A stretch of 64,000 bases of DNA from Pseudomonadota bacterium (GTDB lineage Bacteria; Pseudomonadota; Gammaproteobacteria; Burkholderiales; Burkholderiaceae_C). The notes under the pieces were generated by a model, which was not told where the DNA came from, did no database searches, and was given only the letters and a program-made list of their open reading frames with translations. Below are positions 1 through 64,000 of this stretch, piece by piece (positions within the stretch are counted from its first letter, which is position 1; each line of letters opens with the position of its first letter). The stretch covers positions 1 to 64,000 of the forward strand of contig JAVHYA010000013.1 of the NCBI GenBank assembly GCA_031119395.1. Reading direction: 5' to 3'. The translations under genes were made by a program, and so were the position numbers.

Positions 1-376
1 AGCGAAACGTGCCCACCAGGTTGATCTGGACGATCCGCTCGAAATTGGCCAGCGGGAAGTGCCGGATCTCGCCCGTCGCCTTGTCGCGGCTGGCCGTCTT
101 CACCGCGTTGCCGGTGCCCGCGCAGTTGACCAGCACACGCTCCTGGCCGTGCGCCGCACGGGCCCGCGCGAAGCCCGCCTCCACCTGCGCGTCGGAGGTC
201 ACGTCCACCGGGCAGAACACCCCACCGATCTCGCGCGCCAGCGCCTCGCCGGCCGCTTCATTGAGGTCGAACAGGGCCACCTTCACGCCGTGGCGCGCGA
301 GCCGCCGCGCCGTGGCCGCGCCCAGGCCGGAGGCACCGCCGGTCACGACGGCGGCAATGGAAGCATCGAGTTGCAT
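1..376 (-). CDS. SDR family NAD(P)-dependent oxidoreductase, C-terminus cut by window edge
   Basis: The gene reads leftward off the window, so only about 125 N-terminal residues are present. It opens with MQLDASIAAVVTGGASGLG, the Rossmann TGxxxGxG dinucleotide-binding motif of classical short-chain dehydrogenases. A Asp-containing strand follows (VALFDLNE), where Asp suggests NAD preference, then the VLVNCAGTG segment that replaces the family NNAG. The sequence resembles the type-2 3-hydroxyacyl-CoA dehydrogenase (HSD10-like) branch, by recall only. The catalytic Ser/Tyr/Lys lie outside the window. The start is the ATG at 376, directly before the Rossmann fold. It is divergent from the LuxR-type regulator at 540, which is a plausible controller. 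Open-ended ORFs are absent from the ORF track, so I read this one from the sequence. Confidence 0.85.
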   Translation of the reverse strand, partial: MQLDASIAAVVTGGASGLGAATARRLARHGVKVALFDLNEAAGEALAREIGGVFCPVDVTSDAQVEAGFARARAAHGQERVLVNCAGTGNAVKTASRDKATGEIRHFPLANFERIVQINLVGTFR

Positions 377-539
377 ACGCGAGGTCCTGGGAGGTGAGCG
401 GAAAGAAGGTCGGCGTGACTCTAGGCATCGCCCCACCTTGCCGCCATCGTCCAAAGCGACGAAAGTGCCGGCCTGCCTGCCCCCGCGTCCGGCGTGCGAC
501 TGCGCCGCTGCGAGCGTGCCTGCACAGTGCTCCTCCTGC

Positions 540-3248
540 ATGACCTCTCCCACCGTCGACCTCACGACACGCCGCGCCGCCGTGCTGCCTGCCAAGCTCG
601 CCCCGCCCGGCGCCGAACCCGCGCAGGTGCCGCGCGACGCCATCGCCCGGCAGCTCGACGCCGCCGCGCACGCACGCCTGCTGCTGGTGCGGGCACCGGC
701 CGGCTTCGGCAAGACCACCGCCATGCGCCAGATGCACGCGCGCTGTGCGCAGGCCGGCCGCGCCGCCGCGTGGCTCACGCTCGATGCCGCCGACAACGAC
801 GTGCCGCGCTTCCTGCACTGCCTGGGCGCCGCAGTCCACCGCCTGGACGGCGCAGGCGCCAGCGCCCCGGGCTCCGGCGTCGACGCCATCGAGGCACTCG
901 CGCGCGAGGACCGGCCCTTCACGCTCTTCCTCGACGACTTCGAGATGCTCCAGAGCCCCGCCGTGCTGGGCCTGGTGCGCCAGCTGGTCGAACAGCTGCC
1001 GGCGCGCGCGCAGCTCGTGGTCGGTTCGCGCAGCCTGCCCGAGCTGGGCCTGGGTCGCCTGCGCGCGCGTGGCCAGCTGGTCGAGATCGACGCGGGCCAG
1101 CTGCGCTTCTCCGACGCCGAGGCCGATCGCTTCTTCCGCCTGCGCGGCATCGCGCTGCCGCGCGAATCGCTGGCGCAGCTGATGCGCAAGACCGAGGGCT
1201 GGATCGGGGCGCTGTGGCTGGTGGCGCTGGCGCTCGAACGGCACGGGCCCGAGAGCGACTTCGTGCAGCGCTTCTCCGGCTCCGACCGTGCCGTCGCCGA
1301 CTACCTCGCCGAGGACGTGCTGGACCACCAGCCGCCCGAGGTGCGCGACTTCCTGCTGCGCACCAGCATCCTGCGCACGCTCGATGCGGCCGTGTGCCAG
1401 GCCCTGGTGCCGCGCACGGACTGCGCGCGGATGTTGCGGCACCTGGACGCCGAGCACCTGTTCCTCACCCCACTGGACGCCGACGGCCAGGGCTACCGCT
1501 ACCACAGCCTCTTCGCCGACTTCCTGCGCGGCCAGCTGGCGCGCGAACAGCCCGACGCGCTGGCGCGGCTGCACCTGGCCGCCTCGGGCTGGTACGAGGC
1601 CGCGGGCCGGCCCGTGCCCGCGATCGACCACGCCATCGAAGGCGGCGACCACCCGCACGCGCTGCAGTTGCTGGGGCGGCATGCGGAGTCCTTCCTGGAG
1701 GACGGCCGCATGCGGCTGCTCACGCGCTGGTTCGGCAGCCTGCCGGCGGACCGGCTCGCGACGCAGCCGCGGCTGCAGGTGGTCGCCGTGTGGGCCGAGT
1801 GCTTCACCCATGGGCCGTGGCGGGCGCTGCAGCGGCTCGAAGCCAGCGGCTGCATCGGCAGCACCGACCCGGTCGTGCAGGCGCACGTCAACGCGCTGCA
1901 GCCGCTGCTCGAAGCCATGATGGACCGCGCCGAAAGCGCCTGTGCCATCGGCCGCGAGAGCCTGGCGCGGCTGCCCAGCGAACGCGCCTTCGCCGACAGC
2001 GCGCTGGCCAACGCCATGGCGCACATCGTCTCGGTGATGGGCGAGCCGCACGAGGCGCACCGCCTGCTCGACGCGGCGCGCCGCACCCAGGCCGGCAGCA
2101 TCTTCAACCGCATGTACACCGAGTCGCTCGAAGGCATGCTGGACCTGTCCGAGGGGCGGCTGCGCCATGCCGCGGCGCGCTTTCGCATGGCCGTGAGCGC
2201 CACGCCGCGCGCCGCCAGCTACCTGCCCACGCACGGCAACGCCTGGGCCGGCGTGCTGCACGCGGGCGTGGTCTACGAGCAGAACGACCTCGACGCTGCC
2301 GACCAGCTGCTCAACGTCTACCTGCCGCTGGCGCGCGACGTGGGCCTGCCCGACCACGTGATCGCCAGCCACTGCATGCGCAGCCGCATTGCCTGGCTAC
2401 GCGGCGACGTCGATGCCGCGTCGCTGCTTCTGACCGAACTCGAATACCTCGGCCACGACCGCCAGCTGCCGCGCGTGGTGTGCAGCGCGCGGCTGGAGAT
2501 GGCGCGCCTGCTGGTGCTGCAGGGCCACGGGCGGGCCGCGCAGGAAACGCTGGCGCGCGCCGACGACAGCGCGGTGTGGGCGCGCGTGCAGCGCCTGCGC
2601 CTGCCGGCCCACGAGGTGGACGACCTCGCGATCGGGCGCTGGCGCTGGGCCCTGCATTTCGGCGACGCGGCCGCCGCCATCGACGCGTTGGACGCCGCCG
2701 CCCATGCCGCCGAGGCCGCGGCGCGCCGGCATCGCGCGCTGAAGCTGCGCATCCTCATGGCCCTCGCGCAATGGCGCGCCGGCCGGCCGGCGCCCGCGGC
2801 CGACACCCTGGCCGCGGTGCTGCGCACGACGGCACAGGAAGGCTTCATGCGCCTGCTTCTGGACGAGGGGCCGCTGCTGGCCCCGCTGCTGCGGCTGCTG
2901 CAGGGCGACCGCCGGCGCGCGGACGAGGCCGGCCCGCTGTTCGCGGACCATCTGGCCCAACTGCTGGCGCAGATCGGCGAGGCCGCCGCGGACACCGATC
3001 CCGACGAGGCGCCCTCGGCCGACCCCGCCTCCGCCGCCGCCGGACTGCCGACCGAGGCGCTCACGCGCAAGGAACTGCGCGTGCTGCAACTGCTGGCCGA
3101 GGGCTACTCCAACTCGGCCATGGCCGAGAAGCTCTTCGTGTCGGACAGCACGGTGCGCACCCACCTGCGCAACATCAACCTCAAGCTCGGCGCCCACAGC
3201 CGCACCCAGGCGGTGGCGCTGGCGCGTCGGCTGGGGCTGATGCGATGA
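540..3248 (+). CDS. MalT-like LuxR-family ATP-dependent transcriptional activator
   Basis: About 902 residues. The N-terminus has a Walker A motif (APAGFGKTT, near residue 60) and a Walker B-like TLFLDDFEML, giving a STAND NTPase module. A long alpha-helical TPR-like middle follows. The C-terminal 65 residues are a LuxR helix-turn-helix (LTRKELRVLQLLAEGYSN, then VSDSTVRTHLRNINLKL). This is the layout and length of MalT/LAL regulators, which sense a ligand through the middle domain and activate transcription in the ATP-bound form. The ORF track starts at position 9, but the upstream part runs through the opposing SDR gene and is not credible. The ATG at 540 gives MTSPTVDLTTRR just ahead of the NTPase domain. 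It is divergent from the SDR gene, its likeliest target. The ligand is unknown. Confidence 0.88.
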   Translation: MTSPTVDLTTRRAAVLPAKLAPPGAEPAQVPRDAIARQLDAAAHARLLLVRAPAGFGKTTAMRQMHARCAQAGRAAAWLTLDAADNDVPRFLHCLGAAVHRLDGAGASAPGSGVDAIEALAREDRPFTLFLDDFEMLQSPAVLGLVRQLVEQLPARAQLVVGSRSLPELGLGRLRARGQLVEIDAGQLRFSDAEADRFFRLRGIALPRESLAQLMRKTEGWIGALWLVALALERHGPESDFVQRFSGSDRAVADYLAEDVLDHQPPEVRDFLLRTSILRTLDAAVCQALVPRTDCARMLRHLDAEHLFLTPLDADGQGYRYHSLFADFLRGQLAREQPDALARLHLAASGWYEAAGRPVPAIDHAIEGGDHPHALQLLGRHAESFLEDGRMRLLTRWFGSLPADRLATQPRLQVVAVWAECFTHGPWRALQRLEASGCIGSTDPVVQAHVNALQPLLEAMMDRAESACAIGRESLARLPSERAFADSALANAMAHIVSVMGEPHEAHRLLDAARRTQAGSIFNRMYTESLEGMLDLSEGRLRHAAARFRMAVSATPRAASYLPTHGNAWAGVLHAGVVYEQNDLDAADQLLNVYLPLARDVGLPDHVIASHCMRSRIAWLRGDVDAASLLLTELEYLGHDRQLPRVVCSARLEMARLLVLQGHGRAAQETLARADDSAVWARVQRLRLPAHEVDDLAIGRWRWALHFGDAAAAIDALDAAAHAAEAAARRHRALKLRILMALAQWRAGRPAPAADTLAAVLRTTAQEGFMRLLLDEGPLLAPLLRLLQGDRRRADEAGPLFADHLAQLLAQIGEAAADTDPDEAPSADPASAAAGLPTEALTRKELRVLQLLAEGYSNSAMAEKLFVSDSTVRTHLRNINLKLGAHSRTQAVALARRLGLMR

Positions 3249-3323
3249 CCGGCCGGACCGCCCGCATCGGGAAGAAGGGGCTTGCCACGCCGCCCGGACC
3301 CCGCACCGGCCTATAGTGAACCG

Positions 3324-3527
3324 ATGAATCCTCTTCGTCCTTCGCTCACCTGGCGGCGCCTGGCTGCCGCGCTGGCCGCGGGCGCGGCCGTCCTGCTCAC
3401 CGGCTGCGCCAGCGGTGGCTCCACGTCCGGCGGCACGTCGGCCGGCACCGGCGGCAGCAGCGTCGAGGTGTTCGGCGTGATCGACGCCGGCGTGAGCCGC
3501 AGCACCAGCAAGTCCGACCGGCGCTGA
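3324..3527 (+). CDS. small lipoprotein with a porin-like strand motif
   Basis: A 67-residue protein. An arginine-containing n-region (MNPLRPSLTWRRLA) precedes an alanine-rich hydrophobic core and a lipobox ending LLTGC, so it should be lipidated at Cys33 or so and held at a membrane. The mature part is a Gly/Ser/Thr linker followed by SSVEVFGVIDAGVSR. That segment resembles the first beta strand of Gram-negative porins (typically VTLYGVIDAG), although the protein is far too short to form a barrel. A TATAGT hexamer ends 6 nt before the ATG and no Shine-Dalgarno is visible, so the message may be leaderless. Function unknown. Confidence 0.7.
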   Translation: MNPLRPSLTWRRLAAALAAGAAVLLTGCASGGSTSGGTSAGTGGSSVEVFGVIDAGVSRSTSKSDRR

Positions 3528-3539
3528 GGCGCGACGCCC

Positions 3540-4430
3540 TCAGCGCCGCAGCAGCGCCTGGCGCAGCATGCGCGCGGCGCGGTCGCGGATGCGGCCCGGC
3601 ATGTTGCGATGCGCACGCCGCGGCTGCACCCGCGCGGTGGCGCAGGCCCACAGGAAGTCGTGCAGGATCGGCGTGTCGTTGATCGTCTCGGTGCTGCCGT
3701 ACTTGTGGAACTCCGGGTGCCACTGCGTGGCCGCGATGTAGCCGCGCCCGCCCCGGTCGGCCTGCCGGCGGATCGCCTCGGGCACGCGGTCGGGCAGGCT
3801 CCAGGCCTCGACCTCGAAGCCCGGCGCCAGGCCCTTGATGCCCTGGTGGTGGATGCTGTTGACCCGCGCCGTCTGCACGTCCGGGTAGAGCTTGGCCAGG
3901 CGCGTGCCCGGCACGATCTCGATGGGGTGGAAGTTCTGGTCGTAGGCGACCGGATCGCGGTGGCGCAGCGTCTCGGGATGGCCGTGCTGCTCCTCGATGT
4001 CCTGGTAGAGCGTGCCGCCGAAGGCCACGTTGATGAGCTGCAGGCCGCGGCACACGCCGAAGATGGGCTTGCCGGCCTGCTCGAAGGCCTCGACCAGGGC
4101 CAGGTCGTACAGGTCGCGGATGCGGTCGCCGATCCAGGCGTCCTTGAGGGGTTCCTCGCCGTAGCTGCCGGGCCAGACGTCGGCGCCGCCGTGCATGACC
4201 ACGCCGTCGAGCCATTCGGCGTAGTGGGTCAGCGTGGTGTCGCCGCGCGCCGTGTCGCCGGTCGGGCAGGGCACCATGACCACCATCGCGCCGGCCGACA
4301 TCAGCCAGTGCGCGATCGACTGCTCCACGTATTGCAGCGTCTTGTTGGTGAACAGGGAGCGCGCCGGGTCGGCGTGCGAGAAGCAGGCGGAAAGGCCGAT
4401 CTTGAGGCGTGCTGCAACAGGCTGCGACAT
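3540..4430 (-). CDS. gamma-glutamyl-gamma-aminobutyrate hydrolase family (peptidase C26) protein
   Basis: A 296-residue class-I glutamine amidotransferase fold. The nucleophile elbow is GVCRGLQLINVAFGG, with the catalytic Cys, and the His-Glu pair is in ATQWHPEF near the C-terminus. The glycine-rich HGGADVWPGSYGEEP upstream of the Cys is typical of the PuuD/C26 branch. These enzymes hydrolyse gamma-glutamyl bonds, for example in gamma-glutamyl-GABA during putrescine breakdown. No puu genes are adjacent, so the substrate is inferred only at family level. I chose the ATG at 4430 (MSQPVAARLKIGLS) over the track start at 4457, because homologous sequence begins just before the first beta strand. 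It faces the small lipoprotein gene tail to tail. Confidence 0.87.
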   Translation of the reverse strand: MSQPVAARLKIGLSACFSHADPARSLFTNKTLQYVEQSIAHWLMSAGAMVVMVPCPTGDTARGDTTLTHYAEWLDGVVMHGGADVWPGSYGEEPLKDAWIGDRIRDLYDLALVEAFEQAGKPIFGVCRGLQLINVAFGGTLYQDIEEQHGHPETLRHRDPVAYDQNFHPIEIVPGTRLAKLYPDVQTARVNSIHHQGIKGLAPGFEVEAWSLPDRVPEAIRRQADRGGRGYIAATQWHPEFHKYGSTETINDTPILHDFLWACATARVQPRRAHRNMPGRIRDRAARMLRQALLRR

Positions 4431-4606
4431 GGAGGTGAGGTCTGGCGCGGAAGGCAAAGTTCATTCTGCGCTGCAGGGCCGGCGCGGCCTGTCGGCCAAG
4501 CCCCCGACGTGTGGAATGCGCCACAGTCGGCCCGCATCGCCGCCGGCCGGCGGCCGCGGAAACCCGTCATGTCGTGCGACGCCCGGCCAACGGCACCGCG
4601 GCTCGC

Positions 4607-4670
4607 GCTCCTTTTTCCATAGCTGTTTGCGCAGGCTGGATACGGCTTGCAGGCACTTTTGGCTTGAATC
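4607..4670 (+). repeat. interspersed palindromic repeat, copy A
   Basis: This is the left-most of eleven related elements of about 60-68 bp. It has the CTCCTTTTTCCATAGCTG left end and the GGCTTGAATC right end. The GC-rich core is degenerate here (GCGCAGGC...GGCTTGCAGGC). It lies in the nearly 600-bp gap between the C26 hydrolase and infA. That gap otherwise holds only the infA promoter and about 250 bp of leader. Confidence 0.7.
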
Positions 4671-4775
4671 CGGCACCGCCAGGCCGGCGTGCCGGTGCGC
4701 CCGCGCCCATGCGGCAGGAATTTCGGGGCGCTGCCCTCAGGCCGCTCCCACGAGGCAAGGATCGTGCCGCGCGGT

Positions 4776-4781
4776 TACAAT
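4776..4781 (+). promoter_or_regulatory. putative -10 element for infA
   Basis: TACAAT within GGTTACAATCCCGGG matches the sigma-70 -10 consensus in an otherwise very GC-rich stretch. No good -35 hexamer is visible 17 bp upstream. If used, it would leave a leader of roughly 240 nt before infA. I recognise no structured RNA in that leader. Confidence 0.45.
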
Positions 4782-5027
4782 CCCGGGTCTTTCGTTCGCA
4801 CGCCGCCCGAGCCCCGTCCGGGTCCGGCGCACGCACCGCCGATGCATCGGTGCGTCCACCGCCCCCTTCCTCTCTGCGTGCGGCGAAGGCTGCCCCGGGC
4901 GCCGCATCGCGGTTCGCGCCGCGCCACCGGGCATCGATCCACATTCACCGGGTGAGCCGCAGGATGCAGGCCACCCCGGCGGCCGGCCACCGTGAGGTCA
5001 GGCGCCATCCGTTTTTGAAGGACATAC

Positions 5028-5279
5028 ATGGCCAAGGAAGAACTCATCGAGATGCAGGGCGCCGTCACCGAAGTGCTGCCCGACTCCCGCTACCGCGTGA
5101 CGCTGGAGAACGGCCACGAGGTCATCGCCTACAGCGGCGGCAAGGTGCGCAAGAACCACATCCGCATCATCCTGGGCGACAAGGTCTCGCTGGAGATGTC
5201 GCCCTACGACCTGACCAAGGGCCGCATCACCTTCCGCCACCTCGAGCGCCGCGGCCCGCCGCCGACCGGCTCGCGCTGA
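5028..5279 (+). CDS. infA: translation initiation factor IF-1
   Basis: An 83-residue S1/OB-fold protein beginning [20 protein letters not shown], with the conserved IF-1 segments [25 protein letters not shown] (shown across two short blocks: [14 protein letters not shown] and KVRKNHIRI) and [18 protein letters not shown]. It binds the ribosomal A site during initiation. IF-1 is usually 71-72 residues, and this one has a C-terminal tail, [13 protein letters not shown]. Many betaproteobacteria carry two infA copies, and a free-standing one away from the ribosomal protein operon, as here, fits the second copy. A perfect hairpin plus T-run follows 17 nt after the stop. Confidence 0.95.
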
Positions 5280-5296
5280 GCGCACGCCACCACGCA

Positions 5297-5320
5297 AAAG
5301 GGCCTCCTCGGAGGCCCTTT
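5297..5320. terminator. bidirectional intrinsic terminator between infA and nitH
   Basis: A perfect 10-bp stem AAAGGGCCTC / GAGGCCCTTT with a CTCG loop is flanked by A's on the left and T's on the right. It can terminate infA on the plus strand and the converging Nit1C transcript on the minus strand. Confidence 0.9.
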
Positions 5321-5340
5321 TTTCTTGGCGGCGCTGCGGC

Positions 5341-6633
5341 TCAGGCCGCCTGCAGCTGCTGCGGCGCCCTCTGCGCGGAACGCCCGGCCGCATGCGTGGC
5401 GATCGCCTCGCCCAGGAAGGCCGCGTCGCGCGCGATGCCCGAGAAGCGCCCCGAGCCCCAGGTGTGCAGCCAGGGCAGGCCGAGGAAGTACAGGCCCGGC
5501 TCGCGCGTCACGCCGCGCAGGTGCACCGGATGGCCGCGGCCGTTGAAGACCGGCGCATCCACCCAGGCGAAGTCCGGCGCGAAGCCGATGCACCACACCA
5601 CGCTGGTGATGCCCGCGGCCGCGAGGTCGAGCCGGGTGCGTTCCTCGCCCGGCGTCCACACGGGCTCGTACACCGAGGGCGGCGGCGCCTCGATGCCCTT
5701 CGCGGCGATGTGCTTGTCGATCGAGGCGTTGATGCCGTTGTAGATGCGGTCGGCATGGTCCAGGTTGTCGCGCAGGTTGGGCAGGAACTGCAGGGCGCCG
5801 TCCTCGAAGCCCTCGAGCTGGCCGTACAGCTGCATGCCCTCGCGCGCGAAGCGGCGCAGGTCGATGTCGCGCCCGCCGTCTCGGCCGGTGACGTAGTGGT
5901 TGGTGTTGTCGCGCACGCCCTCGCGCAGCGGGTGCTGCGTGACCGGCATGTCGTAGTAGCCCATGTCGGCCAGCCAGTCGACCACCTCCTTGCCGCGGTA
6001 GAAGCGCGCGCAGCGCGGGGCGTTGCCGGTGGCCAGCACCACCTGCCGGCCCGCCAGGTGCAGGTCCTCGGCGATCTGCGCGCCCGACTGGCCGCAGCCC
6101 ACCACCAGCACCGCGCCCTCGGGCAGCTGCGCGGGGTTGCGGTACTGCGCCGAGTGGTACTGCACCACCGAGGCCGGCAGCTTCTCGGCCATGCGCGGCA
6201 CCACGGGCTTGTGGTAGCCGCCCGAGGCCACCACCACCTGGTCGGCGGTGTAGAGGCCCTCGCTGGTCTGCACCTGCCAGCGCTCGTGCTCGCCGGCGCG
6301 CGACACCTTCTCCACCGACACGCCCTCGATCGCCGGCGCCTTCACCTGCGCGACGAAGCCGGCGAGCCAGTCGTTGATCTGGTCCTTGACCATGAAGCCG
6401 TGCGGATCGTCGCCCCGGTACGGCCAGCCGGGCAGCTGGCACTGCCAGTTCGGCGTGACCAGGCAGAAAGTGTCCCAGCGCTGCGTGCGCCAGCTGTGCA
6501 CGAGGCTGCGCTTCTCGATGACGAGGTGGTCGATGCCGCGCTGCTGGAGTTCATGGCTGAGCGACAGGCCGGCCTGGCCGCCGCCGACGATGACGACGCT
6601 GTAGTGGCTGCGTCCGCCGTAGGGATGGGACAT
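5341..6633 (-). CDS. nitH: Nit1C flavin-dependent oxidoreductase (MSMEG_0569 family)
   Basis: 430 residues. The N-terminal FAD-binding GxGxxG is in [18 protein letters not shown], and a second dinucleotide-binding GxGxSG is in [17 protein letters not shown] near residue 165. This is the two-domain arrangement of flavin monooxygenase-like and Baeyer-Villiger-like enzymes. It corresponds to the last gene of Nit1C clusters (nitH in Pseudomonas nomenclature). The reaction is unknown, and NAD(P)H-dependent oxygenation or oxidation of the pathway intermediate is inferred from the fold. It is the distal gene of the cluster, 29 nt after nitG, and ends at the shared terminator. The start [16 protein letters not shown] places the Rossmann motif at residue 16. 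Confidence 0.9.
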
Positions 6634-6662
6634 GGGGGTTCCTTGGAAGGGTTCGGTCGTTG

Positions 6663-6947
6663 TCAGTCGAAGGCCAGCACCGCGACCTCGGCGTCCGGCT
6701 GGTGGGCGAAGCGCCCGGCGATCTCCTCGATCTGCGCGAGCTGGTCCATGGCCTGCGAGCAGGCGAAGCCGTACTTGGCGCGCACCCGTTCCGACGCGAT
6801 GCCCAGCGCCTCGCGCGTGCGCGCCAGGAAATCGGGCAGCGGGTAGCGGGCGCCGGGCTGCAGGAAGTCCTGAACCACCAGCGAGGGCGAGTAGCAGCGC
6901 GTCTCGCTGGCGTCGGGCCAGCGGACGTGGAAATGCATGACGGGCAT
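6663..6947 (-). CDS. nitG: Nit1C small conserved protein (MSMEG_0570 family)
   Basis: 94 residues, beginning [20 protein letters not shown], which matches the recalled family opening (MP.MHF.VRWPDG). It has no known fold motif or catalytic signature, and it is mixed alpha/beta with an Asp/Glu-rich end. Members occur only in Nit1C-type clusters, so it probably binds or chaperones the pathway's small molecule or partner enzyme; that is inference. The start at 6947 follows an AAGGA ribosome-binding site and lies 13 nt after the glycosyltransferase stop. The longer ORF in the track (to 7418) is an artefact running into that gene. Confidence 0.85.
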
Positions 6948-6960
6948 CGAAGAGGTCCTT

Positions 6961-8160
6961 TCAGGCGGCCTGCGCCAGCACGGGCGCGGCCTGCGCCAGG
7001 CCGGCGCGGTAGAGCTGCACATGGCGCGCCGCGCTGGCCGGCCAGCTGAAGCGGCGGGCGAGGCGGGCGGCGCTGGCCGCCGTGCGCCGCGCATCGTGCG
7101 TGCGCAGCGCGTGCACCAGCGCGTCGGCGATCGACGGCGCCGACAGCGGGTCGGCCCACGACACGTCCGCGTCGGTGAGATGGTCGGTGAAGGGCGCGAT
7201 GCGCGACGCGACGACCGGCACGCCGCTGGCCAGTGCCTCCAGCACCACGAGGCCGAAGCCCTCGCGCGTGGAGGGCATCGCCACCACGTCGGCCAGGCGG
7301 TACAGGCGCGGCATGTCGGCATCGGCGATGGCGCCCAGCAGCTGCACCGGTTGCCCCGGCCCCGCGCGCCAGCCCAGCGCGGCCAGCGTTTCGTCGAAGC
7401 GGCGCGCGTAGGCGGCATGGTCGAGCAGGCTCACGCCGCCGGCCACCAGCAGTCGCGCGTCGGGCTGCGCCTCGCGCAGCCGCGCGAAGGCCTGCAGCAG
7501 GCGCACCGTGTTCTTGCGCTCCTCCACCCCACCCATGGCCAGCACGACGGGACCGCCGCCATCGATGGCCAGCCTCCGGGCCAGCACCCCGTCCTCGGGC
7601 TGCGCGACCGGCGAGAAGCGCGCCATGTCGATGCCGTTGTCGACCTGCATCGCCTCGACGCCGTGCGCTTCGGCCAGGTGCTCGCGCCACAGCCGGCTCA
7701 CGGTGAAGACCTGCGTCGCGGCCTCGAAGGCGCGCTGCTGCCACTGCATCAGTTGCGGCTCGTCGAAGCGGTCGAGGTGATGCACCGTGCGCACGAAACC
7801 GCCGATGCGCCCGCCGGCCAGCAGGTCGGCCAGCGCGTTGCCCCCGATCGAATCGTGCGTGTGCCAGACGTCGAAGTGCTCGCCGCGCGCGAGCAGGCCC
7901 CCGAGGTGCCGCGTGAACGCGTCGATGCGGCTGCGCACCATGGCGACCATGTCGCGCGGCGTGCCGGCCACGGGCACCAGCGACACGCGGCACGCCGGTT
8001 CGCGGAACAGGCGCTGGCCCGGCGCCGCCGGCGCGAACACGGTGACCGCATGGCCGGCCGCCTGCAGCGCATTCGCCAGCTCCAGCGTGTGCACCACGCC
8101 GCCGCGCGGGTTGACCGAATGCGTGAGCAGCGCGATGCGCAGGGATGCGTCTTCAGGCAT
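6961..8160 (-). CDS. Nit1C glycosyltransferase (GT4-like, MSMEG_0565 family)
   Basis: 399 residues with two Rossmann-like halves. The N-terminal half starts LRIALLTHSVNPRGGVVHTL, a typical acceptor-domain glycine loop. The C-terminal half holds the GT4 E-x7-E motif in STREGFGLVVLEALASGVP, which contacts the nucleotide sugar. These enzymes move a sugar from a nucleotide-activated donor with retained stereochemistry. Its presence implies that the Nit1C product, or a carrier of it, is glycosylated. The start MPEDASLRIALL at 8160 overlaps the nitF stop by 8 nt, suggesting translational coupling. Not all Nit1C clusters include this gene, and the Pseudomonas nitA-H set lacks a standard letter for it. 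Confidence 0.88.
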   Translation of the reverse strand: MPEDASLRIALLTHSVNPRGGVVHTLELANALQAAGHAVTVFAPAAPGQRLFREPACRVSLVPVAGTPRDMVAMVRSRIDAFTRHLGGLLARGEHFDVWHTHDSIGGNALADLLAGGRIGGFVRTVHHLDRFDEPQLMQWQQRAFEAATQVFTVSRLWREHLAEAHGVEAMQVDNGIDMARFSPVAQPEDGVLARRLAIDGGGPVVLAMGGVEERKNTVRLLQAFARLREAQPDARLLVAGGVSLLDHAAYARRFDETLAALGWRAGPGQPVQLLGAIADADMPRLYRLADVVAMPSTREGFGLVVLEALASGVPVVASRIAPFTDHLTDADVSWADPLSAPSIADALVHALRTHDARRTAASAARLARRFSWPASAARHVQLYRAGLAQAAPVLAQAA

Positions 8161-9160
8161 GGATCGGCTCCCGGGCGGGCAGAGGCGACGGCGGCTGGAT
8201 GAAGGGCGCCGCGTCCAGGTCCCACAGCAGCGCATCCTCGCCGCCGGCGCGCACCTGCACACGGCGCGAGGCGTCGACCTCGCCGACCACCGCGCAGGCG
8301 ATGTCGCGCGCCGCGAAGCGCGCCAGCACCGTGGCCGCGTGGGCCGGCGGCACGCTCAGCACGAAGCCGTAGCTCGGGAAGGACGCCAGCCAGCGCATCA
8401 GCGGCACCCCGGGCGGCCTCGGCAGCGCGTCGATGTGGATGCGCGCCCCCACGCCGGAGCATTCCAGCAGCATCAGCGCCGTGCCCACGGCGCCGGCCAT
8501 GCTGATGTCCTTGGCGGCGGCGCACAGGCCCTCCTCGGCCAGCGCGGGCAGCAGCTCGAGGTCGGCGCGCAGGCGTGCCGCCGGCGCCTTCGTCGACGCG
8601 TTCCAGTACGGGAAGGGTTCCTCGTAGCCGCCGCGCAGGTCCACCGCCATCAGCAGCAGGTCGCCCGGCCGCGCATCGAAGCTGGTCAGCAGGCGCCGCG
8701 CGTGGCCGAGGATGGCCACGGCCAGCTGCGGCCGCTCGCTGCGGTTGTTGCTGTGGCCGCCGACCACCGGCACGCCGTAGCGCGCCGCCGCCTCGGCCAG
8801 GCCGCGCAGCACCTCGTCGCCGGGGCTCGCGCCGGTGCTCCACAACGCGTCGACCACGGCCGTGGGCCGGCCGCCCATGGCGTAGATGTCGCTCACGTTG
8901 ACCATCACGCCGCAGTAGCCGGCGAACCAGGGCATGCGGACGATGAAGTCCTCGACCAGCCCCTCGATGGCGAAGAGCAGGTAGCCGCCATGCCCGTCGG
9001 GGATGGCCGCGCAGTCGTCGCCCACCGGCACCGCCTGCGCCAGCGCCGCCGCGCCGCCGGGCAGTGCGCGGCCGAGCGTGGCCACCACCTCGCTGATGTC
9101 GCGCTTGTGCGCGAAGCCGCGCGTGGCGCGCAGGGCCTCGGCGATCTCCTGCGCGGTCAT
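8153..9160 (-). CDS. nitF: Nit1C AIR synthase-related protein (sll0787 family)
   Basis: 335 residues with the two-domain PurM/AIRS-like ATP-binding fold. Visible marks are VPVGDDCAAI (the acidic metal/ATP loop), NVSDIYAMGGRP (the DxxAMGG motif) and AAKDISMAGAVGTALML in the second domain. Relatives (PurM, SelD, HypE, ThiL) use ATP to activate a carbonyl, carbamoyl or phosphate group, so an ATP-dependent activation or dehydration step is inferred. HypE makes a thiocyanate/nitrile group, which is an interesting parallel next to a nitrilase. The ATG at 9160 overlaps the nitE stop as ATGA. The track's start at 9448 is an antisense-of-nothing extension through nitE. Confidence 0.88.
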   Translation of the reverse strand: MTAQEIAEALRATRGFAHKRDISEVVATLGRALPGGAAALAQAVPVGDDCAAIPDGHGGYLLFAIEGLVEDFIVRMPWFAGYCGVMVNVSDIYAMGGRPTAVVDALWSTGASPGDEVLRGLAEAAARYGVPVVGGHSNNRSERPQLAVAILGHARRLLTSFDARPGDLLLMAVDLRGGYEEPFPYWNASTKAPAARLRADLELLPALAEEGLCAAAKDISMAGAVGTALMLLECSGVGARIHIDALPRPPGVPLMRWLASFPSYGFVLSVPPAHAATVLARFAARDIACAVVGEVDASRRVQVRAGGEDALLWDLDAAPFIQPPSPLPAREPIHA

Positions 9161-9717
9161 GGCGCCACCTTCGCCCGCGTGACGTAGCCGCTCACCGGGT
9201 CGTGGCAGGGCGGGTAGAGCGCCAGGTCGGCCTGCATCCGCGCATGCGGCCGGCCGTGGATGGCGGTCTCCTCGAGCACGCGCCAGCCCAGCCTGGCGAA
9301 GAGCGGCACGTTCTGCCGCTGCACCTGGGCCAGGAAGGTGGTGCAGCCCAGCGCGTGGGCGCGCGAGACGGCCAGGCGGATCAGCGTCGCGCCCAGGTGC
9401 CCCTGGCTGCGGAAGGCCGGGTGCACCGCCAGGCGCGAGCCCCACCACTCGCCAGCCGCCTCGCCGCGGTGGATGCGCACCGTGCCCACCACCTGCTCGG
9501 GCATGCCGGCGGTGCAGGACATGGCCACCAGCAGCTGCGCGTCGTCGTCGATCGCATCGCGGTCGTCACGCGCGAAGATGCCCTGCTCGATGCAGAACAC
9601 CGCGCGGCGCAGGGCCATCGCCTCGTCGCGTTCCCACGGCTGCTGGGCCTCGCGCACGAGGTACTCGACCGGGGTGTAGACGAGCGCCAGTTCGCTCAGG
9701 TCGTCGGCGTGCAGCAT
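9157..9717 (-). CDS. nitE: Nit1C GNAT N-acetyltransferase (MSMEG_0567 family)
   Basis: 186 residues with a GNAT core. The acetyl-CoA pyrophosphate-binding segment is RLAVHPAFRSQGHLGATLIRLAV, a variant of the R/Q-x-x-G-x-G/A motif, preceded by VVGTVRIHRGEAAGEWW. An early ALRRAVFCIEQGIF resembles the N-terminal receptor helices of autoinducer-synthase-like GNATs. It should transfer an acyl group to an amine of the pathway intermediate. It starts 10 nt after nitD and shares an ATGA overlap with nitF, so the three are translated from one message. Confidence 0.88.
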   Translation of the reverse strand: MLHADDLSELALVYTPVEYLVREAQQPWERDEAMALRRAVFCIEQGIFARDDRDAIDDDAQLLVAMSCTAGMPEQVVGTVRIHRGEAAGEWWGSRLAVHPAFRSQGHLGATLIRLAVSRAHALGCTTFLAQVQRQNVPLFARLGWRVLEETAIHGRPHARMQADLALYPPCHDPVSGYVTRAKVAP

Positions 9718-9727
9718 GGGATGCTCC

Positions 9728-10846
9728 TCAGCTTTCGTACACCGACAGCGACGAGCAGGCGCCGCACTTGCCGCAGCCGGCCTTGATGTCGCCCGAACGC
9801 AGCCCCGCCGCCGCCACGCGCGCGCCCAGCGGCTCGAGGATGCTGCGCATGAACTCGGGCGAGGGGGCCGGGTGGTCCTCCAGCGGCGTGCCGCTGATCG
9901 GCACGAAGGGCACGACGAAGGGGTACACGCCCAGCGCCAGCAGCTGGTCGCCGATGTCGAGGATGGCCTCGCGCGAATCGCCCAGGCCCGCGAGGATGTA
10001 GGTGCTGACCTGGCCGCGGCCGAAGACGCGCACCGCGGCCTCGAAGGCGCCCAGGTAGCGCTCGACCGGTACGCTGGCCTTGCCGGGCATGATCTTCTCG
10101 CGCACCTCGGGCGTCACCACCTCCAGGTGCATGCCCAGCGTGTCGATGCCGGCGGCGTGCATGCGCGCGAACCAGCGGTCGTCGTCGGGCGGCTCGCACT
10201 GGCCCTGGATGGGAATGTCGACCGCCGCCTTGATGGCGAAGGCGCTCTCGCACAGGATGGCGGCGCCGCGGTCGGTGGCGTTGGGCGTGCCGGTGGTCAG
10301 CACCATGTGCTTCACGCCGTCGAGCAGCACGGCGGCACGGGCCACCTCGGCGAGCTGCTCGGGCGTCTTGCGCGCCACGGTGCGACCGGCCGCCAGCGAC
10401 TGGCCGATCGCGCAGAACTTGCACGTCTTCTTCCGGCTCTCGTAGCGGATGCAGGTCTGCAGCACGGTGGTGGCGAGCACGTCGCTGCCGTGCAGCGTGG
10501 CGATGTGCGAATAGGGCACGCCGTCGAAGGTCTGCATCGCGTAGAAGCGCGGCTGCTTCGGGAAGCTGATGCTGGCGATCGGGATGCTGCCGCGCATCAC
10601 CCGGCTCACGCCGCGCGCATCGGGCGCCTCGGCGGTGAAGGGCGAGTGCCAGGCCGTGGAGGTGTGCACCGGCACCATGATCGTGTGGCCGTCGACGGTG
10701 ACGGCCTTGTGGTCCGACGGTCCGGCGCCGCCGCGGCGGCTGGACGCGCCGGCCGCCGGGTCAGCCAGCCGCAACCCGAAGGACTGGAGCTGGGTCATCA
10801 ACTGGCGGCTGGACAGCGTGTCGCTCGTGTCGGGGGGCGTGTTCAT
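9728..10846 (-). CDS. nitD: Nit1C radical SAM protein (MSMEG_0568 family)
   Basis: 372 residues. The radical SAM cluster ligands are in [17 protein letters not shown], so the spacing is C-x9-C-x2-C rather than the usual C-x3-C-x2-C. A second three-Cys motif, [11 protein letters not shown], sits at the extreme C-terminus and could bind an auxiliary Fe-S cluster. A TIM-barrel-like middle includes [16 protein letters not shown]. The enzyme should cleave S-adenosylmethionine to a 5'-deoxyadenosyl radical and act on an unknown substrate. The start MNTPPDTSD at 10846 is chosen over a TTG at 10864. With this start, the gene lies 86 nt inside the end of nitC, which is unusually deep for an operon. 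Confidence 0.88.
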
Positions 10847-11807
10847 GGTCGGGGCTCCAGGCAACGGAAGGGGTGGAGGACATCGGCACCACGGGCGTGG
10901 CGGGCCGGTCGTTGAGGGCGAGCGACAGCAGTTCGGGCCGCGCGTAGTGGCCCACCGAATCCATCATTCGCTTGCGCTTGGCGATCAGCGCCATGTCGAG
11001 GTCGGCGATCACCATGCCCTCGCCCTCGGTCAGGGGCGGCGCCAGGTGCTTGCCCTCGGGCGAGACGATCGCCGTGTGGCAGCCGCCGCGCAGCGCCTTC
11101 TGCAGGCCGGCATCGGGCGTGACCGAGCGGATCTGCTCGTCGGTGAGCCAGCCGGTGGCGTTGACCACGAAGCAGCCCGACTCCAGCGCGTGGTGACGGA
11201 TGGTCACTTCCATCTGCTCGGCGAAGATCGGGCCGACCAGCGAGCCGGGGAACTGCGCGCAGTGGATCTCCTCGTGCTGCGCCATCAGGCTGTAGCGCGC
11301 GAGCGGGTTGTAGTGCTCCCAGCAGGCCAGCGCGCCGACGCGGCCGACGGCGGTGTCGACCACCTTCAGGCCGGCGCCGTCACCCTGCCCCCACACCATG
11401 CGCTCGTGGTAGGTGGGCGTGATCTTGCGGCGCTTGAGGACCAGGGCGCCGTCGGCATCGAACACCAGCTGCGTGTTGTAGAGGCTGCCGTGGTCGCGCT
11501 CGTTCACGCCGAGCACCACCACCACGCCGTGCGCCCGCGCGCTCTGCGCCACCGCCTGCGTGACCGGCCCGGGCACGACCACGGCCCGCTCCATCAGCTT
11601 CAGGTGCGGCGCACCCTGCTGCACGGGCGGCAGCACGAAGCTGAAGTAGGGGTAGTAGGGCACGAAGGTCTCGGGAAAGACCGCGAGCTGCGCGCCCTGC
11701 TTCGCCGCGCCTTCGATGGCCTCGCACACGCGCTCGAGCGTGCCCTCGGGCCGATCGAAGTCCGGCGCGATCTGGACCGCTGCGGCACGAACGATGCGCG
11801 AGCCCAT
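10761..11807 (-). CDS. nitC: Nit1C nitrilase (sll0784 family)
   Basis: 348 residues of the carbon-nitrogen hydrolase superfamily. The catalytic triad is visible as Glu in [15 protein letters not shown], Lys in [13 protein letters not shown] and Cys in [14 protein letters not shown]. Nitrilases turn a nitrile plus two waters into a carboxylate and ammonia. In Pseudomonas strains the homologous nitC is tied to growth on cyanide through hydroxynitriles (recalled literature). The start is the ATG at 11807 ([15 protein letters not shown]), with a track start at 11837 possible. The last roughly 30 residues ([16 protein letters not shown]...) are translated from within nitD and look like read-through: a single-base change of frame near 10860 would give a normal ATGA junction. 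Confidence 0.92.
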
Positions 11808-11892
11808 GATCAGTGCCGCCCGGCCGCCCGAAGGCACTGAGCGCCCCCTGCGGGGGGCAGCGATACACGCAGTGATGAGCGTGGGGGCTTCA

Positions 11893-12375
<483 letters not shown>

Positions 12376-12482
12376 GGGGTACTCCGTTGGGATTGAACAA
12401 AGAGGGGGTTGCGTGCCGGGCCGAAGCCACGTCGCCGCGCTGTTCTCTTCGCATTCGATGTGCCAGCCGCGCAGGGCCCCCG

Positions 12483-12733
12483 TGCGATCAAGCTGCGATC
12501 AACACGCAGCCGTGCGGCATGGCGCGCCGAAAAAAATCTCGCGGCCCCTCCAAGGGCCGGCCCGCGGACCTCGCACGGCGGTGCCGGTGCACCGATCCGA
12601 CGCGCCGCGCATGCGATCAATGCACCCGATCAAGGGGGTTGATCGCACCCGATCGATGCGCCGGTCTCCTCTGGCGCGGGCACGCTTTCTGCACGTTGAT
12701 CGGTGTGTGCATGCAATCAATGGATGCAATCAA
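12483..12733. promoter_or_regulatory. array of TGC(G/A)ATCAA half-sites, putative MocR operator region
   Basis: The nitB-mocR intergenic region carries at least seven copies of one 9-mer. TGCGATCAA is at 12483 and 12494 (11 nt apart) and at 12612, with a partner CCCGATCAA at 12625 (13 nt apart). The inverted copy TTGATCGCA is at 12639, with a weaker inverted TTGATCGG at 12696. TGCAATCAA is at 12712 and 12725 (13 nt apart), ending at the regulator's GTG. MocR proteins such as PdxR and GabR bind direct plus inverted repeats, so this array probably controls both nitB and the regulator itself. Confidence 0.7.
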
Positions 12734-14131
12734 GTGAGCTCGTCATCGATCACCACCCACTGGCGCCGGCAGCTGCGCGCCAGCGCCAAGCCGGCGTACC
12801 TGCTGCTGGCGGACCTGATCGCCGACGACATCCGCACCGGGCGCCTGGGCGTGCGCGACCGCCTGCCCACGCTGCGCGAGCTGGCGGCCGACCTGGCGCT
12901 CAACTACACGACGGTGGCGCGCGGCTATGCCGAGGCGCGCAAGCGCGGCCTGATCGACTCGCGCGCCGGCACGGGCACCTTCATCCGCTCGGGCTCGCCG
13001 AGCCTGCGCCTGCGCGGCGGCAGCGGGGCCGAGATGACGATGAACATGCCGCCCGAGCCGGCCGACGAGCATCTGCTCGCGCGCCTGCACGAGGGCATGG
13101 CACGCGCCTGCGCGCAGGCCGACTTCTACGGCCTGATGCGCTACCAGGACTTCGGCGGCGCCGCGCAGGACCGCGAGGCCGCGATGCATTGGCTGCGGCC
13201 GCACGTGCCGGACGCGGGCATCGACCGCATCCTGGTGTGCCCCGGCATCCACAGCGTGCTGACGGCGCTGTTCTCGCTGCTGGCGCGGCCGGGCGAGCTG
13301 ATCTGCGTCGAGTCGCTCACCTACCCGGGCGTGAAGGCCATCGCGGCGCAGCTGGGCGTGCAGCTGCATGCGCTTCAGCTGGACGACGACGGCCCGATCG
13401 CGGACGCCTTCGAGCACGCCTGCAAGACGCTCAAGCCCAAGGCGCTGTACTGCAATCCGACGCTGCTGAACCCGACCACCATGACCGTCTCGCGCGCGCG
13501 GCGCGAGGCGCTGGCCGATGTGGCGCTGCGCTACGCGGTGCCGATCATCGAGGACGACGCCTACGGCATGCTGCCGCGCCAGATGCCGCCTTCCCTGGCC
13601 ACGCTGGCGCCGGCGCTGACCTACTACCTCACCGGATTCGCCAAGTGCTTCGGTGCCGGCCTGCGCACCGCCTACGTGTGCGCCCCGACGGCGCGGCTGG
13701 CGCAGCGGCTGGCCGGCGCCATGCGGGCGACCACCGTGATGGCCTCGCCCGTGACGAATGCGCTGACCACGATGTGGGTGGAGGACGGCACCGCCGACGC
13801 CATGCTGCAGGCGGTGCGCGCCGAATCCGTGGCACGCCAGGCGCTGGCGGCGCGCCACCTGGGCGAGCATGGACTGCAGGCGCATCCGGAGGGTTTCCAC
13901 GCCTGGCTGCCGCTCACGCCCGGGTGGAGCCCGGTGGAGTTCGCCTCCTACCTGCGCACGCAGAACGTCGGCGTGGTGGCGAGCGCTGCCTTCTCGACCG
14001 ACGGCGACCCGCCCGACGCCGTGCGCATCTGCCTGGGCGGGCCGATGGGGCGCGAGGACTGCGACGAGGCGCTGCGGCTCATCGCCGACACGCTGACGCA
14101 CCCGCAGCATCCGCACGCGACGCTGGGCTGA
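12734..14131 (+). CDS. MocR-type regulator: GntR HTH fused to a class-I aminotransferase domain
   Basis: About 465 residues. Residues 15-85 are a GntR winged helix (AYLLLADLIADDIRTGRL, LPTLRELAADLALNYTTVAR, GTGTFIR). The rest is a fold-type-I aminotransferase domain with YCNPTLLNPTTMTVS, PIIEDDAYGML and the PLP lysine in LTGFAKCFGAGLRTAYV. Such proteins use PLP as a sensor, often together with an amine or amino acid ligand. The GTG at 12734 is chosen because the HTH follows immediately and the upstream reading frame crosses the operator array. No clear Shine-Dalgarno is seen. Divergent orientation from nitB makes it the likely Nit1C regulator. Pseudomonas clusters use a sigma-54 activator, NitA, instead. 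Confidence 0.88.
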   Translation: MSSSSITTHWRRQLRASAKPAYLLLADLIADDIRTGRLGVRDRLPTLRELAADLALNYTTVARGYAEARKRGLIDSRAGTGTFIRSGSPSLRLRGGSGAEMTMNMPPEPADEHLLARLHEGMARACAQADFYGLMRYQDFGGAAQDREAAMHWLRPHVPDAGIDRILVCPGIHSVLTALFSLLARPGELICVESLTYPGVKAIAAQLGVQLHALQLDDDGPIADAFEHACKTLKPKALYCNPTLLNPTTMTVSRARREALADVALRYAVPIIEDDAYGMLPRQMPPSLATLAPALTYYLTGFAKCFGAGLRTAYVCAPTARLAQRLAGAMRATTVMASPVTNALTTMWVEDGTADAMLQAVRAESVARQALAARHLGEHGLQAHPEGFHAWLPLTPGWSPVEFASYLRTQNVGVVASAAFSTDGDPPDAVRICLGGPMGREDCDEALRLIADTLTHPQHPHATLG

Positions 14132-14147
14132 GTTCGGAAGGCTTCTT

Positions 14148-14211
14148 TGCTACTGATTTGATAGCTGGCTGCGCCCTGTCCACGGGCGCTGCGGGCCGAT
14201 TCGGCTCGAAA
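14148..14211 (+). repeat. interspersed palindromic repeat, copy B
   Basis: It reads TGCTACTGATTTGATAGCTG at the left and GGGCCGATTCGGCTCGAAA at the right, with a core GCGCCCTGTCCACGGGCGC that can form a hairpin. It sits between the converging mocR gene and the hypothetical gene at 14221. Confidence 0.85.
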
Positions 14212-14220
14212 GCCGAGCGC

Positions 14221-14586
14221 TCAATGGCGCAGTGGCGGCAGGATCTGGTGGCGGTCCACCCAGCGCGCGGCTTCGCGCTCGGCGAGCCGCAGCGCCTCCT
14301 CGGCCGACGTGCACGGCACGGCATCGAGCGCGATCGCGATGCCGGCACTGGGGCCCGCGTCGGCCTGATAGAGCACCCGCGGCGCGAACAGGCCGGATGC
14401 CAGTTCGTCGGCCATGCACACGAAGCTGCAGCCGCGGTATTCGTAGGCCTGCCCTGCCGGCGGCGGCACGCGCATGGCGGCGCCCGCCGCGGCCAAGGCC
14501 TGCGCCGCGCGGCGCCAGGGCCATCGGTCGACATGCGCGTCCATCGGCAGGCTCATGGGGGCGGCGGCAGCGGGCATCAGGTCCAT
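14221..14586 (-). CDS. hypothetical protein, 121 residues
   Basis: I do not recognise a family. The protein starts MDLMPAAAAPMSLPMDAHVD and has no signal peptide or membrane span. Its central part (YEYRGCSFVCMADELASG) carries two cysteines, and the C-terminal half (SAEEALRLAEREAARWVDRH) is a clear amphipathic helix. Codon use matches its neighbours. It is transcribed toward mocR, with repeat copy B between them, and away from the response regulator at 14807. The start could also be the internal Met at residue 4. The function is open. Confidence 0.6.
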   Translation of the reverse strand: MDLMPAAAAPMSLPMDAHVDRWPWRRAAQALAAAGAAMRVPPPAGQAYEYRGCSFVCMADELASGLFAPRVLYQADAGPSAGIAIALDAVPCTSAEEALRLAEREAARWVDRHQILPPLRH

Positions 14587-14806
14587 GGCGGCGAGTCTCT
14601 TCGCGCCGTGGCGGGCCGGGTTTGTGGACAAGTGCCCGCCGCCGCGAAAGCCCCTGTCCCGAAGCCGTGCAGGACAACATCCCGACCCGCGTGCGACCCC
14701 GCGCAACGGCCTTGTGCGGTGGCATCCTCACGCATCGGTCGGCAAGCCCCTGCATGCCGGCATTTCTTCAAGCAACCACCAAGAGCTGTTCCAGAGGTAC
14801 ACGCAC

Positions 14807-15439
14807 ATGATCAAGATCGGAATCGTCGACGACCACGCCGTGGTGCGCGCAGGCCTGCGCGACTTCTTCGCCACCCATGTGGACCTGCGGGTCGCGGGCG
14901 AGGCATCCTCCGGCCGCGAGGCCATCGACCTGGTGCGCAACACCGAGATCGACGTGCTGGTGATGGACCTGTCGATGCCCGGCCAGAGCGGCATCGATGC
15001 GCTGGCGATGATCCGCGCCAAGGCGCCCGACGTCGGCATCCTGATCCTCAGCGGCTACCCCGAAGAGCACTACGCGATGAACCTGATCCGCCAGGGCGCC
15101 TCGGGCTACCTGAACAAGGACTGCGAGCCCGACGAGATCGTCAAGGCCGTGCGCACCATCGCGCTGGGCCGCCGCTACATCACGCCGGCCGTGGCCGACC
15201 TGCTGGCCAACCAGCTGGGCAAGAAGGAGAACACCGCGCCGCACGAGCAGCTGTCGGAGCGCGAGTTCCAGGTCTTCCTCAAGCTGGCCAAGGGCGAGAC
15301 GGTGGGCAAGATCGGCGACGACCTGTCCCTCTCGGTCAAGACCATCAGCACCTACCGCACGCGCCTGATGGAAAAGCTCAACCTGCAGACCAACAGCGAC
15401 CTCACGTACTACGCGATGAAGTCGCAGCTCATCGACTGA
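14807..15439 (+). CDS. NarL/FixJ-family response regulator
   Basis: 210 residues. The N-terminal receiver domain has IGIVDDHAVVRAG (acidic pocket), phospho-acceptor Asp in VLVMDLSMPGQSG, and Lys in GYLNKDCEPDE. The C-terminal LuxR-type HTH is LSEREFQVFLKLAKGETVGK followed by SLSVKTISTYRTRLMEKLNL. It should bind DNA as a dimer after phosphorylation by a histidine kinase. No kinase lies beside it in the window, so the partner is unknown. An AGAGG sequence stands 9 nt before the ATG. A GC-rich hairpin (GGGGCGC...GCGCCCC) follows the stop before the next small gene. Confidence 0.92.
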   Translation: MIKIGIVDDHAVVRAGLRDFFATHVDLRVAGEASSGREAIDLVRNTEIDVLVMDLSMPGQSGIDALAMIRAKAPDVGILILSGYPEEHYAMNLIRQGASGYLNKDCEPDEIVKAVRTIALGRRYITPAVADLLANQLGKKENTAPHEQLSEREFQVFLKLAKGETVGKIGDDLSLSVKTISTYRTRLMEKLNLQTNSDLTYYAMKSQLID

Positions 15440-15493
15440 TCGCATGCCGGGGCGCCGCGCACGGGCGCGCCCCCGAGCCGCGACACTCGCGGC

Positions 15494-15832
15494 ATGACCG
15501 ATGCCTACGCCGGCGACGAATCGCAGATCCAGCCGCCGCCTTCCTTCCTCGCCCTCCACACCGACCCGCGGCGCCAGCGGCTGAGCCTGCCGCTGGCCGA
15601 GGTGCGCGCCCGCTACGAGCTGTGCGAAGACCTCGCCCAGGCGCTCACGGAGCATGCCCGCGCCCTCTCGCAGGGCGGCACCGTGTCGGACAACGAGGTG
15701 CTGCAGCGCTGCCATGCGGGCCTCGCCACCCCGGAGTCGGGCCTGTCGCCGGCCGAGGCCGAGTGGGTGGTGCGCCGCCTGGCCGAACTGCTGGATTGGT
15801 CACAGCCCGCGGATTTCCCTTCATCGCCCTGA
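15494..15832 (+). CDS. conserved hypothetical protein, 112 residues
   Basis: A small soluble protein, predicted largely helical, beginning MTDAYAGDESQIQPPPSFLA, with the segment ARYELCEDLAQALTEHA and a C-terminal SPAEAEWVVRRLAELLDW. I recall similar Comamonadaceae proteins carried under the label 'ATPase with chaperone activity', but no Walker or AAA motif is present, so that label looks unjustified. GACACT ends 6 nt before the ATG with no Shine-Dalgarno, another possible leaderless start. It follows the response regulator by 54 nt in the same direction. Confidence 0.65.
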   Translation: MTDAYAGDESQIQPPPSFLALHTDPRRQRLSLPLAEVRARYELCEDLAQALTEHARALSQGGTVSDNEVLQRCHAGLATPESGLSPAEAEWVVRRLAELLDWSQPADFPSSP

Positions 15833-15924
15833 CGGCCCGGTGCGCCGACGGCGCACCCGCGATGCGATGATGGCCGCCCGTACCACGAATGACTACAGTT
15901 CGGGACGGTCTCAGGGGAATCAGG

Positions 15925-16392
15925 GTGAACAAGCTGCAGGCTTACATCGGCGCGCTGGAGCTCGCCATCCACGCGCTCGACAGCACCTTCGTGCGCGCGA
16001 ACGCCGCAGAGGTGATCCGGCCGCGCCAGCCGCCGACCGAGCGTTGGCGCTTGTCGCCCACCGAGCGCGCGCTGGCGGAGCGGGCCGAGACCGCGAGCTA
16101 CGACGTGACGCCCGACCACTGGGGCTCGCGGCTGGCGCTGATGTCGGCCTTCGAGGCCCTGCATGCCTCGCTGCGCGTGATCGCCTCGGGCTCGGCCCAC
16201 AGCAACCCCGGCGCCAGTGCCTGGCGCGAGGCCGCGGCCCGTGCGCGCGAGGCCGGGCGGCTCGCGATGGAGGCGGCCGCCGTGTTCGAGGACGCCAGCC
16301 TGCCGCCCCGGGTCCAGGCGCACGGGCCGATGGCGTCCGCCGGCACCACGCAGGCGAGCGACATGCCGGACGAATTGCTATCGATTCGATAG
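15925..16392 (+). CDS. hypothetical protein whose stop codon lies in a repeat element
   Basis: About 155 residues of no family known to me, rich in alanine and arginine and mostly helical, with no signal peptide. The GTG at 15925 (VNKLQAYIGALELAIHALDS) is preferred because AGGGGAA stands about 7 nt upstream; the ATG at 15889 in the track lacks one. The last codons (DELLSIR, then TAG) are read from repeat copy C, whose left end GCTATCGATTCGATAGC overlaps the gene. The natural C-terminus may therefore have been replaced when the element arrived. Confidence 0.6.
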   Translation: MNKLQAYIGALELAIHALDSTFVRANAAEVIRPRQPPTERWRLSPTERALAERAETASYDVTPDHWGSRLALMSAFEALHASLRVIASGSAHSNPGASAWREAAARAREAGRLAMEAAAVFEDASLPPRVQAHGPMASAGTTQASDMPDELLSIR

Positions 16393-16440
16393 CTGCTTGC
16401 GCAGACCGGGCGGGCGCAGCAGCCCGATTCGACCGGCAAG
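16375..16440 (+). repeat. interspersed palindromic repeat, copy C, overlapping a gene end
   Basis: The left end TTGCTATCGATTCGATAGCT is clear, and the right end CAGCCCGATTCGACCGG is weaker. The core is GCGCAGACCGGGCGGGCGC. The first 18 bases are coding for the preceding gene and supply its TAG stop. Confidence 0.8.
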
Positions 16441-16524
16441 GCCGCCGGCCTGTCGGCTGCGGCTCAGCGTGCGGCGGCCCGGCGCGGTAGGCTCGGTGCA
16501 GAGACAAGACGCCCCGCCCCGACC

Positions 16525-17826
16525 ATGAGCCTTCGCGCCCCTTCGGAAAGCGCCGCTGCCGCGCGCCCTTCCACGCCATCCGCCACAGCCCCCGCCGCCG
16601 GCCTGCGCAGCCCCTGGGGCATGCTGCTGGTGCTGAGCACGGCCTTCACGCTGAGCCAGGCCTTTCGCACCATCGCCGCCATCATGGCGGCGCCGCTGGC
16701 GGCGGAGTTCGGCCTGTCGGCGCAGGCGCTGGGCGTGTTCGCCGGCGCCTTCCACTTCGCCTTCGGCGCGCTGCAGCTGTTCATGGGCATCGGCATCGAC
16801 ATGAAGGGGCTGCGGCGCACCGTGCTGGTGGCCTTTCCACTGGCGATCGTCGGCGCCGTGGTGTCGGCGCTGGCGCCGAGCTTCGCGGTGCTGGTCGTGG
16901 GGCAGGTGCTGATCGGCGTGGGCTGCGCCCCGGCCTTCCTCGTGTGCACGGTGTTCATCGCCCGGCATTTCGCGCCCGAGCGCTTCGCCGCCGTCTCGGG
17001 CGCCATCCTGGGGCTGGGCAGCATGGGCATGCTGCTGACGGGCACGCCGCTGGCGTGGCTGATCGAGGCCAGTTCGTGGCGCATGGGCTTCTGGGTGCTG
17101 GCCGCCTGCTCGGCCCTGGCCTGGCTCGCCATCGCGGCGGTGGTGCGCGAGCCCGAACTGCCCGCCGCCGGCCCGCGCGAGTCGCTGGGCCAGGCGGTGC
17201 GCACCTTCGGCACGCTGTTCGCGCTGCCGCACACGGCCGGCATCGTGGCGCTGGCGCTGGTCACCTACGCCTCCTTCGTCGCGCTGCGCGGGCTGTGGCT
17301 GGGGCCGATGCTGATGCAGCGCCACGGCTATTCGCTGGTGCAAAGCGGCAACGTCGCCGTGCTGATGACGGTGATCGCACTGGTCGGCCCGCCCCTGTTC
17401 GGCCGGCTCGACCCCGGCCCGGCGCGGCGGCGGCGCTGGATCGTCGGCTTCACCTTCGCGGCGGCGGCGCTGTTCGGCGTGCTGGCGGTGGACGCGCATG
17501 CGGCCGTCGACGTCGTCCTGGTGCTGGCCATCGGCCTGCTCTCGGGCTACATGGTGCTGCAGTACCCGGACGTGAAGGGCGCCTACGCGCCGGCCGTCAC
17601 CGGGCGCGCGATGGCCCTGTTCACCATGGCGATGTTCCTCGGCGTGGCGCTGATGCAGTGGATCACCGGCACCATCGCGTCGGCCGCGCAGGCACACGGC
17701 ATCGAGCCCTTCCTGGCCGTGTACGCCAGCATCGCGGCGATGCTGGTGGCGGGCGTGCTGGCCTATGTGTGGCTGCCGCAACCGCCCGTGCCCGGGCTGG
17801 CCCCGCGGGTGCCCGCGGGGCGCTGA
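16525..17826 (+). CDS. MFS transporter
   Basis: 433 residues with about 12 predicted membrane helices. After a Ser/Ala/Pro-rich cytoplasmic N-terminus of 30 residues, helix 1 begins GMLLVLSTAFTLSQAF. The loop after helix 2 has GIGIDMKGLRRTVL, a degenerate form of the MFS G-x-L-x-D-x-x-G-R-R motif. Helix 4-5 has LIGVGCAPAFLVCTVFIARHF, and helix 5 contains GLGSMGMLLTGTPLAWLIE. The family is secondary transport of small molecules, and the closest recalled groups are nitrate/nitrite and CynX-like porters. Specificity cannot be read from the sequence. The gene ends 10 nt before the converging CYTH-CHAD gene. Confidence 0.85.
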   Translation: MSLRAPSESAAAARPSTPSATAPAAGLRSPWGMLLVLSTAFTLSQAFRTIAAIMAAPLAAEFGLSAQALGVFAGAFHFAFGALQLFMGIGIDMKGLRRTVLVAFPLAIVGAVVSALAPSFAVLVVGQVLIGVGCAPAFLVCTVFIARHFAPERFAAVSGAILGLGSMGMLLTGTPLAWLIEASSWRMGFWVLAACSALAWLAIAAVVREPELPAAGPRESLGQAVRTFGTLFALPHTAGIVALALVTYASFVALRGLWLGPMLMQRHGYSLVQSGNVAVLMTVIALVGPPLFGRLDPGPARRRRWIVGFTFAAAALFGVLAVDAHAAVDVVLVLAIGLLSGYMVLQYPDVKGAYAPAVTGRAMALFTMAMFLGVALMQWITGTIASAAQAHGIEPFLAVYASIAAMLVAGVLAYVWLPQPPVPGLAPRVPAGR

Positions 17827-17836
17827 CCGGCGCTGC

Positions 17837-19351
17837 TCAGTCGCCGGCCTTCCTGCGCTTCCAGAAGGGCACGGCCTTCTTGCGCAGCCGGCGCAGCACG
17901 CGTTGCGCGTCCACCCCTGCCGCCGCGTGCCGGGCCTGCAGCCAGCCGACCGCGAACCAGGCCCGCGGGTCCTGCCCGACGCGCGCCCGGTACAGGCCCA
18001 GCGCCACGGCCTCGTCGTTGAAGCGGCCCAGGACGTCCTGCGCCGGCCGCAGCCGCTCGAGATGGCGCGCCGCGGCCTTCGGCCGGAACAGGGGCGCGGC
18101 GAACTCCGCGAGGTAGCGCAGGCGCTTCAGCCGCTTGCGCACGCGGTGCTGGGCCTCGGCGTCGAGCGTGTCGAAGCGCTCGCCGTCGCCCAGCACCTGG
18201 CGGTGCAGCCTGCGCAGGCGTGCGCGCAGGTGCCGGCGCGCATCCGCGGCGTCCAGGCCGGCGTCCGCGGCACCGGGGGGCATCGCGCCGTGGCCGATCA
18301 AATCCACCAGCACCGCCTGGAAGGCCGGGGCACGCACCGCCGCACCGGGGTCGTCGGCGGCCTGGTCCTCGTCGCCCATGTCGATCGGCGGCGCGCCCGC
18401 GGCCGCCAGTGCGGCCTGCGTCTGCGCGAGCACCAGCGCGCGGTCGCGCTGTGCGCCAAGCGTGCGGAACTGCTCGACCAGCGGCGCCTCCCAGGCCGGG
18501 TCGAGCCCGGGCGCCAGGGCGTCGAGCTCGCGCAGCGCCGTGCGCAGGCGGCGCAGGCCGACGCGCAGCTGGTGCACCTGCTCGTCGTCGCGGCTCCCGG
18601 CGGCCAGTTCGCTCGCGTTGGGCAGGATCTGGGCCAGGCAATGCGCGATCGCGGCCTGCTGCAGCGCATGGCCGTCCAGGCCCGCGAACGAGGCCGGGAC
18701 CGGCGCCGCCTTCACCGCCGGCACGGCGGCGACGTCGTGCAGCAGGCGTTCGCCCCGCTCGGCCTTGGAGACGGTGCTGAACCACAGCCCGTGCCGCTGC
18801 GACCAGGCACGCGCCAGCGCGACCAGGCCGCGCACGTCGCCGCGCAGCAGCTCCAGCTCCAGCTCGCACACCCGCGCCTCGCGCAGCGCCCCGTCGGCAC
18901 CGTGTGCTCGGATGCGGCCGGTGTCGAGCGCCAGTTCGACGGTCGCGCCGCCACTGCGCACCTCGCGCGTCAGGCGTTCGATGTCGGTGGCATAGCTCTC
19001 GCGCAGCGCTGAGTCCGCATCGCGCAGCACGGCCAGCAGCCGGTCGCCGACCGGCGTGCCGGCATGGCGCTGCGGATCGGCCACCGGCGCGTCGCCGCCC
19101 GCCTGCGGGCCGAGGTCGACGTTGTGTTCCCAGCGCTGCAGCGGGCCGTCGCCAGCGGCCTTCACCGTCTGCACCCAGCGCGGCCCCTCCTTGCGCAGGC
19201 GCAGGACCATGCCTGCCGCGGCAAGCGCACCGCCCGGCGTGTCGACGTAGCGCGCCTGCAGCCGCGTGCGCTGCACGGCGCCGCGGCGCATCGCCGCCTC
19301 GACGGCCTGGAGCCGCTCGGGCGGGATGCAGAACTTGAACTCGATTTCCAT
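17837..19351 (-). CDS. CYTH and CHAD domain protein, probable inorganic triphosphatase
   Basis: 504 residues. The N-terminal CYTH domain opens MEIEFKFCIPPERL, with the E-x-E-x-K signature, and continues YVDTPGGALAAAGMVLRLRK. CYTH tunnels bind triphosphates with metal, and E. coli YgiF of the same layout cleaves inorganic triphosphate. The C-terminal CHAD domain (from about residue 230) has the conserved His/Arg helices VHQLRVGLRRLRTALRELD and HRVRKRLKRLRYLAEFA, which bind polyphosphate. The ATG at 19351 directly precedes the E-x-E-x-K motif, so the longer track ORF is rejected. It is divergent from the transglutaminase-like gene at 19522. Confidence 0.92.
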   Translation of the reverse strand: MEIEFKFCIPPERLQAVEAAMRRGAVQRTRLQARYVDTPGGALAAAGMVLRLRKEGPRWVQTVKAAGDGPLQRWEHNVDLGPQAGGDAPVADPQRHAGTPVGDRLLAVLRDADSALRESYATDIERLTREVRSGGATVELALDTGRIRAHGADGALREARVCELELELLRGDVRGLVALARAWSQRHGLWFSTVSKAERGERLLHDVAAVPAVKAAPVPASFAGLDGHALQQAAIAHCLAQILPNASELAAGSRDDEQVHQLRVGLRRLRTALRELDALAPGLDPAWEAPLVEQFRTLGAQRDRALVLAQTQAALAAAGAPPIDMGDEDQAADDPGAAVRAPAFQAVLVDLIGHGAMPPGAADAGLDAADARRHLRARLRRLHRQVLGDGERFDTLDAEAQHRVRKRLKRLRYLAEFAAPLFRPKAAARHLERLRPAQDVLGRFNDEAVALGLYRARVGQDPRAWFAVGWLQARHAAAGVDAQRVLRRLRKKAVPFWKRRKAGD

Positions 19352-19521
19352 GGAATGTCGCCGGTGCTGATCGCACGATGCTCGCACAGGCCGGCAGCTG
19401 CGCGATTGATCGAGATCGACGCAGCGCGGCATCGGCCCATGCCGGCGCGCGGCATTGGCCGACGCAGCGAAGCGCAAGCGGCGGCCACACTGTCGCGCCC
19501 CTTCCCACCGCCGCCGTCGCC

Positions 19522-20313
19522 ATGCGCCTCAAAGCCACCAATCTGCTGCGCGTCAGCAACGAACAGCCCTGCCCCGTCGTCGCCATGCTCCGCCCGCGCA
19601 GCGGCCTGGCGCAGTGGATGGTCAGCGAGCGCTACGAACTCAAGCCCTGGGTGCCCACCGTCGAGTACACCGATCCCTCGGGCAACCTGTGCCAGCGCTT
19701 CACCGTGCCGGCCGGCGGCATGTGCATCGAGGTCGAGGTGGTGATGGAGACCGAGGACGCGCTGGCCGTCGCGCCCGATGCGGCGCCCACGCCGGTGGAA
19801 CAGCTTCCCGACCATGCCCTCATGTACCTGCTGCAGAGCCGCTACTGCCCGTCGGACAAGATGGAAGACCGCGCGCGCGAGATCGTGAAGGGGATGCAGC
19901 CGGGCTATGCGCAGGTCGAGGGCATCCGCCGCTGGATCCACGAGAACCTGAAGTACGAATACGGCGTGAGCGACGCCAGCACCGACGCGCTGGGCACGCT
20001 GGAGAACGGCGCCGGCGTGTGTCGCGACTTCTCCCACGTGGGCATCGCGCTCACACGCGCACTGCACATCCCGGCGCGGCAGGTGGTGGGCTACCTGTAC
20101 GAGCTCGACCCGATGGACATGCACGCCTGGTTCGAGGCCTTTCTCGATGGCCGCTGGTACACCTTCGATGCCACGCAGAGCGAGCCGCGCGGCGGCCGCA
20201 TCGTGGTGGGCTACGGCCGCGACGCCGCGGACGTGGCCTTCATCTCCAACTACGGGCCGCTGGAGATCGACGAGATGCAGGTGCAGGTGACGCGCGTCGA
20301 CGGCCAGGATTGA
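19522..20313 (+). CDS. transglutaminase-like cysteine protease family protein
   Basis: 263 residues. The catalytic triad of the transglutaminase-like superfamily is visible: Cys in GAGVCRDFSHVGIAL, His in DMHAWFEAFLDGRWY and Asp in YTFDATQSEPRGG. An N-terminal beta-rich domain (MRLKATNLLRVSNEQPCPVV) precedes it, as in the COG1305 group. The usual role is peptide or isopeptide cleavage or cross-linking; no substrate is known. There is no signal peptide, so it is cytoplasmic unless exported otherwise. The start is the ATG at 19522; the track extension to 19378 overlaps the divergent promoter region. It is followed by a strong hairpin. Confidence 0.85.
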   Translation: MRLKATNLLRVSNEQPCPVVAMLRPRSGLAQWMVSERYELKPWVPTVEYTDPSGNLCQRFTVPAGGMCIEVEVVMETEDALAVAPDAAPTPVEQLPDHALMYLLQSRYCPSDKMEDRAREIVKGMQPGYAQVEGIRRWIHENLKYEYGVSDASTDALGTLENGAGVCRDFSHVGIALTRALHIPARQVVGYLYELDPMDMHAWFEAFLDGRWYTFDATQSEPRGGRIVVGYGRDAADVAFISNYGPLEIDEMQVQVTRVDGQD

Positions 20314-20317
20314 CGAC

Positions 20318-20339
20318 GGGCGCCGCACGCGCGGCGCCC
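20318..20339. terminator. GC-rich hairpin between converging genes
   Basis: GGGCGCCGC / GCGGCGCCC forms a perfect 9-bp stem with a four-base loop. It lies 4 nt after the transglutaminase stop and before the tail of the converging lipoprotein gene. There is no T-run, so termination strength is uncertain. Confidence 0.55.
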
Positions 20340-20355
20340 GCAGCGACCGGAACGC

Positions 20356-20661
20356 TCAGTTCCAGCCGCGGTGCCAGCCGTAGCGCGGGTGGTACCAGCC
20401 CCAGCCGTAGCGCGGGTGGTAGCGCCATGCATAGCCCGGCGCGGGCAGCGCGTAGTTCGGCTCGACATACACGACACCCGGAGGCGGCGCATAGCGCTCG
20501 ATGACGACCGGCGGCGCGGGCTCGACCACCACGGGCGGCGGCCGGTGGTGAATCGGCGGCGCAGGAGGCGGCGGCGCCACCACGCAGCCGCCAAGAACCA
20601 GTGCGAGAAGGCCGGAGGCGGCCAGTGCCAGACGGGGTCTGTGTGTTGTTGTGGGTTTCAT
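20356..20661 (-). CDS. proline-rich lipoprotein with YHPRYGW repeats
   Basis: 101 residues. The signal peptide ends in a lipobox (ALVLGGC), so the protein is lipidated. The mature chain is proline-rich (APPPPAPPIHHRPPP) and ends in an aromatic/His tail with two repeats of YHPRYGWG(W). Similar short lipoproteins with Tyr/Trp/His repeats are common near the envelope of betaproteobacteria, but I know no function. It faces the transglutaminase gene and is followed upstream by about 190 bp with nothing recognisable before the YihY gene's stop. Confidence 0.75.
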   Translation of the reverse strand: MKPTTTHRPRLALAASGLLALVLGGCVVAPPPPAPPIHHRPPPVVVEPAPPVVIERYAPPPGVVYVEPNYALPAPGYAWRYHPRYGWGWYHPRYGWHRGWN

Positions 20662-20849
20662 GGCTCGATGGAAGTTGAACGCGGCGGGCCGGGCAAGGTC
20701 GAGGCGACGTGCCGGCCCGTCCGCTGTCGTTCAACGCCCACTGCACACGCGCGATGACAGCGCGTGTGTCAACGTTCGTATCGGCTTGTTGTCGGCCTGC
20801 GGCGCGACATCCGCATGGCCAGGCCGGTGGTCATGCAGCCGTCAGCTTG

Positions 20850-22019
20850 TCACGGGCGCACGGCCTTGCGGTGCATGCGCCGCGATGCGCGCTCGGCCTT
20901 GCGCTGGCGCTTCTGCCAGCCCGACACCACCGCGCTCGCGACCGTCGCGGCGCCCAGCCACAGCAGCTGCTTCATCAGTCCCTCGGTGGCGCGCTGCACG
21001 CGCGCATCGATCTCGGCCTGGGCCGCCGCCGTGCGCGCCAGCGCCGCGTGGTCGGGCACGTCGGTGACCACCGGCGCCGCGCCGGCCGCGGATGCGACCT
21101 GAGCGGGCGCCGCGTCGGTGCCGGCATCGGCCACCGCCGCGGCGGCCTCGGTCGCGGCCACGGCCTGCGCACCGGCCACGGAGCCGTGCGCGTGGGCATA
21201 CACCTTGGTGAACTCGGCGCCCAGGAGGAAGATCTGTGCCGCGTAGTAGACCCACGCCAGCAGCACCACCAGCGAGCCGGCCGCCGCGTAGGACTCGTTC
21301 ATCCCGCTCTTGCCCAGGTACAGGCCGATCACGAACTTGCCGATCTCGAACAGCACCGCGGTCACCGCGGCGCCGATCCATACGTCGTGCCAGGCGATCG
21401 GCGCGGTGGGCATGAACTTGAAGATCATCGCGAACAGCAGCGTGGTGATGCCGATGGACACCGCGATGTTGAGCACTTGCAGCAGCACCGCCCAGCCCGG
21501 CAGGTAGCCGCCGGCCCAGGTGCCGAAGGCGGCCACGATGGTGCTCACCAGCAGCGACACCATCAGCAGGAAGGCCAGCGCCAGGATCAGCCCGAAGGAC
21601 AGGACCCGGGCGCGCAGCAGCGACCACACGCCGCTGGGCTTGGCGGCGGCGGGCACATGCCAGATGCGGTCGAGCGCGCTCTGCAGTTCGGCGAACACCG
21701 TGGTCGCGCCGACCAGCAGCACGCCCACGCTCAGCAGCCCCGCCAGGAGGCCCTTGGACGGCTCGCTCGCGCTCTTGACCAGGCCCTGCACGGCCAGCGC
21801 GCCGTCGCGCCCGATGAAACCCGAGAGCTGCGCCACGATCTCGCCCTGCACCGCCTCGCGCCCGAACAGGGCGCCCGCCACGGCGATCACGATCACCAGC
21901 AGCGGCGCCAGCGAGAACACGGTGTAGTAGCTGATCGCGGCGCCCATGCTGGGCGCGAAGTCGTCGGACCAGGCGGTGACCGCCTTCTTGGCGAGGTCGA
22001 GGAACTGCTTGGGCTGCAT
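20850..22019 (-). CDS. YihY/virulence factor BrkB family membrane protein
   Basis: 389 residues with six predicted membrane helices. It starts MQPKQFLDLAKKAVTAWSDD, and the family-defining first helix ASMGAAISYYTVFSLAPLLV reads here as PSMGAAISYYTVFSLAPLL. Later hallmarks are FAELQSALDRIWHVP and SLVVLLAWVYYAAQIFLLGAEFT. The C-terminal 110 residues are a soluble Ala-rich region with a short additional hydrophobic stretch. Once called tRNA-processing 'RNase BN', the family is now regarded as inner-membrane proteins of unclear role, possibly in envelope lipid handling. The gene is monocistronic and divergent from slyD. Confidence 0.9.
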   Translation of the reverse strand: MQPKQFLDLAKKAVTAWSDDFAPSMGAAISYYTVFSLAPLLVIVIAVAGALFGREAVQGEIVAQLSGFIGRDGALAVQGLVKSASEPSKGLLAGLLSVGVLLVGATTVFAELQSALDRIWHVPAAAKPSGVWSLLRARVLSFGLILALAFLLMVSLLVSTIVAAFGTWAGGYLPGWAVLLQVLNIAVSIGITTLLFAMIFKFMPTAPIAWHDVWIGAAVTAVLFEIGKFVIGLYLGKSGMNESYAAAGSLVVLLAWVYYAAQIFLLGAEFTKVYAHAHGSVAGAQAVAATEAAAAVADAGTDAAPAQVASAAGAAPVVTDVPDHAALARTAAAQAEIDARVQRATEGLMKQLLWLGAATVASAVVSGWQKRQRKAERASRRMHRKAVRP

Positions 22020-22217
22020 GGCGGGCGGCGTGGTGGGCGGCGTGATGGGCGTTGATCACCGAGCATGGCCCCGCGCAATGCGCCGGACGATCCGCCGGAC
22101 GCGATGGCATGGGTAGGCCAAGAGGCTGCCCGCGGCATCGCCCCGCGCGGACACGCCGCGCCGGATGCGCCGAGAATGCGCGACCGATCCCCGAACCCTT
22201 TCCAGCATTCGCCCGCC

Positions 22218-22697
22218 ATGACCATCACCAAGGACACCGTCGTCACCCTGCGCTACAAGGTTTCCGACCCGAAGACCGGCCAGGTCATCGAAGCCGCCAA
22301 GGAGCCCATGGCCTACCTGCATGGCGGCTACGACAACACGCTGCCCAAGATCGAGGAAGCCCTCGAGGGCAAGGACACCGGCTTCCAGACCACGCTGACG
22401 CTGGCGCCCGCCGACGCCTTCGGCGAGCGCGACGAGTCGCTGCTGCGCACCATTCCCAAGAGCGAGTTCCCGCCCGGCGTGAAGGTCGGCGGGCAGTTGC
22501 AGGGCCAGCTCGACGACGGCACGCAGCACGTGTTCAACGTCGTCAAGATCAAGGGCCCGCAGGTGCTGCTCGACGGCAACCACCCCTGGGCCGGCCGCAC
22601 ATTGAAGTTCGGCCTCACCGTCGTCGGCGTGCGGCCCGCCACCGAGGAAGAGATCGCCCACCGGCATGTGCACGGGGCGGGCGGGCATCACCACTGA
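22218..22697 (+). CDS. slyD: FKBP-type peptidyl-prolyl isomerase, SlyD-like
   Basis: 159 residues beginning MTITKDTVVTLRYKVSDPKT. The FKBP half has GGYDNTLPKIEEALEGKDTG, and the inserted-in-flap chaperone domain spans PADAFGERDESLLRTIPKSE to the VGVRPATEEEIAHRHVHG end. It catalyses proline isomerisation and assists folding. The C-terminus is histidine-rich (HRHVHGAGGHHH) but much shorter than the metal-binding tail of E. coli SlyD. That could still bind nickel, in a window that also encodes NikR. The start is the ATG at 22218; upstream in-frame residues lack family similarity. Confidence 0.92.
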   Translation: MTITKDTVVTLRYKVSDPKTGQVIEAAKEPMAYLHGGYDNTLPKIEEALEGKDTGFQTTLTLAPADAFGERDESLLRTIPKSEFPPGVKVGGQLQGQLDDGTQHVFNVVKIKGPQVLLDGNHPWAGRTLKFGLTVVGVRPATEEEIAHRHVHGAGGHHH

Positions 22698-22739
22698 GCG
22701 GCCTCCTGCAAGCCGCTTGGCTGGTGATTGGCGCTCAGC

Positions 22740-22871
22740 TCAGAGGCGCGTGCCCTCGTCGTCCGCCCGCGCGCATTCCTCGCGATGGGACAACCCCAAC
22801 AGGAACACGAAGCCCAGCCCGCTGAGCACCGCGATGGCCATGAGCCAGTCGAGCGTGGTGTCGATGTCCAT
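22740..22871 (-). CDS. small single-span membrane protein, 43 residues
   Basis: Too short for the ORF track. The reading frame from the ATG at 22871 gives MDIDTTLDWLMAIAVLSGLG followed by FVFLLGLSHREECARADDEG and TRL, then TGA. There is one hydrophobic helix of about 20 residues and a charged C-terminal tail. It starts 9 nt after the stop of the DUF2569 gene, so the two are probably one operon and may act as a small partner in the same membrane complex. No Shine-Dalgarno is evident, so translation may be coupled. Unrecognised. Confidence 0.55.
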   Translation of the reverse strand: MDIDTTLDWLMAIAVLSGLGFVFLLGLSHREECARADDEGTRL

Positions 22872-22880
22872 GGCAGCGGC

Positions 22881-23402
22881 TCAGCGGGTGAAGGTGTTGG
22901 CCACGCGACGCGAGGCGATGAAGTAGGGCACGCCCACGGCGCACAGCAGCGCCAGGGGCACCGCGGCGCGCCAGGGGTTGGGCGCGGCGCCCCAGGCCAC
23001 GGGCAGCTGGCCGGCCCACAGGGCGCCGATGCCCTGCAGTCCCAAGGCCAGGCCGAAGAAGGCGATCACGCGGCCCGGCGCGCTGGCGCGGCGGCGGAAG
23101 AAGGCCACGGCGGCCCACACGCCGACCACGAAGCCGACGATGCCCGCGAGGATCTCGAAGTGCAGCAGCGAGGGCAGCAGCGGGTGATAGCCCGGCGCGG
23201 CAGGCGAGGCGAGTTGCGCCCAGGCGCCGGGCTGCAGGAGTTGGTGGACCGTGCGCACGGCATCCGCCAGCAGGTACAGCGGCGCAGCCAGCAGTGCCAG
23301 GGCCGGCAGCAACAGCCAGCCGGCCAGGCCTTCGGGCCCGGGGCCCGGTGCGGCCACGGGGGCCCGTGCCGACGGTGCGAACGAGGAGGAGGACAACAGC
23401 AT
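22881..23402 (-). CDS. DUF2569-like integral membrane protein
   Basis: 173 residues. A short Ser/Ala/Pro N-terminus leads into GPEGLAGWLLLPALALLAAP, the Gly-Trp-Leu-x-Leu-Pro signature of DUF2569, and then three more hydrophobic helices, including LHFEILAGIVGFVVGVWAAV and VPLALLCAVGVPYFIASRRV, the last with the family-typical Y-(L/F)-x-x-S-x-R-V. Function is unknown. I chose the ATG at 23402, because the longer track frame runs through intergenic DNA. It is followed by a small single-span protein gene in the same direction. Confidence 0.75.
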   Translation of the reverse strand: MLLSSSSFAPSARAPVAAPGPGPEGLAGWLLLPALALLAAPLYLLADAVRTVHQLLQPGAWAQLASPAAPGYHPLLPSLLHFEILAGIVGFVVGVWAAVAFFRRRASAPGRVIAFFGLALGLQGIGALWAGQLPVAWGAAPNPWRAAVPLALLCAVGVPYFIASRRVANTFTR

Positions 23403-23556
23403 GGCGGCGACTCCACGGTGACGGACGGCCCCAGCGTAGCGCGCCCCGCCATGTCCTTGCGCGGACATTGGGCATAGAACCCCTCTGCCATTGGTTCGAC
23501 GGGAGAACCCCGCGGCGCGTGCCGTGCCCGCGCAGCGCGTCGCCGCGACGCCCGCT

Positions 23557-23934
23557 TCAGTGCACCGAGAGGGTGCCGCAGTAGGCCAGGAATTCCTCCA
23601 GCTCGCTGGACTTGTCGAAGACGGCATTGGCGCCCAGCTGCGCGCAGCGCTCGCGCATGGCCGGCGTGGCGTAGTTGCTCAGCACCACCACCCGCTGGTC
23701 GGGGCGGCGGCGCTTGCAGGCCTCGACCACGCCGAGGCCCGAGCCGTCCTTGAGGAAGAGGTCGATCACCGCCAGCCGCCAGTCGGCGGCATGGTCGCGG
23801 GTGAGCCAGGCGATCGCGTCCTCCTGCCCCTCGGCGACGCCGACGACCTGCGTGTCGCCCAGCTCCTCCATGGTGGGGATGAGGCTGTGGCGGATGAGGG
23901 CGTTGTCTTCGACGAGAAAGGCGGGAGCGGGCAT
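23557..23934 (-). CDS. stand-alone receiver (REC) domain protein, paralogue 1
   Basis: 125 residues, a receiver domain and nothing else. LVEDNALIRHSLIPTMEELG supplies the acidic pair, the phospho-acceptor Asp is in LAVIDLFLKDGSG, VVVLSNYATPAMR carries the conserved Ser switch, and NAVFDKSSELEEF carries the Lys. Having no output domain, it would act by protein-protein contact, as CheY or Spo0F do. Two close paralogues are at 32340 and 38396. No histidine kinase lies nearby. The start is the ATG at 23934, directly before the first beta strand. Confidence 0.9.
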   Translation of the reverse strand: MPAPAFLVEDNALIRHSLIPTMEELGDTQVVGVAEGQEDAIAWLTRDHAADWRLAVIDLFLKDGSGLGVVEACKRRRPDQRVVVLSNYATPAMRERCAQLGANAVFDKSSELEEFLAYCGTLSVH

Positions 23935-24060
23935 GAGCAGACCCTGTGGTGTATGGAGCTTGTGACAGGAACTTAAGGCCGCGCGCACCGATGTCAGTGG
24001 GTGCGAGGCCGGCTGCCTGCGCAGGACCAAACCTACGCCGCGGTGCAACATGTTTCGGTT

Positions 24061-24120
24061 TGCTCCTGATTTCATAGCGCCATGCGCAAGCTGCACGGGC
24101 GCTTTGGGCCTATTCGACCG
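24061..24120 (+). repeat. interspersed palindromic repeat, copy D
   Basis: It reads TGCTCCTGATTTCATAGCGC at the left, GCACGGGCGCTTTGGGCC in the core and TATTCGACCG at the right. It lies in the divergent region between the receiver gene and the antiporter, just upstream of the antiporter's likely promoter. Confidence 0.75.
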
Positions 24121-24142
24121 GGGGATTTACGACCGCCGCCGG

Positions 24143-24223
24143 TACAATGCACGCTGGGTGTCCGGCAGCTTCATGCCGGGCAGGTTCATGCGCAGGTCGG
24201 GCCGCCGCGCGGTTGGACTTCGC
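24143..24223 (+). promoter_or_regulatory. putative promoter and possibly structured leader of the antiporter gene
   Basis: TACAAT at 24143 is a good -10. The downstream 75 nt contain a stem CCGGCA-GCTTCA-TGCCGG and a second similar block (CAGGTTCATGCG), plus a possible long-range pairing of GTCC and GGAC. An ion-sensing riboswitch would suit the gene, but I cannot match this to any known riboswitch consensus. The two TTCATG blocks also hold in-frame ATGs, so coding is an alternative explanation. Confidence 0.25.
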
Positions 24224-25495
24224 ATGCACACCCTGTCGTCTCCCACGGCCGTCCAGGTCGTCGCCGCCGCGCTTTTCGCGCTGGCCCTCATCCACACCTT
24301 CGCGGCGCGCCAGTTCGAGCGCCTGGCGCACCGCTACCCCCGCCACGGCGGCCTGTTCCACCTGCTGGGCGAGGTCGAGGTCGTCTTCGGCGCCTGGGCC
24401 ATCGTGCTGGTGGCCGCGATGGCGCTGCTGCAGGGCGGCGCGCAGGCGCTGGCGTATGCCGAATCGCGCCAGTACACCGAGCCGCTCTTCGTGTTCGCGG
24501 TGATGGTGGTGGCCGCCTCGCGCCCGATCCTGGTCGCGGTGCAGGCGGGCGTCGATGCCCTGGCCCGCGTGCTGCCACTGCCCACACCGCTCGTGCGCGC
24601 CTGGCTGGGGCTGGCGGGCGTGCCGCTGCTGGGCTCGCTCATCACCGAACCGGCGGCGATGACGCTGGCGGCCCTGATGCTCGCGCCGCAGGTCTTCCAC
24701 GCCGGCGTGCCGCAGCGGCTGAAGTACTTCGCGCTGGGCGTGCTGTTCGTCAACGTGTCCATCGGCGGGACGCTGAGCGCCTTCGCGGCGCCGCCGGTGT
24801 TGATGGTCGCGGCCGCGTGGGGCTGGGACTCGCCGTTCATGCTGCAGACCTTCGGCTGGAAGGCGGCGATCGCCGTGGTGGCCAACGCCACGCTGGCCAC
24901 TTTCGCGCTGCGGCGGCACCTGCTTGCGCAGCCCGCGCCGGCCGGCCTGGCCGCGCCCGGCATGCCGCCGCTGGCGGTGGTGCTGGCGCACTTCGGCTTC
25001 CTGGCCGGCGTGGTGCTGATGGCCCACCACCCGGTGGCCTTCCTCGGCCTGTTCCTGATGTTCGTGGGCTACACCGCGGCCTACCCCCGGCACCAGAGCC
25101 CGTTGATCATCAAGGAGGCGCTGCTGGTGGCCTTCTTCCTCGCGGGCCTGGTGGTGCTGGGCGGCATGCAGCAGTGGTGGCTGCAGCCGATCGTGTCGGG
25201 GCTGTCGTCGGGCACGCTCTTCGTGGGCGCGGCCGCGCTCACGGCCATCACCGACAACGCGGCGCTCACCTACCTGGGCTCGCTGATCGAGGGCATGAGC
25301 GAATCGGCGCGCTACAGCCTGGTGGCCGGCGCGGTGGCGGGCGGCGGGCTGACGGTGATCGCCAACGCGCCCAACCCGGCCGGCGTGGCGCTGCTCAAGG
25401 CCGGCTTCGACGACGGCGCGGTGGGCGCGGGCGGCCTGCTGCTCGGGGCCTTGCTGCCCACGGCCGTCGCGCTCGCGGCGCTGTGGTGGCTGTGA
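24224..25495 (+). CDS. putative Na+/H+ antiporter (PF07399-like)
   Basis: 423 residues with about 10-11 membrane helices. Landmarks are GSLITEPAAMTLAALMLAP (a TEPAA helix-break motif), TAITDNAALTYLGSLIEGM (the ITDNA motif) and GGLTVIANAPNPAGVALLK near the C-terminus. These three are characteristic of the putative antiporter family related to the ion transporter superfamily. It should exchange a monovalent cation for protons at the inner membrane. The start is the ATG at 24224 (MHTLSSPTAVQVVAAALFAL); in-frame ATGs at 24173 and 24188 are possible. It converges on the amidase gene. Confidence 0.78.
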   Translation: MHTLSSPTAVQVVAAALFALALIHTFAARQFERLAHRYPRHGGLFHLLGEVEVVFGAWAIVLVAAMALLQGGAQALAYAESRQYTEPLFVFAVMVVAASRPILVAVQAGVDALARVLPLPTPLVRAWLGLAGVPLLGSLITEPAAMTLAALMLAPQVFHAGVPQRLKYFALGVLFVNVSIGGTLSAFAAPPVLMVAAAWGWDSPFMLQTFGWKAAIAVVANATLATFALRRHLLAQPAPAGLAAPGMPPLAVVLAHFGFLAGVVLMAHHPVAFLGLFLMFVGYTAAYPRHQSPLIIKEALLVAFFLAGLVVLGGMQQWWLQPIVSGLSSGTLFVGAAALTAITDNAALTYLGSLIEGMSESARYSLVAGAVAGGGLTVIANAPNPAGVALLKAGFDDGAVGAGGLLLGALLPTAVALAALWWL

Positions 25496-25508
25496 GCCGG
25501 GCGCCGGC

Positions 25509-26933
25509 TCAGGGCTGCGGATCGACCGGCATCGGCGGCACGCCGCGCGCCTCGATGGCCTCGCCGGCCTCGAGCAGCAGGTCTTCGCGAAAACGCGCGG
25601 CCGTCAGCTGCACGCCGACCGGCGCGATGCCCTGCGGCCCCTCGGCCAGGCCGGTGCTCACCACCAGGCCCGGCAGGCCGACGAAGGGCAGCGCGATCAT
25701 GGTCGTCTGCGCGGCCCAGACGCGGGCATAGCGTTCCGGGCCCTGCAGGTCGGCATCGACCTCGAAGGGCAGCTCGCCCGAGGCAGGCAGCAGCACCAGC
25801 GGGTAGCGTTCGGCCAGGAAGCGCTGCCAGGCGCGCGCCACGGTGGCACGGCGCGACAGCACGGCCAGCACCTGCTCGGCCTTGACCTCACCGACCAGCT
25901 CGAACTGCCCGCGCAACGCGGCCAGCGCGCCGGCGTCACCCTCGCGCTCGGCGGTGGCCAGCTGCGCGGCGTAGCCGTCGCCCATCCACAGCGTGACCTG
26001 GTCGGCCACGGCGGCCTTCAGCGGCGGCAGCGCATCGACCTCGTCGACCGTCCAGCCGGCGTCGCGCAGGCGCGCGGCGGCTTCGCGCAACGCGGCCTCG
26101 ACCTCGGGTGCGGTGTCCATGCCGTCCGGCCGCACGCACAGCGCCGCCAGGCGCGGCACCGGCGCGCCCACCAGCGGCACGGGCATGTGCCACGCGTCGC
26201 GCGGGTCGGGCTGTGCCATCGCGGCCAGGCCCAGGCGCAGGTCGCTCACCTGGCGCGCGATCGGGCCGGAGACGGCGGTGATCTGCGGCCCGATGGCGCG
26301 CTCCGGCCCCGAGGCGTTCCACGCCGGCACGCGCCCGAGGCTGGGCCGCAGGCCGTGCACGCCGCAGGCGTAGGCCGGGTAGCGGATCGAGCCCGCGATG
26401 TCGGTGCCGTGCGCCAGCGCGCCGATGCCCGCGGCCACCGCCGAGGCCGCGCCGCCCGACGAACCGCCGGGCGTGAGGGCGGCATTGCGGGGATTGCGCG
26501 TGCGCCCGTGCAGCCGGTTGTCGGTGAACCAGCGGTAGCTGAAGGCCGGCGTGTTGGTGCGGCCCAGCAGCACGGCGCCGGCGCGCAGCAGGTTGTCGAC
26601 CACCGGGCTGTTCGTTGGCGCGACCAGGTCCTTCTGCAGGGTGACGCCGTTGGTCGTGGCGAAGCCGGCCTGGTCGGTGTTGACCTTGACGGTCACGGGC
26701 ACGCCGGCGAGCGGGCCCACCGCCTCGCCACGCGCCAGCGCGGCATCGACCTCGGCGGCGCGCTGCAGCACGGCGTCGGGCCGGTGATCGACGACGGCGT
26801 CGAGCCGCGGATTCACGGCATCGAGCCGCGCGAGCGCGTCGCGCGCGACCTCGGTGGCGGAGAGCTTGCGCTGAACGATCAGCGCGGCGAGGCGGGTGGC
26901 GGACAGGCGCCAGAGTTCGTCGGAAGAAGGCAT
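25509..26933 (-). CDS. amidase (amidase signature family)
   Basis: 474 residues. The Ser-cisSer-Lys triad is visible: Lys in GVPVTVKVNTDQAG, cis-Ser in TPGGSSGGAASAVAAG and the nucleophile Ser in HGTDIAGSIRYPA. It hydrolyses an amide to a carboxylate and ammonia, with substrate unknown. It begins MPSSDELWRLSATRLAALI at the ATG at 26933; the track frame to 27677 runs through the TonB receptor gene and is a shadow. The order here (amidase next to a TonB receptor) does not imply joint function. Upstream lies a short inverted repeat at 27001. Two other amidases of this family are in the window (38923 and 54752). Confidence 0.9.
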   Translation of the reverse strand: MPSSDELWRLSATRLAALIVQRKLSATEVARDALARLDAVNPRLDAVVDHRPDAVLQRAAEVDAALARGEAVGPLAGVPVTVKVNTDQAGFATTNGVTLQKDLVAPTNSPVVDNLLRAGAVLLGRTNTPAFSYRWFTDNRLHGRTRNPRNAALTPGGSSGGAASAVAAGIGALAHGTDIAGSIRYPAYACGVHGLRPSLGRVPAWNASGPERAIGPQITAVSGPIARQVSDLRLGLAAMAQPDPRDAWHMPVPLVGAPVPRLAALCVRPDGMDTAPEVEAALREAAARLRDAGWTVDEVDALPPLKAAVADQVTLWMGDGYAAQLATAEREGDAGALAALRGQFELVGEVKAEQVLAVLSRRATVARAWQRFLAERYPLVLLPASGELPFEVDADLQGPERYARVWAAQTTMIALPFVGLPGLVVSTGLAEGPQGIAPVGVQLTAARFREDLLLEAGEAIEARGVPPMPVDPQP

Positions 26934-27000
26934 GGCCCGGGTGTAGCGGCTGGGCATGCGGCTGTCCAGCCCGGGCCCCGCACCATCGCTTTCGCGGCGA

Positions 27001-27018
27001 TCGTCACGAACGTGACGA
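27001..27018. promoter_or_regulatory. 7-bp inverted repeat upstream of the amidase gene
   Basis: TCGTCAC-GAAC-GTGACGA is a perfect palindrome 68 bp before the amidase ATG and 59 bp after the TonB receptor stop. It could be an operator for the amidase gene or an inefficient hairpin. The binding protein is unknown. Confidence 0.4.
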
Positions 27019-27076
27019 ATTCGGCCGCAAGGCCCGGCTGGCGGGCGCTGCAGGCCGATGGCACTTGGCGTTCCCG

Positions 27077-29191
27077 CTAGAAGGTCCAGCGCGCCGACAC
27101 GCGCACGCTGCGCGGCTCCATGGGGTGCACATGGCGGTCGTCGATGCCGCCGCCGCACAGGCCGCTGGCGACTTCGCGCGCCGAGCAGGAGGCGTACCAG
27201 TACTCGATGTCGTTGCCCTTGCGGCCCGCGAGGTTGAACACCTGCAACCCGAGCGTGAGCTGCCGGTTCACCGCGTAGCTGGTGCCGAGGTTCAGCACCG
27301 TGAGCGGGCGCGAGCGCACCGTGTTGGTCGTGTCCAGCGCCCGCGCGCCCATGTAGCGCAGGCGCAGCGAACTGGTCCACGGCCCCTGCTGCCACACCAC
27401 GCCCGCGGCGACCACGCGCTCGACGGCGTTGTCGATGAAGTTGCCCTCGCCCTCGGGCGCCGGGCCGCGCAAGCGCGCGCGGGAGATGGCGGCATCGGCC
27501 TCCACGCGCCAGTGCGGGTCGATCTGCCAGCGCAGCGTCGCCTCGATGCCGCGGCGCTTGCTGGCGCGCCCGGGCTCGGTGGTGCCGGCATCGCCGACGT
27601 AGACCAGTTCCGAATCGAGCCGCAGCTGCCACAGCGCGGCCGTCACCGTGAGCGCCTGGCTCGGCTGGAAGCGCCAACCGACTTCGGCCCCCCTGCCCTT
27701 GACCAGCGCCGGCACGCGCTCGGCGGCCTCGCCGGTCTGCGGGTCGAGCGCGATGGTGGCGCCGCGCACGTCGTTGCTGTGCAGGCCCACGCCGGCGTTG
27801 AGGTACAGCTCGTGCGATGGCGCCACGGTCCAGGCGAGGCCGGCCTTGGGGCTGAGCTGCCCGTCATGCCCGCGCCCGCTGTTGAGGGCGCCGTACACCG
27901 GCTCGCGGCCGCGCACGTCGTAGCGCAGCCAGTCGCCGCGCAGGCCCAGGTAGCCGCGGAAGGTGCCGGTGAAGTTCACGAGCTGCTGGCCATGGAGCGA
28001 CACGAGGTCCTGCGAGACCTTGTCGTTGCGCACGGTGCCGGTGCGCTGGCGCGCCACGGTCGGGTAGAGCCCCACCTCGCCGATGCGGTCGCCGCGCCAC
28101 TGGGCGCCGACGCTCAGCACGCCGTCGAGCGTGCCCAGCTTCACGGGGCGCACGTGCGCGGCCTGCGCGCCGAAGACGCGGCGCCGGTCGGTCTGCTCGA
28201 ACTGGTCGCCCTGCTCGGGGTGGTTCAGGAAGTAGGTGAAGTCCGAGAAGAGGTCGAAGCGGTAGTCGATGGCATAGGCGCTCAGCGTCGTCTCGCCCTC
28301 GGGACCCTTGTCGAACCACTGGCCCGACAGCGACAGCCGGCGCGTGCGGCCGCCGTCGGTGGGGTTCATGCTGCCGAAGCGCGAGAGCTCGCCGCTGTCG
28401 ATCAGCCGCTGGGGCACCTGGTCGGTCGAGTTCCAGCGGCTCTGGTAGGCCATGCCGGTGAGGCTGAAGCCGCGCGCGGACGTGCCCTGCGCATGGCGCA
28501 GCACCGCGTTGGCCTTGCGCAGGCGCTCGGGCACCTCCCACGGGCCGTCGTTGCCTTCGAGCTCGACAGCGCCGAGCCAGGTCTGGTCCTGCACGGTGCG
28601 CGAGCCGGCGGCCAGCAGGCGGCGCAAGGCGTGCGCGCCCAGCGTGATCTCTGCGAAGGGCCGTTCCAGCGCGCTGAGGTAGTCCAGGCTGGCGCTGCCA
28701 GCGAGCGAGAAGTCGCCGCCGTCGGCGAAGTACGGCCCCTTGCGGTAGCGCACGCCCGACACGAGCTCGGGGATGAGGAAGTTGAGGTCCGCGAAGCCCT
28801 GGCCGTGGCCGTGCGTGGGCATGTTGACGGGCATGCCGTCGACGGTGACGGCGAAGTCGGTGCCGTGGTCGAGGTTGAAGCCGCGCAGGAAGTACTGGTT
28901 GGCCTTGCCGTCGCCGGAGTGCTGCGTGGCGACCACGCCGGGCACGGCCTCGACGATGTCGCCCGGCCGCAGCTTGGGCCGCGACTGGAAGGACGCCTTC
29001 TCGGCCGCGCCCTCGCTGGCACTGTCGGCGCTGCCGATGGCTGCATCGCGCGGGCCCCGGACCTGCACCTCGGGCAGGTGCGCGGTGGCCGAAGCCGGCT
29101 CGGCCAGCGCCGTTCCCGTGGCGCCGGCGGCCCCGGCCAGCACGATGCCCAGGCGCCGCACGATGCGCCGTGCGCAAGTCATCTTCCTCAT
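27077..29191 (-). CDS. TonB-dependent outer-membrane receptor, probably for nickel
   Basis: 704 residues. A signal peptide (RRLGIVLAGAAGATGTALA) is followed by a plug domain: PKLRPGDIVEAVPGVVATQH, NQYFLRGFNLDHGTDFAVTV and DGMPVNMPTHGHGQGFADLN. A beta-barrel follows, ending in the aromatic C-terminus VSARWTF. TonB-ExbBD-driven receptors import metal chelates, cobalamin or sugars. The THGHGQG histidine cluster and the NikR-like box GTATGA-N15-TCATAC, ending 12 bp upstream of the start, point to nickel chelate uptake. That inference is strengthened by nikR at 31582. The start is ATG 29191 (MRKMTCARR); the ATG at 29182 is an alternative. Confidence 0.88.
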   Translation of the reverse strand: MRKMTCARRIVRRLGIVLAGAAGATGTALAEPASATAHLPEVQVRGPRDAAIGSADSASEGAAEKASFQSRPKLRPGDIVEAVPGVVATQHSGDGKANQYFLRGFNLDHGTDFAVTVDGMPVNMPTHGHGQGFADLNFLIPELVSGVRYRKGPYFADGGDFSLAGSASLDYLSALERPFAEITLGAHALRRLLAAGSRTVQDQTWLGAVELEGNDGPWEVPERLRKANAVLRHAQGTSARGFSLTGMAYQSRWNSTDQVPQRLIDSGELSRFGSMNPTDGGRTRRLSLSGQWFDKGPEGETTLSAYAIDYRFDLFSDFTYFLNHPEQGDQFEQTDRRRVFGAQAAHVRPVKLGTLDGVLSVGAQWRGDRIGEVGLYPTVARQRTGTVRNDKVSQDLVSLHGQQLVNFTGTFRGYLGLRGDWLRYDVRGREPVYGALNSGRGHDGQLSPKAGLAWTVAPSHELYLNAGVGLHSNDVRGATIALDPQTGEAAERVPALVKGRGAEVGWRFQPSQALTVTAALWQLRLDSELVYVGDAGTTEPGRASKRRGIEATLRWQIDPHWRVEADAAISRARLRGPAPEGEGNFIDNAVERVVAAGVVWQQGPWTSSLRLRYMGARALDTTNTVRSRPLTVLNLGTSYAVNRQLTLGLQVFNLAGRKGNDIEYWYASCSAREVASGLCGGGIDDRHVHPMEPRSVRVSARWTF

Positions 29192-29202
29192 CTCGTCGTG
29201 TC

Positions 29203-29229
29203 GTATGAATAAATCTAGATTCTTCATAC
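29203..29229. promoter_or_regulatory. NikR-like operator upstream of the TonB receptor
   Basis: GTATGA-N15-TCATAC, with an internal AATCTAGATT palindrome, lies 12 bp before the receptor ATG in an island of AT-rich DNA. The E. coli NikR operator is GTATGA-N16-TCATAC, so both half-sites match perfectly and the spacer is one base shorter. Position over the promoter fits repression by nickel-loaded NikR. Confidence 0.72.
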
Positions 29230-29287
29230 ATCGTGGCGGCGGAGCCATACGCCATCCGGCGAACGCGCGGCGCTCGCGCGGCGATGC

Positions 29288-30217
29288 TCAGGCCGCGGCC
29301 CGCACCGCCCGTGCGTAGGCCGTGGGCGTGTGGCCGACGTGCCGCGTGAAGGCCACGCTGAAGGCACTGCCCGAGCCGTAGCCCACGCGCTCGGCGATGT
29401 CCGCGGCCTTCAGCCGGCCCTCGCGCAGCAGCTCCCTGGCGATCTCCATGCGCCAGGCCAGCAGGTATTCCATGGGCGCGACGCCGACCGCGCGGGTGAA
29501 GCGTTCGTAGAAGCTCGAACGCGAGAGCGCCGCCGCCCGCGCCAGGCGCTCGACGGTCCAGGGCTGGTCGACACCGGCATGCATCTGCTCCAGCGCGACG
29601 GCCAGGCGCGGGTCGCCCAGCCCGCGCAGCAGGCCGGGCGGCGCCTGCTCCGGCGGCGTGGCGCGCATGGCCTCGACGAGCAGCAGCTCGACCAGCCGCG
29701 CGCGCACGAAGTCGCCGCCCGGGCGGGGGTCGGCGCTTTCCTCGGCCACCATGCGCACCAGCGCCGACAGCCGCGACGAACCCCGCACGCACACGAGGCC
29801 CGGCAGCAGCGCGACGAGCAAGGCCGGGTCCGCGCGGTCGAAGACGAAGGCGCCGCCCAGGGAGCGCATGTCCGGCGGGCCGGCGGGTTCGCCGTAGCGC
29901 AGCTCGCGGCCACCGGTGGGCAGCGCGTGCGGGTCCATGGCCACGGGCGCCGCCGCATCGCTGCTGGCCAGGGTGAAGGCCGGCGTGCGCGGCAGCAGCA
30001 CGAAGTCGCCCGCGCCGACCTCGATCGGCTCCTGCCCGTCGACGGCGAGGCGGCAGGTGCCCTCCAGAAAGATGCAGAAGGAGGGCCGGCCGTAGGCGGC
30101 GAATCGCACCGCCCAGTCGCCCTTGCCGCCGATGGCGTTGGCGAACACCGCGCGGGGGTGCAGCAGCGCCACCACCTGCGAGAGCGCGTCGGGGGAGTTC
30201 GGACGATCGCTAAACAA
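29288..30217 (-). CDS. AraC-family regulator with cupin sensor domain
   Basis: About 309 residues. The N-terminal half is a cupin (SFCIFLEGTCRLAVDGQEPI, VGAGDFVLLPRTPAF) of the type that sits in front of AraC domains. The C-terminal 100 residues carry both HTH motifs (WTVERLARAAALSRSSFYER and LKAADIAERVGYGSGSAFSV) and the terminal AFTRHVGHTPTAYARA. The start appears to be TTG at 30217, since no ATG precedes the cupin. An in-frame GTG slightly downstream is possible. It is divergent from the SDR gene at 30303 and is its probable regulator. Confidence 0.88.
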   Translation of the reverse strand: MFSDRPNSPDALSQVVALLHPRAVFANAIGGKGDWAVRFAAYGRPSFCIFLEGTCRLAVDGQEPIEVGAGDFVLLPRTPAFTLASSDAAAPVAMDPHALPTGGRELRYGEPAGPPDMRSLGGAFVFDRADPALLVALLPGLVCVRGSSRLSALVRMVAEESADPRPGGDFVRARLVELLLVEAMRATPPEQAPPGLLRGLGDPRLAVALEQMHAGVDQPWTVERLARAAALSRSSFYERFTRAVGVAPMEYLLAWRMEIARELLREGRLKAADIAERVGYGSGSAFSVAFTRHVGHTPTAYARAVRAAA

Positions 30218-30302
30218 TGACGGACTCTTTCATATCGAACATCCGGCCATGCTGGCCTACGCTGCAGCCTTCGTCAACCCACCCCTGCGAAGGAACCCCC
30301 TC

Positions 30303-31076
30303 ATGAAAACCGCCCTCGTCACCGGCTGCTCGTCCGGCTACGGCCTGCAGATCGCCCGCCACTTCCATGCCATGGGCTGGCGCGTCGTCGCCACCATGCG
30401 CCAGCCCCGGCCGGCCCTGCTGCCGGAGGCCGACACCATCCGGGTGCTGCCCCTGGACGTGACGGACGCACAGAGCATCGCGCGCCTGGTGGCGGCGGCC
30501 GGGCCGGTCGACGTGCTGGTCAACAACGCCGGACTCGGGCTCTTCGGCGCCTTCGAGGCGACGCCGTTGGCGACGGTGCGCGAGATCTTCGAGACCAACA
30601 CCTTCGGCACGATGGCCATGTGCCAGGCCTTCATCCCGCAGTGGCGCGCGCGCCGGTCGGGCATGGTGGTGAACGTGACCTCGAGCGCGACGCTGGCGCC
30701 CTTCCCGCTCGTGGCGGCCTACACCGCCAGCAAGTCGGCCATCGAGGGCTTCACCGAATCGCTGGCGCTCGAGCTGGCCGCCTTCGGCGTGCGTGCGCGG
30801 CTGGTCGAGCCGGGCTACTGCCCCGACACGCGCTTCGCCACCAATGGCGCCGTGCGGATGCAGGGACTGATCCCCGAGGCCTATGGCCGCTATGCGCAAG
30901 GCGTCTTCGAGCAGCTTGCCGGCGTCGGCGAAACGACGCAGCCCGCCGACGTGGCGCAGGCGGTGTGGCAGGCCGCGAACGACCCGTCGGGTCGCCTGCG
31001 CTTCGCGGCGGGCGCGGACGCGGTGGCCCTGGCCCGGGCAGGAAGCGGCGTCAGTGCCGATGCGTGCGCGGCCTGA
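30303..31076 (+). CDS. SDR family oxidoreductase
   Basis: 257 residues. TALVTGCSSGYGLQIARHFH is the TGxxxGxG cofactor loop, VDVLVNNAGLGLFG is the NNAG motif, and the active site is Ser in VVNVTSSATLAPFP with Tyr and Lys in AAYTASKSAIEGF. The C-terminal part resembles the 17-beta-hydroxysteroid-dehydrogenase-like or retinol-dehydrogenase-like SDR branch. The reaction is NAD(P)-dependent alcohol/ketone interconversion, and the substrate is unknown. GAAGGAA lies about 9 nt before the ATG. Its gene diverges from the AraC regulator with an 85-bp shared promoter region. Confidence 0.9.
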   Translation: MKTALVTGCSSGYGLQIARHFHAMGWRVVATMRQPRPALLPEADTIRVLPLDVTDAQSIARLVAAAGPVDVLVNNAGLGLFGAFEATPLATVREIFETNTFGTMAMCQAFIPQWRARRSGMVVNVTSSATLAPFPLVAAYTASKSAIEGFTESLALELAAFGVRARLVEPGYCPDTRFATNGAVRMQGLIPEAYGRYAQGVFEQLAGVGETTQPADVAQAVWQAANDPSGRLRFAAGADAVALARAGSGVSADACAA

Positions 31077-31097
31077 GGCGGCCCCGCGGGCCGTCGC

Positions 31098-31526
31098 TCA
31101 TCCGGCGCTGCCCAGGCGCTCCAGCGCGGCCCGGCGGCTCAACTGCTTGAGGGCGCCGAGCTGGCGCACCTGTTCGGGCCGCGGCCGTGTCTGGCCCTGT
31201 TCCCACAGGTAGACGCTGGCACCGCTCATGCCCACCAGCCGGCCGTAGTCGGCGGCGGACAGGCCCAGCTTCCTGCGGTGCGCCGCCAGCCGCGTCGCGC
31301 TGAAGCGGTACTGGCGGTCTTCGGCGGGTTGCACCTTGACCTCGGCCGAGCGGGCGCGGCCGGCCTGGCGCAGTTCCTTCTGCAAGGCCGCCACCTCGCG
31401 CCGCAGGGCCGCGATCGCGCTGCGCTGCTGGGCGCTGGCTTTCTTGAGGCTCTCGATTTCCGACCGGACTTCCTTGCGCGCGACGCGTGCAATCTCCGCC
31501 TTGAGGATGGATGCGATGTTGGCCAT
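31098..31526 (-). CDS. XRE-like HTH protein with N-terminal coiled coil
   Basis: 142 residues. The first 65 form a coiled coil (EVRSEIESLKKASAQQRSAI, LRREVAALQKELRQ), probably for dimerisation. The second half is a Cro/CI-type helix-turn-helix (AAHRRKLGLSAADYGRLVGM, SGASVYLWEQGQTRP). It may be a DNA-binding regulator related to the zinc-ribbon-less MqsA/XRE group. It converges on the SDR gene and lies downstream of nikR in the same direction, about 55 nt away. Targets are unknown. Confidence 0.82.
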   Translation of the reverse strand: MANIASILKAEIARVARKEVRSEIESLKKASAQQRSAIAALRREVAALQKELRQAGRARSAEVKVQPAEDRQYRFSATRLAAHRRKLGLSAADYGRLVGMSGASVYLWEQGQTRPRPEQVRQLGALKQLSRRAALERLGSAG

Positions 31527-31581
31527 GGTCCACGATTGTCTCAGGCCGGCCTGCCCGGGCCGCCGCGGCGGCGCCGGGCGC

Positions 31582-32085
31582 TCAGTTCAGCGGCCTGAAA
31601 TGCGTGTGCGCATGGCCGCCGTGGGCATGCGCGCGGCCGGCGGCCCCCAGCGGCACCAGGTGGATGTTCCCGTGCCTCACGCCGCGCAGTGCGACGAGCT
31701 GCTGCGCGCAGGCCTGCACCGCGGGCGTCGGGCCGCGCAGGACCACCGTCTCCAGGCAGTGGTCGTGGTCGAGGTGGGTGTGCAGGCTGGTGATGACGAG
31801 GTCGTGGTGGTCGTGCTGCAGGTCGAGCACGCGGGCCGTCACGGTCTGCTCGTGGTGGTCGTACACGTAGCTCACGTTGGCCACGCACCACGGCGCTTCG
31901 CCGCGGCCCTTGCGTGCGCCGGTGGCCTGGGCGGGCCCGTCGGCGGCGCCGAGCGACGCGCGTCCCAGGCGCGACCGGATCAGGTCGCGCACGGCCTCGG
32001 ACCGGTTGTCGTAGCCCTGCTCGGCGATGAAGGCATCGAACTGCTGGGCGAGCGCATCGTCGAGGGAGATGGTGAAGCGTTGCAT
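31582..32085 (-). CDS. nikR: nickel-responsive transcriptional regulator NikR
   Basis: 167 residues. The ribbon-helix-helix domain is MQRFTISLDDALAQQFDAFI plus NRSEAVRDLIRSRLGR. The C-terminal ACT-like nickel-binding domain has the ligand set His and Cys in VYDHHEQTVTARVLD and SLHTHLDHDHCLETVV, equivalent to E. coli His76, His87, His89 and Cys95. Nickel-loaded NikR represses uptake genes. The length exceeds the usual 130-140 residues because of an insert after the RHH (GADGPAQATGARKGRGEAP) and a His-rich tail (HAHGGHAHTHF). No nik permease genes are next to it. The NikR-like box at 29203 marks a likely target. Confidence 0.95.
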   Translation of the reverse strand: MQRFTISLDDALAQQFDAFIAEQGYDNRSEAVRDLIRSRLGRASLGAADGPAQATGARKGRGEAPWCVANVSYVYDHHEQTVTARVLDLQHDHHDLVITSLHTHLDHDHCLETVVLRGPTPAVQACAQQLVALRGVRHGNIHLVPLGAAGRAHAHGGHAHTHFRPLN

Positions 32086-32339
32086 GGCGGACTCGTCGCG
32101 CGGCGGGATGCCGGCGCGCCATGTTAGGGGTTGCGGCGAGCCGGTGCCTGCGCCTTCGGCGTCGCGCTCGATCCAGGGCACGGGGCGCCGCGTCGCCTGC
32201 ACCCGCAGGTCGAACGGGGCGCGGACCCGGGCCATGCGGCCGGGTGTCGAAGGGGCATGGCGGGCCCGGCCTCGCCTCGCCCTCAGCCGGCGCTTCTTTG
32301 CCGCCGTCCCGGGTCGAGCGTGCGCGGGCTCACGCGCGC

Positions 32340-32726
32340 TCAGGCCAGCCCGGGTGCCGCCAGGCGGTTGCAGTAGTCGATGAAGGCCTCGAGCTCGTTC
32401 GATTTGTCGAAGACGGCATCGGCGCCGGCCTCGCGGCAGCGGCGACGCATGTCGGCGGTGGCGTAGTTGCTCAGCACCACCGCCCGCTGCGAGGGGCTGC
32501 GCGCACGCAGGTGGCGCAGCAGGCCCAGGCCGGAGCCCTGGGCCAGGAAGAGGTCCACCACCGCGAGGTCCCAGCCGCCGGCATGCGCGGCCAGCCACCT
32601 CGCCGCGTCGTCCTCACCACCCGCGTCGGCCACCACGTTCGCGGCAGCCAGTTCTTCGAGGGTGGGGATCAGGCTGTCGCGGATGGTGGCGTTGTCTTCG
32701 ACGAGAAAAATGCGGAGGGCGGGCAT
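32340..32726 (-). CDS. stand-alone receiver (REC) domain protein, paralogue 2
   Basis: 128 residues, a lone receiver domain: IFLVEDNATIRDSLIPTLEE (acidic pocket), LAVVDLFLAQGSG (phospho-acceptor Asp), AVVLSNYATADMR (Ser switch) and DAVFDKSNELEAF (Lys). It aligns along its whole length with the proteins at 23557 and 38396, sharing the unusual VFDKSNELE block. No kinase or output gene is adjacent. The 254 bp between it and nikR holds nothing I recognise. Start at the ATG at 32726. Confidence 0.9.
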   Translation of the reverse strand: MPALRIFLVEDNATIRDSLIPTLEELAAANVVADAGGEDDAARWLAAHAGGWDLAVVDLFLAQGSGLGLLRHLRARSPSQRAVVLSNYATADMRRRCREAGADAVFDKSNELEAFIDYCNRLAAPGLA

Positions 32727-32837
32727 GGACGAGGAAACGAGAGTGGACGTTAACCTCGATGTCCACCGCGCCGTGGGCGCCGCGCGCGCTGACTGGAGTC
32801 GGACGCCGCCTACGACGGGCGGCCGGTCCGCAGTGCT

Positions 32838-33131
32838 TCAGCCCTTCCTGGCAGGCGGGGCGCTGCCGGCGCTCTGCCCCAGTTCGTCGTGCACCTGCTG
32901 CAGCCGGTCGACCGACTCGCTGAGCTGCTTCTCGACTTCCACGCTCTGGTCCAGCGCCTGCGCGACTTCGCCGACCTGCACGTGGTCGGGCAGGTTTTCC
33001 TCGAGCACCGTGTTGACCACGGCCAGGTTGTCCGCCGCCTGGCGGATCTCGGCGGCCACTTCCTTGGCCTTGTCGATCGTCTGTTCCAGCGAGGCCTGCG
33101 CGTCGGCGGCCTGCTTCTTCTCAGGGCTCAT
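32838..33131 (-). CDS. small coiled-coil protein, hypothetical
   Basis: 97 residues, almost wholly helical and charged (SLEQTIDKAKEVAAEIRQAA, VAQALDQSVEVEKQLSESVD), with a flexible Pro/Ala end. There is no membrane span or signal peptide. The heptad pattern suggests a self-associating coiled coil. I do not know a family. It lies upstream of the receiver protein gene in the same direction, with about 110 bp between, so they might be co-transcribed. About 240 bp to the pirin gene on the other side shows no clear element. Confidence 0.65.
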   Translation of the reverse strand: MSPEKKQAADAQASLEQTIDKAKEVAAEIRQAADNLAVVNTVLEENLPDHVQVGEVAQALDQSVEVEKQLSESVDRLQQVHDELGQSAGSAPPARKG

Positions 33132-33371
33132 TCATGCTCCTGCAGCGGCGCATCGCCGTGCGAAGGGGCGATGGTAGCGCTGCGCCCGCGCCGGGGATAC
33201 CTCAAAAGACGCACCTCCCGCGCGCCGCAGCGGCCGCGCGACGGCGCCATCGTTCCATGGGTGGACCGCCCCGTCCTGCCCACGGGGCTTCCACAATCGG
33301 CGCCGAAGCCCCATCTTCGGGACATGGCGCGGCGCTCCGGCTGCGCAGTCCCGACTTCCAGGATCATTGCC

Positions 33372-34421
33372 ATGTCCAGTTCCCCCGTGCTCCAGGTGCG
33401 CCCGCTCGGCTTTCCGTGGGCCACCGTCGACCCCTTCCTCTTCTGCGCCTACCACGACGACGCCTACCCGCGCGCCGACGCGCAGATGCGCCCGGACGCG
33501 CCGCTCGAAGGCCGCGAGATCGGCGCCGACTTCAGCCGCAAGGACGGCTGGAGCATGTACCACGGCGAGGCGGTGCCCGGCTTTCCCGGCCACCCGCACC
33601 GCGGCTTCGAGACCGTGACCATCGTGCGCCGCGGCCTGATCGACCATGCCGACTCGCTCGGCGCGGCGGCGCGCTTCGGCCGCGGCGACGTGCAGTGGCT
33701 CACCGCCGGCCGCGGCATCCAGCATTCGGAGATGTTCCCGCTGCTCAACCAGGACGAGGACAACCCGCTGGAGCTGTTCCAGATCTGGCTGAACCTGCCG
33801 GCGCGCAACAAGATGGTCGAGCCGCACTTCACGATGTTCTGGGCCGACCGCATCCCGCGCCTGACGGCCACCGACGCCGGGGGCCGCCACACCGACGTGA
33901 GCGTGATCGCCGGCCGCCTGCAGCCCGAGGCCGATGGCGCCGCCCCGATCGACCCGCTGGCGCCGCCGCCCGATTCGTGGGCCGCGCAGGCGGATTCGGA
34001 CGTGGCCATCTGGACGCTGCGCATGGACCCCGGCGCACGCTGGACGCTCCCGGCTGCGGCGGGCGAAGGCACGCGCCGCACGCTGTACTTCTTCAAGGGC
34101 CGGCAGGTGACGCTCGGCGGCCAGGTGGTGCAGGGGCCGGCGGCCATCGCGCTGCGGGCCGACGTGCCGGTGGAGCTGGTCAACGGCGACGCGGCCGAGG
34201 GCGAGTTCCTGCTGCTGCAGGGCCGCCCGATCGGCGAGCCGGTGGCGCAGTACGGCCCCTTCGTGATGAACACGCAGGCCGAGATCATGCAGGCCATGAA
34301 CGACTACCGCCGCACCCAGTTCGGCGGCTGGCCCTGGCCCGACCACGCGCCGGTGCACGGGCGCGACCCGGCGCGCTTCGCCCGCCATCCGGACGGGCGG
34401 CGCGAGGAAGCGGCGGCCTGA
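33372..34421 (+). CDS. pirin family protein
   Basis: 349 residues forming a bicupin. The N-terminal cupin carries the pirin metal site in GFPGHPHRGFETVTIV and GDVQWLTAGRGIQHSEMFP, with the conserved His-x-His...His...Glu ligands. The C-terminal cupin includes RTLYFFKGRQVTLGG. Bacterial pirins can act as quercetinases or bind metabolic enzymes; the role here is open. The chain is somewhat longer than the usual 230-290 residues, because of a Pro/Asp-rich loop between the cupins (GAAPIDPLAPPPDSW) and a C-terminal extension. The ATG at 33372 is preferred. Confidence 0.9.
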   Translation: MSSSPVLQVRPLGFPWATVDPFLFCAYHDDAYPRADAQMRPDAPLEGREIGADFSRKDGWSMYHGEAVPGFPGHPHRGFETVTIVRRGLIDHADSLGAAARFGRGDVQWLTAGRGIQHSEMFPLLNQDEDNPLELFQIWLNLPARNKMVEPHFTMFWADRIPRLTATDAGGRHTDVSVIAGRLQPEADGAAPIDPLAPPPDSWAAQADSDVAIWTLRMDPGARWTLPAAAGEGTRRTLYFFKGRQVTLGGQVVQGPAAIALRADVPVELVNGDAAEGEFLLLQGRPIGEPVAQYGPFVMNTQAEIMQAMNDYRRTQFGGWPWPDHAPVHGRDPARFARHPDGRREEAAA

Positions 34422-34450
34422 AGCCTCGCGGCGGCGACCGGGCCGCCGCG

Positions 34451-34510
34451 ATGCTCCTGTTTTCATAGCTGCCCACGCAGGCAGGATGGGCGCTTGCGGC
34501 CGATTCGGCG
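34451..34510 (+). repeat. interspersed palindromic repeat, copy E
   Basis: It reads ATGCTCCTGTTTTCATAGCT at the left and GGCCGATTCGGCG at the right. The core GCAGGCAGGATGGGCGC is degenerate. It sits between the pirin gene and the MerR promoter, ending 30 bp before the -35 box. Confidence 0.78.
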
Positions 34511-34539
34511 CCCCGGCGCCCTCCGCCTGCATTTTTCGC

Positions 34540-34570
34540 TTGACCTGGAGTGCACTCCAACTCCTAGCAT
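34540..34570 (+). promoter_or_regulatory. MerR-type promoter/operator with a 19-bp spacer
   Basis: TTGACC-N19-TAGCAT, with the palindrome TGGAGTGCACTCCA filling the spacer. A 19-bp spacing with a central dyad is the diagnostic arrangement for MerR-family activators, which twist the DNA to bring the two boxes into register. The regulator encoded immediately downstream should bind it and control its own synthesis. Confidence 0.88.
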
Positions 34571-34576
34571 GCGGGC

Positions 34577-35104
34577 ATGACTTCTTCCCTCGCCCCCTGC
34601 CAAGCTTCCGCCCTTCCTGTCGGCGCCTCGCCGCCGGGTGGCGTCAATCCTTCCCCCTTGCTGCACATGACCATCGGCCAGGTGTCGCGCGCGACCGGGA
34701 TGTCGGCCGACACCCTGCGCTACTACGAGCGCATGGCCCTGCTGGCGCCGCCGCGCGACGCCGGCCGCCGACGCCACTACGGCCCGCAGGACCTGCTGAC
34801 CCTGAGCTTCGTCGCACGCATGCGCGCCACGGACATGCCGCTGGCCGAGATCCGGACCTACCTGGCGCTGGCGGCGCAGGGCGACGCCACCGCCGAGGCG
34901 CGCCGTGCCCTGCTCGAAGCGCACCGCCTGCGCGTGCAGACCCAGCTCAAGGCCTCGGCCGAAGCGCTGGAGGTGATCGACTTCAAGCTCCAGCACTTCG
35001 ACGAGCTCTCGCGCAAGATCAAGCTGGCCACGGCCGATGCGCAGCCCGGCGCCTTCACCCTGCCGGCGCCGCACAGCCCGCGCGGCGAGGCGGCGGCCGC
35101 CTGA
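34577..35104 (+). CDS. MerR-family transcriptional regulator
   Basis: 175 residues from the ATG at 34577. The MerR HTH starts at residue 31: MTIGQVSRATGMSADTLRYY, followed by the wing GRRRHYGPQDLLTLSFVARM. A long dimerisation helix ends in a Ser/Pro/Ala-rich tail. There is no Cys pair for metal, and the group resembles the NmlR/AdhR type that senses aldehydes or other electrophiles. The -10 ends 6 nt before this ATG, so the message would be leaderless; the alternative start is the internal Met at 34667, where conserved sequence begins. A GAF-domain gene follows in the same direction after 79 nt. Confidence 0.9.
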   Translation: MTSSLAPCQASALPVGASPPGGVNPSPLLHMTIGQVSRATGMSADTLRYYERMALLAPPRDAGRRRHYGPQDLLTLSFVARMRATDMPLAEIRTYLALAAQGDATAEARRALLEAHRLRVQTQLKASAEALEVIDFKLQHFDELSRKIKLATADAQPGAFTLPAPHSPRGEAAAA

Positions 35105-35183
35105 GACCGTCGCACATCGGTCCCCGCCGCTGGCGGTGTCCACTGACGCCGGCCGGCCCCGCGAGTCGCGACAATCGAGGGCG

Positions 35184-35657
35184 ATGTCCCCCTCCCTCTA
35201 CGCCACCCTCGACCCGCTGCGTGCAGCGCTCCAGCGCGAGGGCCTGGCCGGCGGCCTGCGCTTTCTCAACGCGCGCGTGCCGCACCGCTACACGGCCGCC
35301 TACCGGGTGCAGCAGGACACGCTGGTCAACCTCGACCTGTTCGACAAGGCCGGCGAAGTGCGGCCCGAGTTCCTCGCGTCCGTGCCCTTCGAGGACAGCT
35401 TCTGCCAGTTCGTCCTGCGCGACGGCGAGTTCCGCACCGAATGCACGGCGGAGGACGGCCGGCTGGACGGCCACCGCTACCAGGGCGTGATGGGCGCCTA
35501 CCACGGCGTGCCGCTGGTGGACGACCACGGCGGCCTGTTCGGCACGCTGTGCCATTTCGACACGGCCGACCGCACGCTGCCCGACGAGGAATTCGCCTTC
35601 CTGCAGAAGGCCGCGCGCCTGATGTCGGCGGTGGTGACGCGCCAGGCGGCGCGCTAG
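35184..35657 (+). CDS. GAF-domain protein
   Basis: 157 residues, essentially one GAF domain. Motifs are YTAAYRVQQDTLVNLDLFDK, FEDSFCQFVLRDGEF, and GVPLVDDHGGLFGTLCHFDT, the last being the usual Gly-x-Leu-Cys strand of GAF folds with bound chromophore or small ligand. It has no output domain of its own. It lies downstream of the MerR gene, which may regulate it. The gene ends in a CTAG tetranucleotide that also contains the stop of the converging mntH gene, so the two overlap by 4 bp. Start at the ATG at 35184. Confidence 0.85.
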   Translation: MSPSLYATLDPLRAALQREGLAGGLRFLNARVPHRYTAAYRVQQDTLVNLDLFDKAGEVRPEFLASVPFEDSFCQFVLRDGEFRTECTAEDGRLDGHRYQGVMGAYHGVPLVDDHGGLFGTLCHFDTADRTLPDEEFAFLQKAARLMSAVVTRQAAR

Positions 35658-36976
35658 AAGCCGCCCAGCACCGAGGCGACCAGCCACACGTTGGCGGCGC
35701 CGATGGTCCCGAAGAGTCCCCAGGCCACCGCACGCAGCACCGGGCCGTTCGTGAAGTCGCCCATCAGGGCCCGGTCGCTGGTGAAGCGGATCAGCGGCCA
35801 GATCGCGAAGGGCAGCTGGAAGCTCAGCACCACCTGGCTGAGCACCAGCATCTTGCCCACGCCGCCGTCGCCGAACCACCACACGCCCACGAAGGCCGGC
35901 ACCAGCGCCAGCGCACGGGTGATGAGGCGGCGCTGCCAGCAGGGGATCTTCAGGTCGAGGAAGCCCTCCATGATGATCTGGCCCGCGATGGTGCCGGTGA
36001 AGGTGGAGCTCTGCCCCGAGGCCAGCAGCGCGATGCCGAAGAGCGTGGCCGCCAGCGCGCTGCCGACGATGGGCTCGATGAGGCGGTAGGCATCCTCGAT
36101 CTCGGCCACCTCGCGGTGGCCGCTGCCGTGGAAGGCGCTGGCGGCCAGGATGAGGATGGCGGCGTTGACGAACAGCGCCAGCGTGAGCGAGATGACCGCG
36201 TCGAGGGTGCCCAGGGTGACGGCCTCGCGCCTGGCGGCCTCGGTCTTCGCCACCAGGCGCGTCTGCACGATGGACGAATGCAGGTACAGGTTGTGCGGCA
36301 TCACCGTGGCGCCGACGATGCCGATGGCCAGGTACAGCGCGCCGGGCTGCTGCAGCCGCTCCAGGCTGGGGCCGAAGCCCATCGCGACGCCGAACCAGTT
36401 GGGCTGCGACATCGCCAGCTCGACCACGAAGCAGCCGGCGATGGTCGTGACCAGGCCCAGCACGATCGCCTCGACGCGGCGAAAGCCCGCGCCCTGCAGG
36501 CCGAGCACCAGCAGCGTGTCGAAGGCCGTGATGGCGATGCCCACCGGAATCGACACGCCGAACAGCAGGTGCAGCGCCAGCGCGCTGCCCAGCACCTCGG
36601 CCAGGTCGCAGGCCACGATGGCGAGTTCGGCGCCGAGCCAGAGGAAGCGGTTGGTCCGCGGGCCGTAGTGGTCGCGGCAGGCGCGGGCCAGGTCCTTGCC
36701 GGCCACCAGGCCCAGGCGCACGCACAGGGTCTGCAGCAGCATCGCGGCCAGGCTGGCCAGCAGCACGACGAAGAGCAGGCCGTAGCCGAAGCGCGAGCCG
36801 GCCTCGATGTCGGTGGCCCAGTTGCCGGGGTCCATGTAGCCCACCGACACCAGCAGCCCCGGCCCCGCGAAGCGCAGCAGCTTCTTCCACAGCGGCAGGC
36901 CCGGATCGACCGCCACGCTGCCCTTGACTTCGGACGGGCAGAACGGGGCGGTGGCGGTGCGGGGCAGGCGGTACAT
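35654..36976 (-). CDS. mntH: Nramp-family divalent metal transporter, MntH-like
   Basis: 440 residues with about 11 membrane helices. The metal-binding motif of helix 1 is GYMDPGNWATDIEAG (DPGN), and helix 6 has IGIVGATVMPHNLYLHSS (MPH). Both Asp-Pro-Gly-Asn and Met-Pro-His are the manganese/iron ligands of bacterial MntH. It drives proton-coupled uptake of Mn2+ and Fe2+. The start is the ATG at 36976, with 50 cytosolic residues before helix 1. A track frame extending to 37711 crosses the glycosylase gene. I see no Fur or MntR box with confidence. It converges on the GAF gene. Confidence 0.94.
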   Translation of the reverse strand: MYRLPRTATAPFCPSEVKGSVAVDPGLPLWKKLLRFAGPGLLVSVGYMDPGNWATDIEAGSRFGYGLLFVVLLASLAAMLLQTLCVRLGLVAGKDLARACRDHYGPRTNRFLWLGAELAIVACDLAEVLGSALALHLLFGVSIPVGIAITAFDTLLVLGLQGAGFRRVEAIVLGLVTTIAGCFVVELAMSQPNWFGVAMGFGPSLERLQQPGALYLAIGIVGATVMPHNLYLHSSIVQTRLVAKTEAARREAVTLGTLDAVISLTLALFVNAAILILAASAFHGSGHREVAEIEDAYRLIEPIVGSALAATLFGIALLASGQSSTFTGTIAGQIIMEGFLDLKIPCWQRRLITRALALVPAFVGVWWFGDGGVGKMLVLSQVVLSFQLPFAIWPLIRFTSDRALMGDFTNGPVLRAVAWGLFGTIGAANVWLVASVLGGF

Positions 36977-37020
36977 CGGCGCCGATGATAGGAGCGCGCG
37001 CGGCGGCCATGGCTTGGCGA

Positions 37021-37088
37021 TCGCTATGGTTTCGATAGCTGATGGCGCCCGTCCCGCGGGCGCCGCAGGCCGGTTTCGCCTGGAATCG
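37021..37088 (+). repeat. interspersed palindromic repeat, copy F
   Basis: Clear copy: TCGCTATGGTTTCGATAGCT left end, a near-perfect core GGCGCCCGTCCCGCGGGCGCC, and CAGGCCGGTTTCGCCTGGAA right end. It fills the gap between mntH and the stop of the converging-side glycosylase gene. Confidence 0.88.
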
Positions 37089-37089
37089 C

Positions 37090-37686
37090 TCAGCGCGCCC
37101 GGCGCGCGGCCGCGGGGAAGGGCCGGCTCAGGAAGCGCGAGCCCTGCTCGCCGAAGCGCCAGGGCATCTCGACCGCCTTGCTGATGCCGATGCGCGGGCC
37201 CGCCTGCACGAGCACGGGCGGTGCGGCATCGGCGGCCAGCAGCTCGAAGGGCGGCGCGTCGAGCCGGTGGCCGTTGAAGCTCGCGTCCACGCCCAGCGCC
37301 TGCCCCACCCGGCCCGGGCCGGCGGCGAGCAGCCGCTCGTCTTCCACGCCGCGGCGGCGGCGCATCGTGGCCAGGCCGTGCGTGGGCTGCAGCGCGCGGA
37401 TCAGCACGCCGGCGCCGTGGCCCTCCTCGCGGCAGACGAAGTTGAGGCACCAGTGGATGCCGTAGGAGCGGTACACGTACGCCCGCCCCGGCGGGCCGAA
37501 CATGGCGGCATTGCGCACCGTGGGGCCGCCGTAGGTGTGCGAGGCCGGGTCGTCGCGGTCGTAGGCCTCGGTCTCGACGATGCGGCCGCCCACGCCGTCG
37601 ACCAGCACGGTGACGCCGATGAGCGCGCGGGCGACTTCTTCGGACGGACGGCCGAAGTCCAGGCCGGCCAGGAGCTGCCCGCTCAT
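37090..37686 (-). CDS. DNA-3-methyladenine glycosylase (AAG/MPG type)
   Basis: 198 residues, the usual size for the bacterial alkyladenine glycosylase family. Motifs are RIVETEAYDRDDPASHTYGG (with the catalytic Glu), TVRNAAMFGPPGRAYVYRSY and GIHWCLNFVCREEGHGAGVL. It flips out and cleaves 3-methyladenine and related alkylated or deaminated bases, the first step of base excision repair. I chose MSGQLLAGLDFGRPSEEVAR at 37686; the ATG at 37734 would add 16 non-conserved residues. The gene is upstream of mntH in the same direction, with a repeat between, so co-transcription is possible. Confidence 0.92.
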   Translation of the reverse strand: MSGQLLAGLDFGRPSEEVARALIGVTVLVDGVGGRIVETEAYDRDDPASHTYGGPTVRNAAMFGPPGRAYVYRSYGIHWCLNFVCREEGHGAGVLIRALQPTHGLATMRRRRGVEDERLLAAGPGRVGQALGVDASFNGHRLDAPPFELLAADAAPPVLVQAGPRIGISKAVEMPWRFGEQGSRFLSRPFPAAARRAR

Positions 37687-37799
37687 GCGCTGCCCGCCCC
37701 GGTGGCGCCAAGGCCCATCCATGCGGCCTGCCATGGTGGCGCGGTCCGCGTGAATTGGGCTAGATTGCCCACCTTGGCAACCATGGGGAAGGCAGCACG

Positions 37800-38387
37800 A
37801 TGAAGCAGGTCCGGGTCTGCCGCGGTGCCCGCGTCAAGCACTTCCACCAGGACGTGCTGCTTTACGGCGAATGGGTCGAAGCCACGGCCGAGGCCCTCGA
37901 GGACTGCGGCTCCATCGAACTGCTGGGCAACGAGCTCTTCGGCCCCGGCAGCCACTGGATCGAGCACCGCGAGATCGACCCGCAGCGGGTGCTGCCCGAG
38001 CAGGCGGTGCTCCGGGTGATCGACGAGAGCCTGCGGGCGTGGCTCGACGACCGCATGGACCTGCACATGCGCTACTTCACCTCCGGGGCGACGCTCGTCA
38101 CGCCGCTGGGGGGCTGCCACCGGGGCCACGCCGACGTGCGCGCCGCCTTCACGCGCGAGCGCGCGGCCATGCCCGGGCTGCGCATGGTGGTGGACGAACG
38201 GCAGCTCAGCCATCCGGGGACGGACACCTGCATCGTGATGATGGAAGGCTCCATCGTCCACTCCGGCATGCCGCACGCCGAGCGCTGGGCCAGCACGCAG
38301 ACGCTGGTGCTCGAGGCCGACGGGCAATGGCGCATCGCCTCGCACCAGGTCCATCATGTGCGCCGGGAGGTGGGCGCCATCGCGTAG
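37800..38387 (+). CDS. protein with C-terminal SnoaL/NTF2-like domain
   Basis: 195 residues. The N-terminal 80 (HFHQDVLLYGEWVEATAEAL and neighbours) match nothing I know. From about residue 85, a SnoaL-like cone fold can be seen: RYFTSGATLVTPLGGCHRGH, RMVVDERQLSHPGTDTCIVM and ASTQTLVLEADGQWRIASHQ, the last strand being typical of small NTF2-like enzymes and scaffolds. The function is unknown. It is divergent from the glycosylase gene and converges on the third receiver protein gene, 8 nt apart. Confidence 0.68.
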   Translation: MKQVRVCRGARVKHFHQDVLLYGEWVEATAEALEDCGSIELLGNELFGPGSHWIEHREIDPQRVLPEQAVLRVIDESLRAWLDDRMDLHMRYFTSGATLVTPLGGCHRGHADVRAAFTRERAAMPGLRMVVDERQLSHPGTDTCIVMMEGSIVHSGMPHAERWASTQTLVLEADGQWRIASHQVHHVRREVGAIA

Positions 38388-38395
38388 CGAGGCGC

Positions 38396-38788
38396 TCACC
38401 CCAGCGGCGCCATCTGCGAGGGCCGGTCCTGGCTGCAGTAGTCGAAGAAGGCGTCGAGCTCGTTCGACTTGTCGAACACCGCGTCGGCGCCCAGTGCGAG
38501 GCAACGGGCGCGGATGTCGGGCGTGGCGTAGTTGGTCAGCACCACCACGCGCTGGTGCGCGCGGCGCGGCGTGCAGGCATTCAGCACGCCCAGGCCCGAA
38601 CCCTCGCGCAGGAACAGGTCGATCACCGCCAGGTGCCACAGGTCGGCATGGTCCTGCAGCCAGGCGGTGGCCTGGGCTTCCGTCTCGGCCACGCCCACCA
38701 CGGGCGCGTCGGCGAGGTCGGACAGCGTGGGGATCAGGTTGTCCCGGATGGTCGGGTTGTCTTCGACGAGAAAGGTCAGCAGGGCCAT
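38396..38788 (-). CDS. stand-alone receiver (REC) domain protein, paralogue 3
   Basis: 130 residues, a lone receiver: TFLVEDNPTIRDNLIPTLSD (acidic pocket), LAVIDLFLREGSGLGVLNAC (phospho-acceptor Asp), VVVLTNYATPDIR (Thr switch) and DAVFDKSNELDAFFDYC (Lys). It is closest in layout to paralogues 1 and 2. It differs by Thr in place of the Ser switch and by a longer C-terminal tail (QDRPSQMAPLG). The start is the ATG at 38788; the track frame to 38881 has no support. No kinase is adjacent. Confidence 0.9.
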   Translation of the reverse strand: MALLTFLVEDNPTIRDNLIPTLSDLADAPVVGVAETEAQATAWLQDHADLWHLAVIDLFLREGSGLGVLNACTPRRAHQRVVVLTNYATPDIRARCLALGADAVFDKSNELDAFFDYCSQDRPSQMAPLG

Positions 38789-38922
38789 GCAGCGTACCGG
38801 GCGACTGTGAGCGGCAGTGTACGCATCGGGCGGGACGGCGCCCAAGGCCCGCCCGGCAGACCCCAGAATCGCCGGGTGCACCGTCGCCCATCGGGCCGCC
38901 CGCGCGCAACCAGGAGATGCCG

Positions 38923-40359
38923 ATGACCGCCGCCCTTCCGCCCGAGGACCCCGCCGCCCTGCTCGACCAGGGCGCCGGCGCCTGCGCGCGCGCCATGGCC
39001 GAGGGCCGCACCACCGCCGCGGCGCTGTGCGAGACGGCCATCGCCCGCATCGAGGCGCGCGACGGCACGCTCAACGCCGTGGTGCTGCGCGACTTCGCCC
39101 GCGCCCGCGAGCAGGCGCGCGAGGCCGACGCGCGGCGCGCCCGCGGCGAGCGTCCGCCGCTGCTGGGCGTGCCGATGACGGTGAAGGAGTCCTTCAACAT
39201 CGCGGGCCTGCCCACGAGCTGGGGATTGCCGCCCTTTCGCGGCTTCATGCCCGGCGCCGACGCATCCGCGGTGCAGCGGCTCAAGGCCGCCGGCGCGGTG
39301 ATCCTCGGCAAGACCAACGTGCCGCCTGCGCTGGCCGACTGGCAGAGCGCCAACCCGATCCACGGCCGCACGCTGCATCCGCTGGACGCATCGCGCACGC
39401 CGGGCGGCTCGTCCGGCGGCAGCGCCGCGGCGCTGGCGGCCGGGCTGGTCGCCCTGGAACTCGGTTCGGACCTGATGGGCTCGCTGCGCATCCCGGCGCA
39501 TTTCTGCGGCGTGTGGGCGCACAAGCCGAGCACGGGCGTGCTGCCGATGCGCGGCCACGCCTTTCCCGGCACGCCGGACACACTGGGGCCGCCGCCCGAC
39601 CTGCCCACCGTCATCGGCCCCCTGGCACGCAATGCAGACGACCTGCGCCTGGCGATGCAGGTGCTGGCCGGCCCCGAGATGCCGATGGCCCAGGCGTGGC
39701 AGCTTCGGATGCCGATGCCGCGCAGCGCCGATCCCGCGCAGTGGCGGGTGCTGGTGCTGGACCGCCATCCGATGGCCTCGGCCTCGCAGGCGGTGCTGGG
39801 TGCGCTGGACGAAGCCGCCGCGCGCCTCGCCCGCCTGGGCAGCAGCATCACAGGGGTGGCCGATCTGCCCGCCGGCGTGCTGCCCGACCTCGCGCACCTG
39901 CACCGGACCTACCTGCGCCACGTGCAGACCGTGCTGGGCGCCTTCGAGCCCGGCGCCTCGTGCGATATGACGGCGCACGAATGGATCCGTCTCTCGGCCG
40001 AGCGCGCTCAACTGAGAGGGCAGTGCTTCGCGTTGCTGGAACGTTTCGATGCGGTCATCGCCCCGGCCTTCGGCAGCGCGGCCTTCCCGCACATCGACGA
40101 GCCGGACTGGGAGCGGCGCACCCTGGTGATGGATGGCGTGGCCACGCCCTACGGCGCCCAGGGCGCGTGGTCGAGCCTGGCCTCGCTGGCCGGGCTGCCC
40201 GCCACCGTGGTCCCGGTCATGCAGGACGCGCAGGGCCTGCCGCTGGGCGTGCAGGTGATCGGCCCCTGGCTGCACGACCTGGGCGCGATCGAAGTCGCAG
40301 CACGCATCGGCCAGGGTGGCGCGCACCGCGACGTGGTCAATACACGCCGAAGAGCTTGA
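38923..40359 (+). CDS. amidase (amidase signature family)
   Basis: 478 residues. Lys is in GVPMTVKESFNIAG, the cis-Ser in TPGGSSGGSAAALAAGLVAL and the nucleophile Ser in LGSDLMGSLRIPAHFCG, giving the complete amidase-signature triad. It hydrolyses amides; the physiological substrate is not apparent. AGGAG stands 6 nt before the ATG at 38923, which decides that start over the ATG at 38917. The 3' end overlaps the small membrane-protein gene on the other strand by 23 bp. It is divergent from the third receiver gene. Confidence 0.9.
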   Translation: MTAALPPEDPAALLDQGAGACARAMAEGRTTAAALCETAIARIEARDGTLNAVVLRDFARAREQAREADARRARGERPPLLGVPMTVKESFNIAGLPTSWGLPPFRGFMPGADASAVQRLKAAGAVILGKTNVPPALADWQSANPIHGRTLHPLDASRTPGGSSGGSAAALAAGLVALELGSDLMGSLRIPAHFCGVWAHKPSTGVLPMRGHAFPGTPDTLGPPPDLPTVIGPLARNADDLRLAMQVLAGPEMPMAQAWQLRMPMPRSADPAQWRVLVLDRHPMASASQAVLGALDEAAARLARLGSSITGVADLPAGVLPDLAHLHRTYLRHVQTVLGAFEPGASCDMTAHEWIRLSAERAQLRGQCFALLERFDAVIAPAFGSAAFPHIDEPDWERRTLVMDGVATPYGAQGAWSSLASLAGLPATVVPVMQDAQGLPLGVQVIGPWLHDLGAIEVAARIGQGGAHRDVVNTRRRA

Positions 40360-40414
40360 GCAGGATGATCACGCTGATGGGCACGCCGAGCAGCCAGAGG
40401 ACGATGGATTTCAT
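40337..40414 (-). CDS. 25-residue membrane peptide
   Basis: The sequence MKSIVLWLLGVPISVIILLK followed by LFGVY is a single hydrophobic helix with one charged residue at each turn end. GGAGA lies 8 nt before the ATG. I recall very similar 25-26-residue peptides (MxSIxLWLLGVPIxxIILL) in other betaproteobacteria, so this is likely a real conserved gene and not chance. It overlaps the 3' end of the amidase gene on the opposite strand by 23 bp. The role is unknown. Confidence 0.68.
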   Translation of the reverse strand: MKSIVLWLLGVPISVIILLKLFGVY

Positions 40415-40533
40415 GCAGGTCTCCGTGTGAAAACAGTGGGATGCATGATCCGCAGCACCGCCTGCATGGACGTGCCGGCGCGCACAGGCTCGGCCCGTAG
40501 GAGCGCCCGCCGCGTCGATGCGGGTGGGCACCT

Positions 40534-40600
40534 CTGCTACTAAAAAGATAGCTGCCGAAGCAGGCGGGACGGGCGCTGCAGGCCGAATCGCCCTGCAAGC
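40534..40600 (+). repeat. interspersed palindromic repeat, copy G
   Basis: It reads CTGCTACTAAAAAGATAGCT at the left, GGGACGGGCGCTGCAGGCCG in the middle and AATCGCCCTGCAAGC at the right. It lies in the 280-bp gap between the small membrane peptide and gap, just beyond the gap terminator. Confidence 0.85.
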
Positions 40601-40645
40601 ACGATGCCGCTGCAATCCGCCGCCAGGAGGGCGCGGCTCAAAGAA

Positions 40646-40667
40646 AAACGCGCCCGAAGGCGCGTTT
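40646..40667 (-). terminator. intrinsic terminator after gap
   Basis: A perfect 9-bp stem AAACGCGCC / GGCGCGTTT with CGAA tetraloop. On the minus strand it is followed by a run of T's, placing it correctly 28 nt after the gap stop codon. Confidence 0.9.
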
Positions 40668-40695
40668 CTTTTTCTGTTCTTGCGCGGGGCGCCGC

Positions 40696-41703
<1,008 letters not shown>

Positions 41704-41766
41704 CTAAGTCAGTTGAAAACCTTGAATGCGGGAGCGGGCAGCCGGAACGCGAAGAGCGCGAGGATC

Positions 41767-41843
41767 ACGCGAAGGACGCGACAAGGAAATCATCATCTCG
41801 ATGTTCCTTTGCGGCCTTTGCGAAACCTTCGCGTCCTTCGCGT
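41767..41843. repeat. long inverted repeat between tkt and gap
   Basis: ACGCGAAGGACGCGA at 41767 has its exact reverse complement at 41829 (15 bp), and inner arms AAGGAA (41783) and TTCCTT (41804) pair as well. This would form a large cruciform or RNA hairpin. The CGCGAAGGA unit recurs in near-tandem on both arms (a further degenerate block starts at 41745), which marks a second kind of short repeat, distinct from the eleven-copy family. Confidence 0.8.
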
Positions 41844-41858
41844 CTGGCTGTCCGTATG

Positions 41859-43961
<2,103 letters not shown>

Positions 43962-44126
43962 CAGGGGCTTTCGGGGGAGAGGGAAAGAAGGAGAGCCCTC
44001 AATTTTAGCGAGCGGGGTGAACGGCACCCTGCAAGGCCTTCCGGACCCTGCGCGGGCGTCGCGTATTGCCGCGCGTTCGCCCTGCGCGGCCGGACCCGGG
44101 CAGAGCGGGCTGCTAGAGTCCGCGGC

Positions 44127-44516
44127 ATGCAGGGCCTGCACCTCACCGCCGACCTCCACGACTGCCAGTGCCAGGCGCACTGGCTCGTCGATGCCGAGGC
44201 GCTCGGCGCCCGTTGCACGGCCGCGGTGCGCCACGCCGGCCTGCAGCCCGTGGGCCAGCTCTTCCACCGCTTTCCCGACACGGCCGAGGGCCCGGGCGGC
44301 GTGACGGCGACCGTGCTGCTGGCCGAATCGCACCTGTGCGTGCACACCTGGCCGGAGCGGCGCGCCGTGACGCTGGACGTCTATGTGTGCAACTTCGGCG
44401 GCGACCATTCCGCCCGGGCCCGGCAGCTGCTCGAGACGCTGGTGGCGCTGTTCGCCCCGCGCGAGGCGGTGCGCCAGTCCCTGCAACGCGGCCAGGTTCC
44501 GGTGCATGCCGGCTGA
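44127..44516 (+). CDS. speD: S-adenosylmethionine decarboxylase proenzyme (prokaryotic class 1B)
   Basis: 129 residues. The self-cleavage motif is [20 protein letters not shown]: cleavage before the Ser of AESH makes the pyruvoyl cofactor, and His and Cys of the same block are catalytic. The small-subunit layout and length match the Thermotoga/Bacillus type. The product, decarboxylated AdoMet, donates aminopropyl groups for spermidine. TAGAGT ends 7 nt before the ATG and there is no Shine-Dalgarno, so the transcript may be leaderless. murU begins inside its last codons. Membrane aminopropyltransferase at 58745 is the only clear user in the window. Confidence 0.92.
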
Positions 44517-45252
44517 ACGCGTGCCTGCCAGCGCCATGCTGCTGGCCGCCGGCCGCGGCGAGCGCATGCGGCCGCTGACCGACCACACGCCCAAGCCGCT
44601 GCTGCCGGTGCGCGGCAAGCCGCTGATGCAGTGGCCCATGGAGGCGATGGCGGCCGGCGGCGTCACGCGGCTGGTGGTCAACACGGCGTGGCTGGGCGAG
44701 CAGATTTCAAGCCATTTCGGCCCGCAAGCCCCATGGGACGGGCGCGAAGCGCTATCGATTTCATACTCCGACGAGGGCCGCGACTTCGGCGGCGCGCTGG
44801 AGACCGCCGGCGGCATCGTGCGCGCCCTGCCCCTGCTCGACGATGTGTTCTGGGTGGCGGCCGGCGATGTGTTCGCGCCGGATTTCCGCTTCGACCCCGC
44901 GGCGCTGGCGCGCTTTCGCGCCGGCGACGCACTGGCCCACCTGTGGCTGGTGCCCAACCCCGCGCACAACCCGAAGGGCGACTTCGGCCTGGGCGAGGAC
45001 GGTCGCGCGCGCAACGTGCCGGCCGATGCCGGCGTGCCGCGCTACACCTTCTCGACCATCGGCCTGTACCGCGCCGCGCTGTTCGCGCCGCCCTACTGCG
45101 GCATCCCGCCCGGCAACCCGGAGGGCGTCAAGGCGGCGCTGGCGCCGATCCTGCGTGCCGCCATGGACGAAGGCCGCGTCACGGCCGAGCTCTACACCGG
45201 CGGCTGGACCGACGTCGGCACGCCGGAGCGGCTCGCGCAGCTCCAGCGCTGA
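44506..45252 (+). CDS. murU: N-acetylmuramate-1-phosphate uridylyltransferase-like nucleotidyltransferase
   Basis: 248 residues. The sugar-nucleotidyltransferase N-terminus [20 protein letters not shown] and [14 protein letters not shown] is close to Pseudomonas Mur[12 protein letters not shown] carries the metal Asp, and [12 protein letters not shown] closes the chain. In cell-wall recycling MurU converts MurNAc-1-phosphate to UDP-MurNAc. The usual partner kinase AmgK is not in the window, so an allied substrate is possible. The ATG at 44506 overlaps the speD stop by 11 nt. Residues about 67-88 ([20 protein letters not shown]) are encoded by repeat copy H, replacing a variable loop before the LETAGGI segment. 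Confidence 0.82.
44703..44768 (-). repeat. interspersed palindromic repeat, copy H, inside murU coding sequence
   Basis: Read on the minus strand it runs TATGAAATCGATAGCGCTTC, then core GCGCCCGTCCCATGGGGC and right end GGGCCGAAATGGCTTGAAAT. This is one of the better-preserved copies, although it is fully inside an open reading frame and translated in sense as [20 protein letters not shown]. Confidence 0.85.
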
Positions 45253-45282
45253 TGCGGCCCAGCCGTCGGCCGCGCCGGGGGC

Positions 45283-47322
45283 TCAGGGGATGTTGGCCGA
45301 GGTGACCTGGAAGGCGCCCCCCGGCAGGCCGAACTCGCCGCCGTACTCGAAGGGATCGGCGTTGTTGCTTCCCACGCCGCAGCCGTTGGGCGCGCCGCAG
45401 GCGCTGCCGCCGTAGTTGTGCATGATCACCGGCCCGTAGCGGTAGTTGCGCAGCGCCCGCCCGCCGTAGTCGGCCACCGAGACCACGTACGACTCGGTGC
45501 CATGGTTGTCCGTGTCCTCGGCCGCGATCGGATCGACCAATCGGCTGTCCTTGAGCGTGCGCACCACCTGCCCGCTGTTGCCGTTGGCGGCGAAGCGCAC
45601 CCACTGGAGCTGACGGTCGCCGCGCGAGGTGACGATCACCTCGCGGGTGATGTCCGGGTAGATGGCGTTGCCCGCCTTCTCCTTGACCAGCGCGATGCCG
45701 GTGGGGTTGCGTCCCACCGCCACGGCGCCGACCTCCACGATGCTCGCGGCCGAGCCGTTGCCGGCGGTGGGGTAGTCGCCCAGGTTGAAGATGTGCAGCT
45801 GCCCGTCCTGCGTGGCCACCCAGGCGCGCCGGCTGTTGCCCCAGGCGTAGGTTTTCACGGCCGTGGGCCGGTTGGCCATCGCCACCGTCTTGATGACCGT
45901 GGGGGTCTGCCCGGGTGCGGCGGCGAAGGTGCGCGGCCATTGCGAATCGGCCGGGCCGACCGAGGTCGTGACGCTGTAGTCCGCGTCGCTGCCGAAGTAC
46001 ATGCGCTGGTAGTACGCGAACAGGGGCCGCAGGTCCAGGAAGGCCACCTTCTGCTCGGACTTGGAAGCCACGACCGCCACGCCGCCCTTGGCGTAGGTGT
46101 TGAAGTTGCGGCCGCCGGACTTGAAGGTCGCGCGATTGTTCGCATTGCTCAGCGGCAGGGAATAGGCCTGCTCGCGGGTGCCCTCTCCGAGGTAGGCGTT
46201 GCGGTCGACGCCCGTGGTGACCGAGATGTCGGTGGGCGCCTTCATGTCCGACGGCAGCGGGATGTAGCCCAGCACCTTCATGTAGCCCGTGTTGCCGATG
46301 TTGGGCAAGCCCGGGTAGAGGCCGTTCCATTCACCCCAGTAGTTCGAACCGGAGGGATTGCTCGGCGTGCAGCGCTCGCACAGCCCGGCCAGTGCGACCA
46401 CCGCCACCTCGCCGCGCAGGTTGACCGTGTCCCACACCGTGATCAATGCGAACTCGTTGCTGTTGGTCACCGCCACCGCCGTGGGCACCTTGCCCGACGC
46501 GAGTTGGGCGCTGGCCCTGTTGGTCGAGGTGTCGGTCTGGGCGGAGCCGATGAAGCCGCTGTCGAACACCATGAGGCTGTTCATGCACCAGCCGGGCCGG
46601 CCCAGGCACCGGGCCACGCCGACCGGGTTGCCGACCCCCGCGCCGGACGCCCGGTACACGGCGCCATTCACCTCGTCGAGCCCGCCGCCGTAGTACACCC
46701 ACCTCAGCTCGGGCCGCTGCGAGAAGACCGCGTTGCTGACCGAGCTGATGGCCAGGTCGGCCACCCCCAGGCGCAGCGCCGGCACATCGGGAATGAAGGC
46801 GACGTGGCCGCTGTTCGAAGAGAAATCGCCCACGTTGTTGCTCAAGGCGCCGACCTGCCAGGTCCCGCAGGCAATCGGGTCGCAGGGGCGCTGCCCGCCG
46901 CTGCGGTCGGACACGAAGGCGATGTCGTTGCGTTTGAACCAGGTGGGCACGCCGCTGTTGCCGGTGGTGCCGTAAGCCGACGGGGCGGGTCCGTAGCGGT
47001 AGTCCACCCCCCCGGCCTTGCCCATGGCCGCAGCCACGGCGCGGTAGCCAGCCGCGTCGATGGTGGTCGTGCCGCCCGTCACGGGGTCCGGGCCGCCGGG
47101 TGCGGGCGCCGGAGCCGGCGCGGGCGCCGCGGCGCCGGATCCCGTGGACGGCGCGGCCGTTGCGGGCGCGGCGTCTCCGCTGCCCGTCGTTCCGGCCGAA
47201 GAACCGGTAGCCAGCGCGGCGAGGCCGATGCCGCCGCCTCCACCACCGCCACCACCTCCGCCACAGGCCGTCAGGATCATGCCTGCCACGGCCAGGGCCC
47301 CTCCAAGCGTTATTACTTTCAT
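45283..47322 (-). CDS. large extracytoplasmic lipoprotein, paralogue 1 (predicted beta-propeller)
   Basis: 679 residues. The signal peptide ends ILTAC, a lipobox, followed by 11 consecutive glycines and an Ala/Pro linker (APAPAPAPAPGGP). The mature domain has repeated short-strand blocks such as KVPTAVAVTNSNEFALITVW, RRAWVATQDGQLHIFNLGDY and REVIVTSRGDRQLQWVRFAA, which look like beta-propeller blades. Cys pairs (RPCDPIACGTW, CERC) suggest periplasmic disulfides. No enzyme motif was recognised. It is about 60-70% identical to the 48864 gene in the N-terminal part by eye and nearly identical in the last 275 residues. Divergent from pepP. Confidence 0.82.
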   Translation of the reverse strand: MKVITLGGALAVAGMILTACGGGGGGGGGGGIGLAALATGSSAGTTGSGDAAPATAAPSTGSGAAAPAPAPAPAPGGPDPVTGGTTTIDAAGYRAVAAAMGKAGGVDYRYGPAPSAYGTTGNSGVPTWFKRNDIAFVSDRSGGQRPCDPIACGTWQVGALSNNVGDFSSNSGHVAFIPDVPALRLGVADLAISSVSNAVFSQRPELRWVYYGGGLDEVNGAVYRASGAGVGNPVGVARCLGRPGWCMNSLMVFDSGFIGSAQTDTSTNRASAQLASGKVPTAVAVTNSNEFALITVWDTVNLRGEVAVVALAGLCERCTPSNPSGSNYWGEWNGLYPGLPNIGNTGYMKVLGYIPLPSDMKAPTDISVTTGVDRNAYLGEGTREQAYSLPLSNANNRATFKSGGRNFNTYAKGGVAVVASKSEQKVAFLDLRPLFAYYQRMYFGSDADYSVTTSVGPADSQWPRTFAAAPGQTPTVIKTVAMANRPTAVKTYAWGNSRRAWVATQDGQLHIFNLGDYPTAGNGSAASIVEVGAVAVGRNPTGIALVKEKAGNAIYPDITREVIVTSRGDRQLQWVRFAANGNSGQVVRTLKDSRLVDPIAAEDTDNHGTESYVVSVADYGGRALRNYRYGPVIMHNYGGSACGAPNGCGVGSNNADPFEYGGEFGLPGGAFQVTSANIP
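45356..46132 (-). repeat. near-identical duplicated segment, copy 1
   Basis: These 777 bp match 48937-49713 in the same orientation at a constant offset of 3,581 bp. I see only two mismatches (positions 45385 and 46114) by eye. Identity falls off sharply on both sides, inside otherwise diverged paralogous genes, which fits recent gene conversion. Confidence 0.88.
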
Positions 47323-47449
47323 GCGATCAACTAAAGTTCCAAATAACTATTTGTACATTGGCTCCTGTCCTACAGGCAAACATCCTTGCAAATCTTTTCC
47401 GAGTCGTTGTGGAAATGCGCTCCAGTTGTTACGTACGTATAGTGACTCC

Positions 47450-48835
47450 ATGAACAGCGCCCCCTACGCACAACGCCGCGCCCGTCTGGCGGCGCAGCTC
47501 GGCCCGGACGGCATCGCGATCGTGCCGACGGCGCCCGAACGCCCGCGCAACCGCGACACGGATTTCCTGTACCGGCACGACAGCTACTTCTATTACCTGA
47601 CCGGCTTCACCGAGCCCAACGCCTGGCTGGTGCTGGCCGGCGACGGCCGTGCCACGCTGTTCTGCGCCCCCAAGGACCTCGAACGCGAGATCTGGGACGG
47701 CTACCGGCTCGGCCCCGAGGCGGCGCCGGGCGTGCTCGGCGTCGACGAGGCCTTCTCCGTCGCCACGCTCGACACCACCCTGCCCCGCTTGCTGGAGAAC
47801 CGCGGCACCGTGTGGTACCCCTTCGCCACGCACGCGGGGCTGGAGACGCGCGTGGACGGCTGGCTGCAGAAGGTGCGCGCCCGCGTGCGCTTCGGCGCGC
47901 TGTGCCCCGAGCAGCAGCGCGACCTGTGCGGCCCGCTCGACGAGATGCGCCTGGTCAAGGACGCCCACGAGCAGGACATCATGCGGCGCGCCGCCGACAT
48001 CAGCGCGCGCGCGCACGTCCGCGCGATGCAGACCTCGGCCCGCATGCTGCGCGCCGGCCAGGAGGTGCGCGAATACCACCTCGACGCCGAGCTGCTGCAT
48101 GAATTCCGCCTCGGCGGCTCGCAGTACCCGGCCTACGGTTCCATCGTCGCGGCCGGCGCCAACGCCTGCGTGCTCCACTACCGCGCCGACGCGGCCCCGG
48201 TGCGGGCCGGCGAGCTGGTGCTGATCGACGCCGGCTGCGAACTCGACAGCTACGCGAGCGACATCACGCGCACCTTCCCGGCCGACGGCAAATTCACCGG
48301 GCCGCAGCGCGCCCTGTACGACCTGGTGCTGGCGAGCCAGGATGCGGCGGTGGCGGCGACACGTGCGGGCCAGCGCTTCAACGACCCGCACGAGGCGACC
48401 GTGAAGGTGCTGGCGCAGGGCCTGCTCGACCTGGGCCTGCTCGACGCGAACAAGGTGGGCTCGGTGCAGGACGTGATCGACAACCGCAGCTACTTCTCCT
48501 TCTACATGCACCGCACCGGCCACTGGCTGGGCATGGACGTGCACGACTGCGGCAGCTACGTGGAGCCCACGCAGGTGGGCGAGGTCAGCGAACGCAAGGA
48601 CCCGCTCTCGGGCGAGCTCATCAAGAACCGCCCCAGCCGCATCCTGCAGCCGGGCATGGTGCTGACCATCGAGCCCGGCCTGTACGTGCGGCCTGCCGAG
48701 GGCGTGCCCGAGCGGTTCCACAACATCGGCATCCGCATCGAGGACGACGCCATCGTGACCGAGACCGGCTGCGAACTGATCACGCGCGGCGTGCCGGTCC
48801 ACGCCGACGAGATCGAGGCGCTGATGCGCGCGTGA
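47450..48835 (+). CDS. pepP: Xaa-Pro aminopeptidase (peptidase M24B)
   Basis: 461 residues. The N-terminal creatinase-like domain has RDTDFLYRHDSYFYYLTGFT. The catalytic pita-bread domain has the two-metal ligands: Asp in ELVLIDAGCELDSYASDITR, His in HRTGHWLGMDVHDCG and Glu in MVLTIEPGLYVRP and HNIGIRIEDDAIV. It removes the N-terminal residue ahead of proline. TATAGT ends 6 nt before the ATG at 47450 and no Shine-Dalgarno is present, so a leaderless message is likely; the track extension to 47060 lies in the divergent lipoprotein gene. It is flanked by the two paralogous lipoprotein genes, both on the other strand. Confidence 0.95.
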   Translation: MNSAPYAQRRARLAAQLGPDGIAIVPTAPERPRNRDTDFLYRHDSYFYYLTGFTEPNAWLVLAGDGRATLFCAPKDLEREIWDGYRLGPEAAPGVLGVDEAFSVATLDTTLPRLLENRGTVWYPFATHAGLETRVDGWLQKVRARVRFGALCPEQQRDLCGPLDEMRLVKDAHEQDIMRRAADISARAHVRAMQTSARMLRAGQEVREYHLDAELLHEFRLGGSQYPAYGSIVAAGANACVLHYRADAAPVRAGELVLIDAGCELDSYASDITRTFPADGKFTGPQRALYDLVLASQDAAVAATRAGQRFNDPHEATVKVLAQGLLDLGLLDANKVGSVQDVIDNRSYFSFYMHRTGHWLGMDVHDCGSYVEPTQVGEVSERKDPLSGELIKNRPSRILQPGMVLTIEPGLYVRPAEGVPERFHNIGIRIEDDAIVTETGCELITRGVPVHADEIEALMRA

Positions 48836-48863
48836 TTCGCCGCGGGCCCGTCGGCGACGGTGC

Positions 48864-50861
48864 TCAGGGGATGTTGGCGGACACGACCCGGAAGGGTCTG
48901 CCGGGCAGGGCGAATTCGCCGCCGTACTCGAAGGGGTCGGCGTTGTTGCTTCCCACGCCGCAGCCCTTGGGCGCGCCGCAGGCGCTGCCGCCGTAGTTGT
49001 GCATGATCACCGGCCCGTAGCGGTAGTTGCGCAGCGCCCGCCCGCCGTAGTCGGCCACCGAGACCACGTACGACTCGGTGCCATGGTTGTCCGTGTCCTC
49101 GGCCGCGATCGGATCGACCAATCGGCTGTCCTTGAGCGTGCGCACCACCTGCCCGCTGTTGCCGTTGGCGGCGAAGCGCACCCACTGGAGCTGACGGTCG
49201 CCGCGCGAGGTGACGATCACCTCGCGGGTGATGTCCGGGTAGATGGCGTTGCCCGCCTTCTCCTTGACCAGCGCGATGCCGGTGGGGTTGCGTCCCACCG
49301 CCACGGCGCCGACCTCCACGATGCTCGCGGCCGAGCCGTTGCCGGCGGTGGGGTAGTCGCCCAGGTTGAAGATGTGCAGCTGCCCGTCCTGCGTGGCCAC
49401 CCAGGCGCGCCGGCTGTTGCCCCAGGCGTAGGTTTTCACGGCCGTGGGCCGGTTGGCCATCGCCACCGTCTTGATGACCGTGGGGGTCTGCCCGGGTGCG
49501 GCGGCGAAGGTGCGCGGCCATTGCGAATCGGCCGGGCCGACCGAGGTCGTGACGCTGTAGTCCGCGTCGCTGCCGAAGTACATGCGCTGGTAGTACGCGA
49601 ACAGGGGCCGCAGGTCCAGGAAGGCCACCTTCTGCTCGGACTTGGAAGCCACGACCGCCACGCCGCCCTTGGCGTAGGTGTTGAAGTTGCGGCCACCGGA
49701 CTTGAAGGTCGCCCGGTGGGCCGCGTTGCTCAACGACAGGTCGTAAGTCGATTCCCGGCCCGGAACGCCGGCAGGCAGGTAGGCCTCACGGCTCAGGCCC
49801 GTGGTGACCGAGATGTCGGTCGGCGCCTTCATGTCCGCCGGCAGCGCGACGTAGCCCAGTACCTTCATGTACGCGGTGTTGCCGAGGTTGGGCAGGCCGG
49901 GGTAGAGCCCTTGCCACTCTCCCCACCATGACGTGGGGGAGGCCGGCTTGGCCGGCGTGCAGCCTTCGCACAGGCCGGCCAGCGCCACCACGGCGATCTC
50001 GCCGCGCAGGTTGACCGTGTCCCAGACGGTGATCAGCGCGAACTCGTTGCTGTTGGTCACCGCCACCGCCGTGGGCACCTTGCCCGGCGCCAGCCGGGCG
50101 CTGGCCTTGTTGGTCGAGGTGTTGGACTGCGCGAAGCCGATGAAGCCGTTGTCGAACACCATCAGGCCGTTCATGCACCAGCCGGGCCGGCCCTCGCACC
50201 GCGCCACGCCGACCGGGTTCCCGACCGGCGCACCGGCACGGCGGTACGCGAGGGCGTTGATCTCGTCCAGGCCCGCGCCGTAGTAGACCCACATCAGCTC
50301 CGGGCGCTGCGAGAACACCTCGTTGCTGCTCGAGCTGATCCCCAGGCCGGCCATGCCCAGGCGCTGCGACGGCGACTCCGGGATGTAGGCGACGTGGCCG
50401 ACGTTGGAGGCGAAGTCCCCGACCTCGTTGCTCCATGTGCCGACCTGCCAGGTGCCGCAGAAGGCCGGATCGCAACCGCGCTTGCCGCCCTGGCGATCGG
50501 ACACGAAGGCATGGTCGACGCGCTTGGACCATGTCGGCAGGCCGCCGTTGCCGGTGGTGCCGTAGGCCGAGGGCGCGGGACCGTAGCGGAAGTCGATGCC
50601 CGCGGCCTGCCCCATCGCGGCCGCCATGGCACGGTAGGCGGCCGCGTCGTCGACGCTGAAGGCACGTCGATCGTCCCCGCTCCCGCCCGGCGCCGTGCCC
50701 TCGGCGTTTCGCGCTGCAGGGGCCTGAGCCACTGTCGTCGACACCGTCCCGGCCGCCTGCGCGGCAGCGATGCGCGGCGGCGTGCCGACCGCGACTGCGC
50801 CGCAGGCGGCCAGCACGATGCCTGCCACCGCGAACGTCTTGCCCATGCCCATTGCTTGCAT
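48864..50861 (-). CDS. large extracytoplasmic lipoprotein, paralogue 2 (predicted beta-propeller)
   Basis: 665 residues from the ATG at 50861. The signal peptide MQAMGMGKTFAVAGIVLAAC has a lipobox (LAAC). The linker differs from paralogue 1, having no glycine run. The N-terminal half shows the same blocks (SAYGTTGNGGLPTWSKRVDH, PGWCMNGLMVFDNGFIGFAQ) with many substitutions, and the C-terminal 275 residues are the same but for one residue (APKGCG for APNGCG) and the last few. Function unknown. It lies between pepP (converging) and the dadA gene, in the same direction as dadA's operon but with a separate promoter region likely. Confidence 0.82.
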   Translation of the reverse strand: MQAMGMGKTFAVAGIVLAACGAVAVGTPPRIAAAQAAGTVSTTVAQAPAARNAEGTAPGGSGDDRRAFSVDDAAAYRAMAAAMGQAAGIDFRYGPAPSAYGTTGNGGLPTWSKRVDHAFVSDRQGGKRGCDPAFCGTWQVGTWSNEVGDFASNVGHVAYIPESPSQRLGMAGLGISSSSNEVFSQRPELMWVYYGAGLDEINALAYRRAGAPVGNPVGVARCEGRPGWCMNGLMVFDNGFIGFAQSNTSTNKASARLAPGKVPTAVAVTNSNEFALITVWDTVNLRGEIAVVALAGLCEGCTPAKPASPTSWWGEWQGLYPGLPNLGNTAYMKVLGYVALPADMKAPTDISVTTGLSREAYLPAGVPGRESTYDLSLSNAAHRATFKSGGRNFNTYAKGGVAVVASKSEQKVAFLDLRPLFAYYQRMYFGSDADYSVTTSVGPADSQWPRTFAAAPGQTPTVIKTVAMANRPTAVKTYAWGNSRRAWVATQDGQLHIFNLGDYPTAGNGSAASIVEVGAVAVGRNPTGIALVKEKAGNAIYPDITREVIVTSRGDRQLQWVRFAANGNSGQVVRTLKDSRLVDPIAAEDTDNHGTESYVVSVADYGGRALRNYRYGPVIMHNYGGSACGAPKGCGVGSNNADPFEYGGEFALPGRPFRVVSANIP
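48937..49713 (-). repeat. near-identical duplicated segment, copy 2
   Basis: Partner of 45356-46132 in direct orientation. Recombination between the two would remove pepP and fuse the two lipoprotein genes into one chimaera. Confidence 0.88.
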
Positions 50862-50940
50862 GGCGAAAGTGTCCCGTCGAAGAACCCGACCGTCCAGCAA
50901 AGCCCCGCCGAAGCCACGGGCGCCCGGACCAGGCCTGTGC

Positions 50941-52188
50941 TCAGTGGCGCGTCAGAAAACGGAGCGCCGAATACGGCGCCGGGTCGACCACCGGGGCCTT
51001 GCCATCGATCAGCTCGGCCAGCAGACGCCCGCTCACGGGGCCGAGCGTGAAGCCCTGGTGCGCATGGCCGAAGTTGAACCACAGCCCTCGATGGCGCGGT
51101 GCCGGGCCGATCACGGGCTTCATGTCGGCGGTGCAGGGCCGCGCGCCGAGCCAGGGCTGGGCCTCCACGGGCTCGGACAGCGCGAGCAGTTCGCGGGCAT
51201 GCCCCTCGGCGCGTCCCAGCTGCCAGGGTGTGGCCGGCGCGTCCTGCTTCGCGAATTCGGCGCCGGTGGTGATGCGTATGCCGCGCTGCATGGGCGCGAT
51301 CACCAGCCCGCGCGCGACGTCGTACAAGGGCAGGCGCGGTGCCGCGCCGCCACGGTAGTGCCGGTGGTAGCCGCGCTTGACGAACAGCGGCAGCCGGTAG
51401 CCCAGCGGGCGCAGCAGCGCATCGGCCCACGGCCCCAGCGCGATCACTGCGTGCTCGGCTTCGAGCGGTCCGCCCGCGGTCTGCACGGTCCAGCCGGTCG
51501 CGGTCTGCCGCAGCGTCGAGGCGTCGCCCTCGGCCAGCGCGCCGCCCAGGCGCTGGAAATGCGCCGCATAGCGTGCGACCAGTTCGCCCGGATCGCTCAC
51601 GCTCCACGGATCACGCCAGTGGATCGCACCGGCCAGGCGCGTGCGCAGCGCCGGCTCGGCAGCCGCCAGGGCGGCGCCGTCGAGCAGGTCGGTGCGCAGG
51701 CCGTGGCGGCTCGAGAGCGACTGCGCCTCGGCCGCCGCGAGCGCCATCGACGCGGCGTCGCGGAAGATGTGCAGGTAGCCCTCGCGGCGCACCAGGTCGT
51801 CGGCACCGGCGGCGGCGATGAGCGGCGCGTGCTCGTCGGTCGCGTGGGCGATCAGGCGCGCATAGGCCTCGGCGATGGCGGGGTAGCGCCCCGCGCCCGA
51901 GTTGCGCCAGTAGCGTGCCAGCCCGGCGGCCACGTGCGGCAACGCACCCAGGTGGTAGTTGACGTCGGCTCCGCGCTTGAGCGCCACGCCGGCCAGCTTG
52001 GCGATGCTGCGCGGAAAGGCGTAGGGCGCCACCGCCTCGCGCTGGATGATGCCGGCATTGCCATAGGAGGTCTCGCGCCCGGGCGCGCGGCGGTCGACCA
52101 GCACCACCGCATGGCCGCGCATCGCCAGGTGCACGGCGGTGCAGGTGCCGACCATGCCGGCGCCCAGCACGAGCACGCTGCGGCTCAT
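50941..52188 (-). CDS. dadA: D-amino acid dehydrogenase-like FAD oxidoreductase
   Basis: 415 residues. The FAD motif is SVLVLGAGMVGTCTAVHLAM. The family hallmarks TSYGNAGIIQREAVAPYAFP and GYHRHYRGGAAPRLPLYDVA follow, and the C-terminal block is CTADMKPVIGPAPRHRGLWF with NFGHAHQGFTLGPVSGRLLA. These are typical of DadA, which oxidises D-amino acids to imino acids and passes electrons to the respiratory chain. Its start codon overlaps the ridA stop (ATGA), so they are coupled; RidA would hydrolyse the imine released. It belongs to the operon preceded by a LysR palindrome. The exact D-amino acid or amine substrate is unknown. Confidence 0.9.
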   Translation of the reverse strand: MSRSVLVLGAGMVGTCTAVHLAMRGHAVVLVDRRAPGRETSYGNAGIIQREAVAPYAFPRSIAKLAGVALKRGADVNYHLGALPHVAAGLARYWRNSGAGRYPAIAEAYARLIAHATDEHAPLIAAAGADDLVRREGYLHIFRDAASMALAAAEAQSLSSRHGLRTDLLDGAALAAAEPALRTRLAGAIHWRDPWSVSDPGELVARYAAHFQRLGGALAEGDASTLRQTATGWTVQTAGGPLEAEHAVIALGPWADALLRPLGYRLPLFVKRGYHRHYRGGAAPRLPLYDVARGLVIAPMQRGIRITTGAEFAKQDAPATPWQLGRAEGHARELLALSEPVEAQPWLGARPCTADMKPVIGPAPRHRGLWFNFGHAHQGFTLGPVSGRLLAELIDGKAPVVDPAPYSALRFLTRH

Positions 52189-52538
52189 CGCGCGCGGCTC
52201 GCCACCACCGTCAGTTCGAGCAGCGCGCCGGGCAGCATGAGGTCGGCGCGGACCGTGGTGCGCACCGGCCGGGGCTCGGCGAAGTGCTCGGCATAGACGC
52301 GGTTGAAGCCGGCGAAGTCGGCCGCATCCACGAGGTAGGCGGTCACGCTCACCACGTCGTTCAAGCCCAGGCCTTCGCCCGCCAGCGTGGCCGCGATGCG
52401 CTGCAGGGTCAGGGCGGTCTGCGCCTCGATGCCCTCGGGCATGGCGCCTTCGGGCACGAGCGGCAGCTCGCCCGAGAGGAACACGAGGTCGCCCACGCGG
52501 CGGGTCTTGGAAAAGGGAAGTGCGGGCGCTTGCGGCAT
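52185..52538 (-). CDS. RidA family reactive imine deaminase
   Basis: 117 residues in the YjgF/YER057c/UK114 fold. Markers are PFSKTRRVGDLVFLSGELPL, LTLQRIAATLAGEGLGLNDV and VRTTVRADLMLPGALLELTV, with the conserved Arg in the PVRTTV stretch. Members hydrolyse reactive enamines and imines. Overlap with dadA, which makes imino acids, fits a protective or pathway role. The ATG at 52538 is chosen, because the upstream part of the track frame has no family similarity. An 82-bp upstream interval carries one of two identical-pattern palindromes flanking the adjacent LysR gene. Confidence 0.9.
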   Translation of the reverse strand: MPQAPALPFSKTRRVGDLVFLSGELPLVPEGAMPEGIEAQTALTLQRIAATLAGEGLGLNDVVSVTAYLVDAADFAGFNRVYAEHFAEPRPVRTTVRADLMLPGALLELTVVASRAR

Positions 52539-52619
52539 GGCGGTGAAGAACGGGGGGAAGGACGATGGCCGGATTATTCGGCAGGCCCCGCACCGCAGCG
52601 ATCGCCGCCGTCGAATGTT

Positions 52620-52640
52620 GCGTTGCCAATCAGGCAACGC
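52620..52640. promoter_or_regulatory. palindrome upstream of ridA-dadA, putative LysR operator 1
   Basis: GCGTTGCC-AATCA-GGCAACGC, a perfect 8-bp inverted repeat with the T-N11-A pattern of LysR-type sites, 82 bp before the ridA start. The same sequence pattern recurs at 53623. Confidence 0.7.
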
Positions 52641-52649
52641 TTCGCCGCG

Positions 52650-53606
52650 TCATCCCTCGCGCGCGAGCGTCTCGCGCAGATGATCGATGAAGGCGCGTGC
52701 CGCGTCGGGCAGGTGGCGGCCCGCCATGGTCTGCACCTCGAAGTGGCGCTCGTTCATCTCGCGGTCGCGCAGCGGGATCGCGACGATGCTGCCGTTGCGC
52801 AGCTGCTGGCGCAGCGCGAGTTCGCCGCAGAAGGTGACGGCGCGCGTGCAGGCCGCGTACTGGATGAGCGGGTAGAGGTGGTCGCTGGTGATGACCGGCT
52901 CCAGCGGCAGGCCCTGGCGGCTGCAGCTGATGTCGAGCAACTGCCGCAGCGTCGACGTGCCGGCCGGCAACGCCAGCGGATGCGCCACCACCTGCGCGAG
53001 CGAGACCTGGCGCCGCAGGGCCAGCGGGTGGCCCGGCGCGACGATGGCGAGCACGGGCGCCGGGTGGCGCAGCTCGACGTTCAGGCCGCGCTCGGAGCTC
53101 AGGCTCACGGTCACGCCGATGTCGGCGATGCCTTCACGCACGCGCCGCGCCACCTCGCGCTGCACGCACATGTCGAGCGTGAAGCAAATGCCGGGACAGC
53201 GGCTTTGGAAATCGGCCACCAGCGCCGGCAGGAATTCGTAGGCGAAGCCTTCGGTGGCCACCACGCGCACCTCGCCCTGGCGCAGGCCGCGCAGCGCGAG
53301 GATGTCGTCCGCCACGCGCTCGATGTCGAGCCACGCACGCCGCGCGTGCGCCGCCAGCAGCTCGCCGGCCGAGTTGAGTGCCATGCCGCGCGCGCGGCGC
53401 TCGAAGAGCAGCGTGTCGAGCTCGCGCTCGAGCCGCCCGATCTGGCGGCTGACGGCCGAGGGCGCCACCTCCAGCCGCGCCGCGGCCTCGGTGACCGAGC
53501 CGGCGCGCGCCACCTCGAGGAAATAGCGCAGCGCAACCTCCTGCAGCACGCGCTGGTCGAAGGAGCGGCGGGCGGTGGTGCGCGAGCGGGAACGGGCGGC
53601 GGGCAT
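52650..53606 (-). CDS. LysR-family transcriptional regulator
   Basis: 318 residues. The winged HTH is YFLEVARAGSVTEAAARLEV followed by APSAVSRQIGRLERELDTLL. The effector-binding domain starts at about residue 110 (GEVRVVATEGFAYEFLPALV). LysR regulators bind inducer in that domain and act on T-N11-A sites. It lies between two matched palindromes: one upstream of its own divergent promoter with the receptor gene and one before the ridA-dadA operon. It probably controls both. The start at 53606 (MPAARSRSRTT) leaves a 16-residue basic arm before the HTH. Confidence 0.92.
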   Translation of the reverse strand: MPAARSRSRTTARRSFDQRVLQEVALRYFLEVARAGSVTEAAARLEVAPSAVSRQIGRLERELDTLLFERRARGMALNSAGELLAAHARRAWLDIERVADDILALRGLRQGEVRVVATEGFAYEFLPALVADFQSRCPGICFTLDMCVQREVARRVREGIADIGVTVSLSSERGLNVELRHPAPVLAIVAPGHPLALRRQVSLAQVVAHPLALPAGTSTLRQLLDISCSRQGLPLEPVITSDHLYPLIQYAACTRAVTFCGELALRQQLRNGSIVAIPLRDREMNERHFEVQTMAGRHLPDAARAFIDHLRETLAREG

Positions 53607-53622
53607 GGCTGGCGTGGGCTCT

Positions 53623-53642
53623 GCGTTGCCGTTCAGGCAACG
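53623..53642. promoter_or_regulatory. palindrome between lysR and the Bug receptor gene, putative LysR operator 2
   Basis: GCGTTGCC-GTTCA-GGCAACG, 17 bp before the lysR start and 82 bp before the receptor ATG. It shares both arms with the 52620 site, so the same protein should recognise both. Confidence 0.72.
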
Positions 53643-53723
53643 AAACTTTATGAAGCTTGTGCTTGCTGCACGGCAGGCGCGTTTCTAGCATGGGCCGATG
53701 TCGTCGTCCAAAGGTGCCCTGTG

Positions 53724-54749
53724 ATGAAGCTCCCGCCTCCCCGTCCCGCCCCCGCCGCGGGCGCGCGCCGCCGCGCCCTCGCGCGGACCGCGGCCGGCCT
53801 GCTCGCCGCCGCCGGCCTCGCCCTGCCCTTCGCGGCGCTGGCGCAGACGGCCTGGCCCGCCAAGCCGATCACGCTGGTCATTCCCTTCCCGCCGGGCGGC
53901 AGTGCCGACGTCATCGGGCGCCTGGTCGGGCAGCGGATGTCGGACGAACTGGGCCAGCCGGTGGTCATCGACAACCGGCCCGGGGCCGGCACCGCCATCG
54001 CTGCCGGCCTGGTGGCCAAGGCGCCGGCGGACGGCTACACGCTGTTCCTCGGCTCGGGCTCGACCTTCACCGCCAACCCGGCGATCCGCAGCAACCTGCC
54101 CTACGACACGCTCAAGAGCTTCGACCCGATCGCGATCGTCGCGCGCATCCCGCTGATCGTGCTGGCCAACAAGGACGTGCCGGTCAACAACGTCAAGGAG
54201 TTCGTCGCCGCCATCAAGGCCGCGCCGGACAAGTACGCGTATGCCTCCTTCGGTGCCGGCACCACCTCGCACTTCACCGGCGAGATCGTGCTGCACGCCG
54301 TGGGCGCTAAGCTCATGCACGTGCCCTACAAGGGCAGCGCGCCGGCGATGACCGACCTGATCGGCGGGCAGGTGCCCTTCTCGGTCGACACCGTCACCGC
54401 GGCGATCCCGCAGCTCAAGGCCGGCAAGGTGAAGGCCATCGCCGTGACCACCGCCAAGCGGTCCTCGCAGCTGCCCGACGTGCCGACCTTCGCCGAGGCC
54501 GGCTACAAGGACATCGACGCCGACACCTGGATCATGCTGGTCGCGCCCAAGGGCACGCCGGCCCCCGTGCGCGAGCGCCTCGAGAAGACGGTGGCGAAGA
54601 TCGTCGCCACGCCCGGCGCCAGGGCCGCGCTGCAGGCACAGGGCGCAGAGCCCGCCTTCGCCGGCGCCGCGGCCTCGCTGGCGCAGATCGAGAGCGAACT
54701 GCCGCTGATGCGCGCCGTCGCGCAGCGCGCGGACATCAAGGCGGATTGA
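53724..54749 (+). CDS. Bug/TctC-family tripartite tricarboxylate transporter substrate-binding protein
   Basis: 341 residues. A signal peptide with a basic n-region (RRRALARTAAGLLAAAGLAL) is cut near FAALAQTAWPAK. The mature part has the hallmark ITLVIPFPPGGSADVIGRLV, VVIDNRPGAGTAIAAGLVAK and the domain-2 blocks KYAYASFGAGTTSHFTGEIV and VPYKGSAPAMTDLIGGQVPF. These periplasmic binders deliver carboxylate ligands to TctAB permeases or to sensors; no tctA/tctB lies nearby, as usual for Bug proteins. It is divergent from lysR and overlaps or abuts the amidase gene, so ligand and amidase substrate are probably linked. Confidence 0.93.
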   Translation: MKLPPPRPAPAAGARRRALARTAAGLLAAAGLALPFAALAQTAWPAKPITLVIPFPPGGSADVIGRLVGQRMSDELGQPVVIDNRPGAGTAIAAGLVAKAPADGYTLFLGSGSTFTANPAIRSNLPYDTLKSFDPIAIVARIPLIVLANKDVPVNNVKEFVAAIKAAPDKYAYASFGAGTTSHFTGEIVLHAVGAKLMHVPYKGSAPAMTDLIGGQVPFSVDTVTAAIPQLKAGKVKAIAVTTAKRSSQLPDVPTFAEAGYKDIDADTWIMLVAPKGTPAPVRERLEKTVAKIVATPGARAALQAQGAEPAFAGAAASLAQIESELPLMRAVAQRADIKAD

Positions 54750-54751
54750 CG

Positions 54752-56284
54752 GTGGCGGACCTCGTCGAAACCTCCGCCGTCGAGCTGCGCCGCCTCATCG
54801 GCGCGCACCAGCTCTCGCCCGTCGAGCTGCTCGAGGCCTGCATCGCGCGCATCGAGCGGCTCAACCCCTTCGTCAACGCCATCACCGCCACCTGCTACGA
54901 GCGTGCGCATGCCGAGGCGCGGGCGGCCGAGCGGGCCGTGATGCGCGGCGAGGCGCTGGGCCTGCTGCATGGCCTGCCGCTGGGCGTGAAGGACCTGGAG
55001 CCCACGGCCGGCCTGCTGTCCACCATGGGCACGCCGAGCCTGCGCAACCACGTGCCGGCGCAGGATATCGAGCTGGTGCGCCGCCTGCGCGCGGCCGGCG
55101 CCATCGTGGTCGGCAAGACCAACGTGCCCGAGATGGGCGCCGGCGCCAACAGCCGCAACCCGGTGTGGGGCGCGACCGGCAACCCCTTCGATCCCCACCT
55201 CAACGCCGGCGGCTCCTCGGGCGGATCGGCCGCGGCGCTGGCGCTGGACCTGCTGCCGCTGGCCACCGGCTCGGACACCGGCGGCTCGCTGCGCATCCCG
55301 GCCGCCAAGTGCGGCGTGGTGGGCCTGCGGCCCTCGCCCGGCGTGGTGCCGAGCGTGCGCAAGCCGCTGGGCTGGTCGCCGATCTCGGTCGTCGGGCCGA
55401 TGGGCCGCGACGTGGCCGACGCCTGCCTGCAGCTGGCCGCCAGCGCCGGCCCGCATCCGGGCGACCCGCTCAGTCATCCGCTCGATCCAATGGCCTTCCT
55501 GCGCCCGGCGGGCGTGGACCTCTCGCGCCTGCGCGTGGCCTGGACCGAGGACTTCGGCCTGTGCGACGTGGACCCGGCCATCCGCGGCACGATGCGCGAG
55601 CGCATGGCCGCGATGTCGGGCCTGTTCGCGGCCTGCGACGAGGTGCGCATCGACCTCGGCGCGCCGCAGGACGTGCATCGCTGCTTCGACGTGCTGCGCG
55701 CCGAGGCCTTCGTGGCCGGCATGCGCGAGGCCTACGAGCGCGACCCGTCCAGCCTGGGGCCCAACCCGCGCGCCAACTACGAAATGGGCGTGGAGATGAG
55801 CCTGCTGGACAGCGCCTGGGCACAGACCGAGCAGACGCGCATCCTGGCCCGCTTCCAGAAGGTGTTCGAGGGCTACGACCTCGTGCTCTCGCCGACCACG
55901 CCGGTGTCGCCCTTTCCGTGGACGCAGGCCTTCGCGGCCGAGATCGACGGACGGCCGCAGGCCAACTACTACCGCTGGCTGGCGCTGACCTACGTGGTGA
56001 CGCTGACCACGCACCCGTCGATCACGCTGCCCTGCGGCGTCGATCCGAAGGGCCTGCCCTTCGGCCTGCAGGTGACCGGGCGCTTTCGCGGCGACCTGGC
56101 GCTGCTCGGTGCGGCGCAGGCGATGGAGTCGGCCTTTGCGGCCGACGCGACGCTGCGCCGCCCGCGGCCCGACATCGAACGCCTGAAGCCCCCGGTGCCG
56201 GCGCTCGATTCGATCGTCACGGCGCCGCCGGACGACCGGCACGCCCACGCACCCACCGAAGCGGCGGCCGCGTCGGTGGTGTGA
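54752..56284 (+). CDS. amidase (amidase signature family)
   Basis: About 510 residues. Lys is in GLPLGVKDLEPTAGLLS, the cis-Ser in NAGGSSGGSAAALALDLLPL and the nucleophile Ser in ATGSDTGGSLRIPAAKC. It converts an amide to acid and ammonia. The GTG at 54752 is preferred; a TTG at 54746 overlapping the receptor stop (TTGA) is possible. It sits directly after the Bug receptor gene, under the LysR-controlled promoter. A scheme of amide uptake, hydrolysis and oxidation by DadA/RidA is inference. This is the third member of this family in the window and differs from the other two over most of its length. Confidence 0.9.
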   Translation: MADLVETSAVELRRLIGAHQLSPVELLEACIARIERLNPFVNAITATCYERAHAEARAAERAVMRGEALGLLHGLPLGVKDLEPTAGLLSTMGTPSLRNHVPAQDIELVRRLRAAGAIVVGKTNVPEMGAGANSRNPVWGATGNPFDPHLNAGGSSGGSAAALALDLLPLATGSDTGGSLRIPAAKCGVVGLRPSPGVVPSVRKPLGWSPISVVGPMGRDVADACLQLAASAGPHPGDPLSHPLDPMAFLRPAGVDLSRLRVAWTEDFGLCDVDPAIRGTMRERMAAMSGLFAACDEVRIDLGAPQDVHRCFDVLRAEAFVAGMREAYERDPSSLGPNPRANYEMGVEMSLLDSAWAQTEQTRILARFQKVFEGYDLVLSPTTPVSPFPWTQAFAAEIDGRPQANYYRWLALTYVVTLTTHPSITLPCGVDPKGLPFGLQVTGRFRGDLALLGAAQAMESAFAADATLRRPRPDIERLKPPVPALDSIVTAPPDDRHAHAPTEAAAASVV

Positions 56285-56387
56285 GCCGAGGGCGCCGGCC
56301 GGTCCGGGGGCCGCCGCACCGAGAAGCCCTGCGCCACCTGCGGGGTTTGGCGCCGCGCCACGGCGGGCCTGCGGGAAGAATGCCGCC

Positions 56388-57002
56388 ATGAGCACACGCA
56401 CTCCCTCCCGATCGATCGCCCTCGCCGCCGCACCGGCCCGCCAGGCCGCCCTGCGCCGGCGCGTGGCACTGTCCGCCCTGGCCGGGGCGCTGCTGTGCGG
56501 CGCGGGCTGGCTGGCCGCCCCGCGTGCCGAGGCGGCCGAGCCCGCCGTCCTCGCGGCCGTTGCCGCACGCGCCACCCTGCCGTTGGCCGAGGCGATCGCC
56601 AGCGTGGAAAAGAGCGCTGCGGGTCGCCTGGTCGAGGCGGAACTGGAAGACGATCGCACCGACGCGCAGGGCGCGCCGCTGTACGAGATGGCGCTGGCCA
56701 CGCCGCAGGGCCAGCGTGAGGACCTGATGGTCAGCGCCGCCACGGGCCAGGTCGTCAGCCGCAAGGCGGACGGCGCGCTCAAGCGCAAGGAGGCCGACCG
56801 GCTGAAGGCCGCCACGCTGGCGATGCCGCAGGCCGTGCGCACGGCGCTGGAGCGCCAGGGCGGGCGCGCGGTCAAGGCCGAGCTGGACAGCCACTTCGGC
56901 ACGGTCGTCTACGAGGTGGAGATCCTCACGCCGCAGGGCACCCTCGCCGAGGTGAAGGTGCATGCAGGCAACGGGCAGATCGTGAGCGTGGCCGGCAAGT
57001 AG
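56388..57002 (+). CDS. periplasmic protein with two PepSY-like repeats
   Basis: 204 residues. A basic n-region (RQAALRRRVALSALAGALLC) and a cleavable signal peptide ending around PRAEAAEP lead to two PepSY-like units: LPLAEAIASVEKSAAGRLVE with VSAATGQVVSRK, and AVRTALERQGGRAVKAELDS with VHAGNGQIVSVAGK. PepSY domains bind or inhibit peptidases and occur in envelope-associated proteins. The gene is convergent with the FAD oxidoreductase gene. The start is the ATG at 56388. Confidence 0.8.
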   Translation: MSTRTPSRSIALAAAPARQAALRRRVALSALAGALLCGAGWLAAPRAEAAEPAVLAAVAARATLPLAEAIASVEKSAAGRLVEAELEDDRTDAQGAPLYEMALATPQGQREDLMVSAATGQVVSRKADGALKRKEADRLKAATLAMPQAVRTALERQGGRAVKAELDSHFGTVVYEVEILTPQGTLAEVKVHAGNGQIVSVAGK

Positions 57003-57013
57003 CGGCCGGCGGA

Positions 57014-57079
57014 CTGCTCCTTTTTCCATAGCAGCTCACGCCCGTGGGACGGGCACCGACGGCCGATTCGACTCGCAAC
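57014..57079 (+). repeat. interspersed palindromic repeat, copy I
   Basis: It reads TGCTCCTTTTTCCATAGCAG at the left, core ACGCCCGTGGGACGGGCACC and right end GGCCGATTCGACTCGCAACG. It occupies the whole gap between the PepSY gene and the converging FAD oxidoreductase gene. Confidence 0.87.
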
Positions 57080-57084
57080 GCGGC

Positions 57085-58737
57085 TCAGGCGGCCGAGCCC
57101 GCCAGATGCCCGCGCGTGAAGGCCTCTTCGAAGATGGAGTAGCCGGCCCAGTCGGCATGCGCGAAGCTCAGCCGCCCGGCGACGGGCGCCGGTTGCTCCT
57201 CTCCCGACCGCTGCTCGCGCCCGTGGGACGGGCGCAAATGGCCGATCTGGCTCAACAGTCCGGGGACAGGCATCGCCATCGCGTGGCCATAGCGCGTGAT
57301 GTCGATGCGCGTGGCGAGCCGCGGCAGGTCGGGATGCGGCACCGACAGCTCGGCCAGCAGTTCGTCGCGCCAGGCGCTCCAGGGTGCATCGAGCAGGCGC
57401 CGGCGCCCCTCGGCCGCGGTGGCGCCGTCGAAGCCGCTGGGACCGAGCGGCCGGTACCAGCTGAGCACGGTGGCGCGCGGCGTCGGGTCCAGCGTCTGGT
57501 GGCGCGCATCGACGTAGCCCAGGCCGCGCGTGCCGTAGACGACGTTGTCCCAGCTCGGCGCGGCGCCGGGCCGGTCCTGCAGCGGGGCGCGCAGGTGCAC
57601 GTTGGCCACCAGCCACGGCGCGTATTGCAAGCGGGCGGCGGCCTGCCGCAGGAAGTCCGGCGCCTGCGCCACCACGCGGGCGGCGATGAAGGCGGGCAGG
57701 GCGACGATGCAGCGCTCGGCCTGCCAGCGCACGACGCGCCGCGTGGCGGCATCCCAGGCGTCGACCTCCACCCCGTGCCGGCCCTCGGCGATGCGCAGCA
57801 CCGCATGGCCGGTGCGCAGGCGGTCGCCCAGCGGCGCCGCCAGGCGCTGGGTGAGCCAGCCGTTGCCCTCGGGCCAGGTGAGGACGGCGTCGCGCTCGCC
57901 GCCGTCGGCGCCCGGGTCGCCGGGCGGATGGAAGCCGTGCCGGCTCGCGAAGTAGTGGATGCCGGCCCAGGCCGACACGTGCGCGATGCCGGCGCCGTAG
58001 TCGTCGCGGCAGCAGTAGTCGAGGTACCAGCGCAGCTGCGCATCGCTCAGCCCTTCGCGGTCGAGCCAGGCGGCGAAGGGTTCGGCATCCAGCGCCCGCG
58101 CGACGGCCATCGCGTCGGCCGTGGCGGACGCGCGGAACGCGGGGATGGTGAAGTGCGCCTCGCGCTGCAGCGCGTCGACGCGGCGGCCGAAGCGCTGGTA
58201 CTGGTCCAGCGTGGCGGCGCCCACGCCCTGCAGGGGCAGCAGGCCGTCCTGCCACTCGCCGCGGAAGAAGAGCCGTTCCTGCGGGCTGTGGCACAGGTGG
58301 CGCTCGTCGTACTCCCAGCGGCCGGCGACGCGGCGGCGCAGGCCCAGTTCCTCGAGCAGGTCCTGCACCTCGTGGGCCGGGTCGGAGGGTGTCGGCAGGT
58401 AGTGCGCGCCCAGCGGGCAGGCGATGCCGTGCACCCGGCCGCCGCGGGCGTTGCCGCCGGCGCCGTCTTCCAGCTCGAGCAGCACGAAGTCCTCCGTCCC
58501 GCCCAGGCGCAGCGCCCGTGCCGCAGCCAGCCCGGCCACGCCGCCGCCGGCGACGACCACGCGCGTGCGGCGTGTTTCGGCCGGCACGGCACCGCGCCCC
58601 GCGCCGTCGCGCCACGCATGGCCGCGTCCGACGTCGATGCCGGTGAAGCCGCCGTCGATGGGCGGGCCCGACTCGCAGCCGGCCAGCGCCAGCGCGCCGG
58701 CGGAGGCGCCGATGAAATCGCGGCGGCGCAACGTCAT
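57085..58737 (-). CDS. Tat-exported FAD-dependent amine-oxidase-like protein
   Basis: 550 residues. The N-terminus MTLRRRDFIGASAGALALAG combines a twin-arginine motif (RRRDF) with a lipobox-like LAGC, so it is folded before export and may be lipidated. The FAD site is VVVAGGGVAGLAAARALRLG, and the amine-oxidase-like C-terminal block is AMAMPVPGL...GRLSFAHADWAGYSIFEEAF (in two parts). About 20 residues between those parts (LSQIGHLRPSHGREQRSGEE) are encoded by repeat copy J. It is the last gene of a five-gene operon, 7 nt after the membrane aminopropyltransferase gene; oxidation of a polyamine product is a reasonable guess. Confidence 0.83.
   Translation of the reverse strand: MTLRRRDFIGASAGALALAGCESGPPIDGGFTGIDVGRGHAWRDGAGRGAVPAETRRTRVVVAGGGVAGLAAARALRLGGTEDFVLLELEDGAGGNARGGRVHGIACPLGAHYLPTPSDPAHEVQDLLEELGLRRRVAGRWEYDERHLCHSPQERLFFRGEWQDGLLPLQGVGAATLDQYQRFGRRVDALQREAHFTIPAFRASATADAMAVARALDAEPFAAWLDREGLSDAQLRWYLDYCCRDDYGAGIAHVSAWAGIHYFASRHGFHPPGDPGADGGERDAVLTWPEGNGWLTQRLAAPLGDRLRTGHAVLRIAEGRHGVEVDAWDAATRRVVRWQAERCIVALPAFIAARVVAQAPDFLRQAAARLQYAPWLVANVHLRAPLQDRPGAAPSWDNVVYGTRGLGYVDARHQTLDPTPRATVLSWYRPLGPSGFDGATAAEGRRRLLDAPWSAWRDELLAELSVPHPDLPRLATRIDITRYGHAMAMPVPGLLSQIGHLRPSHGREQRSGEEQPAPVAGRLSFAHADWAGYSIFEEAFTRGHLAGSAA
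57193..57256 (+). repeat. interspersed palindromic repeat, copy J, inside the oxidoreductase gene
   Basis: It reads TTGCTCCTCTCCCGACCGCT at the left, a strong core GCGCCCGTGGGACGGGCGC, and ATGGCCGATCTGGCTCAACA at the right. It lies wholly inside the FAD gene, is translated antisense to the element's own orientation, and keeps the frame open. Confidence 0.82.
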
Positions 58738-58744
58738 CGGGCGC

Positions 58745-60328
58745 TCAATGGGTGACCCCGACCTTGCCCCACTCCTGCTCGTAGGTCGTGACCAGCACCT
58801 GGTTCGACAGCCGGTTGACCTCGGCCGGCACGCGGGCCATGTCCCTGGGAAAGTCGAAGAGCAGCGGCACGGTGTCGGCCGAGAGGAAGCGCAGGCCGGC
58901 GGGCAGCGCCTCGGGCCGCCGCCAGGGCCGGTGGCTGGCGATGACGTAGCCCCACTCGCCGAAGCTCGGCACGTGGGCGTGGTAGGGCGTGGCGACGAGG
59001 CCGACGGACTCGATGGTCTGCGCCACGGTCCAGAAGCTCTTGCGCGCCACCAGCGGCGAGGTGGTCTGGATCACCGCATAGCCGCTGGCGGCCAGGCGGC
59101 GGTCGAGCAGCGCATAGAAGCTGTTGGTGTACAGCTTGCCGATGGCGAAGTTGGTGGGGTCGGGGAAGTCGACAACCACCACATCGAAGGTGTCGTCACC
59201 CTCCTGCAACCACTTGAACGCATCGGTGTTGACGATCCTGACCTTGGGCGACGACAGCGCATGCCCGTTGAGCGCGGCCAGCGTCTCGTGCCCGGCGAAG
59301 AGCCTCGTCATGTTCGGGTCGAGTTCGACCAGCGTGACCGACTCGACCGAGGGGTACTTCAGGATCTCGCGCACCGCCATGCCGTCGCCGCCGCCGAGCA
59401 CGGCCACCTTCTTGGGCGCGCCATGCGCGGCCATGACGGGGTGCACCAGCGCCTCGTGGTAGCGGTACTCGTCGCGCTCGGCGAACTGCAGGTTGCCGTT
59501 GAGGAACAGCCGGTGCCCGGCGCTGCCGCGCGTGACGACGATGCGCTGGTAGGGCGAGGTGGCGGCGAAGACGATGCGGTCCTGGTAGAACCTGTCTTCC
59601 GCCAAGGTCGTGATGCGGTCGGCGAAGGCGAAGGCAGCCGCCAGTGCGGCCAGCGTGAGCACGCAGGCCACCGCATGTGCGCCGAGGCGCCGCAGCTCGT
59701 GCCGGAACAGCCACAGCGCCCAGGCGCCCACGGCGGCGTTCATCAGGCCGAAGAGCAGTCCGGTGCGGATCATGCCCAGCTGCGGCACGAGCAGCAGCGG
59801 AAAGGCCACCGACACCGCCAGCGCGCCGAGGTAGTCGAAGGTCAGCACCTGAGAGACCAGGTCCTTGAGCACGATGTCGCGCCTGAGGATGCGCATGACC
59901 AGCGGGATCTCCAGCCCCACCAGCGTGCCGACCACCACCACGAGGCCGTACAGCAGCAGGCGGAAGGCGCCCGGCACGTAGGCGTTGGCGATGAAGAGCA
60001 GCGCCGGCAGGAAGCCGCCGACGAGCGCGACCATGAGCTCGATGCGCAGGAAGTGCGCGGGCAGCTGGCGCTCGAAGTAGCGCGACAGCCACGAGCCCAC
60101 CCCCATGGCGAAGAGGTAGGTGCCGATGATGGTGCTGAACTGCAGCACCGAGTCGCCGAGCAGGTACGAGCTCAGCGCTGCTGCGCTCAGTTCGTACACC
60201 AGCCCGCAGGCGGCGACGACGAAGACGCTGGCGAGCAGGGCGATGGCGACGGGAGAAGGGCCGGCGCGGTGGACGGGTGCGGCAGGAAGCGCGGCCGCAT
60301 CGATCGGCGGCGCGAGGGGTTCGTTCAT
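58745..60328 (-). CDS. membrane-anchored spermidine synthase-like aminopropyltransferase
   Basis: 527 residues. The N-terminal 220 form about seven membrane helices (IALLASVFVVAACGLVYELS, STIIGTYLFAMGVGSWLSRY and others). The C-terminal domain is a spermidine-synthase fold: VAVLGGGDGMAVREILKYPS binds decarboxylated AdoMet, and FDVVVVDFPDPTNFAIGKLY carries the catalytic D-x-x-D-P. It probably transfers an aminopropyl group to an amine at the membrane face. Start at the ATG at 60328. It is the fourth gene of the SPFH-DUF4178-DUF350 operon. speD at 44127 could supply its donor. Confidence 0.9.
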   Translation of the reverse strand: MNEPLAPPIDAAALPAAPVHRAGPSPVAIALLASVFVVAACGLVYELSAAALSSYLLGDSVLQFSTIIGTYLFAMGVGSWLSRYFERQLPAHFLRIELMVALVGGFLPALLFIANAYVPGAFRLLLYGLVVVVGTLVGLEIPLVMRILRRDIVLKDLVSQVLTFDYLGALAVSVAFPLLLVPQLGMIRTGLLFGLMNAAVGAWALWLFRHELRRLGAHAVACVLTLAALAAAFAFADRITTLAEDRFYQDRIVFAATSPYQRIVVTRGSAGHRLFLNGNLQFAERDEYRYHEALVHPVMAAHGAPKKVAVLGGGDGMAVREILKYPSVESVTLVELDPNMTRLFAGHETLAALNGHALSSPKVRIVNTDAFKWLQEGDDTFDVVVVDFPDPTNFAIGKLYTNSFYALLDRRLAASGYAVIQTTSPLVARKSFWTVAQTIESVGLVATPYHAHVPSFGEWGYVIASHRPWRRPEALPAGLRFLSADTVPLLFDFPRDMARVPAEVNRLSNQVLVTTYEQEWGKVGVTH

Positions 60329-60380
60329 GGCAAGGGCCTCAGCCGTTCGGGCCGGGCCTGTCCCAGGCCCTGGCACGGCG

Positions 60381-60404
60381 CTTCGACGGGCTCAGCGTGG
60401 ACGG
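60381..60404 (+). repeat. single copy of a TTCGACxGGCTCAG-type element
   Basis: CTTCGACGGGCTCAGCGTGG followed by ACGG resembles a short repeat (TTCGACAGGCTCAGnnnGAACGG) that I recall from many bacterial genomes. It lies in the 103-bp gap between the DUF350 and aminopropyltransferase genes. There is only this one copy in the window, so its nature cannot be tested here. Confidence 0.35.
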
Positions 60405-60431
60405 CGGTGGGGCAACAGGCGCGGCCCGCCG

Positions 60432-60653
60432 TCAATGGATCGCTGCGGCGACGATGATGCTGATGCCCAGGCACATGGCAGCCACCACCATGGCCAGCGC
60501 CTTGTTGTGCTTCTCGACGATCTCGCCCCACAGGTCATACGGGGTGATCTTGTCGATGACGATGAAGGCGATCCAGAAGATCGCCACGCCGATCAGGGCA
60601 TACAGCAAGGTGCCCAGGATCGCCATCGGCTGGAGCCATTCGATTTTCGGCAT
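60432..60653 (-). CDS. DUF350 (YjfL-like) membrane protein
   Basis: 73 residues with two membrane helices: LQPMAILGTLLYALIGVAIF in the first (continuing WIAFIVIDKITP), and ALAMVVAAMCLGISIIVAAA in the second. The charged ITPYDLWGEIVEKHNKALA loop between them is a hallmark of DUF350/YjfL. DUF350 proteins occur in operons with SPFH, DUF4178 and spermidine synthase-like genes. The molecular function is not known. It starts 39 nt after the DUF4178 gene's stop and belongs to the same operon. The reading frame is complete and of normal length for a single-unit DUF350. Confidence 0.88.
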   Translation of the reverse strand: MPKIEWLQPMAILGTLLYALIGVAIFWIAFIVIDKITPYDLWGEIVEKHNKALAMVVAAMCLGISIIVAAAIH

Positions 60654-60692
60654 GCGGTCTCTCCGGTAGGTGGTTGGGGTGTGCGCGGGGCG

Positions 60693-62195
60693 CTACTTGT
60701 GGCCGCCGCCGCTCGAGTAGCCGCCGTAGGAGCCGCCCGAGCTGCGGTAGCCGCTGCCCGAGGAGCTCGAGCAGGTGGACAGGATGATCAGCAGGATGAT
60801 GATCACGACGACGATGAGGATGATGGTGCCGCAGCCCAGGCTGGACGCGGCGCTCACGGGCAGCGCATCGGTGCGCTTGAACATGTCCTTCTTCGCATCG
60901 AGCTTGAAGGCCGACGCCACGGCGTTGCTGTCGATGCGGCTGCCGTAGGACCAGGTCAGCTCGTTGGCGCTGCGCTCCATCGACAGCAGGCCGCCCTTGG
61001 GCTCGCCGTAGTCGCGGTTGCTGGTTTTCTGCCCGCGCTGGACCTGCCAGTAGAACTCGCCGGCGACGTAGGTGGTCTCGGCCTCGTAGGCGTACTGCTG
61101 CCTGTAGACACGGCCCAGGTAGCGGGCGGTCTGCCCGCCGTCGGACACCACCGGCGCGCCGGTCGCGGGCTTGACCATGCTCCAGCCGTCGCTCGCGTCG
61201 ACCAGGAAGCTGAAGCCGCGCTTCCTGTTGTAGAGCAGGTACTCGTCCCAGCCGAAGTGCTCGTCGTCGCCGGGCTCCACGCCCATGCGGTGCTGGAAGC
61301 CCACCACCTGCCACTGCGCGCCCTGCAGCGTGCCGAGCGAGCCCAGCGCGATGAGCGGCTGCACCGGCTCGTTCTGCGTCGCGTACTTCAGCTCGCCGCC
61401 GATGCCGCTGCTGGTGTCGATGATGCTCTTGCACGACGGGCAGGTGATGCTCTTGCTGTCGGCGAAGTTGAGCGTGACCGGGGAGCCGCAGTGGGGGCAG
61501 GCGAAGCTGCGGCCCTTCTCCTCCTTGGCGGATTCGTCGCGCAGGCCGGCCATCTTGAGGTCGTCCAGCTCGACGGAGCGGCCCAGGTACGCCGTGGGCG
61601 GCGCCGAGTCGTGGTCCAGGCTCAGCACCAGGCCCTTCTCGTTGCGCAGCTCGACGACGCGGAAGGGCTTGCCGAGCTCGGGCAGGCGCGGGAGTTCGCC
61701 CTGCGCCGACACCAGCTTCACCTCCTCGTTGGAGGCGACCGTGTAGCCCTGCCCGTTGATGGTGTGGGTGGCGCCCAAGCGCAACTGGTCGGCGGGCGGC
61801 GCGGGCTGCTGCAGCGCATAGGGCAGCGAGAAGACGTAGGCGCCGTTGTCCTCGCTCAGGACGCCGGTGCGGTCGTCGGTGCCGTCGATCTGCGCGATCC
61901 ATTCGGTCCAGCGCCCGCCCTCGTAGGCGTACTGCAGCCGGCCGACGAGGGTGAAGGCCTTGTCCTGGATGCGGCCGGTGGCGAACAGCTGCAGCGGGCT
62001 GAAATCGTCGAACAGCTCCGCCATCTTGCCGATGCGCGCGAGCTGCTCGCCCTGGCGCACGACGGTGCTCTGGCAGTACGGGCAGACGGCGAAGGCCGAC
62101 TGCGCCGAGCGGAACTCGACCGGCGCCCCGCAGCCGGGGCAGGGGGCGCTGTACGTGCGCTGGGGAGACGGCGGGGTGCCGCCCGCCTCAGCCAT
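60693..62195 (-). CDS. DUF4178 protein with two zinc ribbons and a C-terminal membrane helix
   Basis: 500 residues. Two zinc ribbons are visible: CPGCG...CPYC at the N-terminus (APCPGCGAPVEFRSA) and CPHCG...CPSC near residue 240 (FACPHCGSPVTLNFA). Each is followed by a DUF4178 unit (FTLVGRLQYAYEGGRWTEWI and WQVVGFQHRMGVEPGDDEHF with DEYLLYN). The C-terminus has one membrane helix (TIILIVVVIIILLIILSTCS) and a Ser/Gly-rich tail. The function is unknown; the family is tied to predicted envelope-stress systems. It follows the SPFH gene by about 100 bp, with repeat copy K in between. Confidence 0.9.
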   Translation of the reverse strand: MAEAGGTPPSPQRTYSAPCPGCGAPVEFRSAQSAFAVCPYCQSTVVRQGEQLARIGKMAELFDDFSPLQLFATGRIQDKAFTLVGRLQYAYEGGRWTEWIAQIDGTDDRTGVLSEDNGAYVFSLPYALQQPAPPADQLRLGATHTINGQGYTVASNEEVKLVSAQGELPRLPELGKPFRVVELRNEKGLVLSLDHDSAPPTAYLGRSVELDDLKMAGLRDESAKEEKGRSFACPHCGSPVTLNFADSKSITCPSCKSIIDTSSGIGGELKYATQNEPVQPLIALGSLGTLQGAQWQVVGFQHRMGVEPGDDEHFGWDEYLLYNRKRGFSFLVDASDGWSMVKPATGAPVVSDGGQTARYLGRVYRQQYAYEAETTYVAGEFYWQVQRGQKTSNRDYGEPKGGLLSMERSANELTWSYGSRIDSNAVASAFKLDAKKDMFKRTDALPVSAASSLGCGTIILIVVVIIILLIILSTCSSSSGSGYRSSGGSYGGYSSGGGHK

Positions 62196-62229
62196 GGGCA
62201 GCGCACACCGGCACGCGCCGGCATTTCGA

Positions 62230-62289
62230 ACGTTTTGAGGCCGCAGCGCCCGTCCCGCGGGCGCGGACCGCTATCGAAAACATAGCAGC
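62230..62289 (-). repeat. interspersed palindromic repeat, copy K
   Basis: On the minus strand it reads GGCTGCTATGTTTTCGATAG, core CGCGCCCGCGGGACGGGCGC and right end GCTGCGGCCTCAAAACG. It lies between the SPFH and DUF4178 genes within one operon, so it is transcribed. Confidence 0.85.
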
Positions 62290-62296
62290 CGACGGC

Positions 62297-63343
62297 TCAG
62301 ACGAGCTTCTTGAGCAGCTCGGCCTTCTTGGCGTCGAACTCTTCCTGCGTGAGGATGCCCTTGGTCTTGAGCTCGCCGAGCTTCTCGAGCGTGGCCATGA
62401 CCTCGTTCGGGCTCACGGTGGCGGCCGGCGCGGTGGCGGCGACGGCAGCTTGCGCGGCGGCGTTGGGATTCAGGCCCTGCTGGAGGTTCTGCGCCAGCAC
62501 CTGGCCCAGCGCCACGCCGGCGCCCAGCCCCATCGCGTCGCCGGCGATGCCGCCGCCCTGGCCCGCACCCTCGGCGAACTTGGGGATGGCCTGCGCCGTC
62601 TGGTACTGCATGAACTTGCCCATGTCGTTGCCGACCATGCCCATGCCGATCTTCTGGTCGAGGATCTTCTGCAGTTCCTCGGGCAGCGAGACGTTCTGGA
62701 CGGTGATGGTCTCGAGCTGGATGCCGAGCTTGCCGAACTCGGGGTTCAGCTGCGCCGCCAGCGCCTTGGCGAACTCGATCTGGTTGGCCGCCAGGTCGAG
62801 GAAGGGCACGCCGCTGGCCGCGATGGCGGTGCTGATGTTCTGCAGCACCAGGCCGCGCAGCTGGCCGTCGAGGTCGGCCACGGTGTAGGTGTCGCGCGTG
62901 CCCGAGATCTCGGTGTGGAAGAGCTTGGGGTCGGCGATGCGGAAGGCGTAGTTGCCGAAGGCACGCAGCCGCACGGCACCGAAGTCCTTGTCGCGGATGG
63001 TGATGGGCTGCGGCGTGCCCCACTTCTGGTCGACCTGCTGGCGCGTGCTGAAGAAGTAGACGTCGCTCTTGAAGGGCGACTCGAAGAGCTTGTCCCAGTT
63101 CTTGAGGTACGTGAGGACGGGCAGGGTCTGCGTCGTCAGCTTGTACATGCCGGGACCGAAGACGTCGGCCACCTGGCCTTCGTTGACGAAGACGGCCTTC
63201 TGCGACTCGCGCACGGTGAGCGAGGCGCCGTTCTGGATTTCCATCTCCTGCATCGGGAAACGCCAGGCGAGCGTGCCGTCGCCGGTTTCCGTCCACTGGA
63301 TGATGTCGATGAACTGCTTCTTGATGAAATCCATCAGGGCCAT
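62297..63343 (-). CDS. SPFH domain protein with C-terminal SHOCT motif (YdjI/virion core-like)
   Basis: 348 residues. The SPFH region covers residues 20-220, with SLTVRESQKAVFVNEGQVAD and FGPGMYKLTTQTLPVLTYLK; helical GMVGNDMGKFMQYQTAQAIP and a Gly/Ala-rich linker follow. The C-terminal SHOCT helix pair is ATLEKLGELKTKGILTQEEF. SPFH proteins assemble on membranes and organise partners. There is no membrane helix, so it may be recruited by the DUF4178 or DUF350 proteins. GAGGAG stands 7 nt before the ATG at 63343, which decides that start over a GTG at 63349. It is the first gene of the five-gene operon and is divergent from maeB. Confidence 0.9.
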   Translation of the reverse strand: MALMDFIKKQFIDIIQWTETGDGTLAWRFPMQEMEIQNGASLTVRESQKAVFVNEGQVADVFGPGMYKLTTQTLPVLTYLKNWDKLFESPFKSDVYFFSTRQQVDQKWGTPQPITIRDKDFGAVRLRAFGNYAFRIADPKLFHTEISGTRDTYTVADLDGQLRGLVLQNISTAIAASGVPFLDLAANQIEFAKALAAQLNPEFGKLGIQLETITVQNVSLPEELQKILDQKIGMGMVGNDMGKFMQYQTAQAIPKFAEGAGQGGGIAGDAMGLGAGVALGQVLAQNLQQGLNPNAAAQAAVAATAPAATVSPNEVMATLEKLGELKTKGILTQEEFDAKKAELLKKLV

Positions 63344-63557
63344 GTCCACTCTCCTCGTCGGTCGGGTTGTCGAGCGCGGGATATTGCCATACCGGGGCGC
63401 AGATGCAGCGCGCCGAAGCGCCGGCGCGCATCGGCCAGGCGAACTATGCCGCCGAAGTCGCCTTCGCGACCGAGGTCTAGAATCGGCGCCCCTCTAAAAC
63501 AGCGCCCTGGGCGGGCCCGCGGCGGGCCACGCACCAACGGTTTCAGGAGCCAGTTCC

Positions 63558-64000
63558 ATGTCCGAGACACAAATCTTGAGCGCCGAAGACAAACGCGCGC
63601 AGCTTCGCCGCGCGGCGCTCGAGTACCACGAGTTCCCGGTGCCGGGCAAGGTGGCCATCACCGCCACCAAGCAGATGACCAACCAGCGCGACCTGTCGCT
63701 GGCCTACTCGCCGGGCGTGGCCGCACCTTGCGAGGAGATCGTCAAGGACCCGCTGAACGCCTTCAAGTACACCTCGCGCGGGAACCTGGTCGGCGTCATC
63801 AGCAACGGCACGGCCGTGCTGGGGCTGGGCGACATCGGGGCGCTGGCGTCCAAGCCGGTGATGGAAGGCAAGGGCGTGCTGTTCAAGAAGTTCGCCGGCG
63901 TGGACGTGTTCGACATCGAGATCGACGAGAAGGACCCGGCCAAGCTGGTCGAGGTCATCGCCGCGCTGGAGCCGACCTTCGGCGCCATCAACCTCGAGGA
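63558..64000 (+). CDS. maeB: NADP-dependent malic enzyme, N-terminus only (cut by window edge)
   Basis: About 148 residues are visible of what should be a roughly 760-residue protein. [20 protein letters not shown] leads to [40 protein letters not shown] and [20 protein letters not shown], all characteristic of the N-terminal malic domain (GxGDxG included). The enzyme oxidatively decarboxylates malate to pyruvate, making NADPH; long forms carry a phosphotransacetylase-like C-terminus, which cannot be seen here. A CAGGAGC sequence lies about 10 nt before the ATG. A TAGAAT box at about 63478-63483 may be its -10. Confidence 0.93.

Follow-up and report, generated by a model that had tools for sequence, protein, structure and literature searches.

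A conserved array of predicted MocR sites around an apparent sigma-54 promoter of a Nit1C cluster

Introduction

How might a gene cluster be controlled when the regulator encoded beside it lacks the machinery that its promoter seems to demand? The Nit1C cluster is widespread, and neither its exact chemistry nor its control is settled; in the survey by Podar et al. (2005), no conserved sites for a regulator were seen upstream of the cluster (PMC1199592). In the 64,000-nucleotide stretch of bacterial DNA that we analysed (the window), the first Nit1C gene, nitB, lies back to back with a gene for a MocR-type protein, and in the gap between them an earlier note, made from the sequence alone, had picked out a dense array of one 9-mer, TGCRATCAA.

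In this paper, we ask what that array is and which protein might read it. The array is real and evolutionarily conserved, and the idea that it comprises the probable sites predicted for the neighbouring MocR-type regulator is well supported. The boxes are arranged around a sigma-54-type -24/-12 element directed at nitB, and the gap thus holds what looks like the nitrogen-stress (sigma-54) promoter of a cyanide/nitrile-utilisation cluster. This gives Nit1C across Burkholderiales a precise candidate operator, promoter type and regulator, and with a single protein, a 250-bp piece of DNA and two deletions, one could test what signal Nit1C answers to.

The genes and the regulator

The complete set TIGR04042-TIGR04049 is present, in order and above cut-off. 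Next to nitB, the matches are nitC, a Nit6803-type nitrilase (TIGR04048), a radical SAM protein (TIGR04043), a GNAT protein (TIGR04045), an AIR-synthase-like protein (TIGR04049), a glycosyltransferase (TIGR04047), a member of the MSMEG_0570 family (TIGR04042) and a flavin oxidoreductase (TIGR04046).

The mocR product carries PF00392 (residues 25-84) and PF00155 (residues 125-448), both above cut-off. When it is aligned with eight orthologues of 41-75% identity, the Schiff-base lysine K304 is invariant, as are D274, Y277 and N246, and its S/A-K...GAGLR motif aligns with SKTLGPGLR of MppQ. A profile search returned structure 7pq9 over the full length and GabR over part of it. The protein is, then, a predicted PLP-binding regulator of the MocR/GabR subfamily, and the boxes about one or several helical turns apart that mark operators of that subfamily appear to be present as well, as direct pairs at 11 and 13 bp. 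Among curated models, EhuR (NF052286) scores best, at 392.6 bits against a cut-off of 480, and we reject identity with the ectoine regulators EhuR/EnuR on that score. Judged by MocR, the closest named genomes among the best 80 of 409 relatives are Comamonadaceae bacterium ALPHA2B (98%) and Xenophilus aerolatus (97%). Following mocR on the same strand (14810-15439) is a LuxR/NarL-type response regulator, recognised by eye from the list of open reading frames.

Table 1. Positions, in the window, of the genes and of the elements between nitB and mocR
Feature	Position	Strand	Remark
Remaining Nit1C cluster	5341..11837	-	seven TIGR models, all above cut-off
nitB, MSMEG_0572/Sll0783 family, first Nit1C gene	11893..12375	-	TIGR04044, 282 bits
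Sigma-54-type -24/-12 element of nitB, TGGCACATCGAATGC	12451..12465	-	75 nt before the nitB ATG
Site 1, direct pair TGCGATCAA-gc-TGCGATCAA	12483..12502	+	11-bp spacing; 17 bp upstream of the nitB -24 element
A/T tract between Sites 1 and 2	12530..12538	.	possible intrinsic bend
Left NtrC-like dyad, TGCACCGATCCGACGCG	12588..12604	.	
Site 2, direct pair TGCGATCAA-tgca-CCCGATCAA, mid gap	12612..12633	+	13-bp spacing; whole site TGCRATCAATGCAYCCGATCAA
Inverted 9-mer, exact, TTGATCGCA	12639-12647	-	clade-limited
Right NtrC-like dyad, CGCACCCGATCGATGCG	12644..12660	.	overlaps the inverted box
Sigma-54-like element toward mocR, GGGCACGCTTTCTGC	12678..12692	+	weaker
Second inverted 9-mer, TTGATCGGT	12696-12704	-	weaker, imperfect
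Site 3, direct pair TGCAATCAA-tgga-TGCAATCAA	12712..12733	+	13-bp spacing; downstream of the mocR element, abuts GTG
mocR, GntR wHTH plus aminotransferase domain	12734..14131	+	PLP lysine K304

The repeat array

The gap runs from the nitB ATG at 12375 (minus strand) to the mocR GTG at 12734 (plus strand). In the letters of the window, exact direct copies of TGCRATCAA start at 12483, 12494, 12612, 12712 and 12725, and a sixth, degenerate box (CCCGATCAA) starts at 12625. The earlier note's count of at least five direct copies therefore holds, with six direct boxes in all, and its two inverted copies turn out to be one exact and one imperfect. It had the spacing right, 11 nt for 12483/12494 and 13 nt for both 12612/12625 and 12712/12725, and the last box does stop at 12733, one letter short of the GTG.

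Is the 9-mer special to this place? Pattern searches on both strands of the window's own assembly (5,136,398 bases in 167 contigs) found it to be rare elsewhere, as the proposal of an operator needed it to be: 25 copies in the 5.14-Mb genome, 6 of which fall within these 251 bp (Poisson P about 1e-21, with the 19 outside copies as background). Pairs are more telling still. TGCRATCAA-N2-4-TGCRATCAA occurs twice genome-wide and the tandem CRATCAA-N4-6-CRATCAA three times, every one of them in the nitB/mocR gap. The same genome-wide search gave no paired 9-mer sites outside the gap and no sign of a wider regulon, and we reject a regulon built on such pairs.

Conservation in orthologous gaps

Relatives of MocR were gathered from 100 related genomes, from order-wide and class-wide samples of NitB and from one scan of 84,980 species, of which the best 80 of 409 MocR relatives were used. 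The sample comprised 107 divergent nitB/mocR gaps, 93 of them distinct and 67 non-redundant once similar gaps had been removed; because the gaps share descent, all counts overstate the independent evidence.

Direct RATCAA pairs are kept at just the two spacings seen in the window, which bears out the conservation on which the earlier note had made its idea depend: 11 bp in 74 of the 93 distinct gaps (0.01 expected from dinucleotide shuffles) and 13 bp in 70 of the 93 (0.06 expected), with any other spacing in at most 6 of the 93. With relaxed pairs, the non-redundant gaps show the 11-bp spacing in 59/67 and the 13-bp spacing in 50/67. What did not survive is the combination of direct and inverted repeats as the conserved mode. 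The 67 non-redundant gaps hold 202 direct 9-mers and 12 inverted ones, the inverted 9-mer being present in 12/67 gaps from a few clades; because of this imbalance, we regard the direct pair as the operator unit and the inverted copy as an addition in few clades, and we reject inverted repeats as the core operator.

Short words recur in any genome, and one could imagine that the array is a chance or mutational repeat without function. The rarity of the 9-mer in the genome, the pairs unique to this gap and the conservation among orthologues, with spacing preserved over MocR identities of about 55-100%, refute that idea, which we consider vanishingly improbable.

Clusters with the array have a MocR gene beside nitB in nearly all cases or, in Methyloversatilis, elsewhere in the same cluster. 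Not every orthologue has Sites 2 and 3. Two Nit1C/MocR lineages occur within one genus (L003-L008 and L013-L019), with MocR proteins 92-99% and 55-57% identical to that of the window; the second Xenophilus lineage is without Site 3, and its nitB -24/-12 spacing is one base short.

Two promoters and three sites

The nitB element follows the TGGCAC-N5-TTGC type as a sequence element, with a single departure in the -12 box, and TGGCAYN6TGC points toward nitB in 64 of the 67 non-redundant gaps, where 0.6 would be expected. Toward mocR, a relaxed sigma-54-like motif lies within 110 nt of the start in 49/67 gaps (0.7 expected), and the strict motif is found in 11/67 (1.1 expected). Our search of the gap for a sigma-70-type promoter found none, and we reject that candidate.

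Around these promoters, the array is not one uniform operator but three sites, which differ in spacing and in their relation to the two sigma-54-like promoters. The earlier note saw the repeats correctly and missed both this three-site layout and the promoters. Site 1 keeps its distance from the nitB element: counted from its first RATCAA base, it lies 19-20 bp away in 46 gaps and 29-31 bp away in 10, and no distances in between occur among the gaps measured. Site 2 retains its spacer, TGCAYC, together with its 13-bp pair. The distance from Site 1 to Site 2 is mostly 109-110, 117-119, 127-130, 139-140 or 162-163. At a period of 10.5, the mean resultant is 0.97 for Site 1 to the sigma-54 element, 0.84 for Site 1 to Site 2 and 0.72 when only distinct Site 1-Site 2 distances are used. 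Both series move in steps of roughly a helical turn, and we take the phasing as strongly suggestive and not as proven, because the gaps share ancestry.

Site 3, taken as a 13-bp pair no more than 110 nt from the start of mocR, is present in 39/67 gaps, and at least one 9-mer lies there in 52/67. In most cases, the -12 end of the mocR element is followed by the nearest box at 0 or 22-24 bp; a site over or just past the -12 element is placed as a repressor site would be and therefore suggests autorepression.

The A/T tract between Sites 1 and 2 exceeds shuffles in A/T for many gaps and mostly lies ~40 bp from Site 1. A terminator-like stem (12542-12559, minus strand; 7 pairs followed by ATTTTT) adjoins this tract, whose position is partly conserved, in the region upstream of nitB; the stem might act as an attenuator or be no more than a bend.

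Who reads the boxes?

Sigma-54 promoters usually require an upstream activator and often have IHF sites. Could the boxes, then, be bound by some other protein, with MocR adjacent for other reasons? Candidates would be IHF or another nucleoid protein, and the sigma-54 activator as well. Site 1 is promoter-proximal and is kept even where no divergent mocR is present, as such a protein might have it. Yet the box is not the IHF consensus, and IHF-like sites occur in 2 gaps against 0.75 expected, no notable enrichment, which leads us to reject IHF as the reader.

Clusters that have been rearranged speak to the same issue, and also to whether the operator goes with nit or with mocR alone. In five Methyloversatilis-type genomes (L157-L161), mocR has moved away from nitB to a place past the last nit genes, as judged by eye from the reading frames. 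All five nitB promoters keep the -24/-12 element and lack Site 3, the site that otherwise stands at mocR. Site 1 persists as an exact 11-bp pair in 4/5 (L159 has a single box together with an inverted one); Site 2 has both 13-bp boxes in L158 and L159 and one exact box in the other three. In a further genome (G249), a porin-like gene has been inserted between nitB and a MocR of 65% identity, and Site 1 and the sigma-54 element remain at nitB. Two Nit1C clusters without a MocR beside nitB serve as negative controls: L054, from a genome with no MocR, and L179 are both without the boxes and without a strict -24/-12 element. The loss of Site 3 and these two controls argue against a different reader, as do direct pairs one turn apart, which match the operator style of MocR proteins as described in the main text of a regulon survey (PMC5320631). 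A different reader seems to us improbable. In one Burkholderiaceae genome (L135, L162, L163), mocR is enclosed by two nitB genes that lie ~4.1 kb from each other, and the two promoters differ.

NtrC-like dyads

On both sides of Site 2 lie dyads of the form YGCACC-N5-GRNGC, which are found at fixed distances in 48/62 gaps. On the left, GCAC stands at -26/-25 from Site 2 in 48/62 gaps, with the second half, GRNGC, conserved; on the right, GCAC stands at +30/+29/+28 in 49/62, and a GC is kept 13-14 bp from its start. Measured against the NtrC dyad GCACC-N5-GGTGC, the first half is strong, the second half is degenerate and the positions are conserved. The Pseudomonas NtrC consensus, GCACCA-N3-TGGTGC, has the same spacing, although here the second half has degenerated (PMC12977541).

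The genome has a clear ntrC gene, and its own amt serves as a positive control: TGCACCGGGGCAGTGCA is followed 88 bp on by TGGCACGGCTCGTGC. The two genes, amt and nitB, share the dyad type and the same nTGC variant of the -12 box, the amt dyad being the better one. Because the dyad geometry matches, ntrC is present and amt has the same dyad and -12 variant, we propose NtrC, with moderate confidence, as the best candidate for the sigma-54 ATPase at this promoter.

A possible mechanism

A MocR protein has no AAA+ domain and cannot open a sigma-54 complex alone. To our knowledge, control of the GabR/PdxR type works at sigma-70-type promoters. The earlier note had proposed the GabR/PdxR binding mode; the array is indeed operator-like, and the mechanism must differ, because the MocR has no AAA+ domain and the promoters are of the sigma-54 type. 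Its further prediction, that nit genes and regulator would be controlled together and mocR would regulate itself, agrees with the anatomy of divergent promoters with sites at both.

The explanation that we favour, and that we think rather probable, is that a Nit1C-specific MocR represses its own promoter and governs nitB-H jointly with a sigma-54 activator, which is probably NtrC. The array would be the operator set of this MocR, laid on two divergent sigma-54-type promoters, with each direct pair taking one head-to-tail dimer. At Site 3, which coincides with the mocR -12 element or lies a little beyond it, MocR would lower mocR expression. Upstream of the nitB -24/-12 element, Sites 1 and 2 occupy a nearly constant face of the helix, and this fixed phase suggests help to, or control of, the sigma-54 activator. 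MocR carrying PLP and its ligand would turn on nitB-H in concert with an enhancer-binding ATPase, for which NtrC, seated on the dyads to either side of Site 2, is the likeliest candidate, and the cluster would respond to nitrogen starvation and, through PLP, to a nitrile- or cyanide-related signal, both being needed.

The same parts could be wired the other way. MocR at Sites 1 and 2 may loop or stiffen the DNA or block NtrC, acting as a repressor or anti-activator of nitB-H until a ligand releases it, by a logic like that of EnuR or of HutC at the sigma-54 hut promoters. Site 2 lies between both NtrC-like dyads, the inverted box of the window is overlapped by the right one, and the phasing of Sites 1 and 2 is compatible with a loop. 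There are precedents too: the GntR-type protein HutC acts as a repressor at a sigma-54 promoter, in competition with NtrC (PMC12977541), the MocR of the cio cluster of P. pseudoalcaligenes is reported as repressing (PMC8567248) and EnuR represses (PMC8739950). But Site 1 stands behind the nitB -24/-12 element at fixed phase and does not overlap it, a position more typical of activation, and Site 3 alone is placed like a repressor site. We therefore favour co-activation by MocR with NtrC and regard repression by looping or competition as a lesser possibility, worth keeping in mind.

Known systems

Known MocR proteins dimerise head to tail and prefer direct boxes separated by one or several turns, according to the main text of the survey by Suvorova and Rodionov (2016; PMC5320631). 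The GabR, TauR and PdxR systems described there resemble ours in the GntR wHTH joined to an aminotransferase-like PLP domain, in direct boxes ~one helical turn apart and in a divergent target combined with autoregulation. They differ in that our boxes form three separated sites that flank sigma-54-type promoters, and most survey motifs contain TGT or TGG, whereas ours is TGCRATCAA. That main text, supplements aside, mentions neither a nitrilase nor a TGCRATCAA-like motif.

Among single regulators, the ectoine group EhuR/EnuR/EutR supplies the nearest curated model, under whose cut-off our protein falls; the operators of EnuR consist of inverted repeats of the form ATTGT-N6-ACAAT, located at a sigma-70 promoter (PMC8739950), unlike the direct pairs here. 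NitA of the Pseudomonas Nit1C cluster also adjoins nitB divergently and also involves sigma-54, but NitA is itself a sigma-54-dependent regulator (PMC11049912); our MocR, unlike NitA, has no AAA+ domain, and an activator from elsewhere would therefore be needed. Control of hut in Pseudomonas by HutC, NtrC and sigma-54 offers a GntR-type ligand sensor that vies with NtrC at a sigma-54 promoter (PMC12977541), yet HutC is from another GntR subfamily, lacks a PLP domain and recognises TGTA-N2-TACA. MpaR of P. aeruginosa is a cyanide-responsive MocR-type protein, proposed to sense cyanide through a PLP-cyanide adduct, although its palindromic ATCTGAT ~61 bp upstream of the start, its predicted -10/-35 promoters and its targets are all different (PMC10790758). 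By analogy, PLP-cyanide sensing of that kind would suit a nitrile/cyanide cluster, and we offer it as a lead, not as evidence.

The literature that we searched held nothing on point about a MocR acting with sigma-54, and in what we found, the combination of a MocR operator with a sigma-54-type nit promoter is without description. Sigma-54 control of the rhizopine MocR might have been a forerunner, and we reject it as such: that paper found no consensus and left the question open. Viridisamide was dropped as a lead to the Nit1C product, the papers being irrelevant. If we are right, sigma-54 promoters come within the reach of MocR proteins, although MocR alone cannot open them.

More distant clusters

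How far does the arrangement reach? Within Burkholderiales, 13 of the 15 sampled Nit1C clusters have a divergent MocR, and the other two have one nearby. Across the phylum outside Burkholderiales (L170-L180), MocR adjoins nitB in 10 of 11 further clusters; nine of those ten hold a strict, near-perfect sigma-54 element at nitB, and the boxes have mostly drifted toward CATTCAAT/CATACAAT. Because these clusters keep MocR and the sigma-54 element with a drifted box, the arrangement may be old. More broadly, and only tentatively, since we hold it with a little less than even confidence, the PLP-dependent MocR could be a ligand-gated partner of sigma-54/NtrC, replacing NitA in an old arrangement that gates Nit1C jointly by starvation and by nitrile or cyanide.

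At L050 and L165, nitB is preceded by a MocR gene of 48% identity that runs the same way; in the gap, a sigma-54 element is kept, and ATGCATGCAAT-type repeats replace the usual boxes.

Follow-up and report, generated by a model that had tools for sequence, protein, structure and literature searches.

A predicted NikR operator in front of a TonB-dependent receptor gene disappears together with nikR in Pseudacidovorax

The stretch of DNA analysed here, which we call the window, comprises 64,000 nucleotides and carries a gene for a TonB-dependent outer-membrane receptor (27080..29191, minus strand; Pfam Plug and TonB_dep_Rec_b-barrel), a predicted importer of nickel or a nickel chelate. Just before this gene lies the palindrome GTATGAATAAATCTAGATTCTTCATAC (29203-29229, strand not applicable). 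NikR operators are palindromes of the form GTATGA...TCATAC with a length of 27-28 bp, and the site, at 27 bp, is an exact GTATGA-N15-TCATAC. Upstream of it are genes for an AraC-type regulator (29288..30217, minus strand; HTH_18 and Cupin_6), a short-chain dehydrogenase (SDR; 30303..31076, plus strand; adh_short) and a small HTH protein (31098..31526, minus strand; HTH_31). They are followed by nikR, encoding the nickel-responsive regulator (31585..32085, minus strand), whose end is 2,355 bp from the box. An earlier note, made from the letters of the window, had reported the exact site with these coordinates and this spacing, and nikR about 2.4 kb upstream (2.36 kb by our count), and was correct in both. 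It had also put the box 12 bp before the receptor start; we count 11 bp to the first in-frame ATG (29191) and 20 bp to the ATG that is common to the nearest relatives (29182).

Two further elements of the window deserve mention. Nearly all of ten aligned loci of the genus share a conserved TGGCGTAT (29247-29254 in the window, minus strand) on the upstream side of the operator, at a distance of roughly 14-17 bp; it is a candidate promoter part or extra half-site. Elsewhere, an nhaA-I RNA (RF03057, 55.8 bits; 24156-24209, plus strand) is located directly 5′ of an ORF for a putative Na+/H+ antiporter (PF07399, from 24233), and the two form a riboswitch-antiporter pair.

The protein encoded by nikR has both the ribbon-helix-helix and the C-terminal domain of NikR (Pfam RHH_1, 2.2e-07; NikR_C, 1.6e-27). 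It passes the NCBIfam cut-offs of PRK02967 (157.9 bits, cut-off 83) and PRK04460 (132.5, cut-off 105), and falls under that of TIGR02793, the nikR model (125.1, cut-off 175.45). All four nickel ligands align with, and are conserved relative to, those of E. coli NikR (H76, H87, H89 and C95). The DNA-reading strand is R-F-T-I-S, compared to R-V-T-I-T in E. coli, such that R3 and T5 are kept and position 7 has S for T. The linker is longer than that of the E. coli protein, and there is a His-rich tail.

The genome (5.14 Mb, 99.87% complete) contains no GTATGA-N13..18-TCATAC site besides the box. Thus, the search for additional N15/N16 sites that the earlier note had proposed turned up none. Within the window, one site with at most two mismatches was seen, the exact one, versus 0.24 expected from shuffled windows.

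We compared the locus among 15 Pseudacidovorax genomes, counting receptors with at least 80% identity. There are 14 such receptors, in 12 of the 15 genomes, and nikR is present in 10 of the 15, including 9 of the 12 with a receptor. Every receptor in a nikR-containing genome has the exact N15 box 5′ of its gene (11 of 11). By contrast, no box was found at the receptors of the three genomes without nikR (G150, G157 and G159; 0 of 3), even at two mismatches, and nikR was not found in these three by any search, a Pfam profile search included. The association of box and nikR has a Fisher p of 0.003, although the tree weighs more than this value because the loci are related. On the tree, the three boxless receptors occupy three different branches, and its starred branches force three changes. 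Across the ten distinct operators of the genus, the six-base arms are invariant and the center of the spacer is variable.

The genes around the receptor vary as well. In G159 (locus L142), the receptor directly follows an ABC operon of the Opp/Dpp/Nik type. In its sister G153 (L114), and also in G160 C17 (L135), an operon of this type precedes nikR, the box and the receptor, in that order, as if nikR and the box had been lost as one piece in G159. The genes of these operons were named from their translations, and only the NikA-like protein was assigned by profile.

Many TonB receptors are governed by an adjoining AraC-type regulator. The AraC-type gene in the window is closer to the site than nikR, with its end 58 bp away, and could control the receptor, leaving the palindrome as a relic or a minor element. 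Several observations make this arrangement very unlikely. The site is exact in the lineage that bears the AraC-type gene, box and nikR were lost jointly, and nikR is immediately upstream of the box and receptor in G071, G153, G154, G155, G160 (both copies), G156 (second copy) and G161. The window shares its gap of approximately 2.3 kb between nikR and the box with G156 C1; the two genes of G158, nikR and the receptor gene, are found on separate contigs. Since nikR directly precedes the box in most relatives, the distance is a trait of the window's lineage and leaves the link of NikR to the site as strong as before.

In a wider comparison, we collected 80 relative loci from named genomes, at least two of which are also in the genus set; the upstream sequence is 400 bases or longer in 77. 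A box with at most one mismatch and a spacing of N15 or N16 precedes 13 of the 25 receptors with nikR in the locus versus 3 of the 52 without (Fisher p 9e-6, a value that overstates independence because the 77 loci are related). Control stretches contained 1 site in 778. The remaining 12 of the 25 nikR-linked receptors have no recognizable box, which speaks against a universal rule. Two loci, L157 and L171, have a perfect variant palindrome, GTAAGA-N15-TCTTAC, before their nikR-linked receptors, and the metal sites of their NikR proteins depart from HxH...C. In most of the other boxless nikR-linked loci, no clear variant operator was found. The NikR metal site is altered in some of the 12. Taken together, the co-loss in the genus and the enrichment of the box beside nikR in distant relatives strongly support the prediction that NikR controls the receptor.

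Among 150 genomes of the family, exact sites with N15 occur in 10 and with other spacings in 7 (N14 in three, N17 in two, N18 in two, N13 and N16 in none), with G147 having both. A control with the reversed pattern matched 7 genomes, compared to 16 for the true pattern. The N14, N17 and N18 sites are presumably there by chance, and one might ask whether the palindrome in the window is a chance match too. However, nikR is present in none of these 7 genomes versus 8 of the 10 with N15, and within the genus the site is conserved in step with nikR (11 of 11 versus 0 of 3), so that chance can hardly be the explanation. Two genomes count against the NikR reading. In G147 (L145), which lacks nikR, an exact N15 box lies where a homologous receptor begins, and G005 has an N15 box with neither nikR nor a homologous receptor. 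The G147 box might be a relic or the site of another regulator.

The N15 spacing had been described as one base short of the N16 box of E. coli. The spacing is as described, but it is not an oddity. The enterobacterial consensus given in a passage of PMC545781 is GTATGAT-[N13/14]-ATCATAC, which equals N15/N16 when the arms are counted as six bases. Sites with at most one mismatch in the 80 relative loci comprise eight with N15, eight with N16 and one with N13. All eight N15 loci are betaproteobacterial by name; the N16 loci belong to Bradyrhizobium, Rhodopseudomonas and Afipia (six), a Sphingomonadales MAG and a Methyloversatilis MAG. Because this consensus, as that passage gives it, allows both spacings and because betaproteobacterial sites mostly have N15 and those of the Bradyrhizobium type N16, N15 reflects lineage and is no defect. 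We rejected the length of the NikR linker as the cause of the difference, as the distance between markers is 61 to 75 residues with N15 and 60 to 62 with N16. NikR residue 7 is S with N15 and T with most N16 sites (L219, L186 and L097 are exceptions, with S and N16), which is only suggestive of a tie between this residue and the spacing.

The receptor itself appears to be an ordinary TonB transporter. Plug and barrel were recognized by Pfam, in the structural model (mean pLDDT 86.1) and by fold search. The best PDB matches are PqqU and FecA; BtuB and OprC, a copper receptor, rank lower. The THGHGQG loop in the plug that the earlier note had pointed out is real (residues 126-132; 28796..28816, minus strand) and falls within the Pfam Plug match (residues 65-165). 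In a sequence alignment, it is opposite a plug loop of BtuB, a loop that takes part in B12 binding. Its histidines, H127 and H129, are invariant in 32 aligned family members, as are H91, H109, H471 and H689, and a loose pattern of the loop matches in 69 of the 80 relative loci. However, the aligned set includes receptors without nikR in the locus, and the loop is kept equally in these. Because it marks the receptor family as a whole, the loop is no proof of nickel, and the earlier argument from a His cluster is weak.

The case for nickel as the cargo comes instead from regulation and gene neighborhood. The receptor's single match on pHCG3, presumably pHCG3_081, lies next to nikR and is 40.4% identical over 90% of the query, which establishes homology to a published receptor cluster. 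Hyp genes are also beside this pHCG3 gene. On pHG1, the homologue is beside HoxN and a nickel hydrogenase, and neither nikR nor a box was found in the surrounding stretch. In Paraburkholderia acidisoli, it is beside nikR and HoxN, with no box at one mismatch or fewer. The receptor is 46-48% identical to those of Bradyrhizobium and Rhodopseudomonas that have nikR and an N16 box.

NikR could have been borrowed as a sensor, such that it controls a receptor for which nickel is not the cargo or not the only one, with cobalt or another metal chelate being carried. The receptor family does also occur in loci without nikR (52 of 77), and HupE_UreJ_2 and DUF4331 are found in 19 and 17 of the 80 relative loci, two of which also have nikR. 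Therefore, the range of substrates may extend beyond nickel, and a passage of PMC3400609 gives the cluster as nickel and cobalt receptors (pHCG3_081, Bll6948, RPA_4757 and Daro_3944). We nonetheless judge a cargo other than, or beyond, nickel to be unlikely, given that NikR-linked or related members occur with HoxN, hydrogenase and hyp genes, that urease is found throughout the genus (15 of 15 genomes), and that neither a cobalamin riboswitch nor any other Rfam element was detected in seven loci of the genus, the boxless ones included. These nil matches also led us to reject riboswitch control of the boxless receptors. Nickel or a nickel chelate is a plausible cargo and the best reading.

The loci with HupE_UreJ_2 and DUF4331 suggest that this receptor family also has a second setting, one independent of NikR. 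A literature search returned no paper on DUF4331 with a HupE/TonB cluster among the matches listed. In G150 (L141:6916-13202), a HupE_UreJ_2 gene lies just upstream of the boxless receptor, and DUF4331 is close by. We tentatively raise the possibility that the family is a general nickel/cobalt-chelate importer that has been plugged into NikR control (with N15 in betaproteobacteria and N16 in relatives of Bradyrhizobium), into Opp/Dpp/Nik-type ABC operons and into a mostly NikR-free HupE_UreJ_2 and DUF4331 cluster, the last of which would be an undescribed second route of metal uptake.

The earlier note had stated that nik ABC genes are absent, and at the curated cut-off for NikA this holds for all 15 genomes of the genus. 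The best match in the window's own genome scores 153 bits against a cut-off of 393, and we rejected such matches as NikA, as they are below the cut-off and fit general Opp/Dpp-type proteins. NicO and CbiM were likewise rejected as the nickel permease; no NicO-family permease was found in the 15 genomes, and no CbiM in the window's own. HupE/UreJ is present in 13 of the 15. In the window's genome (G000), it is about 0.5 kb from a match to the urease alpha subunit, on the same contig and strand. This HupE/UreJ protein beside the urease genes would be the likeliest inner-membrane partner.

Our preferred reading is that the palindrome at 29203-29229 serves as operator for the NikR whose gene lies 2.36 kb upstream, and that the receptor is very probably a NikR-repressed importer of nickel or a nickel chelate, with HupE/UreJ as the inner step. 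When the cell has ample nickel, a nickel-bound NikR tetramer would occupy the site in front of the receptor gene, thereby repressing that gene. Under nickel scarcity, the receptor would be made and would bring nickel or its chelate into the periplasm, driven by TonB; the HupE/UreJ permease would then carry nickel across the inner membrane for urease. Of the outer-membrane nickel-chelate importer originally proposed, NikR control is thus upheld by co-loss and box enrichment and nickel import is the best reading, but the His argument is not upheld. Since switch and sensor were lost together in close relatives, the receptor is almost certainly an importer under nickel control, of a kind that had been predicted before. 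A guess about one site has become a computationally tested prediction, with three branches on which the operator has gone along with the regulator. For a direct comparison, nature supplies receptor genes that have the operator and others that lack it.

The window's receptor belongs to a known, mostly predicted kind of nickel/cobalt receptor, which it extends to a further genus; a literature search on NikR in Pseudacidovorax gave no paper on the subject among the matches listed. A passage of PMC11247825 gives the receptors of the Bll6948/Daro_3944/RPA_4757/pHCG3_081 cluster as nickel transporters. Daro_3944 and Bll6948 are marked as predicted in a table of PMC7142613, and passages of both papers credit the prediction of the Bll6948/pHCG3_081 cluster to Rodionov 2006. 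Like these, the receptor is a homologous TonB receptor, with approximately 40% identity to the pHCG3 one beside nikR. Unlike the Bll6948/pHCG3_081 cluster, it is betaproteobacterial, has an N15 box and is separated from nikR by three genes. FrpB4 and FecA3 of H. pylori, NikR-repressed nickel receptors according to a passage of PMC11247825, are similar in being outer-membrane receptors for nickel under NikR, although in our case both the control and the cargo are predicted. Compared to the E. coli NikR/nik operator, the arms GTATGA/TCATAC and the set of NikR ligands are the same. The H. pylori receptors and their operator are different ones. Differences from E. coli are the spacing of N15 for N16, the His-rich tail of NikR, its longer linker (the marker distance in L130, a close relative, is 75 residues versus 60 in E. 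coli) and the predicted target, which is a receptor and not nikABCDE.
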